Origin: Blastopirellula sediminis
GTDB lineage: Bacteria; Planctomycetota; Planctomycetia; Pirellulales; Pirellulaceae
Length of the DNA stretch: 64,000 nucleotides
NCBI RefSeq assembly: GCF_020966755.1
Contig: NZ_JAJKFT010000010.1
Coordinates: 2,010,720 to 2,074,719, forward strand
Direction of reading: 5' to 3'
A model generated the notes under the pieces. The model was not told where the DNA came from and searched no databases. It saw only the letters and a list, made by a program, of their open reading frames with translations. The number at the start of each line of letters is the position of its first letter. The stretch's first letter is position 1. Of this stretch, positions 1 to 64,000 are shown piece after piece. A program made the translations under genes and the position numbers.

Positions 1-292
1 CGTTCGGCAAGCCGGCGCCGGTCGGACCTCCGGGACGAAACTCGCCGGTCGCCGGATCGACGATGGCGCTCATCGGATTCGATTCGTCCGGCTTGCCTGC
101 TTCGTTGACGCGATAGAAGGTCACTTCGACTTTGCCGACGCCGATCTCAGCGTTAGCGACTTTCAGCAACTCGCCGCCGTTGTGCACTTTGCCGGTGACG
201 GAATGAGCGTCTGACGGCGCTCCTCCACATCCAACGCTAAGAAGGAGACAAGCTCCGCAAATCAGGGTGAGAAAGAAGCCGGGAGTTCTCAC
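1..292 (-). CDS. Small lipoprotein, carboxypeptidase-regulatory-like family (3' part outside window)
   Basis: The gene runs off the left edge, so only the first 97 codons are visible. The start is read as GTG at 292; no in-frame ATG lies just upstream and the SD is weak. The N-terminus is a lipoprotein signal: a hydrophobic run ending in LLLSVGC, a lipobox, so the protein is probably anchored to a membrane. The mature part (SVTGKVHNGGELLKVANAEI and onward) looks like the start of a transthyretin-like or carboxypeptidase-regulatory beta domain. In planctomycetes such proteins often follow DUF1559 prepilin-like genes, as the complete homologue at 46602 in this window does; the upstream neighbour here is an unrelated UPF0316 gene. 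Function unknown. Confidence 0.7.
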   Translation of the reverse strand, partial: MRTPGFFLTLICGACLLLSVGCGGAPSDAHSVTGKVHNGGELLKVANAEIGVGKVEVTFYRVNEAGKPDESNPMSAIVDPATGEFRPGGPTGAGLPN

Positions 293-454
293 GGGTGCGA
301 CTCTCAGAAGGGATGCGCATATCGAAAAGGGTAATTTATTAAAATTTAGTTTATAGGGGGATACCGGAAAAACAATGCCCTTTACGCGCAAAATAGCGTC
401 GGTTTGTTGTGTTTAATTGCAGTCTGATTCGCGCAGGTTGATAGCACGGACCAA

Positions 455-1027
455 CTATTTCATCTTCAAAAACGCTCGCCAGCCGGTCCGGTGCGGGAGC
501 GGAATGTTCAGTCCTTCGTTGTGCGATTGGACCGGTTCGACCGTGTAAAAGAGAGTCGGATCGTTTTCGATCGCGATCTTGAGCAGCCGTTTCAGCTTCC
601 GGCGGTGGCAGTTCATATAGATCAGCAGGACCGGCCCTTCGCGTCCTTCGCCGGTGAAGGTCGTAACTCGCTGCTTCTCTTCCCGGAGCGCTTTGGCGAC
701 TTTCAGTCCGTCATGGGGCGAAATCATCCGGACCACGACGTGGCCGAGAGCGAGAAACCGTTCCAGGCGAATCCCGACTGCGTTTCCCGCGGCGAATCCC
801 CCCGCGTAGGCGAACAGATAGACTGGGTTTTCGCCGATCCCGGAAATGACCTGCGAGATCGCGATCGTCCAGATCAGCACCTCAAAAAAACCAAGGCAAA
901 CCGACAATCCGAGTCGACCCTGCACCACCGAAATGGTGCGCAGCGTGCCGATCGACACGTCGAGAATTCGCGTGCAGAAGATGAAAGCGGCGACGACCCA
1001 AAACGGTTGGTCGGCGAGAAAGTGCAT
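455..1027 (-). CDS. UPF0316 membrane protein (DUF5698 + DUF2179)
   Basis: A 190-residue integral membrane protein. Residues 1-95 hold about three transmembrane segments, including ILDVSIGTLRTISVVQGR, the characteristic N-terminal motif of the UPF0316/DUF5698 family. Residues 100-170 form a soluble domain (VRMISPHDGLKVAKALRE, later LLIYMNCHRRKLKRLLKIA) matching the DUF2179 cytoplasmic domain. The length agrees with the family (about 170-190). The frame is open upstream to a GTG at 1135, but those 36 residues look non-coding and the family begins with the hydrophobic segment, so ATG 1027 is preferred. No convincing SD is seen at either start. The gene is divergent from rlmN. Biochemical function is unknown for the family. 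Confidence 0.8.
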   Translation of the reverse strand: MHFLADQPFWVVAAFIFCTRILDVSIGTLRTISVVQGRLGLSVCLGFFEVLIWTIAISQVISGIGENPVYLFAYAGGFAAGNAVGIRLERFLALGHVVVRMISPHDGLKVAKALREEKQRVTTFTGEGREGPVLLIYMNCHRRKLKRLLKIAIENDPTLFYTVEPVQSHNEGLNIPLPHRTGWRAFLKMK

Positions 1028-1277
1028 GACAGGCTCAGGCAGGAAGCGTTGCTGGGGAAAAGCGAGATTGTCGCGGACATTCGCAACCGCGCTAACCCCA
1101 TTGCCTGAATTCGCGGGAATAACGCAGCTTTTCACCCAGACGCGTGCTCCGCGCTTCCTTGGTTCCCACGCCGATTCGACCTACAATACAGGGTCGTTTG
1201 AGCCAAACTGGGAACCGTCATGAATCTGTCGATCGATCTATCGAAAAGCGCAAAGCCGTCCTGCCGAAAGTGGGGCC

Positions 1278-2345
1278 ATGCTGCATAGCATTCATGACGA
1301 CGTCGCGGTGGAGTCGCTCCGTAAACGCTTGGCCCTCGATCCGCATCGCTTGCGGAGGTTGCGGACGCGACTGCTGAAGCTGCAGGGCTCGGACGCAGAG
1401 GCGCTCGCCGAACTGCCGGCCGATGCGCAACAGGCGTTCGCCAACGAGATCCGCTTTCATGAGCTGACGCTCGATCAGCGGTTCGATTCGCAGTTGGACG
1501 GCGCATCGAAATTGCTCTTCCGCACCAGCGACGGGCTGTTGCTCGAGTCAGTAATCTTGCGGGTCGCGTCAGGGCGGACCGCGCTGTGCGTTTCGTCGCA
1601 GGTCGGCTGCGCGGCGAATTGCGACTTTTGTGCGACCGGCAAAATGGGGATCGCCCGCAGTCTGTCGGCGCCGCAGATCCTTGACCAGGTCGTGCAAGCG
1701 AATCAAATGCTGAAGCCGGAAGGTCGCAAGATTCGCAACATCGTCTTCATGGGGATGGGGGAGCCATTTCACAACGTCGCCGCCGTTCACGAGACGCTCG
1801 AGAAGCTGGTCTCTCCGCTTGGATTTGATCAATCGCCGCGGCGGACGCTCGTTTCGACCGTTGGGTTGCCCAGCGCGATGGTCGAGTTCGCCCGCAAGTT
1901 TCCCGGTGTGAATCTCGCTCTCAGCTTGCACAGCGCGATTCAGTCGCGACGCGAGGAGATCATTCCGCTGGCGGCTAAGTACGACTTGAAAGAGTTGCGT
2001 GCGGCGCTGGAGCAGGTCGCCGCCATCGGCGAGCAGTCGATCATGATTGAGTACCTGATGTTGCGCGGGATTAACGATGGACCGGAAGATCGGGCGGCGC
2101 TGGCCGAGTATCTCCGCGGCTTACCGGTCCATATCAACTTGATTCCCTATAATCGGGTCGATGCGGCGCCGCACCTGGAAGGAACGTCGAAGGAAGAGCG
2201 GGAAGCGTTTGGCGCCGCGCTGCGGGCTGAAGGGTATACCGTCACGATTCGCTATTCGCTGGGCGCTGACGTCGACGCCGCCTGTGGACAGCTGGTGCGT
2301 CGCGAGAATCGCCGAATCGCCGCCGCGGCGACCGCCGCCCAATAA
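1278..2345 (+). CDS. rlmN: 23S rRNA (adenine(2503)-C(2))-methyltransferase, radical SAM
   Basis: The enzyme methylates C2 of A2503 in 23S rRNA (and A37 of some tRNAs in known homologues) by radical SAM chemistry. At 355 residues it has normal length. The [4Fe-4S] motif CxxxCxxC is C111, C115 and C118 inside SSQVGCAANCDFCATG. C104, seven residues before it, corresponds to E. coli C118, and C336 in GADVDAACGQL is the conserved methyl-carrying cysteine, so the catalytic set is complete. The SAM-binding stretch MGMGEPFHN is present. Start ATG 1278 lies 250 bases from the divergent UPF0316 gene. A Cfr-type C8 methylase is possible in principle, but the sequence fits the housekeeping enzyme. Confidence 0.93.
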   Translation: MLHSIHDDVAVESLRKRLALDPHRLRRLRTRLLKLQGSDAEALAELPADAQQAFANEIRFHELTLDQRFDSQLDGASKLLFRTSDGLLLESVILRVASGRTALCVSSQVGCAANCDFCATGKMGIARSLSAPQILDQVVQANQMLKPEGRKIRNIVFMGMGEPFHNVAAVHETLEKLVSPLGFDQSPRRTLVSTVGLPSAMVEFARKFPGVNLALSLHSAIQSRREEIIPLAAKYDLKELRAALEQVAAIGEQSIMIEYLMLRGINDGPEDRAALAEYLRGLPVHINLIPYNRVDAAPHLEGTSKEEREAFGAALRAEGYTVTIRYSLGADVDAACGQLVRRENRRIAAAATAAQ

Positions 2346-2396
2346 CAAGCCGCATCGCCGCCGGCGTGCGCCCGAGAAATGAAGGAAACCGAACTC

Positions 2397-3044
2397 ATGT
2401 CCTACACGTGGAAGTACCCGCTTTATTTAGTCGCTCATGCCGGCGGCTACGCTTCGATCGTCGATCCGCAGGATGAGTCGCGGCAATTGTTGGTCGCACT
2501 CACCTCCGAAGAGAAGGCGCTCGACTTCATGCAGCAGTTCGGGATCCTTGGCGCCCCACGGCAATTGAACAACGACCGTGAGTTCGCCTGGCTGCTGGAG
2601 AGTTTGCGGGCTCCCGTGACGATGGTCTGTTTCGATCCCGATCCGCTCGAAAACGATGTGAACGCCGCCTGGACGGCGACGGTCGAGACGTTGCTCAACG
2701 ATCGACTCGAAGTCGATTACTCGCCCTGGAATTACCCAGTGTTCTTGCTGCGGCAGGAGACCGGTTTCAGTTCGATCGTCGGTCTGGACGTGGAAGGAAA
2801 TGAGGTGGTGGTCCTCTGCCTCTTTTCCAATAGCCAGTTGGCGGATGAGTATTTAATCAAGACCGGCGACGCCGGCGTGATTGAGACGCTCGAAACGATG
2901 GCCCAGACGCGCGAAATCATGGAGATGCTCCGCGAAGATATCGCTGCGGTGGCGGTCGATCCAGAGGTTCGTGAGTCGGAGCGAGTCGCGAGTCACTGCA
3001 TTAGCGTGGAAACGCTATTGAATAAGTACCTGATTCGAGCCTGA
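2397..3044 (+). CDS. Hypothetical protein made of two duplicated domains
   Basis: A 215-residue soluble acidic protein of unrecognised family. The sequence is an internal duplication. The first half begins WKYPLYLVAHAGGYASIV and ends VETLLNDRL; the second begins WNYPVFLLRQETGFSSIV and ends VETLLNKYL, giving two units of about 104 residues. Each unit alternates beta strands and helices. There is no signal peptide or membrane segment, so it is probably cytoplasmic. ATG 2397 is chosen because AAGGAA sits 9 bases upstream; an in-frame ATG at 2379 would add six residues. It follows rlmN by 51 bases and may be cotranscribed. A resemblance to SseB-like folds is possible but unproven. Confidence 0.7.
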   Translation: MSYTWKYPLYLVAHAGGYASIVDPQDESRQLLVALTSEEKALDFMQQFGILGAPRQLNNDREFAWLLESLRAPVTMVCFDPDPLENDVNAAWTATVETLLNDRLEVDYSPWNYPVFLLRQETGFSSIVGLDVEGNEVVVLCLFSNSQLADEYLIKTGDAGVIETLETMAQTREIMEMLREDIAAVAVDPEVRESERVASHCISVETLLNKYLIRA

Positions 3045-3524
3045 CGAGGGGCTGCTAAATGCTTGGGCATGCGCCTTTGCGCAAAGTGAAAACCTAAAAT
3101 AAATTGTAAAAGATGTTTCTTAGGGGCTTTGGTTGGTTAAAATTCCCTTCAGGCGGTTAATTTTCGGTTTTGTGGGAAAATATCGGGCATCCGCAGGTCA
3201 ATAAACGCCCAATTTCTATGGCGGCAGATTCCTTCTTAATGCCAGGCAGCGGCAAGCCATTTTCCACAGCCAGATATTTGGGCAGTAATTCGCGCAAAAT
3301 TCCCCGATTCTTTTGCGGTTAGTCGTTTTCTGCGGTCGCTAGCACGCAAACAAACGGCAATCATCGTTCCGCCCCATTTGTCATGATGACGCTCGTTCGC
3401 TGGGCGCCCCAAAAACCAGCGAATGCCTGCCGAGTAAGTCATCGGGTTTCCACACGATTCCCCATCGTCGCTGGAACCCACGCGAAACCCAATCGCGACC
3501 TAACAGCACCAAGGGGCTGGAACA
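3045..3524. other. Intergenic region, AT-richer than its flanks
   Basis: There are 480 bases between two genes on the plus strand. Bases 3085-3240 are clearly AT-richer than the surroundings and could carry the promoter of the exported protein at 3525. No convincing gene, tRNA or strong hairpin was found. The short open frames here lack plausible protein character. Confidence 0.5.
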
Positions 3525-4067
3525 ATGTTGAAGAGAATGAAGAAGGTCACGCTGCAAACCTGGATTGCGGCCGCGTTGCTACTGTTGTTGGCGGCGCCGA
3601 TGTACGGAGACCATGTTCTTCGCGCGGCTCGTCGCATCTCGCTCGTGCATGAGTACCAACAATCGTTGCCGGGCAAGTCGGGGCGATTCCAACTCGACAT
3701 CGACGAAGAGTATCACTGGTGCGACGGCAGCCAGGGACGCGTCCTGGTCTTCAGCCATGTCGATCCTAGCGGCAGCGGCAATCAACATCGTCAGGTTGTG
3801 TTGACCGACCTGGATTACGTCTCTCAAGGCGCCTACCAACTCGACGTCGCGGGCAAGCTCGCCGGCGTTTCTTTAATTCCACGCATCCACCCGGTCGTGG
3901 AGATTGTGGTTGAAGATGGCCCGAACCACATCCATTCGGTTCATTTTCGCCTGACTCCGCACGGAGTCGAGCAAGCGTATCGAGACGACTTCCCCGCTCC
4001 CTCGCAGTTTGATCCCACCTATGGCGACGTCGTCACGGCGTCGGCCTCCCCCGATTTTTCCTCCTAG
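3525..4067 (+). CDS. Exported protein of unknown function, paralogue 1
   Basis: A 180-residue protein with a short basic N-terminus and a hydrophobic segment (residues 12-27, ending APMYGD) that is either an uncleaved anchor or a signal peptide. The rest is probably extracytoplasmic and beta-rich. It is clearly paralogous to the next gene: both share the N-terminal anchor followed by a GDxxLxxxRR motif, and a core of the form R-[QH]-V-V-x-L-T-D leading to a Y-x-x-x-x-x-G stretch and a P-x-x-E-[IV]-V motif. Start ATG 3525 is supported by AAGGGG ten bases upstream. No catalytic motif was recognised. The two genes are separated by 59 bases and probably form one transcription unit. Confidence 0.65.
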   Translation: MLKRMKKVTLQTWIAAALLLLLAAPMYGDHVLRAARRISLVHEYQQSLPGKSGRFQLDIDEEYHWCDGSQGRVLVFSHVDPSGSGNQHRQVVLTDLDYVSQGAYQLDVAGKLAGVSLIPRIHPVVEIVVEDGPNHIHSVHFRLTPHGVEQAYRDDFPAPSQFDPTYGDVVTASASPDFSS

Positions 4068-4126
4068 ACCGATCCCACCTTACTAAGACCTCCCGGAACA
4101 GAGATCCCAGAAAGTTGGCAAGTACT

Positions 4127-4663
4127 ATGAACGAACAGAAGAAGACTCCGAATTGGATTGCGACGATGTTGGCCGCGGTGATGTTGGCTGTCCTCGCGTA
4201 TCCGCTGTACGGCGATAACGCCTTGTGGATTGTCCGCCGCACCTGCATGGTTGAAGGCTATCAACGTCCTGAAGGGCTGTGGCAACGCGATTACTCGCTC
4301 GTCGCCGAACGCGACGTCGTCATGAAAGGGGGCGGAGAGCGCAAAATGCTGCTGTTCGCTTCGGAAGCGGATCAAACCAAGCCGGTTGAAGCGACCAAGC
4401 GTCACGTCGTCGTGCTGACCGATCCCGCCTTTCACGAAGCGGCGAGCTACGAAGTGGAATTCAGCGGTCCGATCTTCCGCGCCACGGTCCTGCCGCACCG
4501 CGAACCGATCTTCGAAGTGGTTTGCCACGGCGAAGGGGGCGTTGGTCTGGTTTGCCAGCGATTCCTGCTCGGCCGCCAAGGTGTGAAGAAGATCTTCCCG
4601 GAAGTCCGCGCTTCTAACGAGGCGATTACTGCGACTCTCCCGGCGATGGGATCTGGCGCGTAA
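4127..4663 (+). CDS. Exported protein of unknown function, paralogue 2
   Basis: A 178-residue protein paralogous to the gene just upstream. Its N-terminal anchor (WIATMLAAVMLAVLAYPLYG) is followed by the same GDxxLxxxRR motif, and the central part carries RHVVVLTDPAF and EPIFEVVCHGEG at positions equivalent to the first copy. ATG 4127 is used; an in-frame TTG at 4115 gives only four more residues. The last 38 bases overlap the 3' end of the convergent coiled-coil gene, which is unusual and leaves no room for a terminator between them. Function unknown; the duplication suggests a pair acting together at the envelope. Confidence 0.65.
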   Translation: MNEQKKTPNWIATMLAAVMLAVLAYPLYGDNALWIVRRTCMVEGYQRPEGLWQRDYSLVAERDVVMKGGGERKMLLFASEADQTKPVEATKRHVVVLTDPAFHEAASYEVEFSGPIFRATVLPHREPIFEVVCHGEGGVGLVCQRFLLGRQGVKKIFPEVRASNEAITATLPAMGSGA

Positions 4664-5639
4664 GGGTCGCGCCGAGGTAGCTTGAACCGGTGCGCTCGAC
4701 AGGGGGTTCGCCGGTCAGGACCAACGTATTGCGATTGATCGCCGTCCAAACGAAGCCGGTTAAACGCTTGTCGTCCGGCTTTGTGATCATCAGCTTTCCG
4801 CCGCTCGCTTTGTAGATGCCGGCCATGTTTAGCTTCGGACGGACAAGCTTGAATTGGTCGTCGCCGGTCTCTTTGATGACGATCTGGTGCTCGGCGCCCA
4901 GGGGCAGCGTCATCAGCCACTGGCCTGCAAAGTCGAGCGGCTCTTTCGGCTTCCAGTCAAGCGAGAGCGATTCTTCCTGCTTCTTCGCTTTTACAACCTT
5001 CGGTTGTTTCGCTTCGGCGATCACCAGCGGTTTGGCCGGCGTCTTTTCGGCCCGATCGATTGCGGCGCTATTCTTATCGACGCGAATGTCGAGTCTTTCC
5101 AGGCGCTCAAGCAATTCCGGAACAAACTTCGGCGGCAGTTCGCTGGCGTTCGCGCGCTCGATCGCCGCGCTGTTCCGTTCGACTCGTTCGTTGATCTTCG
5201 TCAGACGCTCAAGCAACTCCGGAAGAAACTTTGGCGGCAGTTCGCTTGCCGCGGCACGGTCGATTGCGGCGCTGTTCTTTTCGACTCGTCCATGGATTCG
5301 CTGCAGGCCTTCCCGCAGATCCTCCATCACCTTGGGCGGAACCGTTTGAGACTGCGTGCGTTCAATTGCGGCGCTGTTCTGGTCAATGCGCATGTTGAGC
5401 TTCGCCATTCCTTCGAGCAGTTCCGCCATGACTTTCGGCGGAATCGCTTGCGACTGGGCGCGTTCGATTTCGGCGTTGTTTTTGTCGGTCTGAGCCTCGA
5501 CTCGTTCCAGCCTCGCTTCCAAGCGGCGGATCTGCGCGATCAGTCCGTCGATCAAGCCTTCGCCGGGCTCTTCGCCGCGTACCGGGGCCGTTAACGTAAG
5601 GGTCGATGCGCAGACAAGCGCGATCCAGAAGCGTGACAT
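4626..5639 (-). CDS. Secreted coiled-coil protein with 34-residue tandem repeats
   Basis: A 337-residue protein with a cleavable signal peptide (residues 1-22, ending APVRGEE). Residues 30-200 are a helical coiled coil built from repeats of exactly 34 residues (102 bases), of the form R[IV]-x-x-NSAAI[ED]R ... PPK ... ELLE-x-L. Three full copies, one divergent N-terminal copy and one partial C-terminal copy are visible, and the repetition is also obvious in the DNA. A Lys/Ala linker follows, then a C-terminal beta-rich domain (residues 245-330) beginning DFAGQWLMTLPLG, which looks like a small lipocalin- or META-like barrel. Possibly a periplasmic spacer or binding protein. No family name can be given with confidence. 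Confidence 0.7.
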   Translation of the reverse strand: MSRFWIALVCASTLTLTAPVRGEEPGEGLIDGLIAQIRRLEARLERVEAQTDKNNAEIERAQSQAIPPKVMAELLEGMAKLNMRIDQNSAAIERTQSQTVPPKVMEDLREGLQRIHGRVEKNSAAIDRAAASELPPKFLPELLERLTKINERVERNSAAIERANASELPPKFVPELLERLERLDIRVDKNSAAIDRAEKTPAKPLVIAEAKQPKVVKAKKQEESLSLDWKPKEPLDFAGQWLMTLPLGAEHQIVIKETGDDQFKLVRPKLNMAGIYKASGGKLMITKPDDKRLTGFVWTAINRNTLVLTGEPPVERTGSSYLGATLTRQIPSPGESQ

Positions 5640-5684
5640 GGGCGTAATCCTTCGTGGTGCAAGCGAAGCGGGGCCAGACGACAG

Positions 5685-7577
5685 CTACTTATCGTAGTCG
5701 GTTAGCTCACGCGGGGGAAACGCCGCTCGCAGGGCATTCAGTACGACCACCACGTCGATCACCTCTTGCGAAATTGCCCCCGCCACAGGTGGCAGCCAGC
5801 CGGCGGCGGCGATCAACATTCCGATCATGCTCAGGGCGATCCCGCCGACCGCGCTTTCCAAAGCGATTCGCCGCATTCGGCGACCGATATGGAGCAGCTT
5901 GTCGACTGTTTCGAGCGAACTGTCGAGAACTACGACCGCCGCCGCTTCAGTGGTCACGTCGCTGTTTTGTCCGAACGCCACGCCGACGGTAGCGGTCGCC
6001 AAAGCGGGGGCGTCGTTGATGCCGTCGCCGACAAACAGCGTATCGGCGGTGGCCGTTTCGCGGCGAACCAACTCCAGCTTTTCTTCCGGCGTCTGGTTGA
6101 AGTGGACCTCAGTGATGCCAACCTGCTCGGCGAGGAACTTCGCTTCCGACTCGCGGTCGCCGGTGACCAGCATCAATTTTTCGATGTTGTGGCGCGGGCC
6201 GAGATGGTCGATGAACCGCTTCCCTTCGCGGCGCGGAGCGTCGCGGAAGAAATAAACCGCGGCCAATTTCTCATCGACCAGGATCACGCATTCCAGCCCG
6301 CCATGTTGCTCGGGAAGCGCTGCGTCGGGCTGTTGTTTCAGCAGCAGTTTGCGGCTGGTGATCCAGACGTTGCGACCATGAACGATCCCGCGCATCCCTT
6401 CGCCGGGACGTTCGCTCACTTCGGTTACGTCGTACACGGCGACCGCCGCCGCTCCCGCTTCTCTCTGAATCGCTTCGGCGAGCGGATGTTTCGAGTAGCG
6501 TTCCAAGCTGGCGACCAGCGCCAACGTCTCCAGGGGATCGGCCTCTTCCGGCGTCCATTGTTCATAAATGCGAGGTTCGCCGTAGGTCAGCGTTCCGGTC
6601 TTGTCGAATATCACCGTGCGGCAGCGATCGATTCCTTCCAGCGCCGCCGGGATGCGGATGATAATCCCCATCTGCGCCGCCAGCGAAATCGATCCGATAA
6701 TCGCCACCGGAATCGCGATCAGCAAAGGGCAGGGGGTTGCAACGACGATCACCGCCAAAAAGCGGGTCGCTTCGCCACTCAGGTACCACGCGATTCCCGC
6801 AACGATCAGCGCCAGCGGCGTGTAGAAAGCGCCCAGCTGATCGGCCAGACGACGCATGCGCGGCCGCTGCTGCTCCGCCTTTAGCATCACTTCCATGATC
6901 TTGGCGTAGCGGGAGTCGACCGCTTGGCGTTCCGCTTGGATCGTCAGGGCGCCATCGCCGTTGACGGCGCCTGACATGACGCTCACGCCGGGCGTTTTTG
7001 ACATCATGTAGGGTTCGCCGGTGAGGTACGATTCGTCCATGACGCTGTGCCCTTCGATGACGACGCCGTCGACCGGACAGACTTCGTGCGGAAGGATGAC
7101 GAGGATATCTCCCACCTCAATCGCGTTGACCGCAACATCTTCTAGTTCAGAGTCGTTGCGACGATGAGCGACCGAAGGGAGGCGTTTGGCCAGCGCCTTC
7201 AATACGGCTGACGCTCGACCAACGGCGAACGATTCGAGCGCCTCGCCGCCGGAGAGCATCAGCACGACGATTGATCCGGCCAAGTACTCTTCCAGTAGCG
7301 CTGACGAAACGATCGAGATGCCGGCCAGCAGGTCGGCGCCGAATTCGAGATGGACGACCTTATCAAGCAGTTCCAAGATCAGCGGGATTCCGCCGACCGC
7401 GAGCGTGATCCAGAGCGGAAGGTTGAAAGTCGTCGGCGAGACGCTCATCCCGAACCGCAGCACCAAGTGAATAGCGATGCCAATAATCGCTAGCACTGCG
7501 ATTGCTAATTGTCGGCGAAGCCAAAGTCGACGCCAGATCGAGACTTCGGGCGATGGCGTCGTTGCAGGTGCGGTCAT
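5685..7577 (-). CDS. Metal-transporting P1B-type ATPase with TPCP motif
   Basis: A 630-residue heavy-metal P-type ATPase that exports a metal cation at the expense of ATP. It has the phosphatase motif TGEP (186-189), phosphorylation motif DKTGT (325-329), and hinge GDGIND (517-522). The metal-binding helix carries TPCP (281-284) instead of CPC, and the last helix has QEVID (604-608) followed by NALR. From recalled literature, TPCP with QExxD marks the P1B-5 group, linked to Ni, Co or Fe. There is no N-terminal HMA domain, and the two extra N-terminal helices are reduced, as in short P1B pumps. The substrate is therefore uncertain. No metal regulator is adjacent. Start ATG 7577 has no clear SD. 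Confidence 0.85.
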
Positions 7578-7764
7578 TGGTGTACGTCAAGGAATGCGCT
7601 GTCAGAAAATGTTTGCTCTAGTCTAGCGAATCCCTGGAGGTCACGGCTTTACCAGTTGCGTGGTACTGGGTGGAGAAATTCCCCCCAATTCGTTCGCATA
7701 CGCAAGATGATCCGCTAGAATGCGGGAGTGTCGCACCCATCTCCTCTTTCCCCGTTGTTGCGCC

Positions 7765-9312
7765 ATGTTGTGTCGTTCGCTCATCTGCCTGGCGATGTTG
7801 TCGTCGTTGTTTCTTGCAGCGGGGGCGGTTGCCGAAGATGCGCAAGACCGCTCCGCCCAGATGACGGCCCGGATTGATCAGCTGCTGCTTGAGCGACTGA
7901 AAGAGGAAGGGGTAGAGCCGGCGCCTCCGGCCGACGATGGTGAGTTCCTCCGCCGTGCTTATCTCGATCTAAACGGCGCGATCCCGCCGGTGGCGATCAC
8001 GCGCGATTACCTGGCCGACAGCTCGCCCGAAAAGCGTCGTCAGTTGATCGATCGGTTGTTGGCTTCGCCGGCGTTCGCATCGCATCTGGCCAGTACATGG
8101 CGCGAAGTGATCTTGAAGCCGACGGAAGACTTTCAGCAGTTGCAAAACCAATTCGCGCTCCAGTCTTGGCTGCGGGAACAGTTCTCGGAGAATGCTCGCT
8201 ACGATCGCATCGTCGAGCAGTTCATCACCGCCAGCAGCGAGCGAGACGGTCCGGTCTACTTCTACGACGCTCTCGACCTGAAGCCGGAGCAGTTGGCGGC
8301 CGAGACGTCGCGGATTTTTCTCGGACTTCATATTCAGTGTGCCGAGTGTCACGATCATCCGTTCGACTCGTGGAAGCAGCGTGACTTTTGGGGCTACGCC
8401 GCCTTCTTCGCGCAAGTGGAACGCCAAAACGAAAACATGGGGCGGATCTCGATTCGTGATCGCGAGTCGGGCGAAGTGAAGATTCCGGAGTCGGAAGATA
8501 CGGTCTCTCCTCTGTATCCCGGCGGTGGCGTTCCGAGCGATCGCTTTGGCGGTTCGCGCCGGCAGAAGCTCGCCGTTTGGATGGTCGCTCGCGATAACCC
8601 TTACACCGCGCGGCGTGCGGTGAATTGGGCTTGGGCTCATCTCTTTGGGCGGGGACTGGTCGAACCGGTCGATGATCTCTCGCCGATCAATCCGCCGAGT
8701 CACCCGGAGCTGATGGACGAGCTGACGGAATACTTTGTCGAGTCGGGCTTTGATTTACGGCAGCTTCTGCGAACGATCGCGCTGACCGATGCGTACGCTC
8801 GCAGCAGCCAAAACGTCGAGGGTCAGCGGCCGGAACTGTTCGCCAACGTGGCGATCAAGTCCCTCTCGCCGGAGCAGTTGTATGACAGCGTGCTTCGCCT
8901 TGGTTTGATCAAAGAGCCGACGAATGATCAGAATGGCCAGCCGGCTCAGTTCTTCGATCAATCGCAACAGCGGCTGCAATTTGTCGCCCGGATGCGAACC
9001 GTGTCGCTGGATCGGACCGACTTCGAGACCGGCGCCCCGCAGGCGTTGGCTTTGATGAACGGCCCGCCGGTTTCGTTGGCGACAGCGCCGGAGACAAGCG
9101 GGTTCTTAAAGTCGCTCGAAGCGCCGTTCTTCAGCGATGAGCAGCGAGTCGAGTTGATCGCGCTCGCCGCTTACTCTCGACGACCAACCGACGAAGAGCA
9201 AAAGCGCTTTGGCGACTATTTGGCGGCCGCTTCCCCCGGCGGAAAGAAACAGGCGCTCGGCGATTTGCTCTGGGCAGTCGCCGCCAGCGCGGAATTCATG
9301 CTCAATCATTAA
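7765..9312 (+). CDS. DUF1549/DUF1553 planctomycete secreted protein
   Basis: A 515-residue exported protein of the planctomycete-enriched DUF1549-DUF1553 type. Residues 1-24 are a signal peptide. The DUF1549 part (about 30-220) contains FLRRAYLDLNG near its start and CAECHDHPFDSWKQ at its end, including a CxxCH that could bind a haem or metal. The C-terminal half (NPYTARRAVNWAWAHLFGRG, then HPELMDELTEYF) is DUF1553. It lacks the extra cytochrome c domain many relatives have. ATG 7765 is chosen because the signal peptide begins there; an upstream ATG at 7720 adds 15 residues that spoil it. It is followed after 13 bases by a DUF1501 gene, the usual operon partner. The biochemical role is unknown, though the pair is often linked to polymer degradation. 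Confidence 0.88.
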   Translation: MLCRSLICLAMLSSLFLAAGAVAEDAQDRSAQMTARIDQLLLERLKEEGVEPAPPADDGEFLRRAYLDLNGAIPPVAITRDYLADSSPEKRRQLIDRLLASPAFASHLASTWREVILKPTEDFQQLQNQFALQSWLREQFSENARYDRIVEQFITASSERDGPVYFYDALDLKPEQLAAETSRIFLGLHIQCAECHDHPFDSWKQRDFWGYAAFFAQVERQNENMGRISIRDRESGEVKIPESEDTVSPLYPGGGVPSDRFGGSRRQKLAVWMVARDNPYTARRAVNWAWAHLFGRGLVEPVDDLSPINPPSHPELMDELTEYFVESGFDLRQLLRTIALTDAYARSSQNVEGQRPELFANVAIKSLSPEQLYDSVLRLGLIKEPTNDQNGQPAQFFDQSQQRLQFVARMRTVSLDRTDFETGAPQALALMNGPPVSLATAPETSGFLKSLEAPFFSDEQRVELIALAAYSRRPTDEEQKRFGDYLAAASPGGKKQALGDLLWAVAASAEFMLNH

Positions 9313-9325
9313 CAAGAGAACTGCG

Positions 9326-10642
9326 ATGGCTGGAATCGATCGACGACGATTTCTGCAGCGAGCGCTGGTGGGCGCCGCGAGTTGTTCGTGGTTGCCGGCG
9401 CTCGTGCAGGCCGCGTCTCAGCAACAGAGCAAGCGCCGCTGCATCGTCCTCTGGATGTCAGGCGGACCGAGCCAGATGGATACGTTCGACCTGAAGCCGG
9501 GGCATGCCAACGGCGGCGAGTACAAAGAGATTGAAACGAGCGTTCCTGGTCTCAAGATCAGCGAGCATCTGCCGATGTTGGCCAAGCAGGCCGATCGCTT
9601 GGCGATCTTGCGCGGCATGAGCACCAAAGAGGGAGATCATCAGCGCGGCGCCTATCTGATGCACACCGGGCAACGCCCCGGCGGACCGCTCCGCTATCCG
9701 GCGATTGGTGCGACGCTCTCGAAAGCGCTCGGCGATCCGCAGGCCGATCTGCCGAACTTCGTTTCGGTCAATCCGAACTCTGCCCTTAGCCAAGCGGCGA
9801 TCAGCGGCGGGTTTCTCGGGCCGAAATATGCCGCCACGACCGTCGGCCAGCGTGCGATGTATGGACCGCCGCAGCAGGATGGAGAAACGCCTGGGCCGGT
9901 TGATCTGGGAGTCGACTTTCTGCAACTGCCGGGAGAAGTATCTCCGGAACGTGCCGAAGCGCGAATGAAACTGTGGCGCGGTCAGCAAGAAGAGTTTCTT
10001 ACGCAGCGCGACGCCGCGGCGCCCAAGTCGCACGATACGGTTTTTCGCCGCGCGGTCCGGATGATGAACCCGGAAGCGGCGGCCGCCTTCGATTTGCATC
10101 AAGAGGAAGACGCCGTCCGTGAGTCGTATGGTAACGGCCGTTTTGGCCAAGGTTGTTTGATCGCCCGCCGCTTGATTGAGCGGGGAGTGCCGTTTGTCGA
10201 AGTGACGCACGGCGGCGACGGACTTGGCTGGGACACGCATCAAGCGAACTTCGCCGGCGTCAAACGATTGTCGGAAGAGCTCGATCGCGGGTGGTCGACG
10301 CTGATGCGCGAGTTGGACGAACGAGGTTTGCTCGAATCGACCACGATCTTGTGGATGGGGGAATTTGGACGGACGCCGGTCATTAACGGCAACGCCGGAC
10401 GCGATCACTTTCCCGACGCCTGGTCGTGCGTCTTGGCCGGCGGCGGCATCGCCGGCGGTCAGGCTTATGGTTCAACCAGCGAAGGTGGCGAGGAGGTGGT
10501 CGACGGCAAGGCCGACGTGCCCGAATTGATCGCGACGCTTTGCACAGCGGTCGGCGTCGATCCGGCGACCGAGAATATCTCTCCCTTGGCACGGCCGATC
10601 AAAATCAGCGAGGGGGCGCCGATTCGTGCTTTGCTCTCCTAA
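9326..10642 (+). CDS. DUF1501 protein, TAT-exported, alkaline-phosphatase-like fold
   Basis: A 438-residue protein that starts with a twin-arginine signal (DRRRFLQRALVGAAS), so it is exported folded, probably with bound metal. DUF1501 landmarks are in order: WMSGGPSQMDTFDLKPG near residue 45, GWDTH near 300, and GEFGRTPVINGNAGRDHFP in the last third. This family belongs to the sulfatase/alkaline-phosphatase-like superfamily. It nearly always follows a DUF1549/DUF1553 gene, as here (13-base gap), and the two are assumed to act together outside the cytoplasm. ATG 9326 has AAGAGAA upstream. The last 17 bases overlap the start of the EF-hand lipoprotein gene, indicating translational coupling. 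Confidence 0.9.
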   Translation: MAGIDRRRFLQRALVGAASCSWLPALVQAASQQQSKRRCIVLWMSGGPSQMDTFDLKPGHANGGEYKEIETSVPGLKISEHLPMLAKQADRLAILRGMSTKEGDHQRGAYLMHTGQRPGGPLRYPAIGATLSKALGDPQADLPNFVSVNPNSALSQAAISGGFLGPKYAATTVGQRAMYGPPQQDGETPGPVDLGVDFLQLPGEVSPERAEARMKLWRGQQEEFLTQRDAAAPKSHDTVFRRAVRMMNPEAAAAFDLHQEEDAVRESYGNGRFGQGCLIARRLIERGVPFVEVTHGGDGLGWDTHQANFAGVKRLSEELDRGWSTLMRELDERGLLESTTILWMGEFGRTPVINGNAGRDHFPDAWSCVLAGGGIAGGQAYGSTSEGGEEVVDGKADVPELIATLCTAVGVDPATENISPLARPIKISEGAPIRALLS

Positions 10643-12419
10643 GAAACTTGGTTGGATCGGCGTGCTGCTGATTGGGTTAGGAGGCTGTCGTCCCGGCGAA
10701 CCGCAGGTTACGCCCCCTCCGGCCAATACGACGATCTCGCAAGTCGAGATCGAGACCGAAAACGTCGCGGTCGAACCGATGCCGGTGGAAGAGCCGGTCG
10801 TCGCCGAAGCACCTGTCGAGCCTCCAATAGAAGTGCCTGAGGTCAAACGCCCAACCCCACAGAAGTTGCTGGTGATGGCCGATCGGCAGCCGCTGCTGTT
10901 GGACGTGTATCTTTGGATCGACGGACGGCCATTTGAGGAGGCGCTGCAAGTTCTTTCCGACAAGGTGCTCGCGATGGCCGACACCGACGGCGATGGGATC
11001 GCGACCTGGAACGAACTGGCCGACAACCCAAACTTCAATCGGGGGCAGTTCGGCAATCTCTCCTTTACGAAGCCGCAAGAGCGCGACCGACTGATCAAGT
11101 TGTACGACGTGAATCGCAACGGACGCGTCGACGCCGAAGAAACTCCTCGTCTGTTAACCCGCAATCGGGGAAAGGCTCGTGAGTTTTCGGTCGATCCTCG
11201 CGCCCATGCGTCGTTCCGGCATAGTCGGGAAGCGTCGAACATGTTGCGGGTGCTCGACCGCAATGGCGATCAGCGACTCTCGGCCGACGAGATCGCCGAC
11301 GCGACCAACGTCTTGAAGGCTCGTGACGCCGATGCCGACGGCATCATCTCCGCTGCCGAACTGGCGCCGCCGCGCAGCCCGATGATGGCGATGGGATCGG
11401 GGGACGATTGGCGCGGAGAGCAAGGAGCGTACGTGCTGGATGAGAATACGTCGTGGCCGAACGTCCTGCGTTCGATCGAGTCGATTTACAACTTTGGCTC
11501 GTCGGTGGAAGTGGCGGCCCTGTTCGGCGAAAACTCGCCGTTGGTGATGGTCGACGAGGATGAAGATGGCTATCTCGAGTATCGCGAGATTCCACGAATT
11601 GCCGAGTTACCTCCCAGCGCCACTTTAGAGATTCGCTATGGCGCCCGGAAGGAAGGGGAAGAGTTCTACGCATTGACGCTGGCCGACGATGCGAAGTGCA
11701 CGCTCCAGGAGGCCGGGTACGTCGAGAGCAAGGCGCTGGTCGACGGCAATGGCCGGCTGTTGATTCATGCGGTCGACGATATTGAAGTCGCCGGATGGAT
11801 GGGCGATGGTTATGTGGAGTCGTCCCTCAGCGGCTTGCGAGCCAAGAACGCACTCGCGCTTAACGACAGAGATAAGAACAACTATCTCGACAAGGATGAA
11901 TTTCCGCCGAACCTGGCGGAGCGGCTCACTTTTGAGATGGTCGACTCGGATGAAGATGACCAGGTCACCCTCGAGGAGCTACAGGCCGCGCTGACTAACA
12001 TCGACCTGGTGAAGGCCTGCCAGATCCGGGTGCAACGGACGGCGGTGATCGATCCGCTGTTTGCGGCGCTGGACGAAAACGGAGATGGTCGATTGGCGAT
12101 TCGGGAATTGCGGATCGCGAGCGAGAAACTGCGGCAGCTCGACGCCAATGGAGACCAGGAGGTCGATCTGGAGGAATTCCCCGCGTTTGGTGGTCTGGTC
12201 GTCTATCGGGGGGGAGATCGGGACGGTTCGACGATGCCGGCTCGCGTCGTTCCGACGCCGATCGAGGGGCGGCCCGATTGGCATCAGGGGATGGACTTCA
12301 ACGGGGATGGGGACGTCAGTTGGACCGAGTTTTTAGGGAGCCGGAGCCAATTTGACGAGCTCGATCGGGACGGCGACGGGCTGTTGTCGGTGGTTGAAGT
12401 GGCGACCAAGTCGATCTAA
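10626..12419 (+). CDS. Lipoprotein with about eleven EF-hand-like calcium loops
   Basis: A 597-residue protein starting at GTG 10626, inside the end of the DUF1501 gene. A lipobox (GLGGC at about residue 20) shows it is a lipoprotein. A Pro/Glu/Val-rich linker follows. The rest carries about eleven loops of EF-hand type, among them DTDGDGIATWNEL, DVNRNGRVDAEE, DRNGDQRLSADE, DEDEDGYLEYRE, DENGDGRLAIRE and DRDGDGLLSVVEV. Most keep Asp at positions 1, 3 and 5, Gly at 6 and Glu at 12, so real calcium binding is likely. It probably forms a membrane-bound calcium-dependent scaffold working with the two upstream exported proteins. Calcium binding is inferred, not shown. Confidence 0.85.
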   Translation: MLCSPKKLGWIGVLLIGLGGCRPGEPQVTPPPANTTISQVEIETENVAVEPMPVEEPVVAEAPVEPPIEVPEVKRPTPQKLLVMADRQPLLLDVYLWIDGRPFEEALQVLSDKVLAMADTDGDGIATWNELADNPNFNRGQFGNLSFTKPQERDRLIKLYDVNRNGRVDAEETPRLLTRNRGKAREFSVDPRAHASFRHSREASNMLRVLDRNGDQRLSADEIADATNVLKARDADADGIISAAELAPPRSPMMAMGSGDDWRGEQGAYVLDENTSWPNVLRSIESIYNFGSSVEVAALFGENSPLVMVDEDEDGYLEYREIPRIAELPPSATLEIRYGARKEGEEFYALTLADDAKCTLQEAGYVESKALVDGNGRLLIHAVDDIEVAGWMGDGYVESSLSGLRAKNALALNDRDKNNYLDKDEFPPNLAERLTFEMVDSDEDDQVTLEELQAALTNIDLVKACQIRVQRTAVIDPLFAALDENGDGRLAIRELRIASEKLRQLDANGDQEVDLEEFPAFGGLVVYRGGDRDGSTMPARVVPTPIEGRPDWHQGMDFNGDGDVSWTEFLGSRSQFDELDRDGDGLLSVVEVATKSI

Positions 12420-12571
12420 ACTTTCCTTCCTTCGGAAGACGCCCCCCGTGGGCCGTTTGCACACGGATTCTTCATAAAATATTCTTCGAGGATTTACGAG
12501 TTCTTTTCGTATTCTCCAAGCATTAGTGATTGCCGCATATTGGGTTTCGCCAAAGTTGCGGAAGAACGTTT

Positions 12572-12609
12572 TTAACGCTTGTTCACAGCTTCTTAATTTA
12601 ATCTTAATA
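12572..12609 (+). promoter_or_regulatory. Candidate Pho box upstream of pstS
   Basis: Four TT-starting hexamers are spaced 10, 11 and 11 bases apart: TTAACG at 12572, TTCACA at 12582, TTAATT at 12593 and TTAATA at 12604, the last two being the core of repeated CTTAAT. Helical-turn-spaced direct repeats of this type are how PhoB/PhoP winged-helix regulators bind DNA. The array lies about 100 bases before pstS in an otherwise AT-rich stretch, and an OmpR-type regulator closes the same locus. The intergenic region 12420-12710 holds no gene. Confidence 0.55.
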
Positions 12610-12710
12610 ATCGTGCGTCATGATAGCGGGACGCTTTTTCGCGTCCGCCGCAGCCGGTAGGGGCCGGGGGGAATTAAAACTGTGACATTTTTCAGAGGGA
12701 TGCACCCACT

Positions 12711-13679
12711 ATGAACCGCTGCCGGAACATCTTTATGGTCGCCGCCTTGGCGGTAGCCGCTCCGCTTGCCGCCTCGGCGCAAGTCCAAGTTGACTCCGCT
12801 TTGCCGTCCTACAAACCAGTTCAAGGCGTCAACGGAAACATCAGCAGCATGGGTTCCGACACCATGAACAACCTGATGACCTTGTGGGCCGAAGGTTTCC
12901 AGAAGTTCTATCCGGGCGTCACCATCGAAATCGAAGGCAAGGGTTCGTCGACCGCTCCGGCCGCGCTGACCAAGGGGACCGCCACCTTCGGTCCGATGAG
13001 CCGCCCGATGAAGGAATCGGAAATCGACGCTTTTGAAAAGGCCTACGGTTACAAGCCGACCCAGCTCGGCACCTCGATCGATATGCTGGCCGTCTTCGTT
13101 CACAAAGACAACCCGGTGAAGGGGCTGTCGTTGGAACAACTCGACTCGATCTTCAGCAGCACCCGCAAAGGGGGCGCGAAAGATGACGTCACCACTTGGG
13201 GTCAGCTCGGTCTGGAAGGGGCTTGGGCCAGCCGCGCGATCAGCCTGTACGGTCGTAACTCGGCTTCGGGCACCTACGGTTACTTCAAGGAAAAGGCGCT
13301 GTTCGATGGCGACTACAAGTCGTCGGTGAAGGAACAGCCGGGCAGCTCGGCCGTGATCCAAGGGGTCGCCAACGACGTCGCCGCCATCGGCTACAGCGGC
13401 ATCGGCTACAAGACCGCCGCCGTTCGCGTCGTCCCGCTCTCCAAGACCGGCGACAAATTCGTCGAACCGTCGCTGGAAACGGTTAGCAGCTACCCGCTGT
13501 CGCGTTTCCTCTACCTGAGCGTCAATCGCAAGCCGAACGAACAGCTTGATCCGCTTCGCTTGGAGTTCATCAAGTACGTCTTCAGCAAGGAAGGCCAGGA
13601 AGCGGTCGTGAAAGACGGCTACTTGCCGCTGACCGCCAAGCAGGCCCAGCGTCAGCTCGACATGATTCTGAAGAACTAG
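12711..13679 (+). CDS. pstS: Phosphate-binding protein of the Pst ABC transporter
   Basis: A 322-residue periplasmic binding protein with a Sec signal peptide (residues 1-23, cleavage near ASA-QVQ). It captures inorganic phosphate for the PstCAB permease. Family motifs are present: GSDTMNNLMTLWAEGF, the phosphate-loop region GKGSSTAPAAL, and YGRNSASGTYGYF, which supplies backbone and Ser/Arg contacts to phosphate. It is the first gene of the locus, preceded by a Pho-box-like array and followed by a strong hairpin, so it can be transcribed in excess over the membrane components. Identification is secure from sequence and context. Confidence 0.95.
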   Translation: MNRCRNIFMVAALAVAAPLAASAQVQVDSALPSYKPVQGVNGNISSMGSDTMNNLMTLWAEGFQKFYPGVTIEIEGKGSSTAPAALTKGTATFGPMSRPMKESEIDAFEKAYGYKPTQLGTSIDMLAVFVHKDNPVKGLSLEQLDSIFSSTRKGGAKDDVTTWGQLGLEGAWASRAISLYGRNSASGTYGYFKEKALFDGDYKSSVKEQPGSSAVIQGVANDVAAIGYSGIGYKTAAVRVVPLSKTGDKFVEPSLETVSSYPLSRFLYLSVNRKPNEQLDPLRLEFIKYVFSKEGQEAVVKDGYLPLTAKQAQRQLDMILKN

Positions 13680-13703
13680 TCGCGGACGCTTATTGATATT
13701 CGC

Positions 13704-13741
13704 CGCGTCGCCTCTTCGGTTCGAAGGGGCGGCGCGTTTTT
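13704..13741 (+). terminator. Intrinsic terminator or attenuator after pstS
   Basis: A 15-pair stem with two G-T wobbles (CGCGTCGCCTCTTCG against CGAAGGGGCGGCGCG), loop GTT, followed by TTTTT. It lies between pstS and pstC. Leaky termination here would give more binding protein than permease, as in other pst operons. Confidence 0.85.
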
Positions 13742-13794
13742 CTGTTTCCAGCGTCTCGGTTTGAACGAGACTCCCGCCGGACTAGCCCAGCCCC

Positions 13795-16485
13795 ATGTCG
13801 CAAGACGAAAAGAGTTTCTCCGGCCGCCGACGTCGCATGAAGACGCGCTGGACGGTCGCCGCCGCCGACGTTCTGTCGGAGTTTGTGATTACGGTTGGCG
13901 GTATCGGCACGATCGTCGCCGTCATGGCGGTCTTCGTCGTTCTGGTCGCTCGCGTCGCGCCGCTCGGATTGCCGGCTTCGATCACTGGCGAAGTTTCGCG
14001 CGAGACCCACTGGGGTTCAGCCAAGCCGGTTCATCTGGCGGTTGATGAATACCGCACGATCGGCTGGGTCTTGTTTGACGACGGTCGGCTCGAATCGTTT
14101 CGGGTCGACAACGGCGAAAAGCTGGGCGAAACCCGGCTTTTCCAAGACAAAAAACTCTCCGCCATTTCGACCTCGGTCGGTCGCGGCGGTCTGCTGCTTG
14201 GCTTTCTGGACGGCACGATTCAGTTCGCCGACGTCCACTTCAAGACGTCGTTTATCGACGCGGTCAACGCGCCCGAAGAATTTCATGGCATGAAGCCGGG
14301 CGAACTGGCGACCTACAAGCCGAGCGACGACGAAACCGGCGTCATCGAACTGACTTCGCAAGGTCAGTACCGCTTGCAGGTACTTGAGTCGAGCGCGATG
14401 GAGCCGCTGAAGGTTTCCGACAAGGCGATCCTGATGCTTGACCATGTGCCGGAAGCGGCCAGCGGCGGCAACTCGGTCAGCGTCTCAAAGGACGATCGCA
14501 AGTACGTCAGCTATTCCGCCGACGGGAAGCTGCGTTACGGCCTGGTGCTGGAAGAGGAGGACTTCCTCTCTGGCGACATCACGCTGAAGAACGACATGAT
14601 CGAGCTGGACATCGCCGAGATTCAAGGGGAGCGTCCGCAGTTCCTGTTGCAAACAGCGCGCGGCAACGACATTCTGCTCGCGTGGAAATCGGGGCAAATG
14701 GTTCGCTTCGTTCGTGAAAACGGAGAGAACGGCTTTCGTCTAGCGCCGGCCGAAAAGATCGACCTCCTCCCCGATACCGACGCCGAGTTGACCGTGTGCG
14801 ACTTCATTCTCGGTCGCGAGACGGTCTTTGTTGGCGATAGCGACGGTGGAGCGAGCGGTTGGTTCCTGGTTCGCGCCGCCGAAACCGACGATCCCGAAAT
14901 TCAAGCCCGTAAGACGAGCGACGGATTCACGTTGGCTCGCGTGCACGTGTTGCAATCGGCGCCGGGCGAGAAGGTCGTTTCGATGCGAGCCTCGGAGCGG
15001 AGCCGCATGTTGGCGGTCGGTTACGAATCGGGCCGTTTTCGCGTTTACCAGATGACGACCGAGCTGCTGGTGCTCGATCGCCATTTGCCTGGCGACGTTC
15101 CGGTCGTCAGCGCCATGATCACGCCGAAGGATGACGGTCTGTTGGTCGAGTCGACCAAGGGGCTTTATCTCTGGAACTTCGATCCTCGACATCCCGAGAT
15201 CAGCGTCGCCGCGGCGATCTTGCCGGTCTGGTACGAAGGGTACCCGAAACCGCGGCAGATCTGGCAAAGCTCGTCGGCCGGCGTCGAACCGGAAATGAAG
15301 CTCGGCCTGTATCCGCTGATCTCCGGTACGCTCAAGGCGACCTTCTACTCGATGTTGTTCGGTGCGCCGATCGCTTTGTTGGCGGCGATCTATACCAGCG
15401 AATTCACTACGTACAAAGTTCGGACGGTCGTCAAACCGACGGTCGAAATGATGGCGAGCCTGCCGAGCGTCGTGCTCGGATTTTTGGCGGCGATCGTTTT
15501 CGCTCCGGTGGTCGAATCGTTCTTGCCCTTTTTCCTGACGACGATCGTCGCCGTCCCGCTCACGTTTATCACGGCGGCGATGCTGTGGCAGTTGATGCCG
15601 CGGCGAATCGGCTTGATCCTGGAAGAATGGCGACTGTGGTTTATGGTGCCGGCGCTCTTTTTGGGGCTGTTCATTTCTTACCAGTTGGCTCCGTGGGTCG
15701 AACATCTCGCGTTCGACGGCAATGTGAAGTCATGGCTCGACGGAAAGGGGAACGGCGTCGTCGGCTGGGTGATGCTGATGATTCCGCTTGCAGGGATGCT
15801 CGCCTTCTTCGTGAACGGCGCCTTCATCAATCCCTATCTCCGTATGCACGCCATCAAGTGGACCCGTTCGCAGTTCGCGCTGATGAGCCTCATTAAGTTC
15901 GCCGCGCTGGTCCTGCTGGCGTTCCTGTTGGCGTGGGGCGTTTCCTCGCTTCTGTACTGGTTGCCGACCTGGTTCGGCGGTTCGCCGTTTGATCCCCGGG
16001 GAACCTTCGTCGACAGCTACGCCCAGCGTAACTCGTTCGTCGTCGGTTTCGTGATGGGATTCGCGGTGATTCCGATCATTTACACGATCGCCGACGATGC
16101 ATTGGCGACAGTGCCGAAGCATCTTCGTTCCGCTTCGCTCGGCTGCGGCGCCACACCGTGGCAGACGACGGTTCGCGTGGTGATTCCGACCGCCATGAGC
16201 GGGCTCTTCTCGGCATTGATGATTGGTCTGGGTCGCGTGGTCGGCGAGACGATGATCGTGCTGATGGCCGGCGGTAATACGCCGGTGACGGATTGGAATA
16301 TTTTCAGCGGGTTCCGCACGCTCAGTGCGACCATTGCGATCGAACTGCCCGAAGCGGTAGAGAACAGCACCCACTTTCGCATGTTGTTCGCTGCAGCCCT
16401 GGTGCTGTTCGTCATCACGTTTTTGATCAATACCGCGGCCGAAATTGTGCGGCTGCGTTTCCGTAAACGAGCTTACCAACTATGA
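13795..16485 (+). CDS. pstC: Phosphate ABC transporter permease PstC, oversized form
   Basis: An 896-residue protein whose C-terminal part, from about residue 500 (PLISGTLKATFYSMLFGAPIA), is a PstC-type permease. The EAA loop region reads LATVPKHLRSASLGCGATPW and the final helices include GRVVGETMIVLMAGG. Before it is a membrane helix at residues 29-52 and then about 440 residues that are probably extracytoplasmic, beta-rich and propeller-like. The permease itself is interrupted after RRIGLILEEW by roughly 170 residues with additional hydrophobic helices. Classical PstC is about 300 residues; some gammaproteobacterial PstC proteins have shorter extensions. It overlaps pstA by four bases (ATGA). 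Start ATG 13795 lacks a good SD. Confidence 0.9.
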   Translation: MSQDEKSFSGRRRRMKTRWTVAAADVLSEFVITVGGIGTIVAVMAVFVVLVARVAPLGLPASITGEVSRETHWGSAKPVHLAVDEYRTIGWVLFDDGRLESFRVDNGEKLGETRLFQDKKLSAISTSVGRGGLLLGFLDGTIQFADVHFKTSFIDAVNAPEEFHGMKPGELATYKPSDDETGVIELTSQGQYRLQVLESSAMEPLKVSDKAILMLDHVPEAASGGNSVSVSKDDRKYVSYSADGKLRYGLVLEEEDFLSGDITLKNDMIELDIAEIQGERPQFLLQTARGNDILLAWKSGQMVRFVRENGENGFRLAPAEKIDLLPDTDAELTVCDFILGRETVFVGDSDGGASGWFLVRAAETDDPEIQARKTSDGFTLARVHVLQSAPGEKVVSMRASERSRMLAVGYESGRFRVYQMTTELLVLDRHLPGDVPVVSAMITPKDDGLLVESTKGLYLWNFDPRHPEISVAAAILPVWYEGYPKPRQIWQSSSAGVEPEMKLGLYPLISGTLKATFYSMLFGAPIALLAAIYTSEFTTYKVRTVVKPTVEMMASLPSVVLGFLAAIVFAPVVESFLPFFLTTIVAVPLTFITAAMLWQLMPRRIGLILEEWRLWFMVPALFLGLFISYQLAPWVEHLAFDGNVKSWLDGKGNGVVGWVMLMIPLAGMLAFFVNGAFINPYLRMHAIKWTRSQFALMSLIKFAALVLLAFLLAWGVSSLLYWLPTWFGGSPFDPRGTFVDSYAQRNSFVVGFVMGFAVIPIIYTIADDALATVPKHLRSASLGCGATPWQTTVRVVIPTAMSGLFSALMIGLGRVVGETMIVLMAGGNTPVTDWNIFSGFRTLSATIAIELPEAVENSTHFRMLFAAALVLFVITFLINTAAEIVRLRFRKRAYQL

Positions 16486-19022
16486 CCTCGCCTGCTCAGA
16501 ACGACGCCGCCGCCGCTCCGCGCGAGAAACGAGGCCACGTTTCCAAACCGGGACTCTCGCTCCTTGCGCAGGGTGAGCCGATGGTCTGGCTGACCGGCGG
16601 ATCGCTCGCCCTTTGTTTGCTGATGATCTTCGGCCTGTTGTCGCTCGTCATTTACAACGGCATGCGCACCTTCTGGCCAGGGCGGCTCTACCAGGTCGAG
16701 ACGGTCGACGGAGCGATTTATCTCGGTGAAGCGGCCGGCGTTGAACGCTTCGAGTTGACCGAGCAATTGATCAACTCGTTTCCGTCGGAGCTGAAAAAGG
16801 CTCGCGAGAAAGCGCTGGAGAAGTTCGAAGCGGCCGGCAGCGTGCCGGTCGAAGTCGAACGGCGTCAGTATCGTACCGGCAACTTCGACATCATCTCGAA
16901 CTTCGACCGGGAAGGTACTCACTACCATACCGTGAACGAGTTCGAGCTGGTTCAGCCCGAAGCCGAATTGCCCGAATGGGCGATGGTGATCGAGCGGCTC
17001 TCGTGGGGACGTTTCTACGGGATGCCGGTCGAATTCAAACTCGACCATCTGCGACCGATCTCCGCCGACGAAGAGCAGCTGAACGACATCGTCCTGCTGA
17101 TTCAAAGCAACATGTATCGCATCAGCGACGCCGATCAATCGGCTCAGCTGAAAGAAGCCCTCGCGCCGGTCGAAGCGGAACTGGCCAAAACGCGGGCCGC
17201 TAACATCGATGCGTTCATCGCCGAAAACAAATCGCTCGAAGGCGAATTGCGGGCGAAGCTGAAGTCGGGCGAGGAGAAGCCGTTGGCCGACGTCAAATCG
17301 GCCGAAGAGAACGTCGTCAGCGTCGTTCAAGCGTCGGTCGGTCCGGAACAAGCGTGGGACAAATACAACGAGTTCCATGACGAAGTGATCAGCCGTTCGC
17401 ATCGTCGCAAAGAGATCGAAGAGTTCGAAGTCGGCGAGGTTAACAGCGAAGAAGAAAACGCCCGGTTGTCGCTGCGGGACGAAGAAATCAACCACCCCGG
17501 CGTCTTCGTCGTCGAATTGGCGAACGAACTGGCGCGTCTGCAAGGTCAGGTCGCGACGCTCGACGAGATCGGTGAAAAGAACCAGGCTACCCTCAAGCAG
17601 ATCGAAAAGCGAAGCGGCGCTGATTCGCCGCTCGCCAAGTTCTCCCAGGAGATCGTCAAGGGGCTCGCGACCGATCTGGCCGATCAGCAGTCGCAGCCCA
17701 AGAAGCGCATCGCGGAAATCAAGGAATTGATCGCGGGCATGCCGCCGTCGACGCAAGGGGCGGTCGACAACTTCCTGAAGATTCGAGAAGAGTCGACGCA
17801 GCGGACCGTCGCGCTGCAGCAGAAGATCAATCAACTGAATGAAGAGAACGCTCGCTACGTCCTGCACATGCAGACGGCGCAGAAGATCGACAAGGATATC
17901 CCGCTGTCGGAAATCGTCCTCGCCTTTCCCGCCAACCGGTTGAGTCTGGCGGGTCAGCTCGGCGTTTACATGTCGCGCTGGGGCGAGTTTCTGATGGACG
18001 ATCCCCGCGAAGCGAACTCCGAAGGGGGCGTCTTCCCGGCGATTTGGGGAACGGTTGCGATGACGATGATCATGTCGGTCATTGTGGTGCCGTTCGGCGT
18101 GCTGGCCGCTCTCTATCTCCGCGAATTCGCCAAGCCCGGCCCGATCGTCAGCGCCATTCGCATCAGCATCAACAACCTGGCCGGCGTGCCGAGCATCGTC
18201 TTCGGCGTGTTTGGCTTCGCCTTTTTGATCGGCAACGTCGGACGCTTTATTGACGGCGGTCCGCGGAACGCCGACTTGCCGGTGATGTCGTCCAACCGTT
18301 GGTATTTGTTGCTGATGGTCTTGGCGGCGACGGCGTGCGGCGCGTTCATGATGTCGATGTACGCGGTCAGCAATCGTCGGCAATTGACCGGCGGTCGAAA
18401 CCTCTGGCTCGGCAAGTTCGCGCTGCTCCTCTGGATCGTGGCGACCGGCGCGTTCGTAACCGCGCTGGCGACGACTCCGGAGTTCAACGGCTTCTTCACG
18501 TCGCATCTTCCGAACCCGGTGTTCGGTAAAGGGTGTTTGGCGTGGGCCAGCATTACGCTCGCTTTGTTGACGCTGCCGGTCGTGATCGTTGCGACGGAAG
18601 AGGCTCTTGCTGCGGTTCCCAACTCGTTGCGTGAAGGGTCGTACGGCTGCGGCGCCAGCAAGTGGCAAACCATTTGGCGCATCGTCCTGCCGCACGCTCT
18701 GCCGGGGATCATGACCGGCATGATTCTGGCGATGGCGCGCGGCGCCGGCGAAGTCGCTCCGTTGATGCTGGTCGGCGTGTTGAAACTGGCGCCGGAACTG
18801 CCGATCGACTTTTCGCCGCCGTTTTTGCACTTCGATCGCAGCTTTATGCATCTGGGTTTTCATATTTACGACCTTGGTTTTCAAAGTCAGAACAGCGAAG
18901 CGGCCAAGCCGATGGTTTACACCACCACTTTGCTGCTGATCGCCGTCATCGCAATGTTGAACTTGTCGGCGATCTGGCTTCGCGCTCGTCTACGACGACG
19001 ATTCCAACCGGGACAGTTTTAG
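16482..19022 (+). CDS. pstA: Phosphate ABC transporter permease PstA, oversized form with coiled coil
   Basis: An 846-residue protein. One helix (about 36-60) is followed by some 450 residues, probably extracytoplasmic, that are charged and largely helical, with long coiled-coil stretches (for example 215-330 and 360-470). The permease domain starts near residue 520 (WGTVAMTMIMSVIVVPFGVL) and carries the PstA EAA loop LAAVPNSLREGSYGCGASKW and the GAGEVAPLML motif. Classical PstA is about 290 residues. The gene starts at an ATGA overlap with pstC. The partner extension in PstC suggests the two large domains contact each other or PstS. It shuttles phosphate across the membrane with PstB. Confidence 0.9.
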   Translation: MTSPAQNDAAAAPREKRGHVSKPGLSLLAQGEPMVWLTGGSLALCLLMIFGLLSLVIYNGMRTFWPGRLYQVETVDGAIYLGEAAGVERFELTEQLINSFPSELKKAREKALEKFEAAGSVPVEVERRQYRTGNFDIISNFDREGTHYHTVNEFELVQPEAELPEWAMVIERLSWGRFYGMPVEFKLDHLRPISADEEQLNDIVLLIQSNMYRISDADQSAQLKEALAPVEAELAKTRAANIDAFIAENKSLEGELRAKLKSGEEKPLADVKSAEENVVSVVQASVGPEQAWDKYNEFHDEVISRSHRRKEIEEFEVGEVNSEEENARLSLRDEEINHPGVFVVELANELARLQGQVATLDEIGEKNQATLKQIEKRSGADSPLAKFSQEIVKGLATDLADQQSQPKKRIAEIKELIAGMPPSTQGAVDNFLKIREESTQRTVALQQKINQLNEENARYVLHMQTAQKIDKDIPLSEIVLAFPANRLSLAGQLGVYMSRWGEFLMDDPREANSEGGVFPAIWGTVAMTMIMSVIVVPFGVLAALYLREFAKPGPIVSAIRISINNLAGVPSIVFGVFGFAFLIGNVGRFIDGGPRNADLPVMSSNRWYLLLMVLAATACGAFMMSMYAVSNRRQLTGGRNLWLGKFALLLWIVATGAFVTALATTPEFNGFFTSHLPNPVFGKGCLAWASITLALLTLPVVIVATEEALAAVPNSLREGSYGCGASKWQTIWRIVLPHALPGIMTGMILAMARGAGEVAPLMLVGVLKLAPELPIDFSPPFLHFDRSFMHLGFHIYDLGFQSQNSEAAKPMVYTTTLLLIAVIAMLNLSAIWLRARLRRRFQPGQF

Positions 19023-19049
19023 TGATCCGAGCGGAGATCTAGCGGTACA

Positions 19050-19964
19050 ATGACGACGCAACGCGAAATTGAGAAGATTCCTCAAACGAGAAACAGCGTG
19101 AACGAGATTACCTCTCCACAGCAGCCCGCCGAAGGGAAACAGAACCGGTTGGAATTGATCGCCCAGGGGCATCATTTCGACTCGGTCATCCACGACGCGG
19201 TCAAACGCGAAGAGTGCGTGCTTGAGATCAAAGACTTCAATCTGTGGTACGGCGAGAAGCAAGCGCTGTTTAACGTCAACATGCCGGTTCCCAAGGGACA
19301 GGTCACCGCGCTCGTCGGTCCGTCCGGTTGCGGCAAGTCGACGCTGCTCCGCTGCGTGAACCGGATGAACGACCTGATCGACACGGTTCGCATCCAGGGA
19401 GACATCGTGCTGAACGGCGATTCGATCTGCGACGCCGGCGTCGACGTGATCGAACTTCGCAAGCGGATGGGGATGGTGTTTCAAAAGCCGAATCCTTTTC
19501 CGATGAGCATCTTTGAAAACGTCGTCTATCCGCTCCGGATTGACGGCGAACGGAATCGCGGCGTTTTGGAAGGGGTTTGCGAACATAGCCTCAAAGGCGC
19601 CGCCATCTGGGATGAAGTGAAAGATCGTCTGCATGAGAGCGGGCTCAGCCTCTCCGGCGGTCAGCAGCAACGTTTGTGCATCGCGCGGGCGATCGCCAGC
19701 GAACCGGAAGTGCTGCTGCTCGACGAACCGTGCTCGGCTCTCGACCCGATCGCAACCAGCAAGATCGAAGACCTGATCCGCGAACTTCGGGGCGAGTACT
19801 CGATCTTGATCGTCACCCACAACATGCAACAAGCGTCGCGCATCAGCGACTACACCGCGTTCATGTACTTGGGGCGTCTGGTCGAATTTGGACCGACCGT
19901 CGACATCTTCACCAATCCGAAATTGACCGAAACGAACGCTTACGTGACCGGACGGTTCGGCTAG
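19050..19964 (+). CDS. pstB: Phosphate ABC transporter ATP-binding protein
   Basis: A 304-residue ATPase that powers phosphate import. Walker A is GPSGCGKST, the signature is [14 protein letters not shown], and Walker B with the catalytic Glu is [12 protein letters not shown], followed by the H-loop histidine in VTHNM. The stretch [19 protein letters not shown] is typical of PstB. About 50 extra residues precede the usual N-terminus, which is longer than the normal 250-260 residue family; a later start is possible, but no better internal start signal is obvious. It lies 27 bases after pstA in the same operon. Confidence 0.95.
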
Positions 19965-20022
19965 TCGAACCTCCGGCGGTACTCTTATTCGTCTGCTAAC
20001 GCGCCATCATCAGGGGAAAGTG

Positions 20023-21201
20023 ATGTCTCGAATCGTTGGAACTTTGGTTTGTTTCACGCTGATCGCCGTCGCCGGCTATCCGGCTATCGCCGACGAGCGC
20101 CGTTCGGAGCAGCACGCTAAATTCGCCGCCGACTTCTGGAACTACCTGGATGGGAAGTTCGACAAGTGGGAAGCGATTGGGGAACTCCCGAGTTCGGTTC
20201 CCGCTCCGCACGTTTCCGGCGAGTCGAAAACGTACGCCAATCCGGCCGCTTTGAAGAACCTCAAAGACCCGGGCTATGGTTCGATCTTCGTCGTCGAGCA
20301 CCTGCAGGATGGCAAGTCGATCGGTTTGACCGCCTGCTTCCGCGCCAAAGCGGGTATCGACGTGAAGCAGAACGACTGGTACTGGCTCTACTATCTGCCG
20401 GCCGGCGAAGCGGTGAAGACTTCGGCCGACAAAGCCGCGTTCGACAAGCCGGGCTTCGTCACCTTTGAAGACGACGGCCGCTTGTGGGTCTTTAACCTGA
20501 ACAATCCGAACCTGGCTGACTTCCTGAGCGTTGGCGAGTTGACCAAGCAGGTGATTCGTCCCGGCGTTGGTCCGTCGGCGATGACGCTGAAGTCGGATGA
20601 AATGGAAACGATTCTCGGTTACCTCGCCGCCAAGCCGGGCTTTGTGACGGCGATCGAAGATGGCCGCGTGTGGGTCTTGAAGGAAGGTAGCGACGCGGCG
20701 AAGGAGTTCCTCGCCTCGGGCGAACCGGCCAAGCAAGTGATCCGCCCCGGCGTTGGTCCGCTCGGCACGACGCTGAAGTCGGACGACGCCGCTACGATCG
20801 CCGCCTACCGTTACGCGAAGCCGGGCTTCCAAGCGGCGGTTGACGGCGACGGTCGCGTCTGGGTCTTTCCGGCCGACAGCGACGCGTGGAAGGAATATGT
20901 CGCCAGCGGCGAACCGGCCGCGCACGTCACCAAGATCGGCGTCGGCCCGAATCGCGAAACGCTTAAGACGCGCGACGCCGGCGTGATCGAAGCTTACCTC
21001 GTCGCGCAGCCGGGCTACGTGACCAAAATCATTGATGGCCGTCTGTGGGTGGTGCGGGTCGACTCGGCCGACCTGAAGGAATTCGCCGCCAGCCACGATT
21101 TGGCCAAGCATGTCACCAAGATCGGCGCCGGCCCGCTGGGGATGACGATCAAAAGTCCCGATAGCGAGACGATCGACTCGTACATGCGAAACTTCCGCTA
21201 A
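20023..21201 (+). CDS. Exported repeat protein with cytochrome-P460-like N-terminal domain, in the pst operon
   Basis: A 392-residue protein with a signal peptide (about 1-23, ending PAIADE). Residues 25-135 resemble the cytochrome P460 fold (PHVSGESKTYANPAA, GSIFVVEH, KQNDWYWLYYLPAGE), but there is no CxxCH, so covalent haem is not expected. From residue 142 come four repeats of 62-63 residues with consensus [KQ]PG[FY]-x-DGR[VL]WV-KEF-SGE-AK-V-G[VA]GP-T[LI]K; their DNA copies start at 20446, 20632, 20818 and 21007. ATG 20023 has AGGGGAAA just upstream. It sits between pstB and phoU, so a role in phosphate sensing or capture is inferred from position only. The family was not otherwise recognised. 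Confidence 0.75.
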   Translation: MSRIVGTLVCFTLIAVAGYPAIADERRSEQHAKFAADFWNYLDGKFDKWEAIGELPSSVPAPHVSGESKTYANPAALKNLKDPGYGSIFVVEHLQDGKSIGLTACFRAKAGIDVKQNDWYWLYYLPAGEAVKTSADKAAFDKPGFVTFEDDGRLWVFNLNNPNLADFLSVGELTKQVIRPGVGPSAMTLKSDEMETILGYLAAKPGFVTAIEDGRVWVLKEGSDAAKEFLASGEPAKQVIRPGVGPLGTTLKSDDAATIAAYRYAKPGFQAAVDGDGRVWVFPADSDAWKEYVASGEPAAHVTKIGVGPNRETLKTRDAGVIEAYLVAQPGYVTKIIDGRLWVVRVDSADLKEFAASHDLAKHVTKIGAGPLGMTIKSPDSETIDSYMRNFR

Positions 21202-21212
21202 TTTGCGGAAGT
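21191..21212 (+). other. Hairpin across the stop codon of the exported repeat protein gene
   Basis: An 8-pair stem (ACTTCCGC against GCGGAAGT) with a six-base loop containing the stop codon TAA at 21199-21201. No T run follows, so it is not a terminator. It could stabilise the message end or slow ribosomes before phoU. Confidence 0.4.
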
Positions 21213-21255
21213 CCAGGGCGGATGCGTTTTCAACGCAAACAAGGATTGAAATGGT

Positions 21256-21924
21256 ATGACGGTTCATTTTGAAAAACAACTCGATCAGCTTCGGCGGCAA
21301 CTGGTGACGCTCGGCGCGATGGTCGAAGAGCACGTCAGGTTGGCGATTCGCGCCGCGGAAGAGCAGGATCGCGCGCTCGCCCAAGAGGCGATCGATCGTG
21401 ACGATGAGGTCGACGCCTTGCAAATGGAGATCTCGGAAGAGTCGCTCCACCTAGTGGCGTTGTTTCAGCCGGTCGCTTCCGACCTGCGGTTTGTGATCTC
21501 GGTTCAAACGGTTATCAACGAGTTGGAGCGGATCGGCGACCACGCTCACGACATCGGCCAAGGGGTGTTGCGTCTGATCGACTCTGGCGCTCACTTCGAC
21601 TTGCCGCCGCTGTTGCAAACCTCGAAGGAAGCGTCGATCGAGATGCTGCGGCAAAGTCTCGATGCGCTGTTGGATCGCGATGCGGCGAAGGCCCGCGACG
21701 TGATCCTCGCCGACGACACGGTCGATCAGTCGCATCGCGGCATGTATGACTGGTTCAAGAACGGCGTTCGCCAGCGTCCGGACGATCTCGACTGGATGAT
21801 GGAGATGCTGACGATTTCGCGGCATGTCGAACGGATCGCCGATCATGCGACCAACATCGCAGAAACGGTGGTCTACCTGGTCGAAGGCGAACTCGTTCGC
21901 CGCGGCGGCGACCGGGCGCCGTAG
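21256..21924 (+). CDS. phoU: Phosphate signalling protein PhoU
   Basis: A 222-residue all-helical protein with the two PhoU half-repeats. The first carries EQDRALAQEAIDRDDEVDALQMEI and IGDHAHDIGQGVLRL; the second, in the C-terminal half, carries RHVERIADHATNIAETVVYLVEG. The acidic and histidine residues of the E/DxxxD metal-binding motifs are present in both halves. PhoU links Pst transporter activity to Pho regulon signalling and limits phosphate uptake. ATG 21256 lies 54 bases after the exported repeat protein, in the same operon. In well-studied systems PhoU acts through the kinase PhoR, but no histidine kinase is encoded in this window. Confidence 0.95.
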   Translation: MTVHFEKQLDQLRRQLVTLGAMVEEHVRLAIRAAEEQDRALAQEAIDRDDEVDALQMEISEESLHLVALFQPVASDLRFVISVQTVINELERIGDHAHDIGQGVLRLIDSGAHFDLPPLLQTSKEASIEMLRQSLDALLDRDAAKARDVILADDTVDQSHRGMYDWFKNGVRQRPDDLDWMMEMLTISRHVERIADHATNIAETVVYLVEGELVRRGGDRAP

Positions 21925-21979
21925 TCGTCCCACAGCGTTTTGGCGTTTTCGTTTCTGGTCCCCATCGTAGCGTCCCGCG

Positions 21980-22693
21980 ATGAACAACCGGCTTGTGCTC
22001 ATTATCGGCCGTCAGGGCAGGCTCAGCTCCGCCTTGGCTGATAACCTGCGACAATCAGGTTGTGAGGTGCGCACTGCAATTGATTCGGACGATGGCCTGG
22101 AGCAGGCGATCGCCCATTCGCCCGACATCGTCCTGGTTGGGCATCACTCGCCCGAGTCGTTCGATATGTGTCGCCGCATCAGCAGTCGGATGCGGCCCGA
22201 GCAGCTCCCTGCGTTTCTGGTGACGCCGGGCGTTGGGACCAGCGAAGCCGAAGAGGGAGAGCCGGAGTCGATCGATTCGTTGTTGGCCGAGACCCTGGCG
22301 CTCGACTTGCTCGCTCAAGGCGTGAAGACGCTGCTGAGTCGCGCTCGTCAGGCAGGACAAGACGACGTCGTCCTCGAACATCATGGGCTCCGTCTTGATC
22401 GCACGCGCTACGTGGCTGAACTCAAAGGGGAGTCGATCGGCGCGACGCCGACCGAGTTTCGGTTGCTCTGGACGTTGATGGCGAAGCCGGGACATGTCTT
22501 TTCGCGGCACGACTTGTTTGAGGCGTGTCACGCCGAGCATGAAGGTGAGCCTTCGGCCCAGTCGCGAGCGATCGACGTTCATGTAAAGACGATCCGCCGG
22601 AAGTTGGCGGAACAAGCAAACCTTATAGAGACCATTCGAGGGGTAGGCTACCGATTTCGGGAGCCGGTTTGGGGCGTTTCTCCATTCGAGTAG
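21980..22693 (+). CDS. OmpR/PhoB-type transcription regulator with degenerate receiver
   Basis: A 237-residue regulator. Residues 135-228 form an intact winged-helix output domain (GATPTEFRLLWTLMAKPGHVFSR, AIDVHVKTIRRKL, ETIRGVGYRF). Residues 4-120 align with a receiver, but the acidic pair is replaced (LVLIIGRQ), the phospho-acceptor position is G54 in PDIVLVGHH, and the conserved Lys is absent. It therefore cannot be phosphorylated in the usual way. Its place after phoU suggests it is the PhoB counterpart controlling the pst operon, possibly by protein contact with PhoU or ligand binding. The start ATG at 21980 is 55 bases after phoU. No phoR follows within the window. Confidence 0.85.
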   Translation: MNNRLVLIIGRQGRLSSALADNLRQSGCEVRTAIDSDDGLEQAIAHSPDIVLVGHHSPESFDMCRRISSRMRPEQLPAFLVTPGVGTSEAEEGEPESIDSLLAETLALDLLAQGVKTLLSRARQAGQDDVVLEHHGLRLDRTRYVAELKGESIGATPTEFRLLWTLMAKPGHVFSRHDLFEACHAEHEGEPSAQSRAIDVHVKTIRRKLAEQANLIETIRGVGYRFREPVWGVSPFE

Positions 22694-23068
22694 GGTTTTT
22701 GTCGTCGTAAGTGACGATATATCTAGTGTTTGCGTTTTGTCATGAGTTAATGAAGAGTTCGTCCTTAGCTCTTTAAATTACCCAACCCGGAACTTCAACT
22801 GGGTGGCTGGCCCTTTCTCCAAATGGGTAGGTTGCGTCCGGTCTTAACTTAGCGACAATAAGTTCCTGCGATCTTTCCCAGCTTCGCGGACGAGGGATCA
22901 AAGGACTCCGAGTCTTAGAAGGAACGACGCCGCTAGCTCTGCTATCATACCGGTAGCGACTGACGGTGATACTGGCGTCAACGAAGACGCCAGCGTGTGT
23001 GAAACGGATTTCCACTGCCGCGGATTTTACGCTTCGCCACGACGGTATCAGGAGGGACGAAGTTTGAC
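22694..23068. other. Intergenic region
   Basis: There are 375 bases between the Pho-type regulator and a small gene. The first 90 bases are AT-rich and could hold a terminator-free end or a promoter; no clear hairpin with a T run was found. AGGAGGG at 23050-23056 serves the small gene at 23069. No other gene was seen. Confidence 0.45.
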
Positions 23069-23335
23069 ATGGTAGTTTGGAAATTGGCTGGTATGACTTT
23101 AGCCCAAAAACGAGATGAGCTTCGCCAGGAACAAGGGACTCGATTTGTCGAGCCCGAAGAATTCTGCGAACTCGCGGTGTCGAGCCGCAAACTAGTACGC
23201 AGCGACGTGAGCGCCGCTTCGGTCAAAGGGCTCTATAGCCCGGACGACGACTTGTACTACTTCGTCGAGGAAGAACGCCTCGACAACTTCCGAACCGCAC
23301 GGGTGCTTGATAGCCAACCGCTGCAGATCGCCTAA
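23069..23335 (+). CDS. Small acidic protein of unknown function
   Basis: An 88-residue soluble protein with no signal peptide or membrane segment. It is rich in Glu, Asp and Arg and contains FVEPEEFCELAVSSRKLVR and LYYFVEEERLDNFR. The gene is supported by a strong AGGAGGG at 23050-23056, although the 12-base spacing to ATG 23069 is long, and by a good terminator downstream. An internal ATG at residue 9 is the alternative start. No family was recognised. It is monocistronic. Confidence 0.6.
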   Translation: MVVWKLAGMTLAQKRDELRQEQGTRFVEPEEFCELAVSSRKLVRSDVSAASVKGLYSPDDDLYYFVEEERLDNFRTARVLDSQPLQIA

Positions 23336-23428
23336 CGGCAATCTGCTATCGGCCAACGCTAATTCGCCCGTCGCACCGCTTTCGTCAAAGAAAGCGAACA
23401 CCCCTACGTTCTCATCCTAAAAAACTGC

Positions 23429-23465
23429 AAAGCCGCATCGGACCCCAATTTCCGAGGCGGCTTTT
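23429..23465 (+). terminator. Intrinsic terminator after the 88-residue protein gene
   Basis: AAAGCCGC and TCGG pair with CCGA and GCGGCTTT, separated by one A-G mismatch, with a ten-base loop, and end in TTTT. The hairpin lies 94 bases after the stop codon. Confidence 0.75.
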
Positions 23466-24178
23466 CCTTTGCGCTCTCGGCGCTGTTTCGGAAGAATAGA
23501 ACGCGGAAGCCACGGTGAAGAGCACGGAAGCCACGGTAGGAGTTTTTCCTTCCATAAGCCGCTGTAGATGTAAATTGCCAAAGAACTGCCGGACTGGACC
23601 GCAGCGCACATTTTTTTCGTAGGGTGCGTCTGGACGCGCCACGGACCTGCCGCGGCGGTTGGGCCCTGTTCTAGGGTGTCGCCGCACACAACTCATCCGT
23701 TCGCCGACTGGACTGGACCGCGAACGACATTTTTTTGCGTCACCTTACCCATCCGCCCCGTCAGGCAAAATGGAGAACCCGCCGGCTCCATTTCGCTCAC
23801 TGGACTGGACCGCAGCGCGTTTTTTTGCTCCTGGGAGTGGACTGGACCGCGATGTTTTTTTCTTGGGCCTACGAGTTCCTCCAGCGTTCGTTTGGGGCCT
23901 TTGACCGATCAGCGCGCAGGTGGAGCGCCAACGCGAGCTCCCTCGCGAATTCTCCCAGGCCCAAGCGGTCGGTGAGAGAGGCTGACCGCCGCGATTTATC
24001 TTGCCGCACGACAATCGACCCGAAGTCCGTGCGCTTTGTCAACTGACAATTATGAGACGATACTGGCCCGATGGCGCGGCATCTTGTCGCTGCGCGACCC
24101 AGCCAGTCTTAACAGACTGGTCGGGCCACCCAATTCAGATCATTGGGTCTTTATTCGACATTCGTCATTTCCAGCCGC
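23466..24178. other. Long non-coding stretch with several small repeats
   Basis: About 710 bases with no convincing gene. It contains a 13-base direct repeat CGGAAGCCACGGT at 23504 and 23525, four copies of a motif ending in T7 (23591-23861, listed separately), and two hairpins: CCAGTCT/AGACTGG at 24103-24120 and ACCCAAT/ATTGGGT at 24128-24148. The second could act as a weak end signal for the symporter gene, though no T run follows on its strand. Several open frames cross the repeats, but their translations are low-complexity products of the repeats. Confidence 0.6.
23591..23861 (+). repeat. Four copies of a GGACTGGACCGC motif ending in seven T
   Basis: Copies lie at 23591-23617, 23707-23736, 23799-23826 and 23836-23861. 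Each has GGACTGGACCGC, then a variable 3-8 base spacer (AGCGCACA, GAACGACA, AGCGCG, GATG), then exactly TTTTTTT. Three are preceded by a further TGGACT or GTGGACT-like extension. The spacing between copies is irregular and the flanks differ. They are not hairpins themselves. The origin is unknown. Confidence 0.8.
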
Positions 24179-26047
24179 TTACGGGTTGTCCGCTTCGGCG
24201 TCGCTTTCGTCGAAGTGGGCTTCCGGGGCGTGCGAGCCGCGGGGAATGCGGACCTCGTCGACCAACTGCTGGATTTCTTCCGGCGGGGCCGGGGTCAGGC
24301 GGCTGACGACCAGCGTCACGATAAAGTTGAGTGCACAGCCGACCGCTCCGATCGACTCGGGAGAAATGCCCCCCTCAGTCCAACCGGCGAACATCGGCGT
24401 AATCAGCGGCTCGCTGAAGAGGAACGGCAGGATGACGTTCGCTTTGCAGGCCAGGATGTAGCCGCCGGTGAACAAGATCCCGACCACCATGCCGCAGATC
24501 GCTCCTTCGCGATTGGTGCGACGATCGAAGATCCCCAGGAAGACGATCGGGAAGAAGCTGGCCGCCGCCAGACCGAAGGCGAACGCCACCACTTCGCCGA
24601 TAAAGCCTGGCTTGATGATCCCGAAATAACCGGCGACCACGATCGCCAACAAGATCATGATGCGAGCGACCGTCAGGCGCTTCGCTTCCGAGGCGTGCGG
24701 ATCGACGAAGTGGATGTAAAGGTCATGCGCGATCGAGCTTGAGATGACCAGCAGCAAACCGGCGGCAGTGCTGAGAGCCGCGGCTAGGCCGCCGGTGGCG
24801 ACGATCGCCACGATCCAGGCGGGCAAGCCGGCCACTTCCGGGGTGGCCAGAACCAGGATGTCTTTGTCGATAGTCGCTTCGGCGTATTTATCTCCATCCT
24901 TTTTGAGCGAGATGACGCCGTCTCCATCCTTGTCGTCAAACTCGATCAGGTGGGTCACTTGCCAGGTGTTGATCCAGTGGATCGGCTTTTCGGTTCCATC
25001 CTCGCCGACCGAGGCCAGGTGATAAATCTTCTGGCCGGTTTTTTCGCCGTCGTCGTTTTCCGCTTCGTCGATGTTGACCACCTTGGCGCCGTTCAGCGTG
25101 CTCAGCAGGTTGTACCGAGCGAACAGGGCCATCGTCGGCGCCGCCGTGTAGAGCAACGCAATAAACAACAACGCCCAGCCCGCGCTATAGCGAGCGGCCC
25201 GGACGTTGGCGACGGTGTAAAAGCGGACGATCACGTGCGGCAGGCCGGCGGTGCCGGCCATCAGGGCGAACATCGTCAAAAAGACGTTCAGCTGCGAGCG
25301 GTTGGTAAACGGCTCGGTATAGGCCTTAAAACCAAGCTCCGCATGCAGAGCGTCAACTCGGTCGTGAATGTCGCCGGTGACGAAGCCGAGCTGCGGAATG
25401 TAGCTGTCGGTCAGCATCTTCGAGAGAGCGATCGACGGAATCAAAAAGGCGAGGATCAGCACGAAGAACTGCACGACCTGCGTCCAGGTAATCCCTTTCA
25501 TCCCACCGAGCACGGCGAAGAAAGCGACGATCACCATCCCGATCACCACCCCGTATTCGACCGGCACTTTCAGGAAGTGGGAGAAGACGAGCCCGACGCC
25601 GCGCATCTGCCCGGCGACGTAAGTGATCGAAACGAAGACGGCGCAGAGCGCGGCGACGATGCGAGCGGTTTCGCTGTAGTAACGTTTGCCGACGAAGTCG
25701 GGAACGGTGAACTGCCCGAACTTCCGCAGATAAGGAGCCAACAGCAGCGCCAGGAGCACGTAACCGCCGGTCCAGCCGAGCAGATAAACGGTGCCGTCGT
25801 AACCGCTGGCGGCGATCAAACCGGTCATCGAGAGGAACGACGCAGCGCTCATCCAGTCGGCCGCCGTGGCCGCACCGTTGGCGACCGCAGGAACGCCGCC
25901 GCCGGCGACGTAAAACTCGCTCGTTTCCTTCACCCGGCTTTGCCAGCCGATGTAGATATAGATGAAGAAGGTGATCGTGACGAAGATGTACGTCCAGACG
26001 GTGCTCGACATCTCGAAGAAGCCGAGCAGGGGGGTAATTTCAAACAT
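24179..26047 (-). CDS. Sodium:solute symporter, VC_2705-like large subunit
   Basis: A 622-residue SSS-family transporter with about 13 membrane segments. Family marks include EFYVAGGGVPAVANGAATAADWMSAASFL and GWTGGYVLLALLLAPYLRKFG near the N-terminus and GGLAAALSTAAGLLLVISS in the C-terminal third. Residues 330-410 form a hydrophilic insert with a calcium-loop-like DDKDGDGVISL, as in the VC_2705 subgroup related to acetate permease ActP. Its substrate is probably a small carboxylate taken up with Na+. The start is ATG 26047; a GTG at 26056 overlapping the upstream stop codon and closer to AAGGAA is also possible. It is translationally coupled to the DUF4212 gene. Confidence 0.88.
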   Translation of the reverse strand: MFEITPLLGFFEMSSTVWTYIFVTITFFIYIYIGWQSRVKETSEFYVAGGGVPAVANGAATAADWMSAASFLSMTGLIAASGYDGTVYLLGWTGGYVLLALLLAPYLRKFGQFTVPDFVGKRYYSETARIVAALCAVFVSITYVAGQMRGVGLVFSHFLKVPVEYGVVIGMVIVAFFAVLGGMKGITWTQVVQFFVLILAFLIPSIALSKMLTDSYIPQLGFVTGDIHDRVDALHAELGFKAYTEPFTNRSQLNVFLTMFALMAGTAGLPHVIVRFYTVANVRAARYSAGWALLFIALLYTAAPTMALFARYNLLSTLNGAKVVNIDEAENDDGEKTGQKIYHLASVGEDGTEKPIHWINTWQVTHLIEFDDKDGDGVISLKKDGDKYAEATIDKDILVLATPEVAGLPAWIVAIVATGGLAAALSTAAGLLLVISSSIAHDLYIHFVDPHASEAKRLTVARIMILLAIVVAGYFGIIKPGFIGEVVAFAFGLAAASFFPIVFLGIFDRRTNREGAICGMVVGILFTGGYILACKANVILPFLFSEPLITPMFAGWTEGGISPESIGAVGCALNFIVTLVVSRLTPAPPEEIQQLVDEVRIPRGSHAPEAHFDESDAEADNP

Positions 26048-26055
26048 GGTCGGCA

Positions 26056-26343
26056 CTATTCCTTCACCCCGTACTTCTTATCGAGTTGGTCCATGATCAA
26101 CGCGTAAGCGAAGACCAGCACGACGAAGACGTACATCGCCCCTTGGTGGCCGAACCAGAATCCGAGGGGGAGACTGCCGATATGCCAGGCGTTTAGGGGC
26201 TCGACGAAGAAGACCGAACAGCCGAACGAGACGACTGCCCAGATGAGCATCATGATTACGATGACGAGGAGATTGGCTCGCCAATAAGCGACGTTCGGGC
26301 GCGCAGAAGCGGCCGAAGGTTGTTCATCTTGGGGGGAAGACAT
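26056..26343 (-). CDS. DUF4212 protein, symporter small subunit (VC_2706-like)
   Basis: A 95-residue membrane protein with two helices (about 28-50 and 65-85). The motif YWRANLLVIVIMMLIWAVVSFG followed by GFWFGHQGAMYVFVVLVF matches the DUF4212 sodium-symporter small-subunit family, which is almost always encoded next to a VC_2705-type symporter, as here. The hydrophilic N-terminus is cytoplasmic. It is the first gene of the two-gene operon, and its stop codon overlaps the alternative GTG start of the symporter. It is thought to assist the large subunit, but its exact role is not established. Confidence 0.9.
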   Translation of the reverse strand: MSSPQDEQPSAASARPNVAYWRANLLVIVIMMLIWAVVSFGCSVFFVEPLNAWHIGSLPLGFWFGHQGAMYVFVVLVFAYALIMDQLDKKYGVKE

Positions 26344-26530
26344 GCGTAGACCTAAGCAGCAGGAAATTCAGAAACTTTTTGAATTTGCGCCGTCTTAGGG
26401 GAATCGAAGAGCCGCCCCGTGTCAAGTAGCGGGGCAATTTTCGGGGTGAAATGGGTGAAGGGCTGCTGCGAGGAAGAATCGAGAGAAAGAATGTTTTAGC
26501 GAGCTTTCCTGATTGGTCTCTGGCAGCAAC

Positions 26531-26620
26531 TCAGCTCCGTTCTAGCGTCACTTGTCCAATGATCGCCCAGATCGCGACGAACGCGATACCAAGCCATGCA
26601 TGGAGAATATCGATAGGCAT
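26531..26620 (-). CDS. Possible 29-residue membrane peptide
   Basis: An ATG at 26620 opens a 29-codon frame whose product is a single amphipathic-to-hydrophobic helix (AWLGIAFVAIWAIIGQVTLE) ending with a charged tail. GGAAAA lies about nine bases upstream as a weak SD. The amino acid pattern is what one expects for a small transmembrane peptide, but the evidence is thin and it could be the remnant of a longer gene, since the frame continues upstream to 26731. Confidence 0.25.
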   Translation of the reverse strand: MPIDILHAWLGIAFVAIWAIIGQVTLERS

Positions 26621-26862
26621 AGCGTTTTCCAGCTTGTGGTCAGCATTAGCCCATCCGTGTCCGAACTTCACCCGTCCGTGGCAGAAGAAGGTATCGTCGC
26701 GCGGCCAGCGCGATTTGTTGAAAAAGATCAACCGACGCTACAGCCGCGATAGCATGACCGCCAAGCAAAGGCGGACGCGACAATCCAATCGCTACAGCTT
26801 CCGGTCGGGGGGCGAGAGGACGTGGGGTTGTAACGGATGTAGCGACCGCGGGGCGCTATCAT

Positions 26863-27022
26863 GGGTGCCGTTGCCACGTCTTCGTGGCAATGAAAGTGTA
26901 TGAGGCGATCGTTTGAGTTGGACGTTCTCCGAGTCCATGAGATCGGACCGTCGACAAGCAGTTGCCAAACCTAGTCCTATTGAAAACGCATACATTGCCA
27001 CGAAGACGTGGCAACGGCACCC
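26863..27022. repeat. REPIN-like element: 30-base perfect inverted repeat pair
   Basis: The left arm is 26863-26892 (starts GGGTGCCGTTGCC, ends TGGCAATG) and the right arm 26993-27022 is its exact reverse complement over all 30 bases. Each arm is itself a hairpin: TTGCCACG, loop TCTT, CGTGGCAA. The arms are separated by 100 bases. Two inverted REP units with their own hairpins are the definition of a REPIN, which is mobilised in trans by RAYT (IS200-like) transposases; no such gene is in this window. The element ends 26 bases from the stop of the metallophosphoesterase gene. Confidence 0.8.
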
Positions 27023-27047
27023 TAATACGGAAGCTGGCGACAACGCC

Positions 27048-27932
27048 TTACGCGTTCCAGCTGTAGTCGTCCTGGTTCCGGAAGCCTTCCAGCCGCAGCG
27101 AGCCGTCCGACAACAGTTCCAGCAGCGAGTAGCCGTTGTGTTCGGCGCCGCTTCCTTCGACCATTGCGACCAGCGTGCAGTAGTGGATCCCGTCGAGCTG
27201 CTGGTAGTCGTTTTTGTGGCTGTGTCCTTGGAAGACCGCCTTGACGTTCTTCGACAATTCGAGAATCGTCCGGACGTCGGCGGCGTTGCGGACCATGTGA
27301 CTGCCGGCGTTATCCAACCGCTGATGGGCGAAGACGACCGTCGGCTTGTCGTTGGCGGCCAGGTCGTCGGCGAGCCACTTCAGCTCTTTCTGCGGCACGT
27401 TGGCGTCGGTCCAGACGAAGTTCTTCCGCTGGTAATGCTTCCCTTCGCTGGTGAAGCAAGAGTCCAACACCACGAAGTGCCAATTGCCCCGATCGAAGGA
27501 GTAGTACGACTCCTCTTTGCCGACGGCGCCCAGGAATTCGGCCTTGGTCAGCGTGTCGACGCAATGGTTGCCGAGCACATAGTGACGATCGCCGCAGATC
27601 TTCTGGAACTCGTCGTTGACCGTCTTCAGATAGCCGAGCTCAGTTTCGACATCGCTGGCCGCGTCGATCAAGTCTCCCAGCTCCACCATCATGTCGAGCT
27701 TCGCCGCCGAGAGCTTGTCGCTCGCTTCCATCAACTTGCCGAGGGTCTCGCGATAGTAACGCGTTCCTGCCGGCGGTTTGTCGGCGTGGTGCAGGTCGGT
27801 GATCAAGCCGACGCGCAGGTCGATCGAACTTTCGGCGGCCAAGGCGAGCGAACTGCCGGCGGCAGTCAGCAGCAGCGTAGAACCTTGCAAAAACGCACGG
27901 CGGTCCAGGCGGACCGGTTGGGAGGCTGGCAT
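27048..27932 (-). CDS. TAT-exported calcineurin-like metallophosphoesterase
   Basis: A 294-residue protein with a twin-arginine signal (LDRRAFLQGSTLLLTAAGSS) and a complete dimetal site: GLITDLHHAD (D and H), GDLID, GNH in VLGNHC, the catalytic-site His in VFAHQRL, and GHSH in FQGHSHKN. It hydrolyses phosphoester bonds outside the cytoplasm; the substrate cannot be read from sequence. ATG 27932 is used because it places the RR motif nine residues in; upstream codons back to 28004 look non-coding and run into the pgk terminator. It lies downstream of pgk on the same strand but behind a strong terminator, so it probably has its own promoter. Confidence 0.88.
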   Translation of the reverse strand: MPASQPVRLDRRAFLQGSTLLLTAAGSSLALAAESSIDLRVGLITDLHHADKPPAGTRYYRETLGKLMEASDKLSAAKLDMMVELGDLIDAASDVETELGYLKTVNDEFQKICGDRHYVLGNHCVDTLTKAEFLGAVGKEESYYSFDRGNWHFVVLDSCFTSEGKHYQRKNFVWTDANVPQKELKWLADDLAANDKPTVVFAHQRLDNAGSHMVRNAADVRTILELSKNVKAVFQGHSHKNDYQQLDGIHYCTLVAMVEGSGAEHNGYSLLELLSDGSLRLEGFRNQDDYSWNA

Positions 27933-28002
27933 GGCGTTGTCGGTGGGTAGGGGAAGGGGGGGGCTTTCAACTACTTTATACGCGAAGGATCTGGCGGACA
28001 AC

Positions 28003-28032
28003 AAAAAAAGGACGCCCCCAGCGGAGGCGTCC
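28003..28032 (-). terminator. Intrinsic terminator of pgk
   Basis: On the minus strand, GGACGCC, a nine-base loop and GGCGTCC are followed by seven T (28003-28009 as A on plus). It lies 30 bases after the pgk stop. The same stem sequence recurs in the terminator at 47034-47066. Confidence 0.9.
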
Positions 28033-28062
28033 TCAAATCTTCATCGACTTGTGTGCCGTGGC

Positions 28063-29250
28063 TTACTTTTCGTCGAGCAGATCAACCGCCGCGAACTTTT
28101 GGCCTTCCAGCATCGAGAGGCTCGCGCCGCCGCCGGTCGAGACGTGCGAGACCTGGTCGGCGAAGCCGAGCTGGGCGATCGCCGCGGCGCTGTCGCCGCC
28201 GCCGATGATGCTGATTGCGTCGCCGTCGGCGATCGCCTGAGCGACGGCCTTGGTCCCTTCGTCGAACGGCGGCATTTCAAACACGCCCATCGGACCGTTC
28301 CAGACGACCGTCTTGGCGCTCTTCACCAGGTCGGCGTACATCTTGGAAGTTTCCGGGCCGATGTCGAGACCTTCAAAGCCGTCCGGGATTTCGCCAGCGG
28401 CGCAGATGACCTTGTTGCAGTCCCCCTTAAAGGCGTCGCCGCAATGGGTGTCGACCGGCAGGACCAGCTTGTCGCCGCCGGCGGCGATCAGTTCTTTCGC
28501 CAGATCGACTTTGTCTTTTTCGACCAGGCTGCCGCCGACCTTACCGCCGGTCGCCAGCGAGAAGGTGTAAGCCATGGCGCCGCCGATCAGCACCTTGTCG
28601 CAGATGCCGAGCAGGTTCTTGATGACCATGATCTTGTCCGAGACCTTGGCGCCGCCGAGGATCGCGACGAACGGACGCTGGGGGCTCTTGATCGCGTCGG
28701 TCAGATACTTGATTTCTTTTTCGACCAGGAAGCCGGAGACCTTCGGCTTGTCCCCCATCGCTTCCGGCACGGCGACCATCGAAGCGTCGGTGCGGTGGCA
28801 AGTGCCGAAGGCGTCGTTGCAGTAGATGTCGGCCAGCGCGGCGAGCTTGCCGGCGAACTCGGCGTCACCTTTCTTCTCCCCTTTTTCAAAGCGGAGGTTT
28901 TCCAGCACCAGGACGTCGCCGTCCTTCAGCGCGGCCGCTTTGGCGACGGCGTCGCTGCCGACCGTATCGGTGGCGAAGGCGACCGCTTTGCCGATCAGCC
29001 CGGCCAGCGCTTCGGCGGCCGGCTTCAGGCTGTACTTCGAGTTGTCGGCGCCCGGTTCGGGACGACCCAAGTGGCTCATCAAAATCAAGCGGCCGCCGCG
29101 GTCGAGGACCGACTTGATCGACGGCAACGCCATTTCGACGCGGCGGGCGTCGGTCACATTCCCGGCGTCATCCAGCGGAACGTTGAAATCGACGCGCATC
29201 AGGACGGTTTTGCCAGCGACGTCGACGTCGGCGATCGATTTTTTGGCCAT
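28063..29250 (-). CDS. pgk: Phosphoglycerate kinase
   Basis: A 395-residue glycolytic enzyme that transfers phosphate between 1,3-bisphosphoglycerate and ADP in the cytoplasm. Motifs in order are [10 protein letters not shown], the substrate-binding [20 protein letters not shown], and [12 protein letters not shown], with the nucleotide-site glycine stretch [10 protein letters not shown] near the C-terminus. Length is normal. ATG 29250 is chosen because it gives the standard N-terminus [14 protein letters not shown]; the open frame continues upstream without family similarity. GAGAGAAG precedes it. It is monocistronic, with a strong terminator downstream. Confidence 0.96.
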
Positions 29251-29487
29251 GAGCTTCTCTCGTTCTATCGGGGGTGAAAATCCTGCTGGGCGACTTGGGG
29301 CCCAGGTCATGCTCGTAAACTGCTGCGAAACCGCCACTTTACCCGCGCTGGCCGATCGAGAAAAGCGGCCGCAATTTGCGCACCGATCGCATCGCAAAAA
29401 CCTGACCTAATGCGGGACAAATTACCCGCCCGCCGCTATAGTGGCGGCGGCACGTCCCCCGCTTGTTTTTCCCCTGAAAGAGCCGCG

Positions 29488-30195
29488 ATGACCACGGTTG
29501 AGCCGCCGCCGCAATTGGGTGACGAGGAGGAGGGACTTCCGGCGCAACGAGCGATCGAGCCAGAGGCGCCGGCGTCCCAGTTTCGCTTCTCGATGACGCG
29601 GCTGATTATTGCGACGGCGATGGCGCCGTTGCCGCTGCTGTTGATTCATCCGGCGCCGAGACACGAGAAGTACGCCTGGTGCTTCGTACTAAGTTGTTTC
29701 ACGCTCTTTGCGACGGTTCTTTGGATCAAAGCGCGCGATTTGCCCCGCTTGAATTTGGCGGTGTTCTTCATGGCGCTGCCCGGCATCATGATGATTGCGC
29801 CTGTCGCGATTCCAGTTTTTGCGATCTTATTTGCAGTGCCGGCGATGTTTCTCGCCGGAAAGATTTTTCCCCGCTCGGGCAATGAGGAGCGATGCGTACT
29901 GAAGTGCAACCAGGTGCTGAAGAGCGCCGCGTATCTCTTGGTGACGATTTATTTTTTCGCCTGGGTTGCGATTACGATCTGCTTCACTCAAAGACCAGCG
30001 CATTTCTCGATCGGGCTGGTAGGGATGTTCGTATTGGGGGCATTGGTACCGGTCAATTTCTATTGGATCGCAACTTGTCCTGATCAAGATCTCGACCAGC
30101 GACCGGAGTTAGCCTTTTGGTTTGAAACAACGATGGTATTAATCCCTGCCGCCGTACTGTTTGCGACGCTGCGCGTGATAAGGATCTATATCTAG
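29488..30195 (+). CDS. Membrane protein, tandem family copy 1 of 5
   Basis: A 235-residue polytopic membrane protein of unrecognised family. An acidic, Pro-rich cytoplasmic N-terminus (about 30 residues) leads into FRFSMTRLIIATAMAPLPLL, the first helix; about six more helices follow. Two family signatures recur in all five copies: A[RE]-x-LP-x-[LI]N after helix 2 (here KARDLPRLNLA) and, before the last helix, LD-x-x-P followed by [YF]E-x-T (here LDQRPELAFWFETT). This copy has two extra cysteines in its central loop. ATG 29488 follows a 237-base gap from divergent pgk, which must hold the promoter for the array. Its stop codon overlaps the next start by one base. Confidence 0.7.
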   Translation: MTTVEPPPQLGDEEEGLPAQRAIEPEAPASQFRFSMTRLIIATAMAPLPLLLIHPAPRHEKYAWCFVLSCFTLFATVLWIKARDLPRLNLAVFFMALPGIMMIAPVAIPVFAILFAVPAMFLAGKIFPRSGNEERCVLKCNQVLKSAAYLLVTIYFFAWVAITICFTQRPAHFSIGLVGMFVLGALVPVNFYWIATCPDQDLDQRPELAFWFETTMVLIPAAVLFATLRVIRIYI

Positions 30196-30920
30196 TGCAT
30201 GACGCATTGGAGCAACCCGAAGAGACGAGAGTCAAGCGACGGGAACTGCCGCCGCAGGAAGAGCCTTCGCGCTGGCGTTTTTCGGTCACGCGGTTGATCG
30301 TCGCGACGGCGATGGCGCCGTTGCCATACTGGATGATTCCAACCAACGATGAGGCGGCGAGGATAGCGCTCGCGGTCAGTTCGCTAGCGGTAGCTGGCTT
30401 CGTGCTGTTGGTGCGAGCTCGCCATTTGCCGCGAATTAATCTCACGTTGCAACTGGGAATGCTGGGGATGTTGTTTAGCTCGTGTTGCTTTCCGTGGCAC
30501 TTGCTCCCATTTGCTCCGGCGCTGGGACTGGCCTGTTCCTTCGCCGTCGCGTTTTTCTTAACTGAGGCGATTTTTCCTTCGCGCGTGGTAAATGGACGAC
30601 AGCCAATTACTCCCAAGGTGAAAAGCGTCTTGAAAACGGGGATGTTTCCCTTTGGTTTTTTGTTTTTGATCGTCATTCTCATGACGGTCATGATGCCTGC
30701 GGGGCGAAGCGATAGCGGCGTCGTTTTTCTCAAGATGCTGGCGATTGATCTGCTGATGCTGGTCTTGTTGGGGCTGAACGTCGACGCTTGGATTCATGGC
30801 GTCGATAAAACGCTCGACGAGCGCCCCGATCTTGGCTATCGGTACGAAGCGACGACGCTGTTGCTTCCGGTCGCGGCGATCGTAATCTTCCTGCGAACCT
30901 TTCCGAGTGAAGTTCCGTGA
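30195..30920 (+). CDS. Membrane protein, tandem family copy 2 of 5
   Basis: A 241-residue paralogue. The first helix reads RFSVTRLIVATAMAPLPYW, very close to copy 1, and the signatures are RARHLPRINLT and LDERPDLGYRYEATT. The start is GTG 30195, sharing one base with the TAG of copy 1; no in-frame ATG is near. The third to fifth helices differ strongly from the other copies, so the transmembrane core is diverging while the ends are kept. Cotranscription with its neighbours is implied by the overlaps. Confidence 0.7.
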   Translation: MHDALEQPEETRVKRRELPPQEEPSRWRFSVTRLIVATAMAPLPYWMIPTNDEAARIALAVSSLAVAGFVLLVRARHLPRINLTLQLGMLGMLFSSCCFPWHLLPFAPALGLACSFAVAFFLTEAIFPSRVVNGRQPITPKVKSVLKTGMFPFGFLFLIVILMTVMMPAGRSDSGVVFLKMLAIDLLMLVLLGLNVDAWIHGVDKTLDERPDLGYRYEATTLLLPVAAIVIFLRTFPSEVP

Positions 30921-31618
30921 CGGTAGAGCGTAGGAAAGTCGACGATTCCGCCGAATCACAGCCTTTACGGTCAGCCGGTTCGCGTCCGTCGATCGCACGT
31001 TTGGTCATCGCGATCGCCGCCGCGTCTTTGCCGCTGCTGATGATTCGCGAGGATCAGCCGGACGGCGCCGTTTACTTCGGCATGAGCAGCGTGACCCTCT
31101 TTCTGGCGGCGCTCTGGATGAAGGCGCGTCAGCTGCCGTTTTTGAATCTCGCGTTGGTTCCGCTGGTCGCGATCGCCTATCTCGTTGCATTCGGCGCCTC
31201 GTTTCGACCGCTTTACGGCATCGAGATTGACTCGATTTACGTCGTGGTGCTACTAGGACTCGTTTATTATGCGGCGCTGTTCCTGATCAGTCGCCTGTCG
31301 GCGGTTCGTCAGGCGGTGAATCGGACGGCGTGGGTGTTGTATTCTGGTGTGCCAGCGTACGCCTTTTTTATTGCCGCCACGAGTCGCCTGGTCGAGGTCG
31401 ATCCTGCTATGCCGTCGCCACATGCTTTGATCGCGTGTAACTTGTTGCGAGTCTGGTTCGGTTTGTTGACCGTGGCGAATCTTTACTGGGCCGGGACCGA
31501 CCGGGGAGAAATGTTGGACGAGCGGCCTGATCTGGGCGTACAGTACGAAGCGACGATGGTCGGGCTCCCGTACGTCGCCCTCTTTTTGTTCCTGCGGATG
31601 ATGCGCAACGCATGGTAG
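30917..31618 (+). CDS. Membrane protein, tandem family copy 3 of 5
   Basis: A 233-residue paralogue with the shortest N-terminal tail. It lacks the FRFS lead-in and begins its first helix with SIARLVIAIAAASLPLLMI. Signatures are KARQLPFLNLA and LDERPDLGVQYEATM. The start GTG 30917 overlaps the stop of copy 2 by four bases (GTGA). Helices are about seven by eye. The end overlaps copy 4 by seven bases. Confidence 0.68.
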   Translation: MTVERRKVDDSAESQPLRSAGSRPSIARLVIAIAAASLPLLMIREDQPDGAVYFGMSSVTLFLAALWMKARQLPFLNLALVPLVAIAYLVAFGASFRPLYGIEIDSIYVVVLLGLVYYAALFLISRLSAVRQAVNRTAWVLYSGVPAYAFFIAATSRLVEVDPAMPSPHALIACNLLRVWFGLLTVANLYWAGTDRGEMLDERPDLGVQYEATMVGLPYVALFLFLRMMRNAW

Positions 31619-32310
31619 CGAGCGAAGAGGAGAACGACTTTCCGGAAGAAGCGGCGCCGACCGAAGAGCGGCAGCCGCGGGACTTGTTCGTGCCGTTTCG
31701 CTTTTCACTCACGCGTCTGGCGGTGGCGATAGTCGCGGCGACGCTACCGCTGTTGTTTATCTCGGACTGGAACCGGGAGTATGGTTGGATCTTTTGCATC
31801 AGCAGCGTCGCGATCGCCGGAGTGGTCATTCGAGTCCACGCGGCCGACCTGCCTCGACTGAACGTTGCGTTTCAGTTGATCGTTCCCTGCATCGCGTTGT
31901 TCGCTTGCGGGATGTGCTGCGTTCCTTTCATCTTTCCCGCGATTGCAGGAATCGGCGCCTCGTTTTACTTCGCGTATCTGATGTTTCCCCGAGAAGCCGG
32001 CGACGAACATGAGCCTACGTCGACCATCTTCCTCTGGCTGTCCGGGATCTTCCCCTTTTTCCTGCTCTGCATGGCGGCGCTATTCATGTCGTTTGGGCGA
32101 CGCATGTCGACGCCGATTCCCAGCGACAGCTATCTTCCCATTGTCTTGATGCCGACCATTTTCGCGCTGCTGACGGCGATCAATTTGTACTGGTTTGCGA
32201 CCGATCCTGACGAACCGCTGGACGATAATCCGACGAGAGCGTATCTGTATGAATTGACGCTCGTGTTGGCGCCCTGTGCGACGCTCTTTTGGTATTGGGG
32301 GAAGGTTTGA
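31612..32310 (+). CDS. Membrane protein, tandem family copy 4 of 5
   Basis: A 232-residue paralogue. The first helix reads FRFSLTRLAVAIVAATLPLLF, and the signatures are HAADLPRLNVA and LDDNPTRAYLYELTL, the most divergent version of the C-terminal motif (RP changed to NP). ATG 31612 overlaps the TAG of copy 3. An acidic N-terminus (SEEENDFPEEAAPTEER) is probably cytoplasmic. No catalytic residues were recognised. Confidence 0.68.
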   Translation: MVASEEENDFPEEAAPTEERQPRDLFVPFRFSLTRLAVAIVAATLPLLFISDWNREYGWIFCISSVAIAGVVIRVHAADLPRLNVAFQLIVPCIALFACGMCCVPFIFPAIAGIGASFYFAYLMFPREAGDEHEPTSTIFLWLSGIFPFFLLCMAALFMSFGRRMSTPIPSDSYLPIVLMPTIFALLTAINLYWFATDPDEPLDDNPTRAYLYELTLVLAPCATLFWYWGKV

Positions 32311-32325
32311 AGGAAAGGAGGCGGC

Positions 32326-33051
32326 ATGTCGCAATTGGATGAACCGCCGCTTTCGCCGGAGGAGGAGGACGCCAATTGGGCGCCGGCCAAGGATGTTTCC
32401 TCAGCCGCGCCGGCCGAGAAGATTTCATTTCGCTTTTCGCTAGCGCGGCTGTTGTTGGCGATGGCTGCCGCCCCGTTGCCGATGGTATTGTTCGCCAACA
32501 ACAATCCTTTCGTTGCGTGGGTATTCGCTTTTTGCGGGCTAACGTTGGCAGGCGCCGTCTTCTTGGTGCGAGCGGAGGATTTACCGCGGATCAACACCGG
32601 CGTCACGGTGATGTTGATCATCGCAATCGCCGCAGCATGTGCGACGGGGACATTTGACTTTTGGGGCGTCGCCTTTTGGTCGATGTTGGGAGCGATTCCA
32701 GGGTTCTTTTACGCGCATGGTCAGTACCCCTATTATGTCCGCGGCGCCGGAAAAGATCACAAAGAGGCGCCTCGTTGCGAAAGCGTATTGGCGACGGGCG
32801 CGTGGATTTACGTGGGGCTGAATTGGATTGCCTGGAAGAACGTCGCCGCGTCGATCGGCGAGTCTGGATTGAGTGGGCCAGGGCTGGTCTTGATGACCGT
32901 TTTCGTGCTGCTTATCCCGATCAACATCATCTGGGTTGCGGGAGAGAAAGGAGCGCGCCTCGACCAACGTCCCGAACTTGGCTTCTATTATGAACTGACG
33001 TTGATCGGCATTCCGTTGGCGTCTCTGTGCATTCTTCTTAAGGGGTTATGA
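32326..33051 (+). CDS. Membrane protein, tandem family copy 5 of 5
   Basis: A 241-residue paralogue, the only one with a strong Shine-Dalgarno (AAAGGAGG, seven bases before ATG 32326), following copy 4 by 15 bases. The first helix reads FRFSLARLLLAMAAAPLPM, and the signatures are RAEDLPRINTG and LDQRPELGFYYELTL. Its central helices include a Gly/Trp-rich stretch (FDFWGVAFWSMLGAIPGFFY). It ends 48 bases from the convergent Fur-family gene, with no obvious terminator between. Confidence 0.7.
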   Translation: MSQLDEPPLSPEEEDANWAPAKDVSSAAPAEKISFRFSLARLLLAMAAAPLPMVLFANNNPFVAWVFAFCGLTLAGAVFLVRAEDLPRINTGVTVMLIIAIAAACATGTFDFWGVAFWSMLGAIPGFFYAHGQYPYYVRGAGKDHKEAPRCESVLATGAWIYVGLNWIAWKNVAASIGESGLSGPGLVLMTVFVLLIPINIIWVAGEKGARLDQRPELGFYYELTLIGIPLASLCILLKGL

Positions 33052-33099
33052 GCATTGCCGACCGGATTCCCTTGCTTGCACTGCGGGCTAGTTGGGGCG

Positions 33100-33534
33100 T
33101 TACCCGCATTCGCGGCAGTGCCCTTTCAGCAGCACTTCGGTGATGTCGCTGTACGACTTTTTGTTCGACGCTTTTAGTTTGATGTCGACGTCGTCCAGGC
33201 AGGTGACCTTGCCGCAGGTGATGCACATGAAGTGCGGGTGTTCGGTTCCTTCTTCGTGCGATTCGCCGCGGCGGAATTCGAACCGCCAGGTATGGTCGCC
33301 GACGTCGAAGCGGGAGAGGAGGCCCGCTTCGGCCAGTTCGACCAGGCTGCGGTAGATGGTCGACTTGTCGTAGCCGTGCGAGTCGAGCTCTTCAGCGACT
33401 TCCGCATGCGACAGCGGCGTGGTGGCGGCCGAAAGATATTGCAGCACGCTCAAGCGACAGGAGGTGCCGCGCAAACCTGCGCCGCGGACCAGTTCGCGAG
33501 CTTCGCTCATGGTGATTTCGGTAATTTTCGCCAC
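33100..33534 (-). CDS. Fur-family metal-dependent regulator (possibly Zur)
   Basis: A 144-residue Fur-fold regulator. The N-terminal winged helix (LSHAEVAEELDSHGYDKSTIYRSLVELAEAGLL) binds DNA. The C-terminal dimerisation part has the structural zinc site CITCGKVTC and a final GHCRECG, plus the sensory-site histidines in HPHFMC. Which metal it senses cannot be told from these alone. Its position behind a Zn/Cd ATPase and a SmtB-type sensor favours zinc (Zur) or peroxide sensing (PerR) over iron. It starts 44 bases after the ATPase and is the last gene of the operon. Confidence 0.85.
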   Translation of the reverse strand: MAKITEITMSEARELVRGAGLRGTSCRLSVLQYLSAATTPLSHAEVAEELDSHGYDKSTIYRSLVELAEAGLLSRFDVGDHTWRFEFRRGESHEEGTEHPHFMCITCGKVTCLDDVDIKLKASNKKSYSDITEVLLKGHCRECG

Positions 33535-33578
33535 GGTAATCGTCCTTCCGAAACGTTTCGCGTAATAGCGTTATGCGT

Positions 33579-35810
33579 TTAGTGTTGATTTGAGTTGAGC
33601 AAGCGCAAGCTGTTGGCGATCACCAGCAGCGAGACGCCGGTGTCGGCGATGATCGCGAGCCACAAGTTGGTCATCCCCAGCACCGCCAGGATGACGAAGA
33701 TCGCCTTTACGCCGAGCGCAAACGCGATGTTGAATTGGATCATTCGCAAGGTGCGACGGGCGAGCCCGACCAGCCACGGAAGCTTGGTGATCTCGTCCGA
33801 CATCAGCGCCACGTCGGCCGTTTCGATCGCCGCATCGGCGCCGATCGCTCCCATCGCCACGCCGACGTCGGCGGCGGCGAGCGCCGGACCGTCATTGACG
33901 CCGTCGCCGATCATCGCAATCACGTTGTCGCCGCGCAGCTCTTTGACGGCGGCGATTTTGTCTTGGGGAAGCTGTTCGCCGCGCCAATTGTCAATGCCGA
34001 CTTCGGCCGCGACTTGCTGAACCGCGGTGTTGTTGTCGCCGGAGAGGACTGCGACGTTGCTGACGCCAAGATGATGCAGCTGCCGAACGACGTCAGCGGC
34101 GCCTGCGCGAATTTGATCTCCCAGCACAATCAGGCCGAGTAGCTGTTCGCCACGTCCGACGACGACCAGCGAGCCGATGCCAACCTGCTGGGCCGCGGTT
34201 TGCAATTGCTGCGGATCGCTTAAGCGCTCTTTCGCCATCGACAAGCTGCCGACCCAGGCCGGCGAACCGTCGATCTCGCCGCTCGCGCCGCGGCCGGGGA
34301 TCTCTTGGAAGTCGCCTGGCTGCGCGAGCGTCAGGCCTCGTTCGGCGGCCGCTTTGACGATTGCGGTCGCGAGCGGATGATTGCTTTGTTGTTCGAGCGA
34401 AGCGGCGATGCGGAGGACTTCTTCTTCCGAGTAGCCGTTCTGCGGCGAAACTTGCGTGACGGCCGGAACGCCGGTGGTGATTGTGCCGGTCTTGTCCATC
34501 GCCAGCACGTTGACGCGGCCGAAGGTTTCCAGCGCCAGTCCCCCTTTGACCAGCACGCCGTTACGCGCCGCCGCCGTCAGCCCGCAAACGATGCTGACCG
34601 GCGTCGCGATCACGAGTGCACAAGGGCAGGCGATCACCAGCAGGATCAAGCCGTTGTAGAACCACAAGGAAACGTCATGCTGGATTCCCTCGTCGGAAAT
34701 CTGCCCAGTCATATAAAGAAACAACGGCGGAACCACCATGATGACTGCCGACAAGATCATCATCGCCGGCGTGTAGTAAGCCGAAAACTTCTCGACCCAT
34801 TGTTGGCTGGGAGCGCGTTGTTTGTGGGCGTCGTCGATCATCTTGGCGATGCGATCGAGCATCGTATCGCCAGCCGCGTGCGTCACTTCAAATTGAAACG
34901 ACGAGCCGCCGTTGATTGTGCCGGCGTAGATCTCGTCGCCGACGTTCTTTTCGACCGGGACCGATTCGCCGGTGACCGGCGCTTGATTGATCGCGGGAGC
35001 CCCTTGTGTGATGACGCCGTCCAGCGGCGCTCGTTCGCCCGGCTTCACCAGGCAGATTTGCCCCACTTGGATTTCGGCTAGCGGTTTGTCTTTCCAGTCG
35101 TCGCTGCAACAGCGGACGTGCGCGATGGGTGGCGTCTGCGTCATCAGGTCGGCGATCGAACGGCGAGCGCGAGCGACGCTCCATTGTTCGAGCAGCAGCG
35201 ACAGCGAAAAGAGAAACGCGACCATCGCCGCTTCAAAAAAGTCGCCGAGCAAACATGCGCCCAGGATGGCGACGCACATCAAGACGTTCATGTCAGCGCG
35301 AAAGTGACGCGCCGAGGTGAGCGCCTTGGGGGCGACGTACCACGCGCCGCTGATCATACCGAACAGGTAGAACGCAGCGACCAGGTAGTTCATCATCGGG
35401 ACCACGCCCGACTTGGGAAAGAGTTCTGCCGAAAGGGCAGCATGCAGGCTGCCGGCCGACACGACATGGGTTAGGAAGCCGGCGGCGATCAGCGCCGCTG
35501 AGACGCCGGTGGCGATCTCTTTGCCGCGGGTCAGGTTGGCTTGCTGAGCGCCTGACTGGCCGCCGTCGCGAAATGGTTTGGCCGTCATGCCAAGATTGAC
35601 CACCGCGTCGACCAACTGGTCATAGCTCAAGCGGCTATCGTCATACGCGACGTCCATGCGGCCGTTGATGACGTCGAAATCGAGTTGCTCGATCCCGGCG
35701 ACCGGTTCCAGGCCGACGCGCAGTTGCCGCACTTCCTCCGCGCAGTCCATTTCAGGGACGTGCAGACTGACCCGTTTGAGCGCGATGTCGGTTAACGGCT
35801 GAGTGCTCAT
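33579..35810 (-). CDS. Zn/Cd-type heavy-metal P-type ATPase (ZntA/CadA-like)
   Basis: A 743-residue P1B-2-like efflux pump for Zn2+, Cd2+ or Pb2+. The N-terminal HMA domain (about 12-80) has MDCAEE (21-26) rather than GMDCxxC, so it keeps one cysteine with acidic partners. Membrane-site CPC is at 395-397, TGES at 280-283 and DKTGT at 439-443, with GDGVND near the C-terminus. The last helix carries the zinc-type motif ADTGVSLLVIANSLRLL, whose Asp is a known zinc ligand in ZntA. The start overlaps the stop of the SmtB-like regulator by four bases, so the two are coupled and presumably induced by the same metal. Confidence 0.92.
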   Translation of the reverse strand: MSTQPLTDIALKRVSLHVPEMDCAEEVRQLRVGLEPVAGIEQLDFDVINGRMDVAYDDSRLSYDQLVDAVVNLGMTAKPFRDGGQSGAQQANLTRGKEIATGVSAALIAAGFLTHVVSAGSLHAALSAELFPKSGVVPMMNYLVAAFYLFGMISGAWYVAPKALTSARHFRADMNVLMCVAILGACLLGDFFEAAMVAFLFSLSLLLEQWSVARARRSIADLMTQTPPIAHVRCCSDDWKDKPLAEIQVGQICLVKPGERAPLDGVITQGAPAINQAPVTGESVPVEKNVGDEIYAGTINGGSSFQFEVTHAAGDTMLDRIAKMIDDAHKQRAPSQQWVEKFSAYYTPAMMILSAVIMVVPPLFLYMTGQISDEGIQHDVSLWFYNGLILLVIACPCALVIATPVSIVCGLTAAARNGVLVKGGLALETFGRVNVLAMDKTGTITTGVPAVTQVSPQNGYSEEEVLRIAASLEQQSNHPLATAIVKAAAERGLTLAQPGDFQEIPGRGASGEIDGSPAWVGSLSMAKERLSDPQQLQTAAQQVGIGSLVVVGRGEQLLGLIVLGDQIRAGAADVVRQLHHLGVSNVAVLSGDNNTAVQQVAAEVGIDNWRGEQLPQDKIAAVKELRGDNVIAMIGDGVNDGPALAAADVGVAMGAIGADAAIETADVALMSDEITKLPWLVGLARRTLRMIQFNIAFALGVKAIFVILAVLGMTNLWLAIIADTGVSLLVIANSLRLLNSNQH

Positions 35811-36145
35811 CGCGATTCCTCAGCGTGGGCCAAAGCGTTGATGACAAGTGCGGCGATGTGATCGTCGTCAAGCTGATAGTAGACATGTTTGCCGTCGCGA
35901 CGAGCCTTGACGATCCGCTCTTGCTTCAGCAGCTTCAGACGCTGCGAAATGGCGGGCAAGCTGTCGTCGAGCAGTTCCGCCAATTGCGAAACGCACAATT
36001 CACGATGAATTAACAATGCCGCCAGATGGAGACGAGCCGGGTCTCCGAGGGCATGAAACAGGGCCGCCGCGCTGACTCGCGCCTCTTCGTCATGGGCCAA
36101 AGAGCCGGTCTCTTCCGCGAGATTCTGACTGGGGAGGGTTGCCAT
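35807..36145 (-). CDS. ArsR/SmtB-family zinc-sensing repressor
   Basis: A 112-residue winged-helix repressor. The DNA-binding helix region is CVSQLAELLDDSLPAISQRLKLLKQ. The alpha-5 metal site is complete: D-x-H, ten residues, then H-x-x-E in DDHIAALVINALAHAEE, exactly the spacing of the SmtB/CzrA zinc site. The alpha-3N cysteine pair typical of cadmium or arsenic sensors is incomplete (only ELCVSQ). It should leave the DNA when zinc binds and allow expression of the ATPase. The start at 36145 lies 15 bases from a palindrome that is the likely operator. Confidence 0.92.
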   Translation of the reverse strand: MATLPSQNLAEETGSLAHDEEARVSAAALFHALGDPARLHLAALLIHRELCVSQLAELLDDSLPAISQRLKLLKQERIVKARRDGKHVYYQLDDDHIAALVINALAHAEESR

Positions 36146-36160
36146 CGGACGCCTTAATTC

Positions 36161-36178
36161 AACAATTCATGAACTGTT
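36161..36178 (-). promoter_or_regulatory. SmtB/ArsR-type operator
   Basis: AACAATTCA followed directly by TGAACTGTT, an inverted repeat with nine-base arms and one mismatch, centred on the perfect palindrome TTCATGAA. Outer arms TAATTC and GAATTA flank it. It matches the TGAA...TTCA style of SmtB-family operators and lies 16-33 bases before the repressor start. Confidence 0.75.
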
Positions 36179-36310
36179 TAAGTGAATTATGTGGCGAAAA
36201 ACTCGCCGGTCAAACCCCTGGCGGCGAACGATTCGCACGGTCGCTCCGTTTTGATAGAGTGGGGGTTTGCTTGCACCGAAAGCGTTTACGTTGAAACGAG
36301 AGGATATTTG

Positions 36311-37603
36311 ATGTTGCGGAAGTTGAAGCGGAGTCTGAACTTGTGGAGCGTCGCCGCGGCCCTGACGGCGATTTCCTGGCCGCTGTCGGTCTCTGCCGAT
36401 GATGCCCCGGCTCCGGTCGCCCCTCCGACGGCGGAAGAAAAAGCGGAAGCGGAAAAGCCAGCCGCGGCTGAGCCAGCCAAGCCGGAGATGGAAAAGCCCG
36501 CCGCGGAAAAGCCTGCTGCCGAGATGCCGGCCGCAGAGAAGCCGAAGGCGGAGCCCGGCGAAAAAACGGCCCTCTTCGTCAAGAAGTTTGGCGAATGGAA
36601 GACGCTGTTGGCCAAGCTGCGCGGCTTGCAGGAAGACTATCGCCTGGCCGACGAAGACAAGTTGGTCGCGATTCGCAAAGAATACGACGAGACGCTCGAT
36701 CAGGGCGAAGCGTTAATGGTGGAAATCAAGCAGGCGGCGATCGACGCGTTTGAAGAGGCGCCGGGTGCGAACAACGACGCGATCAACTTCATGATCCTCA
36801 GCGGCCACGACGCCCAGAAGAAAGACAAGAACGAGGAAGCGTACAAAATCGGCCGCTCGCTGATCGACCACGGCATTGAAAACGCGCCGATTTACTCGAT
36901 GACGATTCGAGCCGCATTCGGCGCCGATCGTTTCGACGATGCGGTCGCCGTGACCGAAAAAGCGATCCAGTTCAAGAAAACGTCGGGTGACGAGGACTTC
37001 GCTCCGAGCGATGAAGCGCTGAACGAAGCGAACATCTCGGCGGCTTTCCGCGAGTTTTGGGCGAAAGAACAGGAGATTCGGGCCAAGGAAGCGGAAGCGG
37101 ACGACTTGCCGCGCGTCCGGCTGACCACCGAACATGGCGACATCATCATCGAACTGTTCGAGAACGAAGCGCCGCAAACGGTCGCCAACTTCATCTCGCT
37201 GGTGAACAAGGGCTTCTATAACGGGCTCTCGTTCCACCGTGTGTTGGAGAACTTCATGGCGCAAGGGGGCGATCCGAAGGGAGATGGAACCGGCGGTCCG
37301 GGCTACCAGATCTACTGCGAATGCTACAAGCCGAACTACCGCCGTCACTTTAGCGGGACGCTCAGCATGGCGCATGCGGGACGCGACACCGGCGGATCGC
37401 AGTTTTTCATCACCTTCCGGCCCACTCCGGGTTTGGATGGCAAGCACACCGCGTTTGGGCGGGTGATCGAAGGAATGGATGTCGTCACCGACATCCAGCG
37501 GCGTGACCCGGAAGACCTCAACGCGCCGACTCCGGAAAAGATCATCAAGGCGGAAGTGATCCGTGATCGCGGGCATGAGTATAAGCCGACGATGGTGAAG
37601 TGA
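36311..37603 (+). CDS. Exported cyclophilin-type peptidyl-prolyl isomerase
   Basis: A 430-residue protein. Residues 1-28 are a signal peptide (ending VSADDA). Residues 30-90 are a low-complexity linker rich in Glu, Lys, Pro and Ala (repeats of EKPAAEKP type). Residues 95-260 are helical and look like tetratricopeptide-type packing. The cyclophilin domain (about 265-420) has the catalytic segment [22 protein letters not shown] and [12 protein letters not shown], with the active-site Arg and Gln present. It catalyses proline isomerisation during envelope protein folding. ATG 36311 has AGAGGA seven bases upstream; an open extension to 36182 is probably untranslated. A strong terminator follows. 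Confidence 0.88.
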
Positions 37604-37635
37604 GCTCCCTTAGCATCGCTAGCATGACGATTTGT

Positions 37636-37669
37636 GGCCGTAGCAGACCCCTGTTGCGGCCTTTTTTTT
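37636..37669 (+). terminator. Intrinsic terminator of the cyclophilin gene
   Basis: A ten-pair stem GGCCGTAGCA against TGTTGCGGCC with a six-base loop, followed by eight T. It lies 33 bases after the stop. Confidence 0.92.
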
Positions 37670-37992
37670 GCAATTATCGGGCATCTTTTGCATTTCGGTG
37701 TATGTCCGCTATGAGCGAAATCCCTCCTGTGGAGGAGTTGCTTGTATCTTTTCCGCGTTGATCCGGCTTAAATTGGGCATTTTTTAACACGGCCTAACCC
37801 GTTTCTAGATAACAGGTTGTGGTCTGCTGATGCGCGATATGGGCATATTGTTGCCGAAAATGTCAATTAGCACGCTTGACGGTCTGATGGGGGACGAATA
37901 GGTTCGTATGTCTGTTTTTAATTCTGCATCCGCCACAGTATTCATTTTAAAAATACTGGTTGTCGCCCCGGTCCTAAACGAACAACTGCCCT
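37670..37992. other. Intergenic region before the LysR gene
   Basis: There are 323 bases, AT-rich and without a gene. They hold a small CCTCC/GGAGG hairpin near 37725 and the dyad at 37936-37958 described separately. This must be the promoter region of the LysR regulator and possibly of gltBD. Confidence 0.55.
37936..37958 (+). promoter_or_regulatory. Candidate LysR-type regulator box
   Basis: CAGTATT, nine bases, AATACTG: a perfect seven-base inverted repeat that contains a T-N11-A core, the classical LysR-family site. It lies 34 bases before the start of the LysR gene, a typical place for autoregulation. Confidence 0.55.
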
Positions 37993-39006
37993 ATGCACGT
38001 CAAATCGCTCAAAGTGTTTTGCGACGTAGTAGGGCAACGTAGTTTCTCGAGGGCGGCGGACGAAAACGGGATTTCGCAGTCAGGCGCGAGCCAGGTCGTT
38101 CATCAGCTAGAAGAACGCCTGGGGGTGAAGCTCATCGACCGGTCGAAGCGTCCATTGGTGCCGACGCCGGAAGGAGAGATGTATTACCACGGCTGCCGCC
38201 AGATTGTGCGGCGGTATTACGCGCTCGAAGAAGACATCCGCACTTTCCATGAGGAAGTGGGGGGACGCGTCGCGGTGGCTTCGATCTATTCGGTCGGGCT
38301 GAGCCACATGAACGACTGCGTGCAGGAGTTTCTCTCGAAGCACCCCAAAGCGAACGTGCGGCTGCAATATCAGCATCCGCAGACGGTCGTGCGGATGGTC
38401 GCTTCGGATCAGGTCGACTTTGGCCTGGTCAGTTTTCCCCGGAACACGAAAACGATCAAAGCGGTCGCATGGCGCGAAGAGCCGATGGCGCTAGTTTGCT
38501 CTCCCCAGCACGAACTTGCGTCTCGGTCGTCGGTCTGGCTCGATGAGTTGGATGGGCGGGACTTCGTCGGTTTCGACTCGGAGTTGCCAATCCGCCGAGA
38601 AATCGATCGCGTCTTATCGGCCCACGGCGCCGAAACGCACATCGTGATGGAATTCGACAACATCGAAACCATCAAGCGCGCCATTGAGATCAACGCCGGC
38701 ATCAGCTTGCTGCCGACGTCGACGGTCGTCCGCGAAGTTCAGTCAGGCACGCTGGTCTGCGTCGAACTCGAAGGTCGTCCGCTCGTTCGTCCGCTCGGCA
38801 TTATCACGCGACAAGGAAAAGAGTTGGGCAAAACGGCTCGACGCTTCATCCAGTTGTTGCATGACAAAGCCGAAGTGAGCGAATTGGCCAAGGATCAAGT
38901 CGCTTCCGAATCGGCTCCCCTCTTCGCCGAATCGGAAGAGTTTTCCGCCGCGGAAACGCCCGCTGCGGAAAGCGACGTCGAACACGGAGTTTCGAGTCGC
39001 GCGTAG
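37993..39006 (+). CDS. LysR-family transcriptional regulator, probably of glutamate synthase
   Basis: A 337-residue regulator. Residues 1-60 form the winged helix-turn-helix (SFSRAADENGISQSGASQVVHQLEERLGVKLIDR). Residues 90-295 are the two-lobed effector domain with GRVAVASIYSVGLSHMN and a late AGISLLPTSTVVREV. About 35 extra residues at the C-terminus are Ala/Glu-rich. It lies 131 bases upstream of gltBD on the same strand; in Bacillus the LysR member GltC controls gltAB, so a similar role is inferred here. The gene is preceded by a candidate autoregulatory LysR box. Confidence 0.88.
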   Translation: MHVKSLKVFCDVVGQRSFSRAADENGISQSGASQVVHQLEERLGVKLIDRSKRPLVPTPEGEMYYHGCRQIVRRYYALEEDIRTFHEEVGGRVAVASIYSVGLSHMNDCVQEFLSKHPKANVRLQYQHPQTVVRMVASDQVDFGLVSFPRNTKTIKAVAWREEPMALVCSPQHELASRSSVWLDELDGRDFVGFDSELPIRREIDRVLSAHGAETHIVMEFDNIETIKRAIEINAGISLLPTSTVVREVQSGTLVCVELEGRPLVRPLGIITRQGKELGKTARRFIQLLHDKAEVSELAKDQVASESAPLFAESEEFSAAETPAAESDVEHGVSSRA

Positions 39007-39137
39007 GCTGCCGAGCGGGATGGTCTCGGCCTGCGAATCTTTCGCGGTCGGGGTCTCTACCGACACGGCGCCCATCGCCACGGTTGGCGCATCCACGAAC
39101 ACGAAGTTGATTGAGTTTTCAAACGAAGGTTGTAGGC

Positions 39138-42100
39138 ATGGCTTCTGCGAGTGATTCGCCGCGTCACCCTGGTCGCACTGAGCGACCCGGCAAACAAGGC
39201 TTGTATGACCCCGCTTTCGAGCATGAGAACTGCGGTGTGGGCTTCGTCGCCCACGTCAAAGGCCAGCGCTCGCATCAAATGGTCCTCGACGCCGAGACGA
39301 TCCTGATCAACATGGATCACCGCGGCGCTTGCGGGTGCGAACCAAATACCGGCGACGGCGCCGGCATGATGACGGCGTTGCCGTACGACTTTCTGACCAA
39401 AGTCGCCAAACGCGATCTCGGCGCCGACTTGCCGCCGGCAGGTCAGTACGCTGCGGGGATCGTCTTCTTGCCGCAGGACGACGCGTCGCGCGCTCACTGC
39501 AAAGCGACCGTCGAAAAGTACATCGCCGACGCCGGGCAGAAGCTCGTCGGCTGGCGTCCGGTTCCGACCGACGCGAAGAAGGCCGACGTCGGCCCGACCG
39601 CGCTGGCGTGCGAACCGGTCATGGAGATGTTGATCATCGCCGCCGGCGACGCCAAGCTCGGTCAAGAAGAATTCGAACGTCGCGTTTACACCATTCGTAA
39701 GCGGGCCAGCCAGCTGCGGGCCAACGACAATCTGCCGCAAGCCAAGATGTTCTACGTCTGCAGCTTGTCGACCAAGGTCATCATTTACAAAGGGATGCTC
39801 ACCCCGGCTCAATTGGTGCCGTACTATCCCGACCTGTCGGACGAAGATTTCACCACGCACCTGGCGATGGTTCACTCGCGGTTCAGCACCAACACGTTCC
39901 CGTCGTGGGACCGCGCTCAGCCGTGCCGCTTCATGTCGCACAACGGCGAAATCAATACGCTCCGCGGCAACAAGAACTGGATGGCGGCTCGCCAAGGGGT
40001 CGTCGCCAGCGAAATCTTCGGCGACGACGTCAGCAAATTGTTCCCGGTGGTTGAGCCTGATTGCTCCGACTCCGGTTCGTTCGACAACGTGCTCGAGTTC
40101 CTGCTGATGTCGGGACGCTCGCTGCAGGAATCGGTCATGATGATGGTGCCCGAAGCCTGGCAGAAGCACGAAACGATGTCGGAAGAGAAACGCGCCTTCT
40201 ACGAATACCACAGCTGCTTGATGGAGCCGTGGGACGGACCGGCGTCGATCGTCTTCACCGACGGTCACTACATCGGCGCCGTGCTCGATCGCAACGGTCT
40301 GCGTCCCAGCCGCTACTATCTGACCCACGACGATCGCGTCATCATGGGTAGCGAAGTCGGCGTGCTGCCGGTCGATCCGGCGATCGTCAAAGAAAAGGGA
40401 CGTTTGCAGCCGGGCCGCATGTTCCTGATCGACTTCGAAGAAGGTCGTTTGATTCCGGACGACGAGCTGAAGAACTCGTTCGCCAAGGAACGTCCTTACG
40501 CCCAATGGCTGCGGGAACAGCGAATTGAACTGTCGGAGCTGAGCCCGAACGACGAGCCGCATGGGTTTGAGCCCGAAACGCTGCTCGAACGGATGCAGGC
40601 CTTCGGCTACACCACCGAAACGATGCAGTTCATGCTGCTGCCGATGATCCATCAAAAGCGCGACCCGGTCGGCTCGATGGGGAACGACTCGGCGCTCGCT
40701 TGCTTGAGCGACAAGCCGCGCATGCTGTACGACTACTTCAAGCAGTTGTTCGCCCAGGTTACCAACCCGGCGGTCGACTCGATTCGCGAAGAAGTGGTCA
40801 TGTCGCTGGAATGCTACATCGGCCCGGAAGCGAATCTGCTGGAAACGACGCCGGAACACGCGCATCGTCTCCTCATTCCGCACCCGATTTTGACCAACGA
40901 AGAGTTGGCCGCGCTGAAGCATATCGACAAGCGTGGGTGGAAGTCGAAGACGATCGACATCACCTTCCCGCTGGTTGAAGGTAAAGCCGGTCTGACCTCC
41001 GCGCTTGATCGCATCTGCGAAGAAGCGGAATCGGCGATTGACGACGGCTTCTCGCTGATCGTGTTGTCGGACCGCGGCATTTCGGCCGATCGCGTTCCGG
41101 TCAGCACGCTGTTGGCGTGCGGCGCCGTCCACCATCACCTGGTCGATACCGCCAAGCGAACCCGAATCGGCATCGTGCTGGAAACCGGCGAAGCCCGCGA
41201 AGTGCACCACTTCTGCTTGCTGGTCGGTTACGGCGCCGATGCGATCAACCCGTACCTCGGATTTGAAGCGCTTTGGCAAGCTCGCGTCGACGGCTTGTGC
41301 GAAGAAGAGTACGACACTGACGAAAAGATCGTCTCCTCCTATCGCAAAGCGGTGGCCAAGGGGATCTTGAAGGTCATGGGCAAGATGGGCATTTCGACCC
41401 TGCAGTCCTACAAGGGCGCCCAGATCTTTGAAGCGCTCGGTCTGCAGACCGAAGTGATCGAACGCTGCTTCGCCGGCACCGCGAGCCGCGTGCAAGGGGT
41501 CGACTTCGCCGTCTTGGCCGAAGAGCACATCCGCCGTCATCGTTTGGGCTTCCCCGAACGTGGCGACGTCAAGCTGCCGGTTCTGCCGAATCAGGGCGAA
41601 TTCCATTGGCGAGCCGAAGGGGAACGCCATGCGTGGAGCCCCCAGGCGATCGCCAGCATTCAAGTTGCGGCTCGCACCAACAGCCGCGAAGCGTACAAAG
41701 AGTTCGCTCGCACGATCAACGAAGACGCTCGCAATCGGTGCGCCTTCCGCGGTCTGCTGAAGTTCAAAGAAGGTTCAACGGCGATTCCGCTGGAAGAAGT
41801 GGAATCGGCGGCCGAGATCGTTAAGCGGTTCTGCACCGGCGCCATGAGCTTCGGCTCGATTTCGGCCGACGCGCACGAATCGCTCGCGATCGCGATGAAC
41901 CGCTTGGGCGGTAAGAGCAACACCGGCGAAGGTGGCGAAGATCCGGCCCGGTTCACGCCGATGCCCAACGGCGACTCGAAGCGTTCGGCGATCAAGCAGA
42001 TCGCGTCGGGGCGTTTCGGCGTCACGATCAACTACCTGACCAACGCCGACGAACTGCAGATCAAGATCTCGCAAGGCGCCAAGCCGGGCGAAGGTGGCGA

Positions 42101-43745
42101 ACTGCCGGGTAAGAAGGTGGACGAAAACATCGCCCGCATTCGACACTCGACGCCGGGGGTCGGTCTGATCAGTCCTCCGCCGCACCACGACATTTATTCG
42201 ATTGAAGACTTGTCGCAGCTGATTCACGACCTGAAGAACGCCAATCCTTCGGCTCGCATCAGCGTCAAGCTGGTCTCCGAAGTGGGCGTCGGTACGGTTG
42301 CGGCCGGCGTGTCGAAAGCGAAGGCCGATCACATCCTGATCTCGGGCGACACCGGCGGAACCGGCGCCTCGCCGCTGACCAGCATCAAGCATGCCGGTCT
42401 GCCGTGGGAGTTGGGTATCGCCGAAGCGCACCAGACGCTGGTGATGAACGACCTCCGTAGCCGCGTCATCCTGCAAACCGACGGCGGTTTGAAGACTGGC
42501 CGCGACGTGGTGATCGCTGCGATCCTGGGCGCCGAAGAATTCGGTTTCGCCACGGCGCCGCTGATCACGCTCGGCTGCATCATGATGCGGAAGTGCCATC
42601 TGAACACCTGCCCGGTCGGGATTGCGACGCAAGATCCGGAGCTGCGGAAGAAGTTCAGCGGCAAGCCGGAGCACGTGGTCAACTACTTGTTCATGGTGGC
42701 CGAAGACGCTCGCGAACTGATGGCGAACCTCGGCGTGAAGACGCTGAACGAGCTGATCGGTCGCGTCGACCTGCTCGAAACCGACGCTGCGATCCAGCAC
42801 TGGAAGAGCGACGGCATCGACCTGACGCCGCTCCTTTCGCCGCCGAAGAAGGCCCATGAAAACGTCGGCATCTTCAACACGATGAAGCAGGATCACGGGC
42901 TGCAATTCGCGCTCGACAACGAACTGATCGCCAAGGCGTTGCCGTCGATCGAGTCGCGTGAGCCGATCCGCTTCGACACCAAGATCATCAACATCAACCG
43001 TACGGTCGGCGCCACGCTGAGCCACGAAATCGCCAAGCGTTACGGCGAAGTCGGCTTGCCGGACGGTTCGATTCATATCGACTTCACCGGTTCGGCGGGG
43101 CAAAGCTTCGGGGCGTTTTTGTCCCGCGGCGTGACGCTGCAACTGGAAGGGGACGCCAACGACTACGTCGGCAAGGGGCTCTCCGGCGGTCGCATTATCA
43201 TCTATCCGCCGAAGGTCAGCTCCTTCAAAGCGGAAGACAATATGATCGTCGGCAACGTCTGCTTGTATGGCGCCACCTCGGGTCAGGCCTTCTTCCGCGG
43301 ACGCGCCGCTGAGCGGTTCTGCGTTCGTAACAGCGGCGCCCAAGCCGTGGTGGAAGGGGTCGGCGATCATGGTTGCGAATACATGACCGGCGGTCGCATG
43401 ATCTGCTTGGGCAATACCGGCCGCAACTTTGCGGCGGGCATGTCCGGCGGCGTCGCCTATATCTGGGACGTCGAGGAGAAGTTGCTGAAGAACTGCAACC
43501 TCGGCATGGTTGAGCTGGAACGTCTCGAGAACGTCAATGACGTCACCGAGGTCCGCACGCTTATCCAACTGCACCAGCGTTACACCGGTTCGCTCATTGC
43601 TGAGCAGATCCTGAACGACTGGGACAACATGATCGATCGCTTCGTCAAAGTGATGCCGATTGACTACAAACGGGTGCTCATGGAACGCATGCAGCATGAG
43701 GAAGAAGAAGACGTACAACTGAGCGGAGCGGAAAGCCATGGGTAA
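39138..43745 (+). CDS. gltB: Glutamate synthase large subunit
   Basis: A 1535-residue enzyme that, with GltD, converts glutamine and 2-oxoglutarate to two glutamates. Cleavage of a 31-residue propeptide would expose the catalytic Cys32 ([10 protein letters not shown]). Domains in order are Ntn amidotransferase (32-430), central domain, FMN-binding domain ([25 protein letters not shown] and [20 protein letters not shown]), and the C-terminal beta-helix. The 3Fe-4S cluster motif is [18 protein letters not shown] 39138 has GAAGGT upstream; an in-frame TTG at 39111 is less likely. It overlaps gltD by eight bases. Length and motifs are fully standard for bacterial NADPH-GOGAT. Confidence 0.96.
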
Positions 43746-45201
43746 GCCCACCGGATTTATGGAATACAAGCGTGAAACGATCCCGTATCGGGATCCGCTT
43801 CTACGCATTCACGATTACGATGAATTTCAAGTTCATGTCGACGAGCAGTTCCTGAAGACTCAGGGCGCCCGTTGCATGGACTGCGGCGTGCCGTTCTGCC
43901 AAAGTGCGACCGGCTGCCCTGTCGATAACCTGATTCCGGAATGGAACGACCTGGTCTACAAGGGACGTTGGCGCGAAGCGCTCGATCGTCTCCACAAGAC
44001 CAATAACTTCCCGGAATTCACCGGTCGCGTTTGCCCGGCGCCGTGCGAAAACGCGTGCGTCCTCGGCATCACCAACCCGCCGGTCACGATCAAGAACATC
44101 GAAGTTTCGATCATTGATCGGGGCTGGGAAGAAGGTTGGATCGCTCCGAACCCGCCCAAGAAGCGGACCGGAAAGAAGGTCGCGATCGTCGGTTCGGGCC
44201 CGGCCGGTTTGGCCGCCGCGGATCAGCTGAACAAGGCTGGCCACCAGGTCACCGTTTACGAACGGGACGATCGTATCGGCGGTCTGCTGATGTACGGCAT
44301 CCCGAACATGAAGCTGGAAAAGGAACGCGTGGTGGAACGCCGCGTCGACCTGATGAAGGCGGAAGGGATCGAGTTCGTCACCAACGCCCATATCGGCGTG
44401 AACGTTTCGATGGAGGATCTCCGCAAGAATAACGACGCGGTGATCCTGGCGGTCGGCGCCACCAAGCCGCGTGATTTGCCGATTCCGGGACGCGATCTCG
44501 ACGGCGTCTACTTCGCCATGCAGTTTTTGAAGGCGAACACCAAGAGCCTGCTCGACTCCGAACTGAAAGACGGCAATTACATCTCGGCCGAAGGCAAGGA
44601 CGTAATCGTCATCGGCGGCGGCGATACCGGCACCGACTGCTTGGGTACGTCGATTCGTCACGGCTGCAAAAGCGTCGTCAACTTCGAGTTGCTGCCGCAG
44701 CCGCCGAAAGAACGCGCTCCTGACAATCCTTGGCCGCAATGGGCCCGGATCTTCCGCGTCGACTACGGTCACCAGGAAGCGGAAGCGAAGTTCGGACAAG
44801 ATCCGCGCACGTACTGCGTGCTGAGCAAAGAATTCCTCGGCGACGAAAACGGCAAGCTGACCGGCATCCGTACCGTCAACGTCGAATGGAAAAATGACAA
44901 CGGCCGTTGGAACATGCAGGAAGTTCCCGGCAGCGAGAAGGTCTGGAAGGCCGATCTGATTTTGTTGGCGATGGGCTTCCTTGGTCCGGAAGAAACCTTG
45001 GTGGAAAAGCTGGGGGTGGAAACGGATCAGCGGTCGAACTTCAAGGCCGAGTATGGCCGCTTCGCCACCAACGTCGATGGGGTCTTTGCCGCCGGCGACT
45101 GCCGTCGCGGTCAAAGCCTGATCGTCTGGGCGATCAACGAAGGTCGCGGCGCCGCCCGCGAATGCGATCGCTACCTGATGGGGAAGACGGAACTTCCGTA
45201 A
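43738..45201 (+). CDS. gltD: Glutamate synthase small subunit
   Basis: A 487-residue FAD and Fe-S subunit that passes electrons from NAD(P)H to GltB. The N-terminal cysteine region ([20 protein letters not shown] and [11 protein letters not shown]) binds two [4Fe-4S] clusters. FAD-binding [13 protein letters not shown] and NAD(P)-binding [13 protein letters not shown] Rossmann motifs follow, and the C-terminal [14 protein letters not shown] closes the FAD site. The start overlaps the end of gltB, showing coupling. A long-stem terminator follows. Length is normal. Confidence 0.96.
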
Positions 45202-45574
45202 CAAAGCATGGCGACCGGCTCGCGCACGGGCCGGAAGTCGGCATTAGCCCAACGGCTACGGTGCGCTACGCTTGCCATTTTTGGCAATGTGAAAAAGGGA
45301 AGCTCTTTCAGGGCTTCCCTTTTTGCTGCGCAGTAGGGAACCGGGCCGATCTCTGGTGCGACTTGCCCCTGGCTAATTACAAGTTTGGTCAGCGGCGTTA
45401 TAGCGTATCTGCTTGGCACAAAAGCGTTTGTGTTGTCGTTTTGTTTTTATACAATTTTGGAGATTAATGATTTGATGTCTCTAAAAAATATAGCTTCGTC
45501 GCGACTCGGTTTCGCCAGGCTTTGTGCTCTTATCGCTTCCAATCTTTTCTCTTCACTACGAAGGGGGCCTCCCC
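45202..45574. other. Intergenic region between gltD and the DUF1559 gene
   Basis: There are 373 bases holding a small TTGCCA/TGGCAA hairpin at 45272-45287, the gltBD terminator at 45292-45324, and an AT-rich stretch (45420-45500) that could be the promoter of the DUF1559 gene. No gene seen. Confidence 0.55.
45292..45324 (+). terminator. Intrinsic terminator of gltBD
   Basis: GGGAAGC, eight-base loop, GCTTCCC, with flanking A5 and T5 that extend the pairing to 12 and allow function on either strand. Confidence 0.92.
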
Positions 45575-46525
45575 ATGAAAGTCCGAACAGGATTCACGCT
45601 GGTCGAATTGCTGGTGGTGATTGCGATCATCGGCGTCTTGATCGCTTTGCTGCTGCCGGCGGTGCAACAAGCCCGCGAAGCGGCGCGGCGCATGCAATGC
45701 ACCAACAACCTGAAGCAGCTTGGTTTGGCGCTGCACAATTACCATGACATCAACAAGCGATTGCCGATCGGGCATGGCAACTCCTACGCCGTTTGGCAGG
45801 GGACCGGCAATCATGGGAGCTGGCTGTCTCGTCTGTTGCCGTTCATTGAACAGAACAACGTCTACGATCGACTCGACAAGACCGATGTCGATCTGAGTAC
45901 GACTGCCGGCGGCGCTCCTCTCTACCAGCTGGTGATCACGGAATTCATTTGCCCCAGTGATGATCACGATGGAACCTGGACCGGCGGTCAAAGTTATCCC
46001 TCGACGCAAAAGCGGGCCGTCTCTAACTACTCGGCCAGTATGGGGAGCCAGAACAATTCTCCCTGCGGGACCCACAACAACTTCTTCGGCAATGGGCCCG
46101 AAGTGCGAAACGACGATCCGACCCTCAGCCTGGCGCGACTCTCCGGCGTGATCGGGCACAACGCGCTCGCGGCGGCGTTCAAAGACGTTACCGACGGGCT
46201 GTCGAACACGATCGCTTTAGGCGAAGTTCGGCCGCGCTGTTCCAATCATGTGCGCCGCGGTTGGTTGGCGGCCAACAGTCTTTACACCGGGACCGGGGTC
46301 GCGATCAATTTCAACACGTGCGAAGGGACGCCGGGCGCGGGAACTGGTTGCAATCAACATGCCGGGCAATGGGGCGCTTCACAAGGTTTCAAATCGATTC
46401 ATCCTGGCGGTTGCAACTTCGTCTTTTGCGACGGCTCGGTTCACTTCGTCGCCGAGACGATCGACATGGTGAACTATCAACGCTTGGGAGATCGTCGCGA
46501 TGGTCAGCCGCTGACTGAGTTCTAA
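45575..46525 (+). CDS. DUF1559 prepilin-like protein
   Basis: A 316-residue protein with a type IV prepilin N-terminus (MKVRTGFTLVELLVVIAII; cleavage expected between G and F by a prepilin peptidase) followed by the DUF1559 signature LLPAVQQAREAARRMQCTNNLKQLGLALHNYHD. The C-terminal family marker is HPGGCNFVFCDGSVHFV. Planctomycetes carry many such proteins; they probably assemble into or decorate pseudopilus-like surface structures. ATG 45575 has AAGGGGG nine bases upstream, and the open frame before it is not part of the protein. It is followed by a small lipoprotein gene, the usual pair. Confidence 0.94.
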   Translation: MKVRTGFTLVELLVVIAIIGVLIALLLPAVQQAREAARRMQCTNNLKQLGLALHNYHDINKRLPIGHGNSYAVWQGTGNHGSWLSRLLPFIEQNNVYDRLDKTDVDLSTTAGGAPLYQLVITEFICPSDDHDGTWTGGQSYPSTQKRAVSNYSASMGSQNNSPCGTHNNFFGNGPEVRNDDPTLSLARLSGVIGHNALAAAFKDVTDGLSNTIALGEVRPRCSNHVRRGWLAANSLYTGTGVAINFNTCEGTPGAGTGCNQHAGQWGASQGFKSIHPGGCNFVFCDGSVHFVAETIDMVNYQRLGDRRDGQPLTEF

Positions 46526-46601
46526 GCGGCGACCGACATTCGCAATGTTGAGGTAATCTTCATTTCTTCTATCTCCGTGACAGCGGAAGAGGGCACTGGG
46601 T

Positions 46602-47027
46602 ATGTCTCGTTCCATGAACTACGGCGGCCGATGGATAGCGACGTCGGTCCTGCTGGTCGCATTACTGGGCTGCGGTCGAGGAAATCCGCTTGGCCTGGCG
46701 CCAGTTAGCGGTCGCGTGACGCTTGACGGTCAACCGCTGGCCGATGCGACGATCTCGTTCATTCCAGAGCAGGGGAGGCCATCGACCGCAACGACCGATG
46801 CCGAGGGACGATTTGAATTGACGACCCTGAATCCCGGCGACGGCGCGCTCCCTGGCGATCACAAGGTGACCGTAATGAAGTACGCCGCCTACGACGCCGA
46901 AAAGCCGTACGCCAAACTGGTCAGCCTGGTTCCGGCTCACTATGTCGAATTGAAGACGACTCCGCTGACGGTGACCGTTCCCAAGTCGGGCGACCCAAAC
47001 GTTGAGATTGCGCTGGCCAAGAAGTAG
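46602..47027 (+). CDS. Small lipoprotein, carboxypeptidase-regulatory-like domain
   Basis: A 141-residue lipoprotein (lipobox VALLGC near residue 24) with a single beta-sandwich domain typical of the family: VSGRVTLDGQPLADATISFIP, then TTDAEGRFELTTLNPGDGALPGDHKVTV. It lies 76 bases after the DUF1559 gene, the common planctomycete arrangement, and is a homologue of the cut gene at the left edge of the window. Its role is probably structural or adhesive at the envelope. An alternative ATG at residue 5 is possible. The gene ends seven bases before a bidirectional terminator. Confidence 0.85.
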   Translation: MSRSMNYGGRWIATSVLLVALLGCGRGNPLGLAPVSGRVTLDGQPLADATISFIPEQGRPSTATTDAEGRFELTTLNPGDGALPGDHKVTVMKYAAYDAEKPYAKLVSLVPAHYVELKTTPLTVTVPKSGDPNVEIALAKK

Positions 47028-47033
47028 TGCGCA

Positions 47034-47066
47034 CAAAAAAAGGACGCCCGAGGGAAGAGGGCGTCC
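47034..47066. terminator. Bidirectional intrinsic terminator between convergent genes
   Basis: GGACGCCC, nine-base loop, GGGCGTCC. On the minus strand it ends in eight T (A run 47034-47041) and serves the SDR gene; on plus it ends in TTT and serves the lipoprotein gene. The A run and GGACGCC stem are the same as in the pgk terminator. Confidence 0.9.
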
Positions 47067-47098
47067 TTTCGCGGAGGATTGAGCCTAAGGGCCTTGGC

Positions 47099-47842
47099 TT
47101 ACGCTTCGGCCATGTTCGCTTCGATGTAGTTCTTGGCGTAGTTTTCGTACCCGGCGTAAAACTGCTTCGCCATGCTGTCGGGGAAGACGTGGAACTCTTC
47201 GTTCTTCAGGGCGTCGACGATCGCTTCACTGACCAGCGAGGCCGGCTCGGCGATTTCGCCGAAGCCTGCGGCGTCGGCCATGTCGGTGGCGATCGGGCCG
47301 GGATGGACGCTGACGACGACAGTTCCCTGGGCTCCCAGTTCTTCTCGCAAGGCCTGAGTGATCGAGTAAGAAGCGGCTTTCGACGCCGAGTAGGTCGCCG
47401 CGCTGCCGAATGTTTTGATCGAGACTACCGAGTTGAGTTGGACGAAGGCGCCGCCGCCGTTCTTCTTAAGAACCGGAGCGAACGCCTGAGCGACCCGAAT
47501 GAGTCCGTAGACGTTCACGTCGAACTCAAACTGCAAGGCGTCAAACGCCTTCGGGGAAAGAGGCGATTCTGACTTATAGACGCCGGCGTTGTTGACGACC
47601 AATTCGACGTCGCTGGCGGTCTGGGCGGCTGCGTGGACGGTCGCTTCGTTTTGCAGGTCGACTTCGATCGGAACCACCCGATCGCCGTACTGGGCGACCA
47701 GCGGCTGGGCCGACTGTGGATCGCGAACGGCGGCGTAGACCTTTTTGGCGCCATGGGCGAGGAGCGACTCGACGATCGCTTTGCCAATTCCGCGATTGGC
47801 GCCGGTCACTAAGGCGACTTTGCCGTTGATTTCGAAACTCAT
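47099..47842 (-). CDS. Short-chain dehydrogenase/reductase
   Basis: A 247-residue classical SDR. Cofactor motif TGANRGIG at residues 14-21, NNAGVY near 88, catalytic Ser in LNSVVSIK and YSASK (Tyr and Lys) are all present. The presence of R after TGAN and the acidic-free second strand (AAVRDP) suggest NADP(H) preference. The substrate is unknown. It is transcribed on the same strand as pcm, 133 bases downstream of it, and ends at a strong bidirectional terminator. Confidence 0.92.
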
Positions 47843-47975
47843 GGGACGGTTCCTGGATTGGAGGTAGATGCGTTTAGCGTCGGTTGTCCGCAGCGGTTGG
47901 TTGTGCCTGGCTGCTAACTACGATGCTGCTCACGCGTCCAGGTTTCGCTTCGGCAGAAAAAACTTTTCATATCAA

Positions 47976-48650
47976 CTATCGCTCGCGTTCCCGGATGCGG
48001 CCGACCATCGGGACAAACTGCACCGCGGTGACGTTTCGAGACTCGAATTCCCCTTCTTTCACCTTGCGGATGCACTGCAAAACCTGGGCGCCTTCCCCGA
48101 GCGGCACGATCAAACGACCTCCGACGGCTAACTGTTCAAGCAGTAGCGGAGGAATTTTGGGAGCGGCGGCTGCTATCAAGATGGCGTCAAATGGCGCCTC
48201 GCTCGGCCAGCCGGCGTAGCCGTCTCCCTGAATCAGGTGAACTTTTTCGTAGCCGAGTGCGCGAAGCCGCTCGGCGGCCGACTTGGCCAACGCAGGCAAG
48301 ATTTCGATCGCGTAGACTTCCGCCCCCATTTCCGCCAAGACGGCGGACTGGTAACCCGATCCGGCGCCAACATCCAGCACTCGAGAGTGAGGCCCAGCAG
48401 CGGCTAGTTGCGACATCAGCGCGACGATATAGGGCTGCGAAATCGTTTGTCCTGCACTCAGGGGAACGGCACAGTCTTCGTAAGCGAGATGCTGCCATTG
48501 GGGTGGAACAAACTGATGACGCGGCACAGTCCCCATCGCCGCTAAGACTGCCGAATCGTGAATACCTCGCCGGCGCAGTTGCTGCTCGACCATTTCGTTT
48601 TTCAGAATGGCGGATTCCGCTATACCGCGTCTTGAGAACGGTGAGTACAT
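47976..48650 (-). CDS. pcm: Protein-L-isoaspartate O-methyltransferase
   Basis: A 224-residue repair enzyme that methylates isoaspartyl residues using SAM. Motifs are GQTISQPYIVALM (substrate loop), VLDVGAGSGYQSAVLA (SAM motif I) and the late GGRLIVPLGEGAQ. ATG 48650 is chosen because AAGGGAGAG lies just upstream; the open frame extends to 48719 without family similarity. The gene is divergent from the purine nucleoside phosphorylase genes. Sequence identification is strong. Confidence 0.92.
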   Translation of the reverse strand: MYSPFSRRGIAESAILKNEMVEQQLRRRGIHDSAVLAAMGTVPRHQFVPPQWQHLAYEDCAVPLSAGQTISQPYIVALMSQLAAAGPHSRVLDVGAGSGYQSAVLAEMGAEVYAIEILPALAKSAAERLRALGYEKVHLIQGDGYAGWPSEAPFDAILIAAAAPKIPPLLLEQLAVGGRLIVPLGEGAQVLQCIRKVKEGEFESRNVTAVQFVPMVGRIRERER

Positions 48651-49017
48651 TGCGACTCTCCCTTCGTAATCCAGTTTACAATTGGGTTGGAAGAAAGGAA
48701 AATTGACGAGAGCATTCAAATAGAATCTGATAGAGATATCACGATTTATTTGAGCGTGATGCGAAACGATTGCGCATGTTTTCGCGTCTCACTGCCGTTC
48801 CCTTGCGGAACGTATCTTTTGCCTGCTGCTGAGGGGGGCGAAATCACGTCGGCGTTGCTGCCCCTATGTCGACTTGTGCGTCCCCCTCAGATTTTTCTCG
48901 CCCGGTTTTTCCGCCTCTGCGGCCTCTCTCGGCCGCTACTTGTGGCGCGGTCGTCAATCCGCATAATCGGTGTCTGACTATCGCACAACTTCCCGCACGT
49001 CTGTTGAGGAACCGTCC
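48651..49017. other. Intergenic region between divergent pcm and phosphorylase genes
   Basis: There are 367 bases. They contain a small hairpin (CGTTCC/GGAACG at 48796-48812) and must include both promoters. No gene, tRNA or strong regulatory repeat was seen. Confidence 0.45.
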
Positions 49018-49851
49018 ATGCTCGACCTGTTCGACAAAATCGAAGAAGCGGTCGCCGCAATCCGCAAAAAATGGGACAAGGTCCCGGCTGCCGGCATCAT
49101 TTTGGGAACCGGTTTGGGCGGCCTGGTCGAAGAGATCGAGATCGAAGCGTCGCTGGAATACGAAGAGATTCCGCACTTCCCGACTTCGACCGCCATCAGC
49201 CATCGCGGCCGTTTGGTCTGCGGTCTGCTGAATGGACTGCCGGTCGTCGCGATGGAAGGCCGCTTCCATATGTACGAAGGGTACTCGCTGAAGCAGATCA
49301 CGCTGCCGGTCCGCGTGATGAAGGCGCTCGGCGCCGAGCTGCTCGTCTGCTCCAACGCCTCCGGTGGGATGAATCCTTACTTCCACTGCGGCGACATCAT
49401 GGTGATCGAAGATCAAATCAATCTGCTGGGAGATAACCCGCTGATTGGGATCAACGACGATCGCCTGGGCCCGCGTTTCCCCGACATGTGCGAGCCGTAC
49501 GACCTGAAGCTGGTCGACATGGCGCTCGAAATCGCTCGTCAGGAAAACATCGTCGCCCACAAAGGGGTTTTCGTCGCGGTGGCCGGTCCGAACCTGGAAA
49601 CCCGCGCCGAGTATCGCTTCCTCCGTCAGATCGGCGCCGATGCGGTCGGCATGTCGACGGTACCGGAAGTGATCGTCGCGGTTCACTGCGGCATGAAAGT
49701 GATCGCGTTGTCGATCATCACCGACATGTGCTTGCCGGACGCGCTGAAGCCGGCCAACGTCGCGGAAATCATCGCCACCGCCAACGAAGCTCAGCCGCGG
49801 CTCTGCACGTTGGTCAAAGGGGTGTTGGCTCGAGTCCAAGCAGGCGCGTAA
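49018..49851 (+). CDS. Purine nucleoside phosphorylase, copy 1
   Basis: A 277-residue trimeric-type (PNP/MTAP superfamily) phosphorylase cleaving purine nucleosides with phosphate to base and ribose-1-phosphate. Motifs are GIILGTGLGGL (phosphate loop), the substrate region MEGRFHMYEGYS, CSNASGGMNPYFHCGDI, GPNLETRAEYR, and GADAVGMSTVPEVI. ATG 49018 has GAGGA eight bases upstream; in-frame codons before it are not conserved in the second copy. It is followed 44 bases later by a close paralogue. Confidence 0.93.
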   Translation: MLDLFDKIEEAVAAIRKKWDKVPAAGIILGTGLGGLVEEIEIEASLEYEEIPHFPTSTAISHRGRLVCGLLNGLPVVAMEGRFHMYEGYSLKQITLPVRVMKALGAELLVCSNASGGMNPYFHCGDIMVIEDQINLLGDNPLIGINDDRLGPRFPDMCEPYDLKLVDMALEIARQENIVAHKGVFVAVAGPNLETRAEYRFLRQIGADAVGMSTVPEVIVAVHCGMKVIALSIITDMCLPDALKPANVAEIIATANEAQPRLCTLVKGVLARVQAGA

Positions 49852-49895
49852 CGTCGCGTCTGTCGCTGATAGGTCGGCTGAGGGAGAGGCCAAGT

Positions 49896-50720
49896 TTGTT
49901 TCGACTGTCCGTTGAAGTGGAAGAAACCGCCGCCGCGGTACGTCGCCGTTGGAACCGTCGCCCCAAGGCCGGCGTCATCCTCGGCACCGGACTCGGCAGT
50001 CTGACCGAAGGGATCGACGTCGAAGCGTCGATCAACTACGACGATCTTCCTTACTTCCCGCAGACGACGGCGCTGAGCCATGCCGGCCGTTTGATCTGCG
50101 GCAAGCTCGGCGGGGTCGACGTCGTGGTGATGGAAGGGCGTTTCCATCTCTATGAAGGGTACTCGCTCGACCAGATTACGCTGCCGGTTCGCGTGATGCG
50201 GGAACTGGGCGCCGAGATGCTGGTCGTCAGCAACGCCTCCGGCGGAATGAATCCCTACTACCATTCCGGCGACATCATGCTGATGGAAGACCATATCAAC
50301 ATGATGTGGGAAAGCCCACTGCTTGGGCATACGGACGAAGGAACGCCAGCCGAGCGTTTCCCCGACATGTCGTCTCCCTACGATCGCCGCTTGTTGCAGT
50401 TGGCTGCCGACGTCGCCCGGCGCGAAGCGATTCGGGTGCATCAAGGGGTTTACGTCGCGATGAGCGGCCCCAACTACGAGACCCGCGCCGAGTATCGCTT
50501 TCTGCGGAAGATCGGCGGCGACGTCGTCGGCATGTCGACCGTGCCGGAAGTGATCGTCGCGCGGCAGTGCGGGCTAAAGGTGTTGGCCCTGTCGACCGTC
50601 ACCAACATTTGCCTTCCCGACGATCTCGGTCGGGTCGGCAAGTATGACGTAGTCAATGCGGCGAAGGCGGCCGAGCCGAAACTGCGCCGCATTGTGCGGG
50701 AAGTGATTCGAGAAGCGTAG
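49896..50720 (+). CDS. Purine nucleoside phosphorylase, copy 2 (TTG start)
   Basis: A 274-residue paralogue of the preceding gene with every catalytic motif kept: GVILGTGLGSL, MEGRFHLYEGYS, SNASGGMNPYYHSGDI, GPNYETRAEYR and GMSTVPEVI. The start is read as TTG 49896 with AGGGAGAGG just upstream, because it then aligns residue for residue with the first copy (EVEETAAAVRRRW against KIEEAVAAIRKKW); no ATG exists near. The copies differ in the base-binding neighbourhood, so they may prefer different purines. It ends 16 bases before the convergent FAD oxidoreductase gene. Confidence 0.9.
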   Translation: MFRLSVEVEETAAAVRRRWNRRPKAGVILGTGLGSLTEGIDVEASINYDDLPYFPQTTALSHAGRLICGKLGGVDVVVMEGRFHLYEGYSLDQITLPVRVMRELGAEMLVVSNASGGMNPYYHSGDIMLMEDHINMMWESPLLGHTDEGTPAERFPDMSSPYDRRLLQLAADVARREAIRVHQGVYVAMSGPNYETRAEYRFLRKIGGDVVGMSTVPEVIVARQCGLKVLALSTVTNICLPDDLGRVGKYDVVNAAKAAEPKLRRIVREVIREA

Positions 50721-50736
50721 TCGCCAACGTGCGCGA

Positions 50737-52329
50737 CTACTTCTTCGCTTCTTCGTGATATTCCTGCTCGGTGTTGACGTCCCAGATGTTCGACTTTTCG
50801 GTCGAGCCGGCGCAGATGTTGTCGACCGCGGTCATCGCCGCGAGCATCGAGTGATCTTGGTTGTTGTACCGATGCATGCCGTTGCGGCCGATCAGGTACA
50901 AGTTCTCGATCTTGTCGACGTACTCCCGAATTTCGCTGAAGCGATCGTACGTGCCGAAGTAGGCGGGGTAGGTCTTGGGAACCCGGATCACCGTCGCATC
51001 AAGCACGTCGTTAGCGTCGATGATGTCGATCTTGGCCAGCTCTTGTTTGCCAAGCTCCGCCATATCTTCGTCCGACTTGTTCCACAGTTCGTCGTTCTCG
51101 TAGCAGAAGTATTCGAGGCCGAGCCAAACGGTCTTCTGATCGGCGACCAGGTATTTGCTCCAGTTGTTGAAGATCTGCAAGCGGCCGATTAACACGTCGC
51201 GCTCTTGGATGTAGATCCAGTTGTCGCGGACCAGCTGTTCGCCCTGCGGACCGCTTTCTTTGATCTTTAGCTTGTTGACCAGCATGCCGACCGTGATGAA
51301 GTCGCGGAACTGCAGCCCTGCGGCCACTTCCTTGACGTTGGGGGGAACTTCGGCGTCCATCGCGCGAATCAATTCGTTGACCGGCATGGTCGAGAAGACG
51401 TAGTCGCCGTCGATGCGACGCTTTTCGCCATTTTCGTTCACCACGGTGACGCCGACGATCTTGTCTCCCTCGACATGCAACTGGTCCACTTTCGTCTTGT
51501 GGTGGAGTTCGCCGCCGAGTTCGACGATCTTCTTTGCACACGTTTCCCACATCTGGCCGGGGCCATGCTTGGGATAGAGGAACTGTTCGATCAGCGAGGT
51601 TTCGACTCCCTTCTGGCTGACGTCGTTCGATTTGCGTTGGAACGGCTTCTTGATCGCGTGCATGATCGCCTTGGTGATCGACAGGCCTTTGATCCGTTGA
51701 GCTCCCCATGCGGCGCTGATCGCGTCGCACGGTACGCCCCAGACCTTCTCGGTGTACGACTTGAAGAAGGTGAGGTAGAGCTCGCGCCCGAAGCGGTTGA
51801 TGAAGAACTGCTCGAGGTTCTGCTCGTTCTTGATCGGGAAGATGCGGGCCTGCATGTAGCTGGTGCCGATCATCGCCATGCGAACCGGACCCAGGTTGCC
51901 GACCGTTTGGGCGCTGAGCGAGATCGGATAGTCGAAGAAGCGACGGAGGAAGTAGATGCGGCTCTTGCGCGGACGGACCAGCATCACGTCGTCGACCTTT
52001 TCCGGGTCAAGGCAGCGAGCCTCGCCGTCGCCGTTGTTCGAGACTTCGCGGGTTTGATTTTGATACTTGATCGTGAAGCTCGCCTTGGCGCCTTCTTCGA
52101 TCGGCAACATGTTGACCCACCAGTCCATCACGCGGTCCGACTTCGAGAAGAAGCGGTGCCCGCCGATGTCGATGCGGTTCCCTTTGTAATTGATCGTGCG
52201 CGAGATGCCGCCGACCATGTCGGACATTTCCAACACGATCGGTTTGATGTTGGTGCGCGTCAGCAGTTCGTAGGCGGCGGTTAAGCCGGCAGGTCCGGCG
52301 CCAATGATGACGGCTTGTTGGCGATCCAT
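50737..52329 (-). CDS. FAD/NAD(P)-dependent amine-oxidase-like oxidoreductase
   Basis: A 530-residue flavoprotein. The N-terminal dinucleotide fold reads [17 protein letters not shown], followed by [12 protein letters not shown] and [11 protein letters not shown], as in UDP-galactopyranose mutase and protoporphyrinogen-oxidase-like proteins; the C-terminal FAD contact is [21 protein letters not shown]. It resembles a planctomycete and actinobacterial group often found near polysaccharide genes, but the substrate is unknown. A putative mutase or dehydrogenase acting on sugar nucleotides is the best guess. ATG 52329 has no SD. Confidence 0.85.
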
Positions 52330-52469
52330 GGGAGTTGCCTGGGGTCACGTAAGAAGGAGGGGACGTTTTTGCACTCTCAAGTCTTCGCCGCAACAAAGCG
52401 GACTAGGTAAAGAGTTAGGCAAATTCTTGCTGAACGTCCCTCAAATCTTCGTTACAACCGGCGCAGGCG

Positions 52470-52853
52470 TTACTCCCGGACAAAGTGATCGCGATCGATC
52501 ACCTCCCACATGTAGCCGGTCGGATCCTGGAAAAAGAATCGCTCGAACGGCGTCGGGCGAATTGCCGGGATCACGTCGACGCCGGCGGCCGCTAATCGCT
52601 CGCGGATTTTCGGCAACTCGGCGGCCGGAAAGAAAAAGGCGAAGTGCCGACCGAATTCTTTCTCAAACGGCGAGACCTCGAACCCTTCGATCTGCAGCAC
52701 ATGCATCTGCTGACCTGCGCCGATGTCGAGCCAAATCGCCAACACATCCGTGTTGCTGGGAACGTGGATCCGCTTCCAGAGAAAGATCTGCTCGAAGAAC
52801 GCGGCGGTCGTTTCCCCGTCCTGCGTCGCGACGGTGAAGTGGGCTAAGCTCAT
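52470..52853 (-). CDS. VOC (glyoxalase/bleomycin-resistance fold) protein
   Basis: A 127-residue protein of the vicinal-oxygen-chelate fold: MSLAHFTVATQDGETTAAFF, later FAFFFPAAELPKIRERLAAA and FFFQDPTGYMWEVIDRD, in which H5 and the final Glu are typical metal-ligand positions. ATG 52853 overlaps the TGA of the DJ-1-like gene by four bases. The pair of a DJ-1/PfpI protein and a glyoxalase-fold protein suggests handling of reactive aldehydes such as methylglyoxal, an inference from fold and coupling only. Confidence 0.85.
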   Translation of the reverse strand: MSLAHFTVATQDGETTAAFFEQIFLWKRIHVPSNTDVLAIWLDIGAGQQMHVLQIEGFEVSPFEKEFGRHFAFFFPAAELPKIRERLAAAGVDVIPAIRPTPFERFFFQDPTGYMWEVIDRDHFVRE

Positions 52854-53392
52854 GACGATTGGCCTGTCAAAACTTGCAGAATGCCAATGCAGAAGTCGGG
52901 CAAGTCGTCCGGCTTGCGGCTGCTGACGTGATGGCGGTCGATCACCACCGAGGCGTCTTCCCAGATCGCGCCGGCGTTGATCAGGTCGTCTTTGATCCCC
53001 GGCGAACCGGTCGTGCGGACTCCTTTGTAGACTCCGGCCGAGATCGGCATCCAGCCGCCATGGCAAACCGCGGCGATCAGCTGCTGTTTCTGATCGAAGT
53101 GGCGAATGATCTCTTTCACCTTTTCGTCGCGGCGAAGCTTGTCTGGCATAAAGCCGCCGGGGCAGATGACGCCGTCGAAGTCGCTGGGATTCACGTCGGC
53201 GATCGCGACGTCGCTTTTCGCGGGGTAGCCATTCTTGCCGGCGTAGACGACTCCGGCTTCGGGACCGGCGAGGACCGACTGGGCGCCGGCTTCGATCATC
53301 CGCAGGTGGGGATACCACAGCTCCAGGTCTTCGTAGATATCGCCGACGAAAATGACGATTCGTTTGCCGCTGAGAGGCTTGCTTGCGTTCAT
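52850..53392 (-). CDS. DJ-1/PfpI-family protein
   Basis: A 180-residue class I amidotransferase-like protein of the DJ-1/PfpI family. The nucleophilic cysteine is in AVCHGGW and the nearby acid in DIYEDLE; GVICPGGFMPD is the conserved preceding loop. Members are deglycases, proteases or chaperones; which applies here is not evident. ATG 53392 has GAGGA five bases upstream. It is coupled to the downstream VOC gene and divergent from the YceH-like gene. Confidence 0.9.
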   Translation of the reverse strand: MNASKPLSGKRIVIFVGDIYEDLELWYPHLRMIEAGAQSVLAGPEAGVVYAGKNGYPAKSDVAIADVNPSDFDGVICPGGFMPDKLRRDEKVKEIIRHFDQKQQLIAAVCHGGWMPISAGVYKGVRTTGSPGIKDDLINAGAIWEDASVVIDRHHVSSRKPDDLPDFCIGILQVLTGQSS

Positions 53393-53542
53393 CGCATCCT
53401 CGGGGAAGTTATGCGGGGGAAAAGGTCCTTTGTACCGCGCGGCTGGGGCTCTGGCCATGCGTCGACTTGCACCAACTTTCGCGGCGCTCTATTCTGCGGC
53501 GTGACGAGAATCTGCATCTCGATAAGAAGGAGCTATGGCGGA

Positions 53543-54316
53543 ATGGACAATGCAAACTCCGGCGGCGAAAAACAATGGCGCCCCGTAAACGCAACGCAGC
53601 GACGCATCTTGGGTGTTTTGATCGAGAAGGCGAAGACGACGCCGGACGCTTACCCGATGACCCTGAACGGTCTGACGACCGGTTGCAATCAAAAGAGCAA
53701 TCGCGATCCGCAAATGAATCTCGATGCGGATGACGTCGAAGAAGCGCTCGACCAGCTGCGCGAAATCGGCGCGGTGGCCGAAGTGCATGGCGACGGACGC
53801 GTCGTCAAGTTTCGTCACTACATGAAAGACTGGCTCGACTGCGAAGGTAACGAACTGGCGATCATGGCCGAACTGTTGCTTCGCGGTTCGCAAACGGTCG
53901 GCGATCTCCGGGGCCGCGCCGCGCGAATGGGGAAGATTCCGGACATCGGCACGCTGATGCCGCTGTTGCGCACGCTGCAAGACAAAGGACTCGTTGTGCC
54001 TCTGACGCCGGAAGGCCGCGGGCAGATCGTCACGCATGGTCTCTATTCCGAAAAGGAAATGGAAGAACAGCGCCGCATCCATGGCGGTGGAATGACGGTC
54101 GCCGCTCCGGCGCCGTCTCGTCCGGTCGTCGAAGCGCAGCCGGTCGCCCAAACGACGGCTGCCCCTGTTCCCACCGCCAAACCGCCGATCGAGGCGATCG
54201 ACGCCGAGAGCGAAAGCCCGCTGGTGCGCGAACTTCGCAAAGAGATCGAAGATCTGAAGAATGAGATGGGGCGGATGAAGAAGGATATTGAGGATCTGTG
54301 GTCGAACTTGGGGTAA
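53543..54316 (+). CDS. YceH/DUF480 (UPF0502) protein with C-terminal coiled coil
   Basis: A 257-residue protein. Residues 12-175 are the DUF480 region of two winged helices (RRILGVLIEKAKTTPDAYPMTLNGL, GCNQKSNRDPQMN, RGSQTVGDLRGRA). Residues 185-225 are a Pro/Ala/Val-rich linker, and 230-256 a coiled coil (RELRKEIEDLKNEMGRMKKDI). The usual E. coli YceH is about 215 residues, so the coiled-coil tail is a small addition. The function is unknown; a DNA-binding role is plausible from the fold. ATG 53543 has AAGGAG upstream. It converges on metF with a shared terminator. Confidence 0.9.
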   Translation: MDNANSGGEKQWRPVNATQRRILGVLIEKAKTTPDAYPMTLNGLTTGCNQKSNRDPQMNLDADDVEEALDQLREIGAVAEVHGDGRVVKFRHYMKDWLDCEGNELAIMAELLLRGSQTVGDLRGRAARMGKIPDIGTLMPLLRTLQDKGLVVPLTPEGRGQIVTHGLYSEKEMEEQRRIHGGGMTVAAPAPSRPVVEAQPVAQTTAAPVPTAKPPIEAIDAESESPLVRELRKEIEDLKNEMGRMKKDIEDLWSNLG

Positions 54317-54344
54317 GTACAGCTACGATCTTGTCGGCATACGA

Positions 54345-54378
54345 AAAGAGCCCCGCGTGAAGTCACGCGGGGCTCTTT
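54345..54378. terminator. Bidirectional terminator between the YceH-like gene and metF
   Basis: A very stable stem of about 16 pairs (GAGCCCCGCGTGA against TCACGCGGGGCTC, with A and T runs outside) and a two-base loop. It serves both convergent genes. Confidence 0.93.
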
Positions 54379-54434
54379 GTATGTTGACGTAAGCTACAGG
54401 ACGCACAGCTCGCAGAGCCGTGGCGCCCGATACT

Positions 54435-55316
54435 TTACGTGCGGCTCTTGGCGTAGCGGATGTTCGCCAAAATGGCGGCGGTCGCTTCCGATCGGTTCAG
54501 CACGTAGAAGTGGAGGCCCGGGATGCCGGCTTCGGTTAGTTCTTCGATTTGGCGAGTCGCGTATTCGACGCCGATCTGCATGTGGTACTCGGTGTCGTCC
54601 GGCTTCTTCTGCAGCGCTTCGACCAGCACCCGCGGAATCTTGGCGCCGCACATCGTGCCGATCCGCTGGATCTGGGCGCCGTTGACGATCGGGAAGATGC
54701 CCGGGACGATCGGGACGTTGATTCCAGCGGCGACGCACTTCTCGCGGAACTCGTAGAAGTCCTGGTTGCGATAGAAAAGCTGCGTGATGACGATGTCGGC
54801 GCCGCAATCGACCTTGTGCTTCAAGCGTTCGATGTCGACGTCGAGCGATTCCGCTTCCAGGTGCTTTTCGGGATAACCGGCGACGGCGACGCCGAACTCC
54901 TGGAATTCGTCTTTGACCAGCTCGACCAATTCGCTGGCGTAGCTCAGCCCCTTGGCGACCGGCTTGAACTTCTTCTCACCTTGCGGCGGGTCTCCACGCA
55001 GCGCGACGATGTAGTCGACGCCGCGACGTTCCGCTTCGGCCAGGTAGAGACGCAGATCGGCGACCGTCGACTCGACCAGGGTCAAATGCGATGCGACCGG
55101 GACGCCGAAGACTTGCTTTACCTTTTCGACAATGTCGAGCGTCTTGCCGCGCGTCGAACCGCCGGCGCCGTAGGTGCACGTGATGTAGTCCGGTTTGAAT
55201 TTGACCAGCTTCTCGACGTGCAGCATCAGCGACGCGTCCCCCTTGTCGGTCTTGGGGGGGAAGAGTTCAAACGACAGCCCGAGTCGACCGGGCGAGTAAT
55301 AGTCTGCGAGATTCAT
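54435..55316 (-). CDS. metF: Methylenetetrahydrofolate reductase
   Basis: A 293-residue FAD enzyme making 5-methyltetrahydrofolate for methionine synthesis. Motifs in order are FELFPPKTDKG with the catalytic Glu, TCTYGAGGSTRGKT, HLTLVEST, YIVALRGDPPQGE, AGYPEKHLEA and ITQLFYRNQDFYEF. Start ATG 55316 gives the usual N-terminus; the frame is open upstream into the neighbouring gene. It lies 14 bases after the GlmU-like gene on the same strand, so they are cotranscribed. Confidence 0.95.
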   Translation of the reverse strand: MNLADYYSPGRLGLSFELFPPKTDKGDASLMLHVEKLVKFKPDYITCTYGAGGSTRGKTLDIVEKVKQVFGVPVASHLTLVESTVADLRLYLAEAERRGVDYIVALRGDPPQGEKKFKPVAKGLSYASELVELVKDEFQEFGVAVAGYPEKHLEAESLDVDIERLKHKVDCGADIVITQLFYRNQDFYEFREKCVAAGINVPIVPGIFPIVNGAQIQRIGTMCGAKIPRVLVEALQKKPDDTEYHMQIGVEYATRQIEELTEAGIPGLHFYVLNRSEATAAILANIRYAKSRT

Positions 55317-55330
55317 AATTGGGGCTTTGG

Positions 55331-56593
55331 TTAAAGAGCCAGCGGTTCGCCAGCTAGTTGCCTCTCGTCTTGAGTCAGTAAATACATGTCGTGGATTAGT
55401 TGGATGTCGCACGGGCGCTGTTCCACTTTACGCCGCAGGAACATTCGTTCTTGGGTCGCGACCATCACGTCGGCGGGGAGCTCGGTCACCTGCCCAAACA
55501 GGCGGGCGTAGTTGACGAAGCTGGCGACGTTGGTCGTCACGAAGCCGTACAGCATGCTGCAGACTCCGACCGTCTTGCCGGTGAAGATGCCGGTGTTGAT
55601 CGCCGTTTTGGCGTAGTCGCCGACGATCGCGCCGAGGAACTGCATCCCAGTGGCGACCTTCTCTCCACGGTACTCCATCTTCACCGTACCGTAAGTGTTT
55701 TTCAGGTCGCTATTGGAAGTTCCCGCTCCCAGGTTCACCCAGCTGCCCAGGTAGCTATGACCTAGAAAACCATGATGCTGTTTGTTGGAATAAGGTTCGA
55801 TCACGGTCCCTTCGACCTCGCCTCCGATCTTGGTCGTATGGGCGAGGGAGACGGAATCCTTGATCGCCGCATGTTCCAGGATGCGTGCGCCACGTCCAAT
55901 ATAGACCGGTCCCCGCACATAGCAGTAGGGGCCAATGGTCGCGTTCGGCTCGACGATGATCGGGCCGGAGGTCGAATCCCAGACGACATGGTCGCCGATA
56001 TTGGCCGATCCAGCGAGGTAAACGCCGATTTGCTGCTCTTGGTAGTTCCCTTCCCGGAGGCGAAGCTCGAGGTTGTCGGTGAACGTGTCGAGATTCGCCT
56101 GAACGACGTCGTGCGGGTAGTCGAACCAGGTCAGCTTGTGCTCCGCTTCCGGCAACTTGGCGATCGCAGGGCCGCTGAGATAGTCGCGCAGCTCAAAGGC
56201 GTTGGCTTCTCGGGCCGGCAGCGGCGACTTGGGGGGCAGCAGGACGACGAGCAAGCGATCGCCGGCGTAGATGACGCCTGGCTGCTTGCTGGCGACCCAG
56301 TCGACCAGCGTCTGTCGATTGGCGGCCGTGGGGGCGACGACGGCGTTAAGCAGCAGCGTCGGCTGGGCGTCGTCGAGCTTGGTCTGGTGCAGCGCCGGGC
56401 GATCGCACTTTTGCAGTTCGATCAGATGGGGACGAACCACCCCCCGGATCGTTTCGCTACAGGGGGTCAGCAGGTCGACCAGCGTATAGCTGGCGCAGCT
56501 GACGGCGTACGCCGGTCGGCCGACGGTGATCGGATAGAGTTTGGCGACGGCGGCGTCTTCAAACAGGACGATGTTCATTCGCAAGGGATTCAT
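55331..56593 (-). CDS. GlmU-like sugar nucleotidyltransferase/acyltransferase
   Basis: A 420-residue protein. The N-terminal third resembles the atypical nucleotidyltransferase of bacteria lacking ordinary GlmU (MNIVLFEDAAVAKLYPITVGRPAYAV), and the last 220 residues are a left-handed beta-helix with hexapeptide repeats (GPYCYVRGPVYIGRGARI, GFLGHSYLGSWVNLGAGTSNSDLKN). This is the alternative GlmU family, proposed to make UDP-N-acetylglucosamine. The exact reaction is inferred. An internal ATG at residue 6 may be the real start. It is the promoter-proximal gene of the pair with metF. Confidence 0.85.
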   Translation of the reverse strand: MNPLRMNIVLFEDAAVAKLYPITVGRPAYAVSCASYTLVDLLTPCSETIRGVVRPHLIELQKCDRPALHQTKLDDAQPTLLLNAVVAPTAANRQTLVDWVASKQPGVIYAGDRLLVVLLPPKSPLPAREANAFELRDYLSGPAIAKLPEAEHKLTWFDYPHDVVQANLDTFTDNLELRLREGNYQEQQIGVYLAGSANIGDHVVWDSTSGPIIVEPNATIGPYCYVRGPVYIGRGARILEHAAIKDSVSLAHTTKIGGEVEGTVIEPYSNKQHHGFLGHSYLGSWVNLGAGTSNSDLKNTYGTVKMEYRGEKVATGMQFLGAIVGDYAKTAINTGIFTGKTVGVCSMLYGFVTTNVASFVNYARLFGQVTELPADVMVATQERMFLRRKVEQRPCDIQLIHDMYLLTQDERQLAGEPLAL

Positions 56594-56917
56594 TCCCTAT
56601 TCTAAGCCGCGAATCAGTGCGGGACGGCGGCTACCTTACCGGCAAGTTACGGCTCAGCACGATACGATAGGCGCCCTGTGGGGGAGGGTCAACGGCGGCT
56701 TCCCCCTTTCCAGGCCGCAAGAGTGCCGAATTCGTCGAAATTTAGCCTAGACGGCGTGATCGAACTGTTCCGAGCGACCGGAATATCCGGAGCGGCTTGG
56801 CTGCGTTCTCCCGAAGGATCGAGGAAAAAACCTGCGGTTTCGCCCGTGTTTTTCCGGCGATGTTCTAGTTTTGGATTGATCATCCAACTTTGATCCCGCA
56901 AACCGCGACGACTTACT
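56594..56917. other. Intergenic region between divergent genes
   Basis: There are 324 bases before the diguanylate cyclase gene. No convincing small gene, tRNA or hairpin was found; both promoters must lie here. Confidence 0.4.
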
Positions 56918-57928
56918 ATGGAATCGGTTACCACGATTCAATTTTCGACATTCTTGATCGGCATGACCTGCGGCGTCTTCCCGTTGCTGGCGGGGCTGTG
57001 GATCGGCATCAAGCTAATGCGCGACTCGCAGCCTGCGGCGGAAGCGGCGCCTGGCGAAGCCGAAAAAGCGGCTCAGATCCTGCAGCGGATGTCGCAATTC
57101 ATGCGCGGCCTGGCGGGCGACGTCCATGAGCAGCGCGACGTGATGGCTTCGATCGAAGAGCGAATCGACCATGCCCGCCGCAACTCGTCGGGATCGAAGT
57201 CGCTTGAGCAGGCGATCGATCTGCTCAAGGTGATGAACGACGCCAACGACGGTTTGCAAGAGCGACTGAAGCGGGCTGAGACGCTGATCAACGAACAAAC
57301 CGAACAGCTCGCGGCGACCCTCTCGGAAGCGCGAACCGATAGTCTGACCAAGCTTTTCAATCGCCGCGCGTTCGACGAAGAGTTGCACAAGCGGTGGGCG
57401 CTCTGGAATCGCAAACGCCGACCCTTCTGCGTGTTGCTGGTCGACATCGACTATTTCAAGAAGATTAACGACAGGTATGGACACCAGATCGGCGACGCGG
57501 TGTTGCAAGCGGTCGCCAAGACGCTGGTGCAAACGACGCGCGACGCGGACTACGTCACACGCTACGGCGGCGAAGAGTTTGCGATTCTGTTGCCGGAGAC
57601 CGAACTCGAGAAAGGGAACGAAGCGGCGCAGCGCATCCTGGCGGCGGTTCGCGAGGACGTTTTCCGCGAAGAAGCGATCGAAATCCCGCTGACGGTCAGC
57701 ATCGGCGTCGCGCAAGTTGACGACCTGGCCGGGCCGGAAGAACTGGTCGCCAAAGCGGATGAGGCCCTGTACGCGGCCAAAAAAGGAGGTCGCGATCGAG
57801 GCTACTACTTTGACGGACAGCGCGTTCTGTCGATACTTCCAGGCGCGGATGGCAAGGTGGAGCCGGCCCGCGAATTCCATGAAGTCTGCGCTGATCTTCG
57901 CACGCGTCTGATGGAAGCGACGCACTAA
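56918..57928 (+). CDS. Membrane-anchored diguanylate cyclase
   Basis: A 336-residue protein. One helix (9-33) anchors it; residues 45-145 form a helical, coiled-coil signalling region; residues 145-305 are the GGDEF domain with TDSLTKLFNRRAF, the metal-binding LLVDIDYFKKIND and the intact active site GGEEF. The inhibitory I-site RxxD (RDAD) lies five residues before GGEEF, so product feedback is expected. It makes cyclic di-GMP from GTP. The C-terminal 30 residues are extra. No EAL or HD-GYP gene is nearby. The sensory input is unknown. Confidence 0.93.
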   Translation: MESVTTIQFSTFLIGMTCGVFPLLAGLWIGIKLMRDSQPAAEAAPGEAEKAAQILQRMSQFMRGLAGDVHEQRDVMASIEERIDHARRNSSGSKSLEQAIDLLKVMNDANDGLQERLKRAETLINEQTEQLAATLSEARTDSLTKLFNRRAFDEELHKRWALWNRKRRPFCVLLVDIDYFKKINDRYGHQIGDAVLQAVAKTLVQTTRDADYVTRYGGEEFAILLPETELEKGNEAAQRILAAVREDVFREEAIEIPLTVSIGVAQVDDLAGPEELVAKADEALYAAKKGGRDRGYYFDGQRVLSILPGADGKVEPAREFHEVCADLRTRLMEATH

Positions 57929-57945
57929 GCGCCGCGCGATCTTGT

Positions 57946-58182
57946 TTAGCCGGCCAGTGAGATGTCGGCGACGCCCCAATGGCGGCAAACGCGGAAGATC
58001 TCCGTCACGTGATCAAAGCGGCACTCTTCGCCGGCGAAGATGCGAACGCTGCGGGCGCAACGTTCCTGCGAGCAGAGTCTGCGCAAGTGGGCGTCAAGCA
58101 GCGCTTCGACGCCGTTGATGAAGGTTTTGCCCGACGCCGACAAGACGACGTCGAGAGGTTGGTTAGCGGTTTCCGAATTCAT
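57946..58182 (-). CDS. Stand-alone ExbD/TolR-like domain without membrane anchor
   Basis: A 78-residue protein whose whole length matches the periplasmic domain of ExbD/TolR: a strand with a Gly turn (VVLSASGKTFINGVEALLDA), a helix, then VRIFAGEECRFDHVTEIFRV and a final GVADISL. Normal ExbD has an N-terminal helix carrying the proton-channel Asp; none is present within this frame, although it opens upstream to 58302 with unlikely residues. It has four cysteines. Start ATG 58182 is a guess, with no SD. It could be a regulator or decoy for a TonB/Tol-type motor, or a gene remnant. Confidence 0.55.
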   Translation of the reverse strand: MNSETANQPLDVVLSASGKTFINGVEALLDAHLRRLCSQERCARSVRIFAGEECRFDHVTEIFRVCRHWGVADISLAG

Positions 58183-58304
58183 GGCATGGCAAGGAGTTTT
58201 TAGACGTTCACCCATCCGAAAAGACCCCGGTTGGACGTGACGGGTTCGCGTCTCAAGAAAAGGGAACCCCCACGGATCGATCCGAGAAGCGCGAAGGAGC
58301 ATTG

Positions 58305-58508
58305 CTATTCCGCCTTCTCGCTCGGAACGATGGTAGGGAATGCAGCAGGAGATCGCATTGTCTCAGAGGCTGGCGTCATCCTGTCGCTTTCTGGCGTCCT
58401 GAAGTTGTTTCCAGGGACTCCGCGCGAAAAGATGGCGACTCCGACCATACTGAAATAGCCAAGGATCGCCGTAAGGACGATCAACAGGGCGACTGAGGAG
58501 CGACTCAT
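58305..58508 (-). CDS. 67-residue single-pass membrane protein
   Basis: A small protein supported by an ideal AGGAGG six bases before ATG 58508. Residues 5-28 form one membrane helix (VALLIVLTAILGYFSMVGVAI); the rest is a polar tail rich in Pro, Ser, Thr and Met. There is no lipobox. It lies 90 bases downstream of the TIM-barrel isomerase gene on the same strand. No family was recognised, and the function is unknown. Confidence 0.6.
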   Translation of the reverse strand: MSRSSVALLIVLTAILGYFSMVGVAIFSRGVPGNNFRTPESDRMTPASETMRSPAAFPTIVPSEKAE

Positions 58509-58598
58509 AACGGCCTCCTGCGGTAAAAGGAGGAAATCAGCATAAAAACGGATTATCGCCCCTTCTCCCGTCATTATAGGAGCAGCATCGTCCGTTGT

Positions 58599-59555
58599 TT
58601 AGGCGAAAGCGGTGCGTAGGAGCGATAAACTTTGGGAAATTCCGACGAGCGGATCTTCGCGTCCCTCAAACTCAAGAGCCACATAGCCGCGGTAACCCTG
58701 TTCGTGCAAAAGGTTTGCGATACGCGGGTAGTCCAAGTCCAATGTGTACCAAAGACCACCCCCGAAGTAGGTTTTAGCCTGAACGTAGATCGCCTTCGGC
58801 GCCATCATCGCCAGGCGGTCATACGGATCTTCCAGGAAGTTGCCGGTGTCGAGCGTGACTTGTAGCCATGGGCTGTCGATCGCATCGACGATTCGTAGAA
58901 CTCCTTCGGGGGTTCGACCGAGTCCCCAGTGGTTTTCGAGCCCGAGCAGCACGCCGCACTTTTCCGCTTCCGGCAAGCACTTCTCCAGGCTGTCGATCAC
59001 CCACTTGTAGCCATCTTCATCGGTGTAGCCCTCGATCGGCTTTTCGATTCCGCGATTGGCCATCAGGTCGTCGAAGTCTTTGCTCGTTCCCCAGGTGCCG
59101 GTGTTGACCCGCATCGTGGGAATCCCCATTTCGTACGCCAGGCGGATGTAGTGGATCGTCGCGTCGATATTCTTCTGACGCTTCTCTTTGTCGGGAGAGA
59201 GAAAGCCTTGGTGGGTCGAGAAGCCGCAGAGATCGACGCCGTTGACCAGCGCCGTTCGTTTCAGCTTTTGCAAGTAGGCGGGAGACTCGTCGGTCATCTG
59301 ACGATGGAGAATCTCGACCGCGTCGAAGCCCATCTCGGCCGACAGCGTGATGCATTTCTCGACGTCGCGCAAGTGCTCGTGACGGAACTGCCAGAACGAG
59401 TAAGTCGAGATGGCGATCCGATTGGAGATCTTCTGCTTGGCGAGCGCCGCTTCTTCGGTCGCGACAGGCTCCTCGGCGGCGACAGATCGGTTCAACGGAG
59501 CGAGGGCGGCGGCGGCAGCGGCGGCAGTCAAGAATTCGCGTCGTGATCGGTACAT
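58599..59555 (-). CDS. TAT-exported sugar phosphate isomerase/epimerase-like protein
   Basis: A 318-residue TIM-barrel protein of the AP-endonuclease-2/xylose-isomerase-like family. The N-terminus is a twin-arginine signal (SRREFLTAAAAAAALAPL). The barrel has FDAVEILHRQ, VNTGTWGT, LGLENHWG, VTLDTGNFLEDP, and a final YVALEFEG; the Glu, His and Asp residues there are the expected metal ligands. ATG 59555 is used because it precedes the signal and has GGAGAG upstream. In planctomycetes such proteins act on unknown sugars outside the cytoplasm. Confidence 0.88.
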   Translation of the reverse strand: MYRSRREFLTAAAAAAALAPLNRSVAAEEPVATEEAALAKQKISNRIAISTYSFWQFRHEHLRDVEKCITLSAEMGFDAVEILHRQMTDESPAYLQKLKRTALVNGVDLCGFSTHQGFLSPDKEKRQKNIDATIHYIRLAYEMGIPTMRVNTGTWGTSKDFDDLMANRGIEKPIEGYTDEDGYKWVIDSLEKCLPEAEKCGVLLGLENHWGLGRTPEGVLRIVDAIDSPWLQVTLDTGNFLEDPYDRLAMMAPKAIYVQAKTYFGGGLWYTLDLDYPRIANLLHEQGYRGYVALEFEGREDPLVGISQSLSLLRTAFA

Positions 59556-59742
59556 ACGGCGTCTCTCCAGAAAAGATGATAAGCGAGCTTTCATCGTAAT
59601 GGACGATTCCTGGGACGACTACGCATTGCGAGGAAGCGCAGCTCGGTTTTCGGCGGCCGCTTGTATCTAATTCTCAAGATCGGCGTAAGAAACTTCAGAG
59701 AGCCGTAAGGGAAACGAAAATCCCCGGAGGAAAAGGGAAAAA

Positions 59743-59771
59743 GGAGGGGACGGCTGGGGTCCGTCCCCTCC
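59743..59771 (-). terminator. Intrinsic terminator of the helical hypothetical gene
   Basis: An 11-pair stem GGAGGGGACGG against CCGTCCCCTCC with a seven-base loop; on the minus strand it is followed by TTTTT. It lies 18 bases after the stop of the gene at 59790. Confidence 0.88.
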
Positions 59772-59789
59772 CGGGGCTGCGCTGTCGAA

Positions 59790-60320
59790 TCAGACCAGTT
59801 CGCCTGGTTTGAACGGCAGCGAAACGGAGTGGAAGGTGGCGACGCCAAGCTGATCTTCGATCTTTTCCCACAGCGTCAATTCTTGTCGCCAGGCGGCGAT
59901 CACGTCGCGCAGTTTTTCGATCATCGGATAATCTTGGTCGTCGATTTCATCAAGGATTTGTTCGCCTCCGGTGACGTCTCCCTTCAGCAACAACGCCGTC
60001 GCCAAGTTGGTCTTATAGGCGTTGGGCAAGTTGTGGCGAACGGCCAGCGACAAGCCGACCGGTTCGAGCGCCAACGTGCGATACGTGTTGACCGAAGCGT
60101 CGATCAGGCCGAGCCGCATCTGGCAAACGCCGCGGGCGTTGATCAGACGGAAGTCATGATGACGTTTGCTGGGACGAAGCAGATGGAGCGCTTTGTCGGC
60201 GCGGCCCATCTTCAACAGGTCGGCGACCTGGAAGATGACGTCGTCAACCGGATCAGGGCGACGGTGATGCGACTGACCGAAGTGGCGATTGATCAAAACG
60301 TTCAGGTTTCGGTGATTCAT
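59790..60320 (-). CDS. Hypothetical helical protein, possibly TPR-like
   Basis: A 176-residue soluble protein with alternating helices (for example VADLLKMGRADKALHLLRP, NLATALLLKGDVTGGEQILDEI) that resemble degenerate tetratricopeptide repeats. ATG 60320 has a GAGAGAG stretch upstream. No catalytic motif or export signal is present, so it is probably cytoplasmic and mediates protein contacts. It ends at a strong terminator and is monocistronic. Confidence 0.6.
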   Translation of the reverse strand: MNHRNLNVLINRHFGQSHHRRPDPVDDVIFQVADLLKMGRADKALHLLRPSKRHHDFRLINARGVCQMRLGLIDASVNTYRTLALEPVGLSLAVRHNLPNAYKTNLATALLLKGDVTGGEQILDEIDDQDYPMIEKLRDVIAAWRQELTLWEKIEDQLGVATFHSVSLPFKPGELV

Positions 60321-60533
60321 AACGGCGTCTCTCTCTGGAATTTGTTGTGAGTGCGAGCCGTCTCGCGGACGCGATCGCGCACAAGCGTGCGGAACCGCAA
60401 TGGCGAGACGCAACAAGGATTGGCGCCTTTCGCAGTCACTTCCCAGCGGCGATTTGCGTAGGCGAAATCGGAGCTTGGGGCATGCGTAAGCGGCGCATGT
60501 CGAGAGCGAAAGGGAGTCGACCGCAGAGGAGAA

Positions 60534-60911
60534 TTACAACCGCAAATGACGCGTCACGGTGGACGCCATATGGTCGCCGCGGCTTACCGAGAGGAGAAGT
60601 TGACGCACCGCATCGGACTGGACGCCTGGGAGTGCATCAACGCAAGGAGAAAGATGCTTCGCATGTTGCGACGCGTCGCGCGCTTCTTCTTCCGTCTTGT
60701 CGTGATAGTAGAAGAGCTGATCGATGCGATGGATGGCGGCTTCGGCGTGCGAATCGGTTTCGTACGACGACGCAGCGACCGGTTCGTCGGGCGCTGAGGA
60801 AAGAGCGAGTTCGGGCGAGTGCGACAGCCCGGTCAGAGCGGCGATCGGCGTCGCAGCCGATAGGCTCACGACGATCAACCAGACCAGCGTTTGCGTGACG
60901 AAGCGTCGCAT
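60534..60911 (-). CDS. Hypothetical exported protein
   Basis: A 125-residue protein with a signal peptide (residues 1-25, VWLIVVSLSAATPIAAL). The mature part is polar and His-rich near DQLFYYHDKTEEEARDASQHAKH. No family was recognised, and only one cysteine occurs in the mature part. It is flanked by genes on the same strand at 214 and 172 bases, so it likely has its own promoter. Confidence rests on the signal peptide and lack of an alternative frame. Confidence 0.5.
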   Translation of the reverse strand: MRRFVTQTLVWLIVVSLSAATPIAALTGLSHSPELALSSAPDEPVAASSYETDSHAEAAIHRIDQLFYYHDKTEEEARDASQHAKHLSPCVDALPGVQSDAVRQLLLSVSRGDHMASTVTRHLRL

Positions 60912-61083
60912 CGAAGGCTCTATTCGTTGGAACTCGAAAAAGCCGTCAGCGACCTGACGGCTCTCGTGATTTTTCAACTATAGGGATTGTTCGACAGCGA
61001 GGCGAATCAAATTTTGCAGAATTCGTATGCCAAAGCAGATGAAACGTTCTTAAGGTTTCCTAACTGCTTGTGCGGCAACGTCG

Positions 61084-62277
61084 CTACGATTTCGCCCAGG
61101 CCTCGAGCATCGAAAATTGCTTGGAAAAATCGTTCTCGCCGGTGCCATGCGGCGACTTAAAGAAGCAAGCTAGCGACGTCAAAAGTCCCGTCTCGCCGCG
61201 GCGATGGGCGAGTTCGGCGAACCGCGCCAGGTCGATCACCAGCGGTGCGGCGAGCAGCGAGTCGGCGCCTTGCCAGATGAACTGCATCACCATCGGCGTG
61301 CCAAGGAAGCCGCGGAAGTGGATATGATCCCACGCCGTCTTCCAGTCCCCCATGCTGTCGATCCGTTCGATCGTCACCAGAGTTTGCGGATGGTAGCCGA
61401 AGATCTGACCAAGCAGGCGATCCTTGCTGGTCGCTTTCGTCTTTTTGTTTTCGGGATCGTCGAGGACGACGGCGTCCATGTTGCCGAAGATGTTGTGTCC
61501 GACCCAGCTCATCACTTCCAAGTTGCGATGGGCGAACATCGGCGCGAGGGTGCTCTTGAGGAGCGTCTCGCCGGTCTTGCCGTCATGCCCCATGTGGCAG
61601 GTCTTCTTCTGCTCGGCCAAATCGCACAGGGCCGGAATCGACGCGCCGACCGACGGCGTGAAGTTGACGTAGGGGAAACCAAGTTCCAGCGCCGCAGCGC
61701 CATACAAGCTGCTGGCCGGCAGATGGCAATCGCCCGACTCGAGCAGCGGCGCCAGTTCGTTCCAACTGGTCGGCAACTTGCTGTCGTCGAACGGCGGCTC
61801 GGTTGACGAAACGTTGATCACGATCACGTCCGACAGTTCGTGCTGTTTGGCGAAGGCCGAGATGTCGGCCTGGATGCGGCTGATCGCCTGGCGAGGCGTT
61901 TCGGTCTTCTCGCGCAGTTCGTTCTTGGCCAGCCCGGCGATCTTGGCGCCGACGTTCAGCAGCGTGCCGTCTTTGATATTGGCGTCGATCGCATCGAGGT
62001 CTTCTTTGGCCGCCGCGACCAGGCGCGGATCGAGGGCTCGGCTGACGTCGACCAGTTGCTGAGCGGCGTCGTAGAGGGTGACGTTGCGGATTTCGTGACC
62101 GCCGATGACGATGTTATCCCACGTCGTCAGGCCAAGGTCGGCGAATTGCGGCAATTCGCTCACCAGGCCGACCGTGTCGACCAAGCCGCGACGGAGAGCG
62201 ACCAAACCAACAATCGTCGTCGCAGCGACGCCGCCGCGAGCCCCAATTAGCCAAATACCGACTCGAGAACGTGCCAT
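61084..62277 (-). CDS. ino1: Inositol-3-phosphate synthase
   Basis: A 397-residue NAD-dependent enzyme converting glucose-6-phosphate to inositol-3-phosphate. The NAD fold is GIWLIGARGGVAATTIVGL; family marks are VINVSSTEPP, YVNFTPSVGASIPAL, HDGKTGETLLKSTLAP (with the catalytic Lys), NIFGNMD and the late SLLAAPLVIDLARFAEL. The product feeds phosphatidylinositol or compatible-solute synthesis. ATG 62277 is the only good start. The gene is divergent from the aminotransferase. Confidence 0.92.
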   Translation of the reverse strand: MARSRVGIWLIGARGGVAATTIVGLVALRRGLVDTVGLVSELPQFADLGLTTWDNIVIGGHEIRNVTLYDAAQQLVDVSRALDPRLVAAAKEDLDAIDANIKDGTLLNVGAKIAGLAKNELREKTETPRQAISRIQADISAFAKQHELSDVIVINVSSTEPPFDDSKLPTSWNELAPLLESGDCHLPASSLYGAAALELGFPYVNFTPSVGASIPALCDLAEQKKTCHMGHDGKTGETLLKSTLAPMFAHRNLEVMSWVGHNIFGNMDAVVLDDPENKKTKATSKDRLLGQIFGYHPQTLVTIERIDSMGDWKTAWDHIHFRGFLGTPMVMQFIWQGADSLLAAPLVIDLARFAELAHRRGETGLLTSLACFFKSPHGTGENDFSKQFSMLEAWAKS

Positions 62278-62608
62278 CTCGTCAATCGTCTTTCTAGGAG
62301 GTAGGAAGGAGGGTTTGCCGAGCGACCCAAAGGGGCGATCGATCGGAAACGAGCGGGCAAGTTCCGCGGGCCGCCCAACGTGTTAGAGGGTAGCGGCCGG
62401 TCCGGTGGGGTCTGTCTGGAAGAGACGCTCGCAAGTACCATTTAATTGTTGGCACGACTAATTCGGTTCGTCAAGGACTGCGAAGCGCCTGACTCGACAG
62501 AAGTCGGCCATCCGGTTGAATTTGCGCCGCATGGCGAACCTTTGGGGCGCCGCAGCGTCCTACGCTGCCGACGACTCCGTTACTTCCCCCAAACCGCGAA
62601 TCACAGGT
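62278..62608. other. Intergenic region between divergent genes
   Basis: There are 331 bases before the aminotransferase start. Both promoters are expected here. No gene or strong structure was seen; the plus frame open from 62516 is not part of the aminotransferase domain. Confidence 0.4.
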
Positions 62609-63799
62609 ATGTTTCAGAACGTTCAAACCGCGCCGCCCGACTCGATTCTTGGCCTCAACGAGGCGTTTCGCAATGATCCCAACCCCGAAAAGATCAATCT
62701 GAGCGTCGGGGTCTTTAAAGACGCCAATGGGGTGACGCCGGTTCTGGATTGCGTGAAAGAGGCCGAACGTCGCCTGGTGAGCGACGAAAAGACGAAATCG
62801 TACCTGCCGATTGACGGCCGGCCCGAGTATTGCCGCTTGGTCCGCGAGCTGATGCTTGGCGCCGATCACGAGATCAATGCCGCATCGCGGGGCGTTACGG
62901 TCCAAACCCCCGGAGGTACGGGGGCACTGCGCGTGGCCGCCGATTTTCTGGCGAAAAATCTGCCGGGTCGCCGCGTCTGGATCAGCCAGCCGACCTGGCC
63001 GAATCACCCCAGCATCTTCGCGGCCGCTGGAATAGAAACGGTCGGCTATCCCTATTTCGACAAAGCGAGCAACGGGCTGGCCTTTGGCGAAATGATGGAA
63101 GCGTTGGAAAAGGTTCCGTCGGGCGACGTCGTCCTGCTGCATGGCTGCTGCCACAATCCGAGCGGCATCGATCCGACTCCGGAGCAATGGAAAGAGATCG
63201 CCGAGCTGATTCATCGCCGCGATCTGCTGCCGCTGGTCGACTTCGCCTACCAAGGCTTCGGCGACGGCCTATGTGAAGATGCCGCTGGTCTGGCCGCGCT
63301 GGCCCAACCGGGGCAAGAGTTGCTCGTCTGCAGCTCGTTCAGCAAGAACTTTGGTTTGTATAACGAGCGAGTTGGCGCGCTGACCGCGGTTGCCGGCGAC
63401 TCCGCCGCTGCGACGGCCGTGCTGAGCCAACTGAAGAATGCGATTCGGGCGAACTACTCGAACCCGCCGACCCATGGCGGCGCCGTGGTCGAAACAATCC
63501 TGTCCGACGCGACGCTCAAGTCGCAGTGGGAAGGGGAATTGACCGCGATGCGTGATCGGATCAACGGGATGCGGACGCTGCTGGTCGAGACGATGAAGAA
63601 GGTCGGCGTCGATCGCGACTTCTCGTTCATCGCGAACCAGAAGGGGATGTTCTCGTTCTCCGGTTTGAATCCGGTGCAGGTCGACGAACTGCGTAGCAAG
63701 TTCGCGATCTATATCGTCGGCTCGGGCCGCATCAACGTGGCCGGCATTTCTGAGACCAACGTCGAGAAGCTCTGCAACGCGATTAAAGCGGTGCTGTAA
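62609..63799 (+). CDS. Aspartate/aromatic aminotransferase, class I
   Basis: A 396-residue PLP enzyme of the AspC/TyrB group. The N-terminus DSILGLNEAFRNDPNPEKINLSVGVFKD and the following SYLPIDGRPEY are typical. PLP contacts include GGTGALR, the helix GCCHNPSGIDPT, and the Schiff-base Lys in SSFSKNFGLYNERVG; C-terminal SGRINVAG carries the substrate-binding Arg. It exchanges amino groups between glutamate and oxaloacetate or aromatic keto acids. ATG 62609 gives the usual length. A strong terminator follows. Confidence 0.94.
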   Translation: MFQNVQTAPPDSILGLNEAFRNDPNPEKINLSVGVFKDANGVTPVLDCVKEAERRLVSDEKTKSYLPIDGRPEYCRLVRELMLGADHEINAASRGVTVQTPGGTGALRVAADFLAKNLPGRRVWISQPTWPNHPSIFAAAGIETVGYPYFDKASNGLAFGEMMEALEKVPSGDVVLLHGCCHNPSGIDPTPEQWKEIAELIHRRDLLPLVDFAYQGFGDGLCEDAAGLAALAQPGQELLVCSSFSKNFGLYNERVGALTAVAGDSAAATAVLSQLKNAIRANYSNPPTHGGAVVETILSDATLKSQWEGELTAMRDRINGMRTLLVETMKKVGVDRDFSFIANQKGMFSFSGLNPVQVDELRSKFAIYIVGSGRINVAGISETNVEKLCNAIKAVL

Positions 63800-63811
63800 T
63801 CGATCAAGACG

Positions 63812-63844
63812 AACTCCACGGCTCGCTGAGCCGTGGAGTTTTTT
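63812..63844 (+). terminator. Intrinsic terminator of the aminotransferase gene
   Basis: A 13-pair stem AACTCCACGGCTC against GAGCCGTGGAGTT, loop GCT, followed by TTTT. Confidence 0.93.
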
Positions 63845-63865
63845 CTTTTCTTGTACCTGTTCCGC

Positions 63866-64000
63866 TTAGCGGATCGGCGCGGCGCCAAAGAGGCGACGCA
63901 GCAGCGAAACCTGACCGTAGTGCATGAAGTTATGCGCCGGCAGGAACGACATCGCCGCGAACCGCGTCTTGAAGAGCGGGTGCCCAGGATCGAGGGCGTC
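63866..64000 (-). CDS. DinB-like protein, C-terminal end only
   Basis: The last 44 codons of a gene that continues past the right edge, ending at TAA (63866-63868). FLPAHNFMHYGQVSLLRRLFG matches the final helix of the DinB/DUF664 four-helix fold, whose HxxxH supplies two metal ligands (H and H here, four apart). Members are often thiol transferases or of unknown function. It converges with the aminotransferase gene across a terminator. Confidence 0.7.
   Translation of the reverse strand, partial: DALDPGHPLFKTRFAAMSFLPAHNFMHYGQVSLLRRLFGAAPIR

Follow-up and report, generated by a model that had tools for sequence, protein, structure and literature searches.

An exported P460-like repeat protein encoded in the pst operon of Blastopirellula sediminis, a probable accessory of an enlarged phosphate importer

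The DNA analysed here, referred to as the window, is a stretch of 64,000 nucleotides from Blastopirellula sediminis (contig NZ_JAJKFT010000010.1, positions 2,010,720 to 2,074,719). It carries a phosphate-uptake operon in which NCBIfam matches identify pstS, pstC, pstA, pstB, phoU and a phoB-like gene in this order, with one additional gene, here called X, inserted between pstB and phoU. The genes are located as follows.

12711 to 13679, + strand: pstS (TIGR02136, 250.5 bits)
13795 to 16485, + strand: enlarged pstC, 896 amino acids (TIGR02138, 195.6 bits, just under the cut-off of 196.45)
16482 to 19022, + strand: enlarged pstA, 846 amino acids (TIGR00974, 233 bits)
19050 to 19964, + strand: pstB (TIGR00972, 396 bits, over the NCBIfam cut-off)
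20023 to 21201, + strand: gene X, encoding an exported protein of 392 amino acids and probably an accessory gene of the pst operon
21256 to 21924, + strand: phoU (TIGR02135, 184.8 bits, over the NCBIfam cut-off)
21980 to 22693, + strand: gene for a PhoB-like regulator with a receiver domain lacking the usual phospho-acceptor aspartate (TIGR02154, 96 bits against a cut-off of 296.2)

The reading frame of X runs from an ATG at 20023 to a TAA at 21199-21201 and represents a real gene. It is separated by 58 nt from pstB and by 54 nt from phoU, which agrees with the placement between these two genes given in the earlier note on this DNA. X was found in all four genomes of the genus that were examined. 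Compared with its counterpart in Blastopirellula marina, it shows a dN of 0.13 and a dS of 1.1 (NG86), and judged from these substitution rates X is under purifying selection. There are no paralogues of X in its own genome at E ≤ 1, plasmid sequences gave no match, and in a scan of contigs that was confined to close relatives X was found only in B. marina.

A promoter scan of positions 12400-23000 returned a single promoter-like site on the + strand, at 12582-12611 ahead of pstS. In total the scan found two such sites against 2.1 expected, so it proves nothing either way. No Pho box was found ahead of pstS, and the two matches elsewhere in the window are at chance level. A strong terminator-like hairpin (15 pairs, 11 of them G-C) lies between pstS and pstC at 13704-13736 and perhaps sets the output of pstS above that of the rest of the operon. 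At a distance from these genes, positions 5100-5289 hold a tandem duplication with a 102-base unit in 1.9 copies.

Within the X protein we distinguished a signal peptide, an N-terminal domain, which we call the head, and four repeats.

20023 to 20094, + strand: signal peptide, approximately residues 1-24 (hydropathy highest at residues 4-22; cleavage site judged by eye)
20095 to 20445, + strand: cytochrome P460 / c'-beta-like domain without CxxCH, residues 25-141 (hhalign, Foldseek)
20446 to 20631, + strand: repeat 1, residues 142-203
20632 to 20817, + strand: repeat 2, residues 204-265
20818 to 21006, + strand: repeat 3, residues 266-328
21007 to 21198, + strand: repeat 4, residues 329-392

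The hydrophobic N-terminal peptide is present as proposed earlier, and it is the only hydrophobic segment of the protein. It is 42% identical to the corresponding segment in B. marina, against 74% or more for the rest of X. That the following domain would resemble cytochrome P460 without its heme-binding motif was also supported. A profile of seven heads aligned by hhalign with six CxxCH-bearing planctomycete proteins, all of which match PF16694. The probability was 99.5% (E 3.1e-22), and the 100 aligned columns do not reach the heme motif. Single sequences gave weaker signals: the window protein had no Pfam match over the cut-off and did not match PF16694, and when the heads were scanned one by one PF16694 was matched by three of the seven, with a best E of 0.05 for a query set that contained one wrong residue. 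Other weak matches were each obtained with one of the seven heads (Amidase_6, E 0.0031; DUF7183, E 0.022; LigB, E 0.079). Searching PDB sequences with the seven-head profile placed a P460-domain chain at E 0.53, below unrelated chains. A model of full-length X, based on a two-sequence alignment, had a pLDDT of only 45.3, with values up to 78 in the head region (in blocks of ten), and for this reason only the head region was used, and cautiously. The top Foldseek hits of this low-confidence model, 7zqz and 9hqt, are both cytochrome c'-beta structures (probability 0.99, E 0.09 and 0.12). No other fold emerged for the domain: its profile is P460-like, and the structural match is supportive but weak. 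In our reading the head is a domain of P460 fold whose covalent heme was lost.

The CxxCH motif is absent from X of the window and from the 19 relatives checked with it, 20 proteins in total; X as a heme protein was rejected on this ground. By PF16694, no P460 protein occurs elsewhere in the same genome. In other planctomycetes CxxCH-bearing P460-like proteins are present at seven loci (L064, L065, L012, L040, L042, L044 and L045), and no pst genes were found within the 12 kb examined around the first two. Among 47 repeat proteins examined, a P460-like head occurs in 11, all from the order to which the window belongs, and the other 36 are headless, with one to four repeats each. A simple pattern search found a lipobox-like cysteine before the repeats in 15 of the 36 headless proteins, which is only a hint since the pattern also matches inside some heads. 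The head could in principle bind heme or a small ligand non-covalently, giving X a redox or NO-linked function, as passages of a 2025 review (PMC11928373) describe heme binding, and in some cases NO binding, for known members of the related P460 and cytochrome c'-beta group. The missing motif, an aligned segment that stops short of it, and the lack of a head in most repeat proteins all argue against such a function, and we regard it as very improbable.

For the repeats, the earlier note had described four near-identical units of 62-63 residues with a DNA period of 186, 186 and 189 nt. Number, length and period were confirmed, but the units are not near-identical: they share 40-58% protein identity, and Tandem Repeats Finder at its default score did not report them. 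Identity to the repeat at the corresponding position in B. marina is 84-89%, against 32-55% to repeats at other positions, which indicates that the array is old. In a 32-row profile of the repeat, R12, G42 and P43 are invariant and G3, G11, W14 and T47 nearly so. An AlphaFold model of two repeats, built from six stretches from the window and B. marina, reached a pLDDT of 87.7 and a pTM of 0.77 in the best of five models, whose mean pLDDT ranged from 48.9 to 87.7. Each unit is predicted to fold as strand-strand-helix-strand-strand-helix, i.e., with four strands and two helices. Foldseek gave no hit to this model below E 1 in the PDB or below 0.25 among viral models, and no solved fold was matched.

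Sequence searches likewise yielded no convincing match for the module in Pfam, NCBIfam or PDB sequences. With the repeat profile, lectin chains were found in PDB sequences down to E 6e-6, but the alignments covered no more than 16-17 residues and no single stretch passed alone. A beta-propeller identity, suggested by weak Vgb, Reg_prop and lectin matches, was discarded on account of the two-repeat model, which is alpha/beta. An NCBIfam acylphosphatase match (E 0.0014; 18.8 bits, cut-off 119) was followed by a profile comparison with 12 family sequences, which gave probabilities of 3.2% and 18.4% and left that identity unsupported. There was also no match of X to the binding-protein family of the PstS type, whereas PstS itself matches PF12849.

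The conserved residues of the module are relevant for what X might bind. Of 74 aligned repeats, 73 retain the GR-motif arginine, and a lysine or arginine follows the glycine-rich GxGPxGxT stretch in 65. Together these residues form a plausible, putative anion site, which would suit a free periplasmic scavenger or buffer of phosphate or phospho-compounds that is produced with Pst upon a starvation signal and never touches the transporter. The charge of the protein points the other way. Mature X is acidic, with a pI of 5.65, which speaks against a simple polyanion trap, and all four repeats of the window protein carry a net negative charge. We return to free scavenging below, where the genomic linkage is considered.

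Both permease subunits of the window operon are unusually long. In PstC the first predicted transmembrane segment covers residues 34-52 and the next 515-533, leaving about 460 residues in between; in PstA these segments are at 39-57 and 525-543, with about 465 residues between them. In permeases of this kind the loop connecting the first two transmembrane segments (TM1 and TM2) is usually periplasmic. Residues 384-471 of PstC gave weak WD40 and propeller matches (E 0.007 and 0.05), which hint that its extra part may resemble a propeller.

The distribution of the module was examined with a repeat profile (A1) at a threshold of E ≤ 0.001 in 392 Planctomycetota genomes, and the repeat was found in 41 of them. 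The surroundings of all 41 loci were inspected by tblastn with the Pst proteins of the window. In 35 of the 41 genomes the repeat gene lies in or beside a pst operon, and at E ≤ 1e-6 this holds for 32 of 34. The linked genes are located directly after pstB (23 cases), after pstA (one case, G292) or beside pstS (11 cases, nine upstream on the same strand and two divergent). The earlier note had asked whether homologues always lie beside pstB or phoU; most are indeed pst-linked, but 11 adjoin pstS and six are unlinked. Three of these six showed no pst gene over the stretch seen (G099, 14 kb; G212 and G310, 12 kb each), and the other three showed none on their contigs (G138, 14.6 kb; G237, 10.0 kb; G398, 3.1 kb). 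Two of them, G138 and G237, are strong relatives; elsewhere in its genome the former possesses an enlarged pst operon without X. The ORF lists around unlinked relatives at L060, L099 and L100 offered no further clue. One further genome (G247) has an additional, unlinked single-repeat gene.

A more divergent profile, A7, is related to A1 (98.3%, E 2.6e-14) and matches 50 of the 392 genomes, 32 of which belong to the 41 found with A1. For 13 of the 18 genomes matched by A7 only, the loci were examined together with flanks of no more than 1.5 kb. The gene adjoins pstS in G354 and G386, a PstC match lies about 6 kb away or less on the contig in G290 and G337, and the remaining nine show no pst link. 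This suggests that the tight family is bound to pst, and its outer relatives less so.

Linkage also holds in the order of the window organism. Using the whole X protein at E ≤ 1e-15, we found full-type X in 17 of 296 genomes, in 16 directly after pstB on the same strand, so that homologues are not mostly separate from phosphate genes in either survey. The 17th (G683) has an X that is 5'-truncated, lacking about the first 100 residues, and lies between an oppositely oriented ORF and a second pst operon of ordinary size (L215). A search of this whole genome, which is 91% complete, found only PstC of ordinary size; a congener (G005) has enlarged PstC and an intact X. The truncated gene appears to be what stayed behind when this genome lost the enlarged operon. 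The congener also carries, downstream of X, a second pst operon of ordinary size with two adjacent pstB genes (L050, 1778-7511). In genus g58, six genomes have X and, among the genomes listed, at least two (G379 and G510) lack it. The latter two encode enlarged PstC with no match to X, and in G379 the pstB match and the start of phoU are 112 nt apart. By gene content X is, it appears, dispensable even within one genus.

The relationship with the permeases was examined in 37 repeat-bearing operons, comprising 32 of the 35 linked cases and five close relatives; G175, G320 and G325 were left out as they have no permease match on the stretch. The PstC reading frame has at least 754 residues in 36 of the 37 operons, the exception (463 residues) being cut by a contig end, and that of PstA has at least 533 residues in all 36 operons where it is present on the stretch. 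As a proxy for enlarged PstC we used a match of at least 400 bits, below which an enlarged PstC matched in two pieces (G409) falls. The repeat occurs in 23 of the 65 genomes with such a match and in 18 of the 327 others (Fisher p 6e-10, ignoring kinship). The A1 repeat is absent from the other 42 of the 65, two of which (G162, G183) have an A7 match. For 20 of these 42 genomes the pst region was examined and no repeat ORF was found, with the sequence of one (G392) ending 159 bases after pstB. The connection with oversized PstC and PstA suggested in the earlier note is thus one-way: X predicts enlarged permeases (36/37), but enlarged permeases do not predict X (23/65), and X is not essential to them.

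These data also bear on what X does. A free scavenger would show the same operon linkage, but the tie to operons with enlarged PstC and PstA is not something it predicts, and we consider free scavenging unlikely. Gene X could also be carried in the operon for co-regulation alone. Another possibility is sensing: from the periplasm, X would signal phosphate to the transporter and thereby to PhoU and the neighboring regulator. Its location between pstB and phoU in 15 operons, including that of the window, fits this role, as does the regulator, whose lack of the phospho-acceptor aspartate means that signaling may be unusual here. The receiver domain matches Response_reg at E 0.095, and the loss of the aspartate was deduced from an alignment. 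This loss is shared by the genus, four g58 genomes and G004; the regulators at L050, L063 and L106 keep the residue. For E. coli, passages of PMC5775613 propose that the conformation of the transporter is sensed by PhoR and PhoU. However, the regulator without the aspartate also occurs in G379, where X is absent, which makes the sensor possible but less likely. Furthermore, X has no membrane segment of its own and would need to signal through PstC/PstA, and 11 of the 35 linked relatives adjoin pstS instead. Overall, a sensory role is quite unlikely.

The reading we prefer, to which we assign a probability of roughly 0.6, is that X assists the enlarged Pst importer of Planctomycetota from the periplasm, as an optional accessory component without a redox function. 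Computed support comes from the place of X in the operon, its export signal and repeat architecture, the lost heme motif, linkage, co-occurrence with enlarged permeases and constraint. In particular, the recurrence of X relatives beside the enlarged importer suggests that X is probably an overlooked accessory part of it. As such, X would be produced from the pst operon, exported, and act outside the inner membrane without covalent heme. It would share the periplasm with the giant TM1-TM2 loops of PstC and PstA, and its repeat array might dock on these loops or on PstS. Docked X could then help to capture, hold or present phosphate, or it could steady the complex. In the window's order the P460-like head would probably serve as a dimerising or placing module, and in some repeat-only relatives a lipid anchor may have the same role. 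Published P460-fold structures are mostly homodimers, according to passages of the review cited above (PMC11928373). Contact and phosphate binding are less certain than the accessory role: the chances that X contacts the transporter are about even, and direct binding of phosphate is doubtful. More speculatively, the module of about 62 residues, which occurs across Planctomycetota, might be dedicated to enlarged Pst importers. Present in one to four copies, in some proteins on a lipid anchor and in others on a heme-less P460 head, it would build an external array for handling phosphate, one that feeds the transporter or gates it via the giant PstC and PstA loops. We consider this generalization tentative and rather doubtful.

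Pst is a much studied bacterial importer that serves as a model for phosphate sensing, and the Planctomycetota have an unusual cell plan. If the accessory role is correct, a recurrent exported component tied to giant-loop permeases would point to a second design of Pst in this phylum. X would also represent a heme-less use of the P460 fold, and the family libraries searched offer nothing convincing for its repeat module. In the literature, titles and openings of abstracts revealed nothing on such a Pst component.

Compared with known systems, the Pst operon and the P460 fold are known in kind, and the X component and its repeat module are the parts without a useful match in Pfam, NCBIfam or PDB sequences. 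Beta-propellers such as Vgb lyase and Photorhabdus lectins share a short GRLWVF-like stretch with the X repeats, but the repeat is modeled with two helices and four strands and the fold matches are at E 1 or worse. With acylphosphatase (PF00708) the likeness is limited to a beta-hairpin and helix of about 28 residues, and the profile alignment leaves the conserved VQGVGFR segment uncovered. The resemblance to cytochrome P460 / c'-beta (PF16694) extends over the 100 N-terminal residues aligned by profile with CxxCH-bearing proteins and includes the two best structural matches. This is a fold that passages of the 2025 review (PMC11928373) call notably distinct from any other protein family. X differs in lacking CxxCH and in having repeats in place of the part that bears the heme motif; the heme-lysine cross-link of P460 proper is moot for a protein without heme. 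Like the PstSCAB-PhoU operon, the window has pstS, pstC, pstA, pstB, phoU and a PhoB-like gene in order. It differs in PstC and PstA, each of which is extended by about 460 residues between predicted TM1 and TM2 (896 and 846 amino acids, against PRK models of 319 and 295), and in the presence of the extra gene X.
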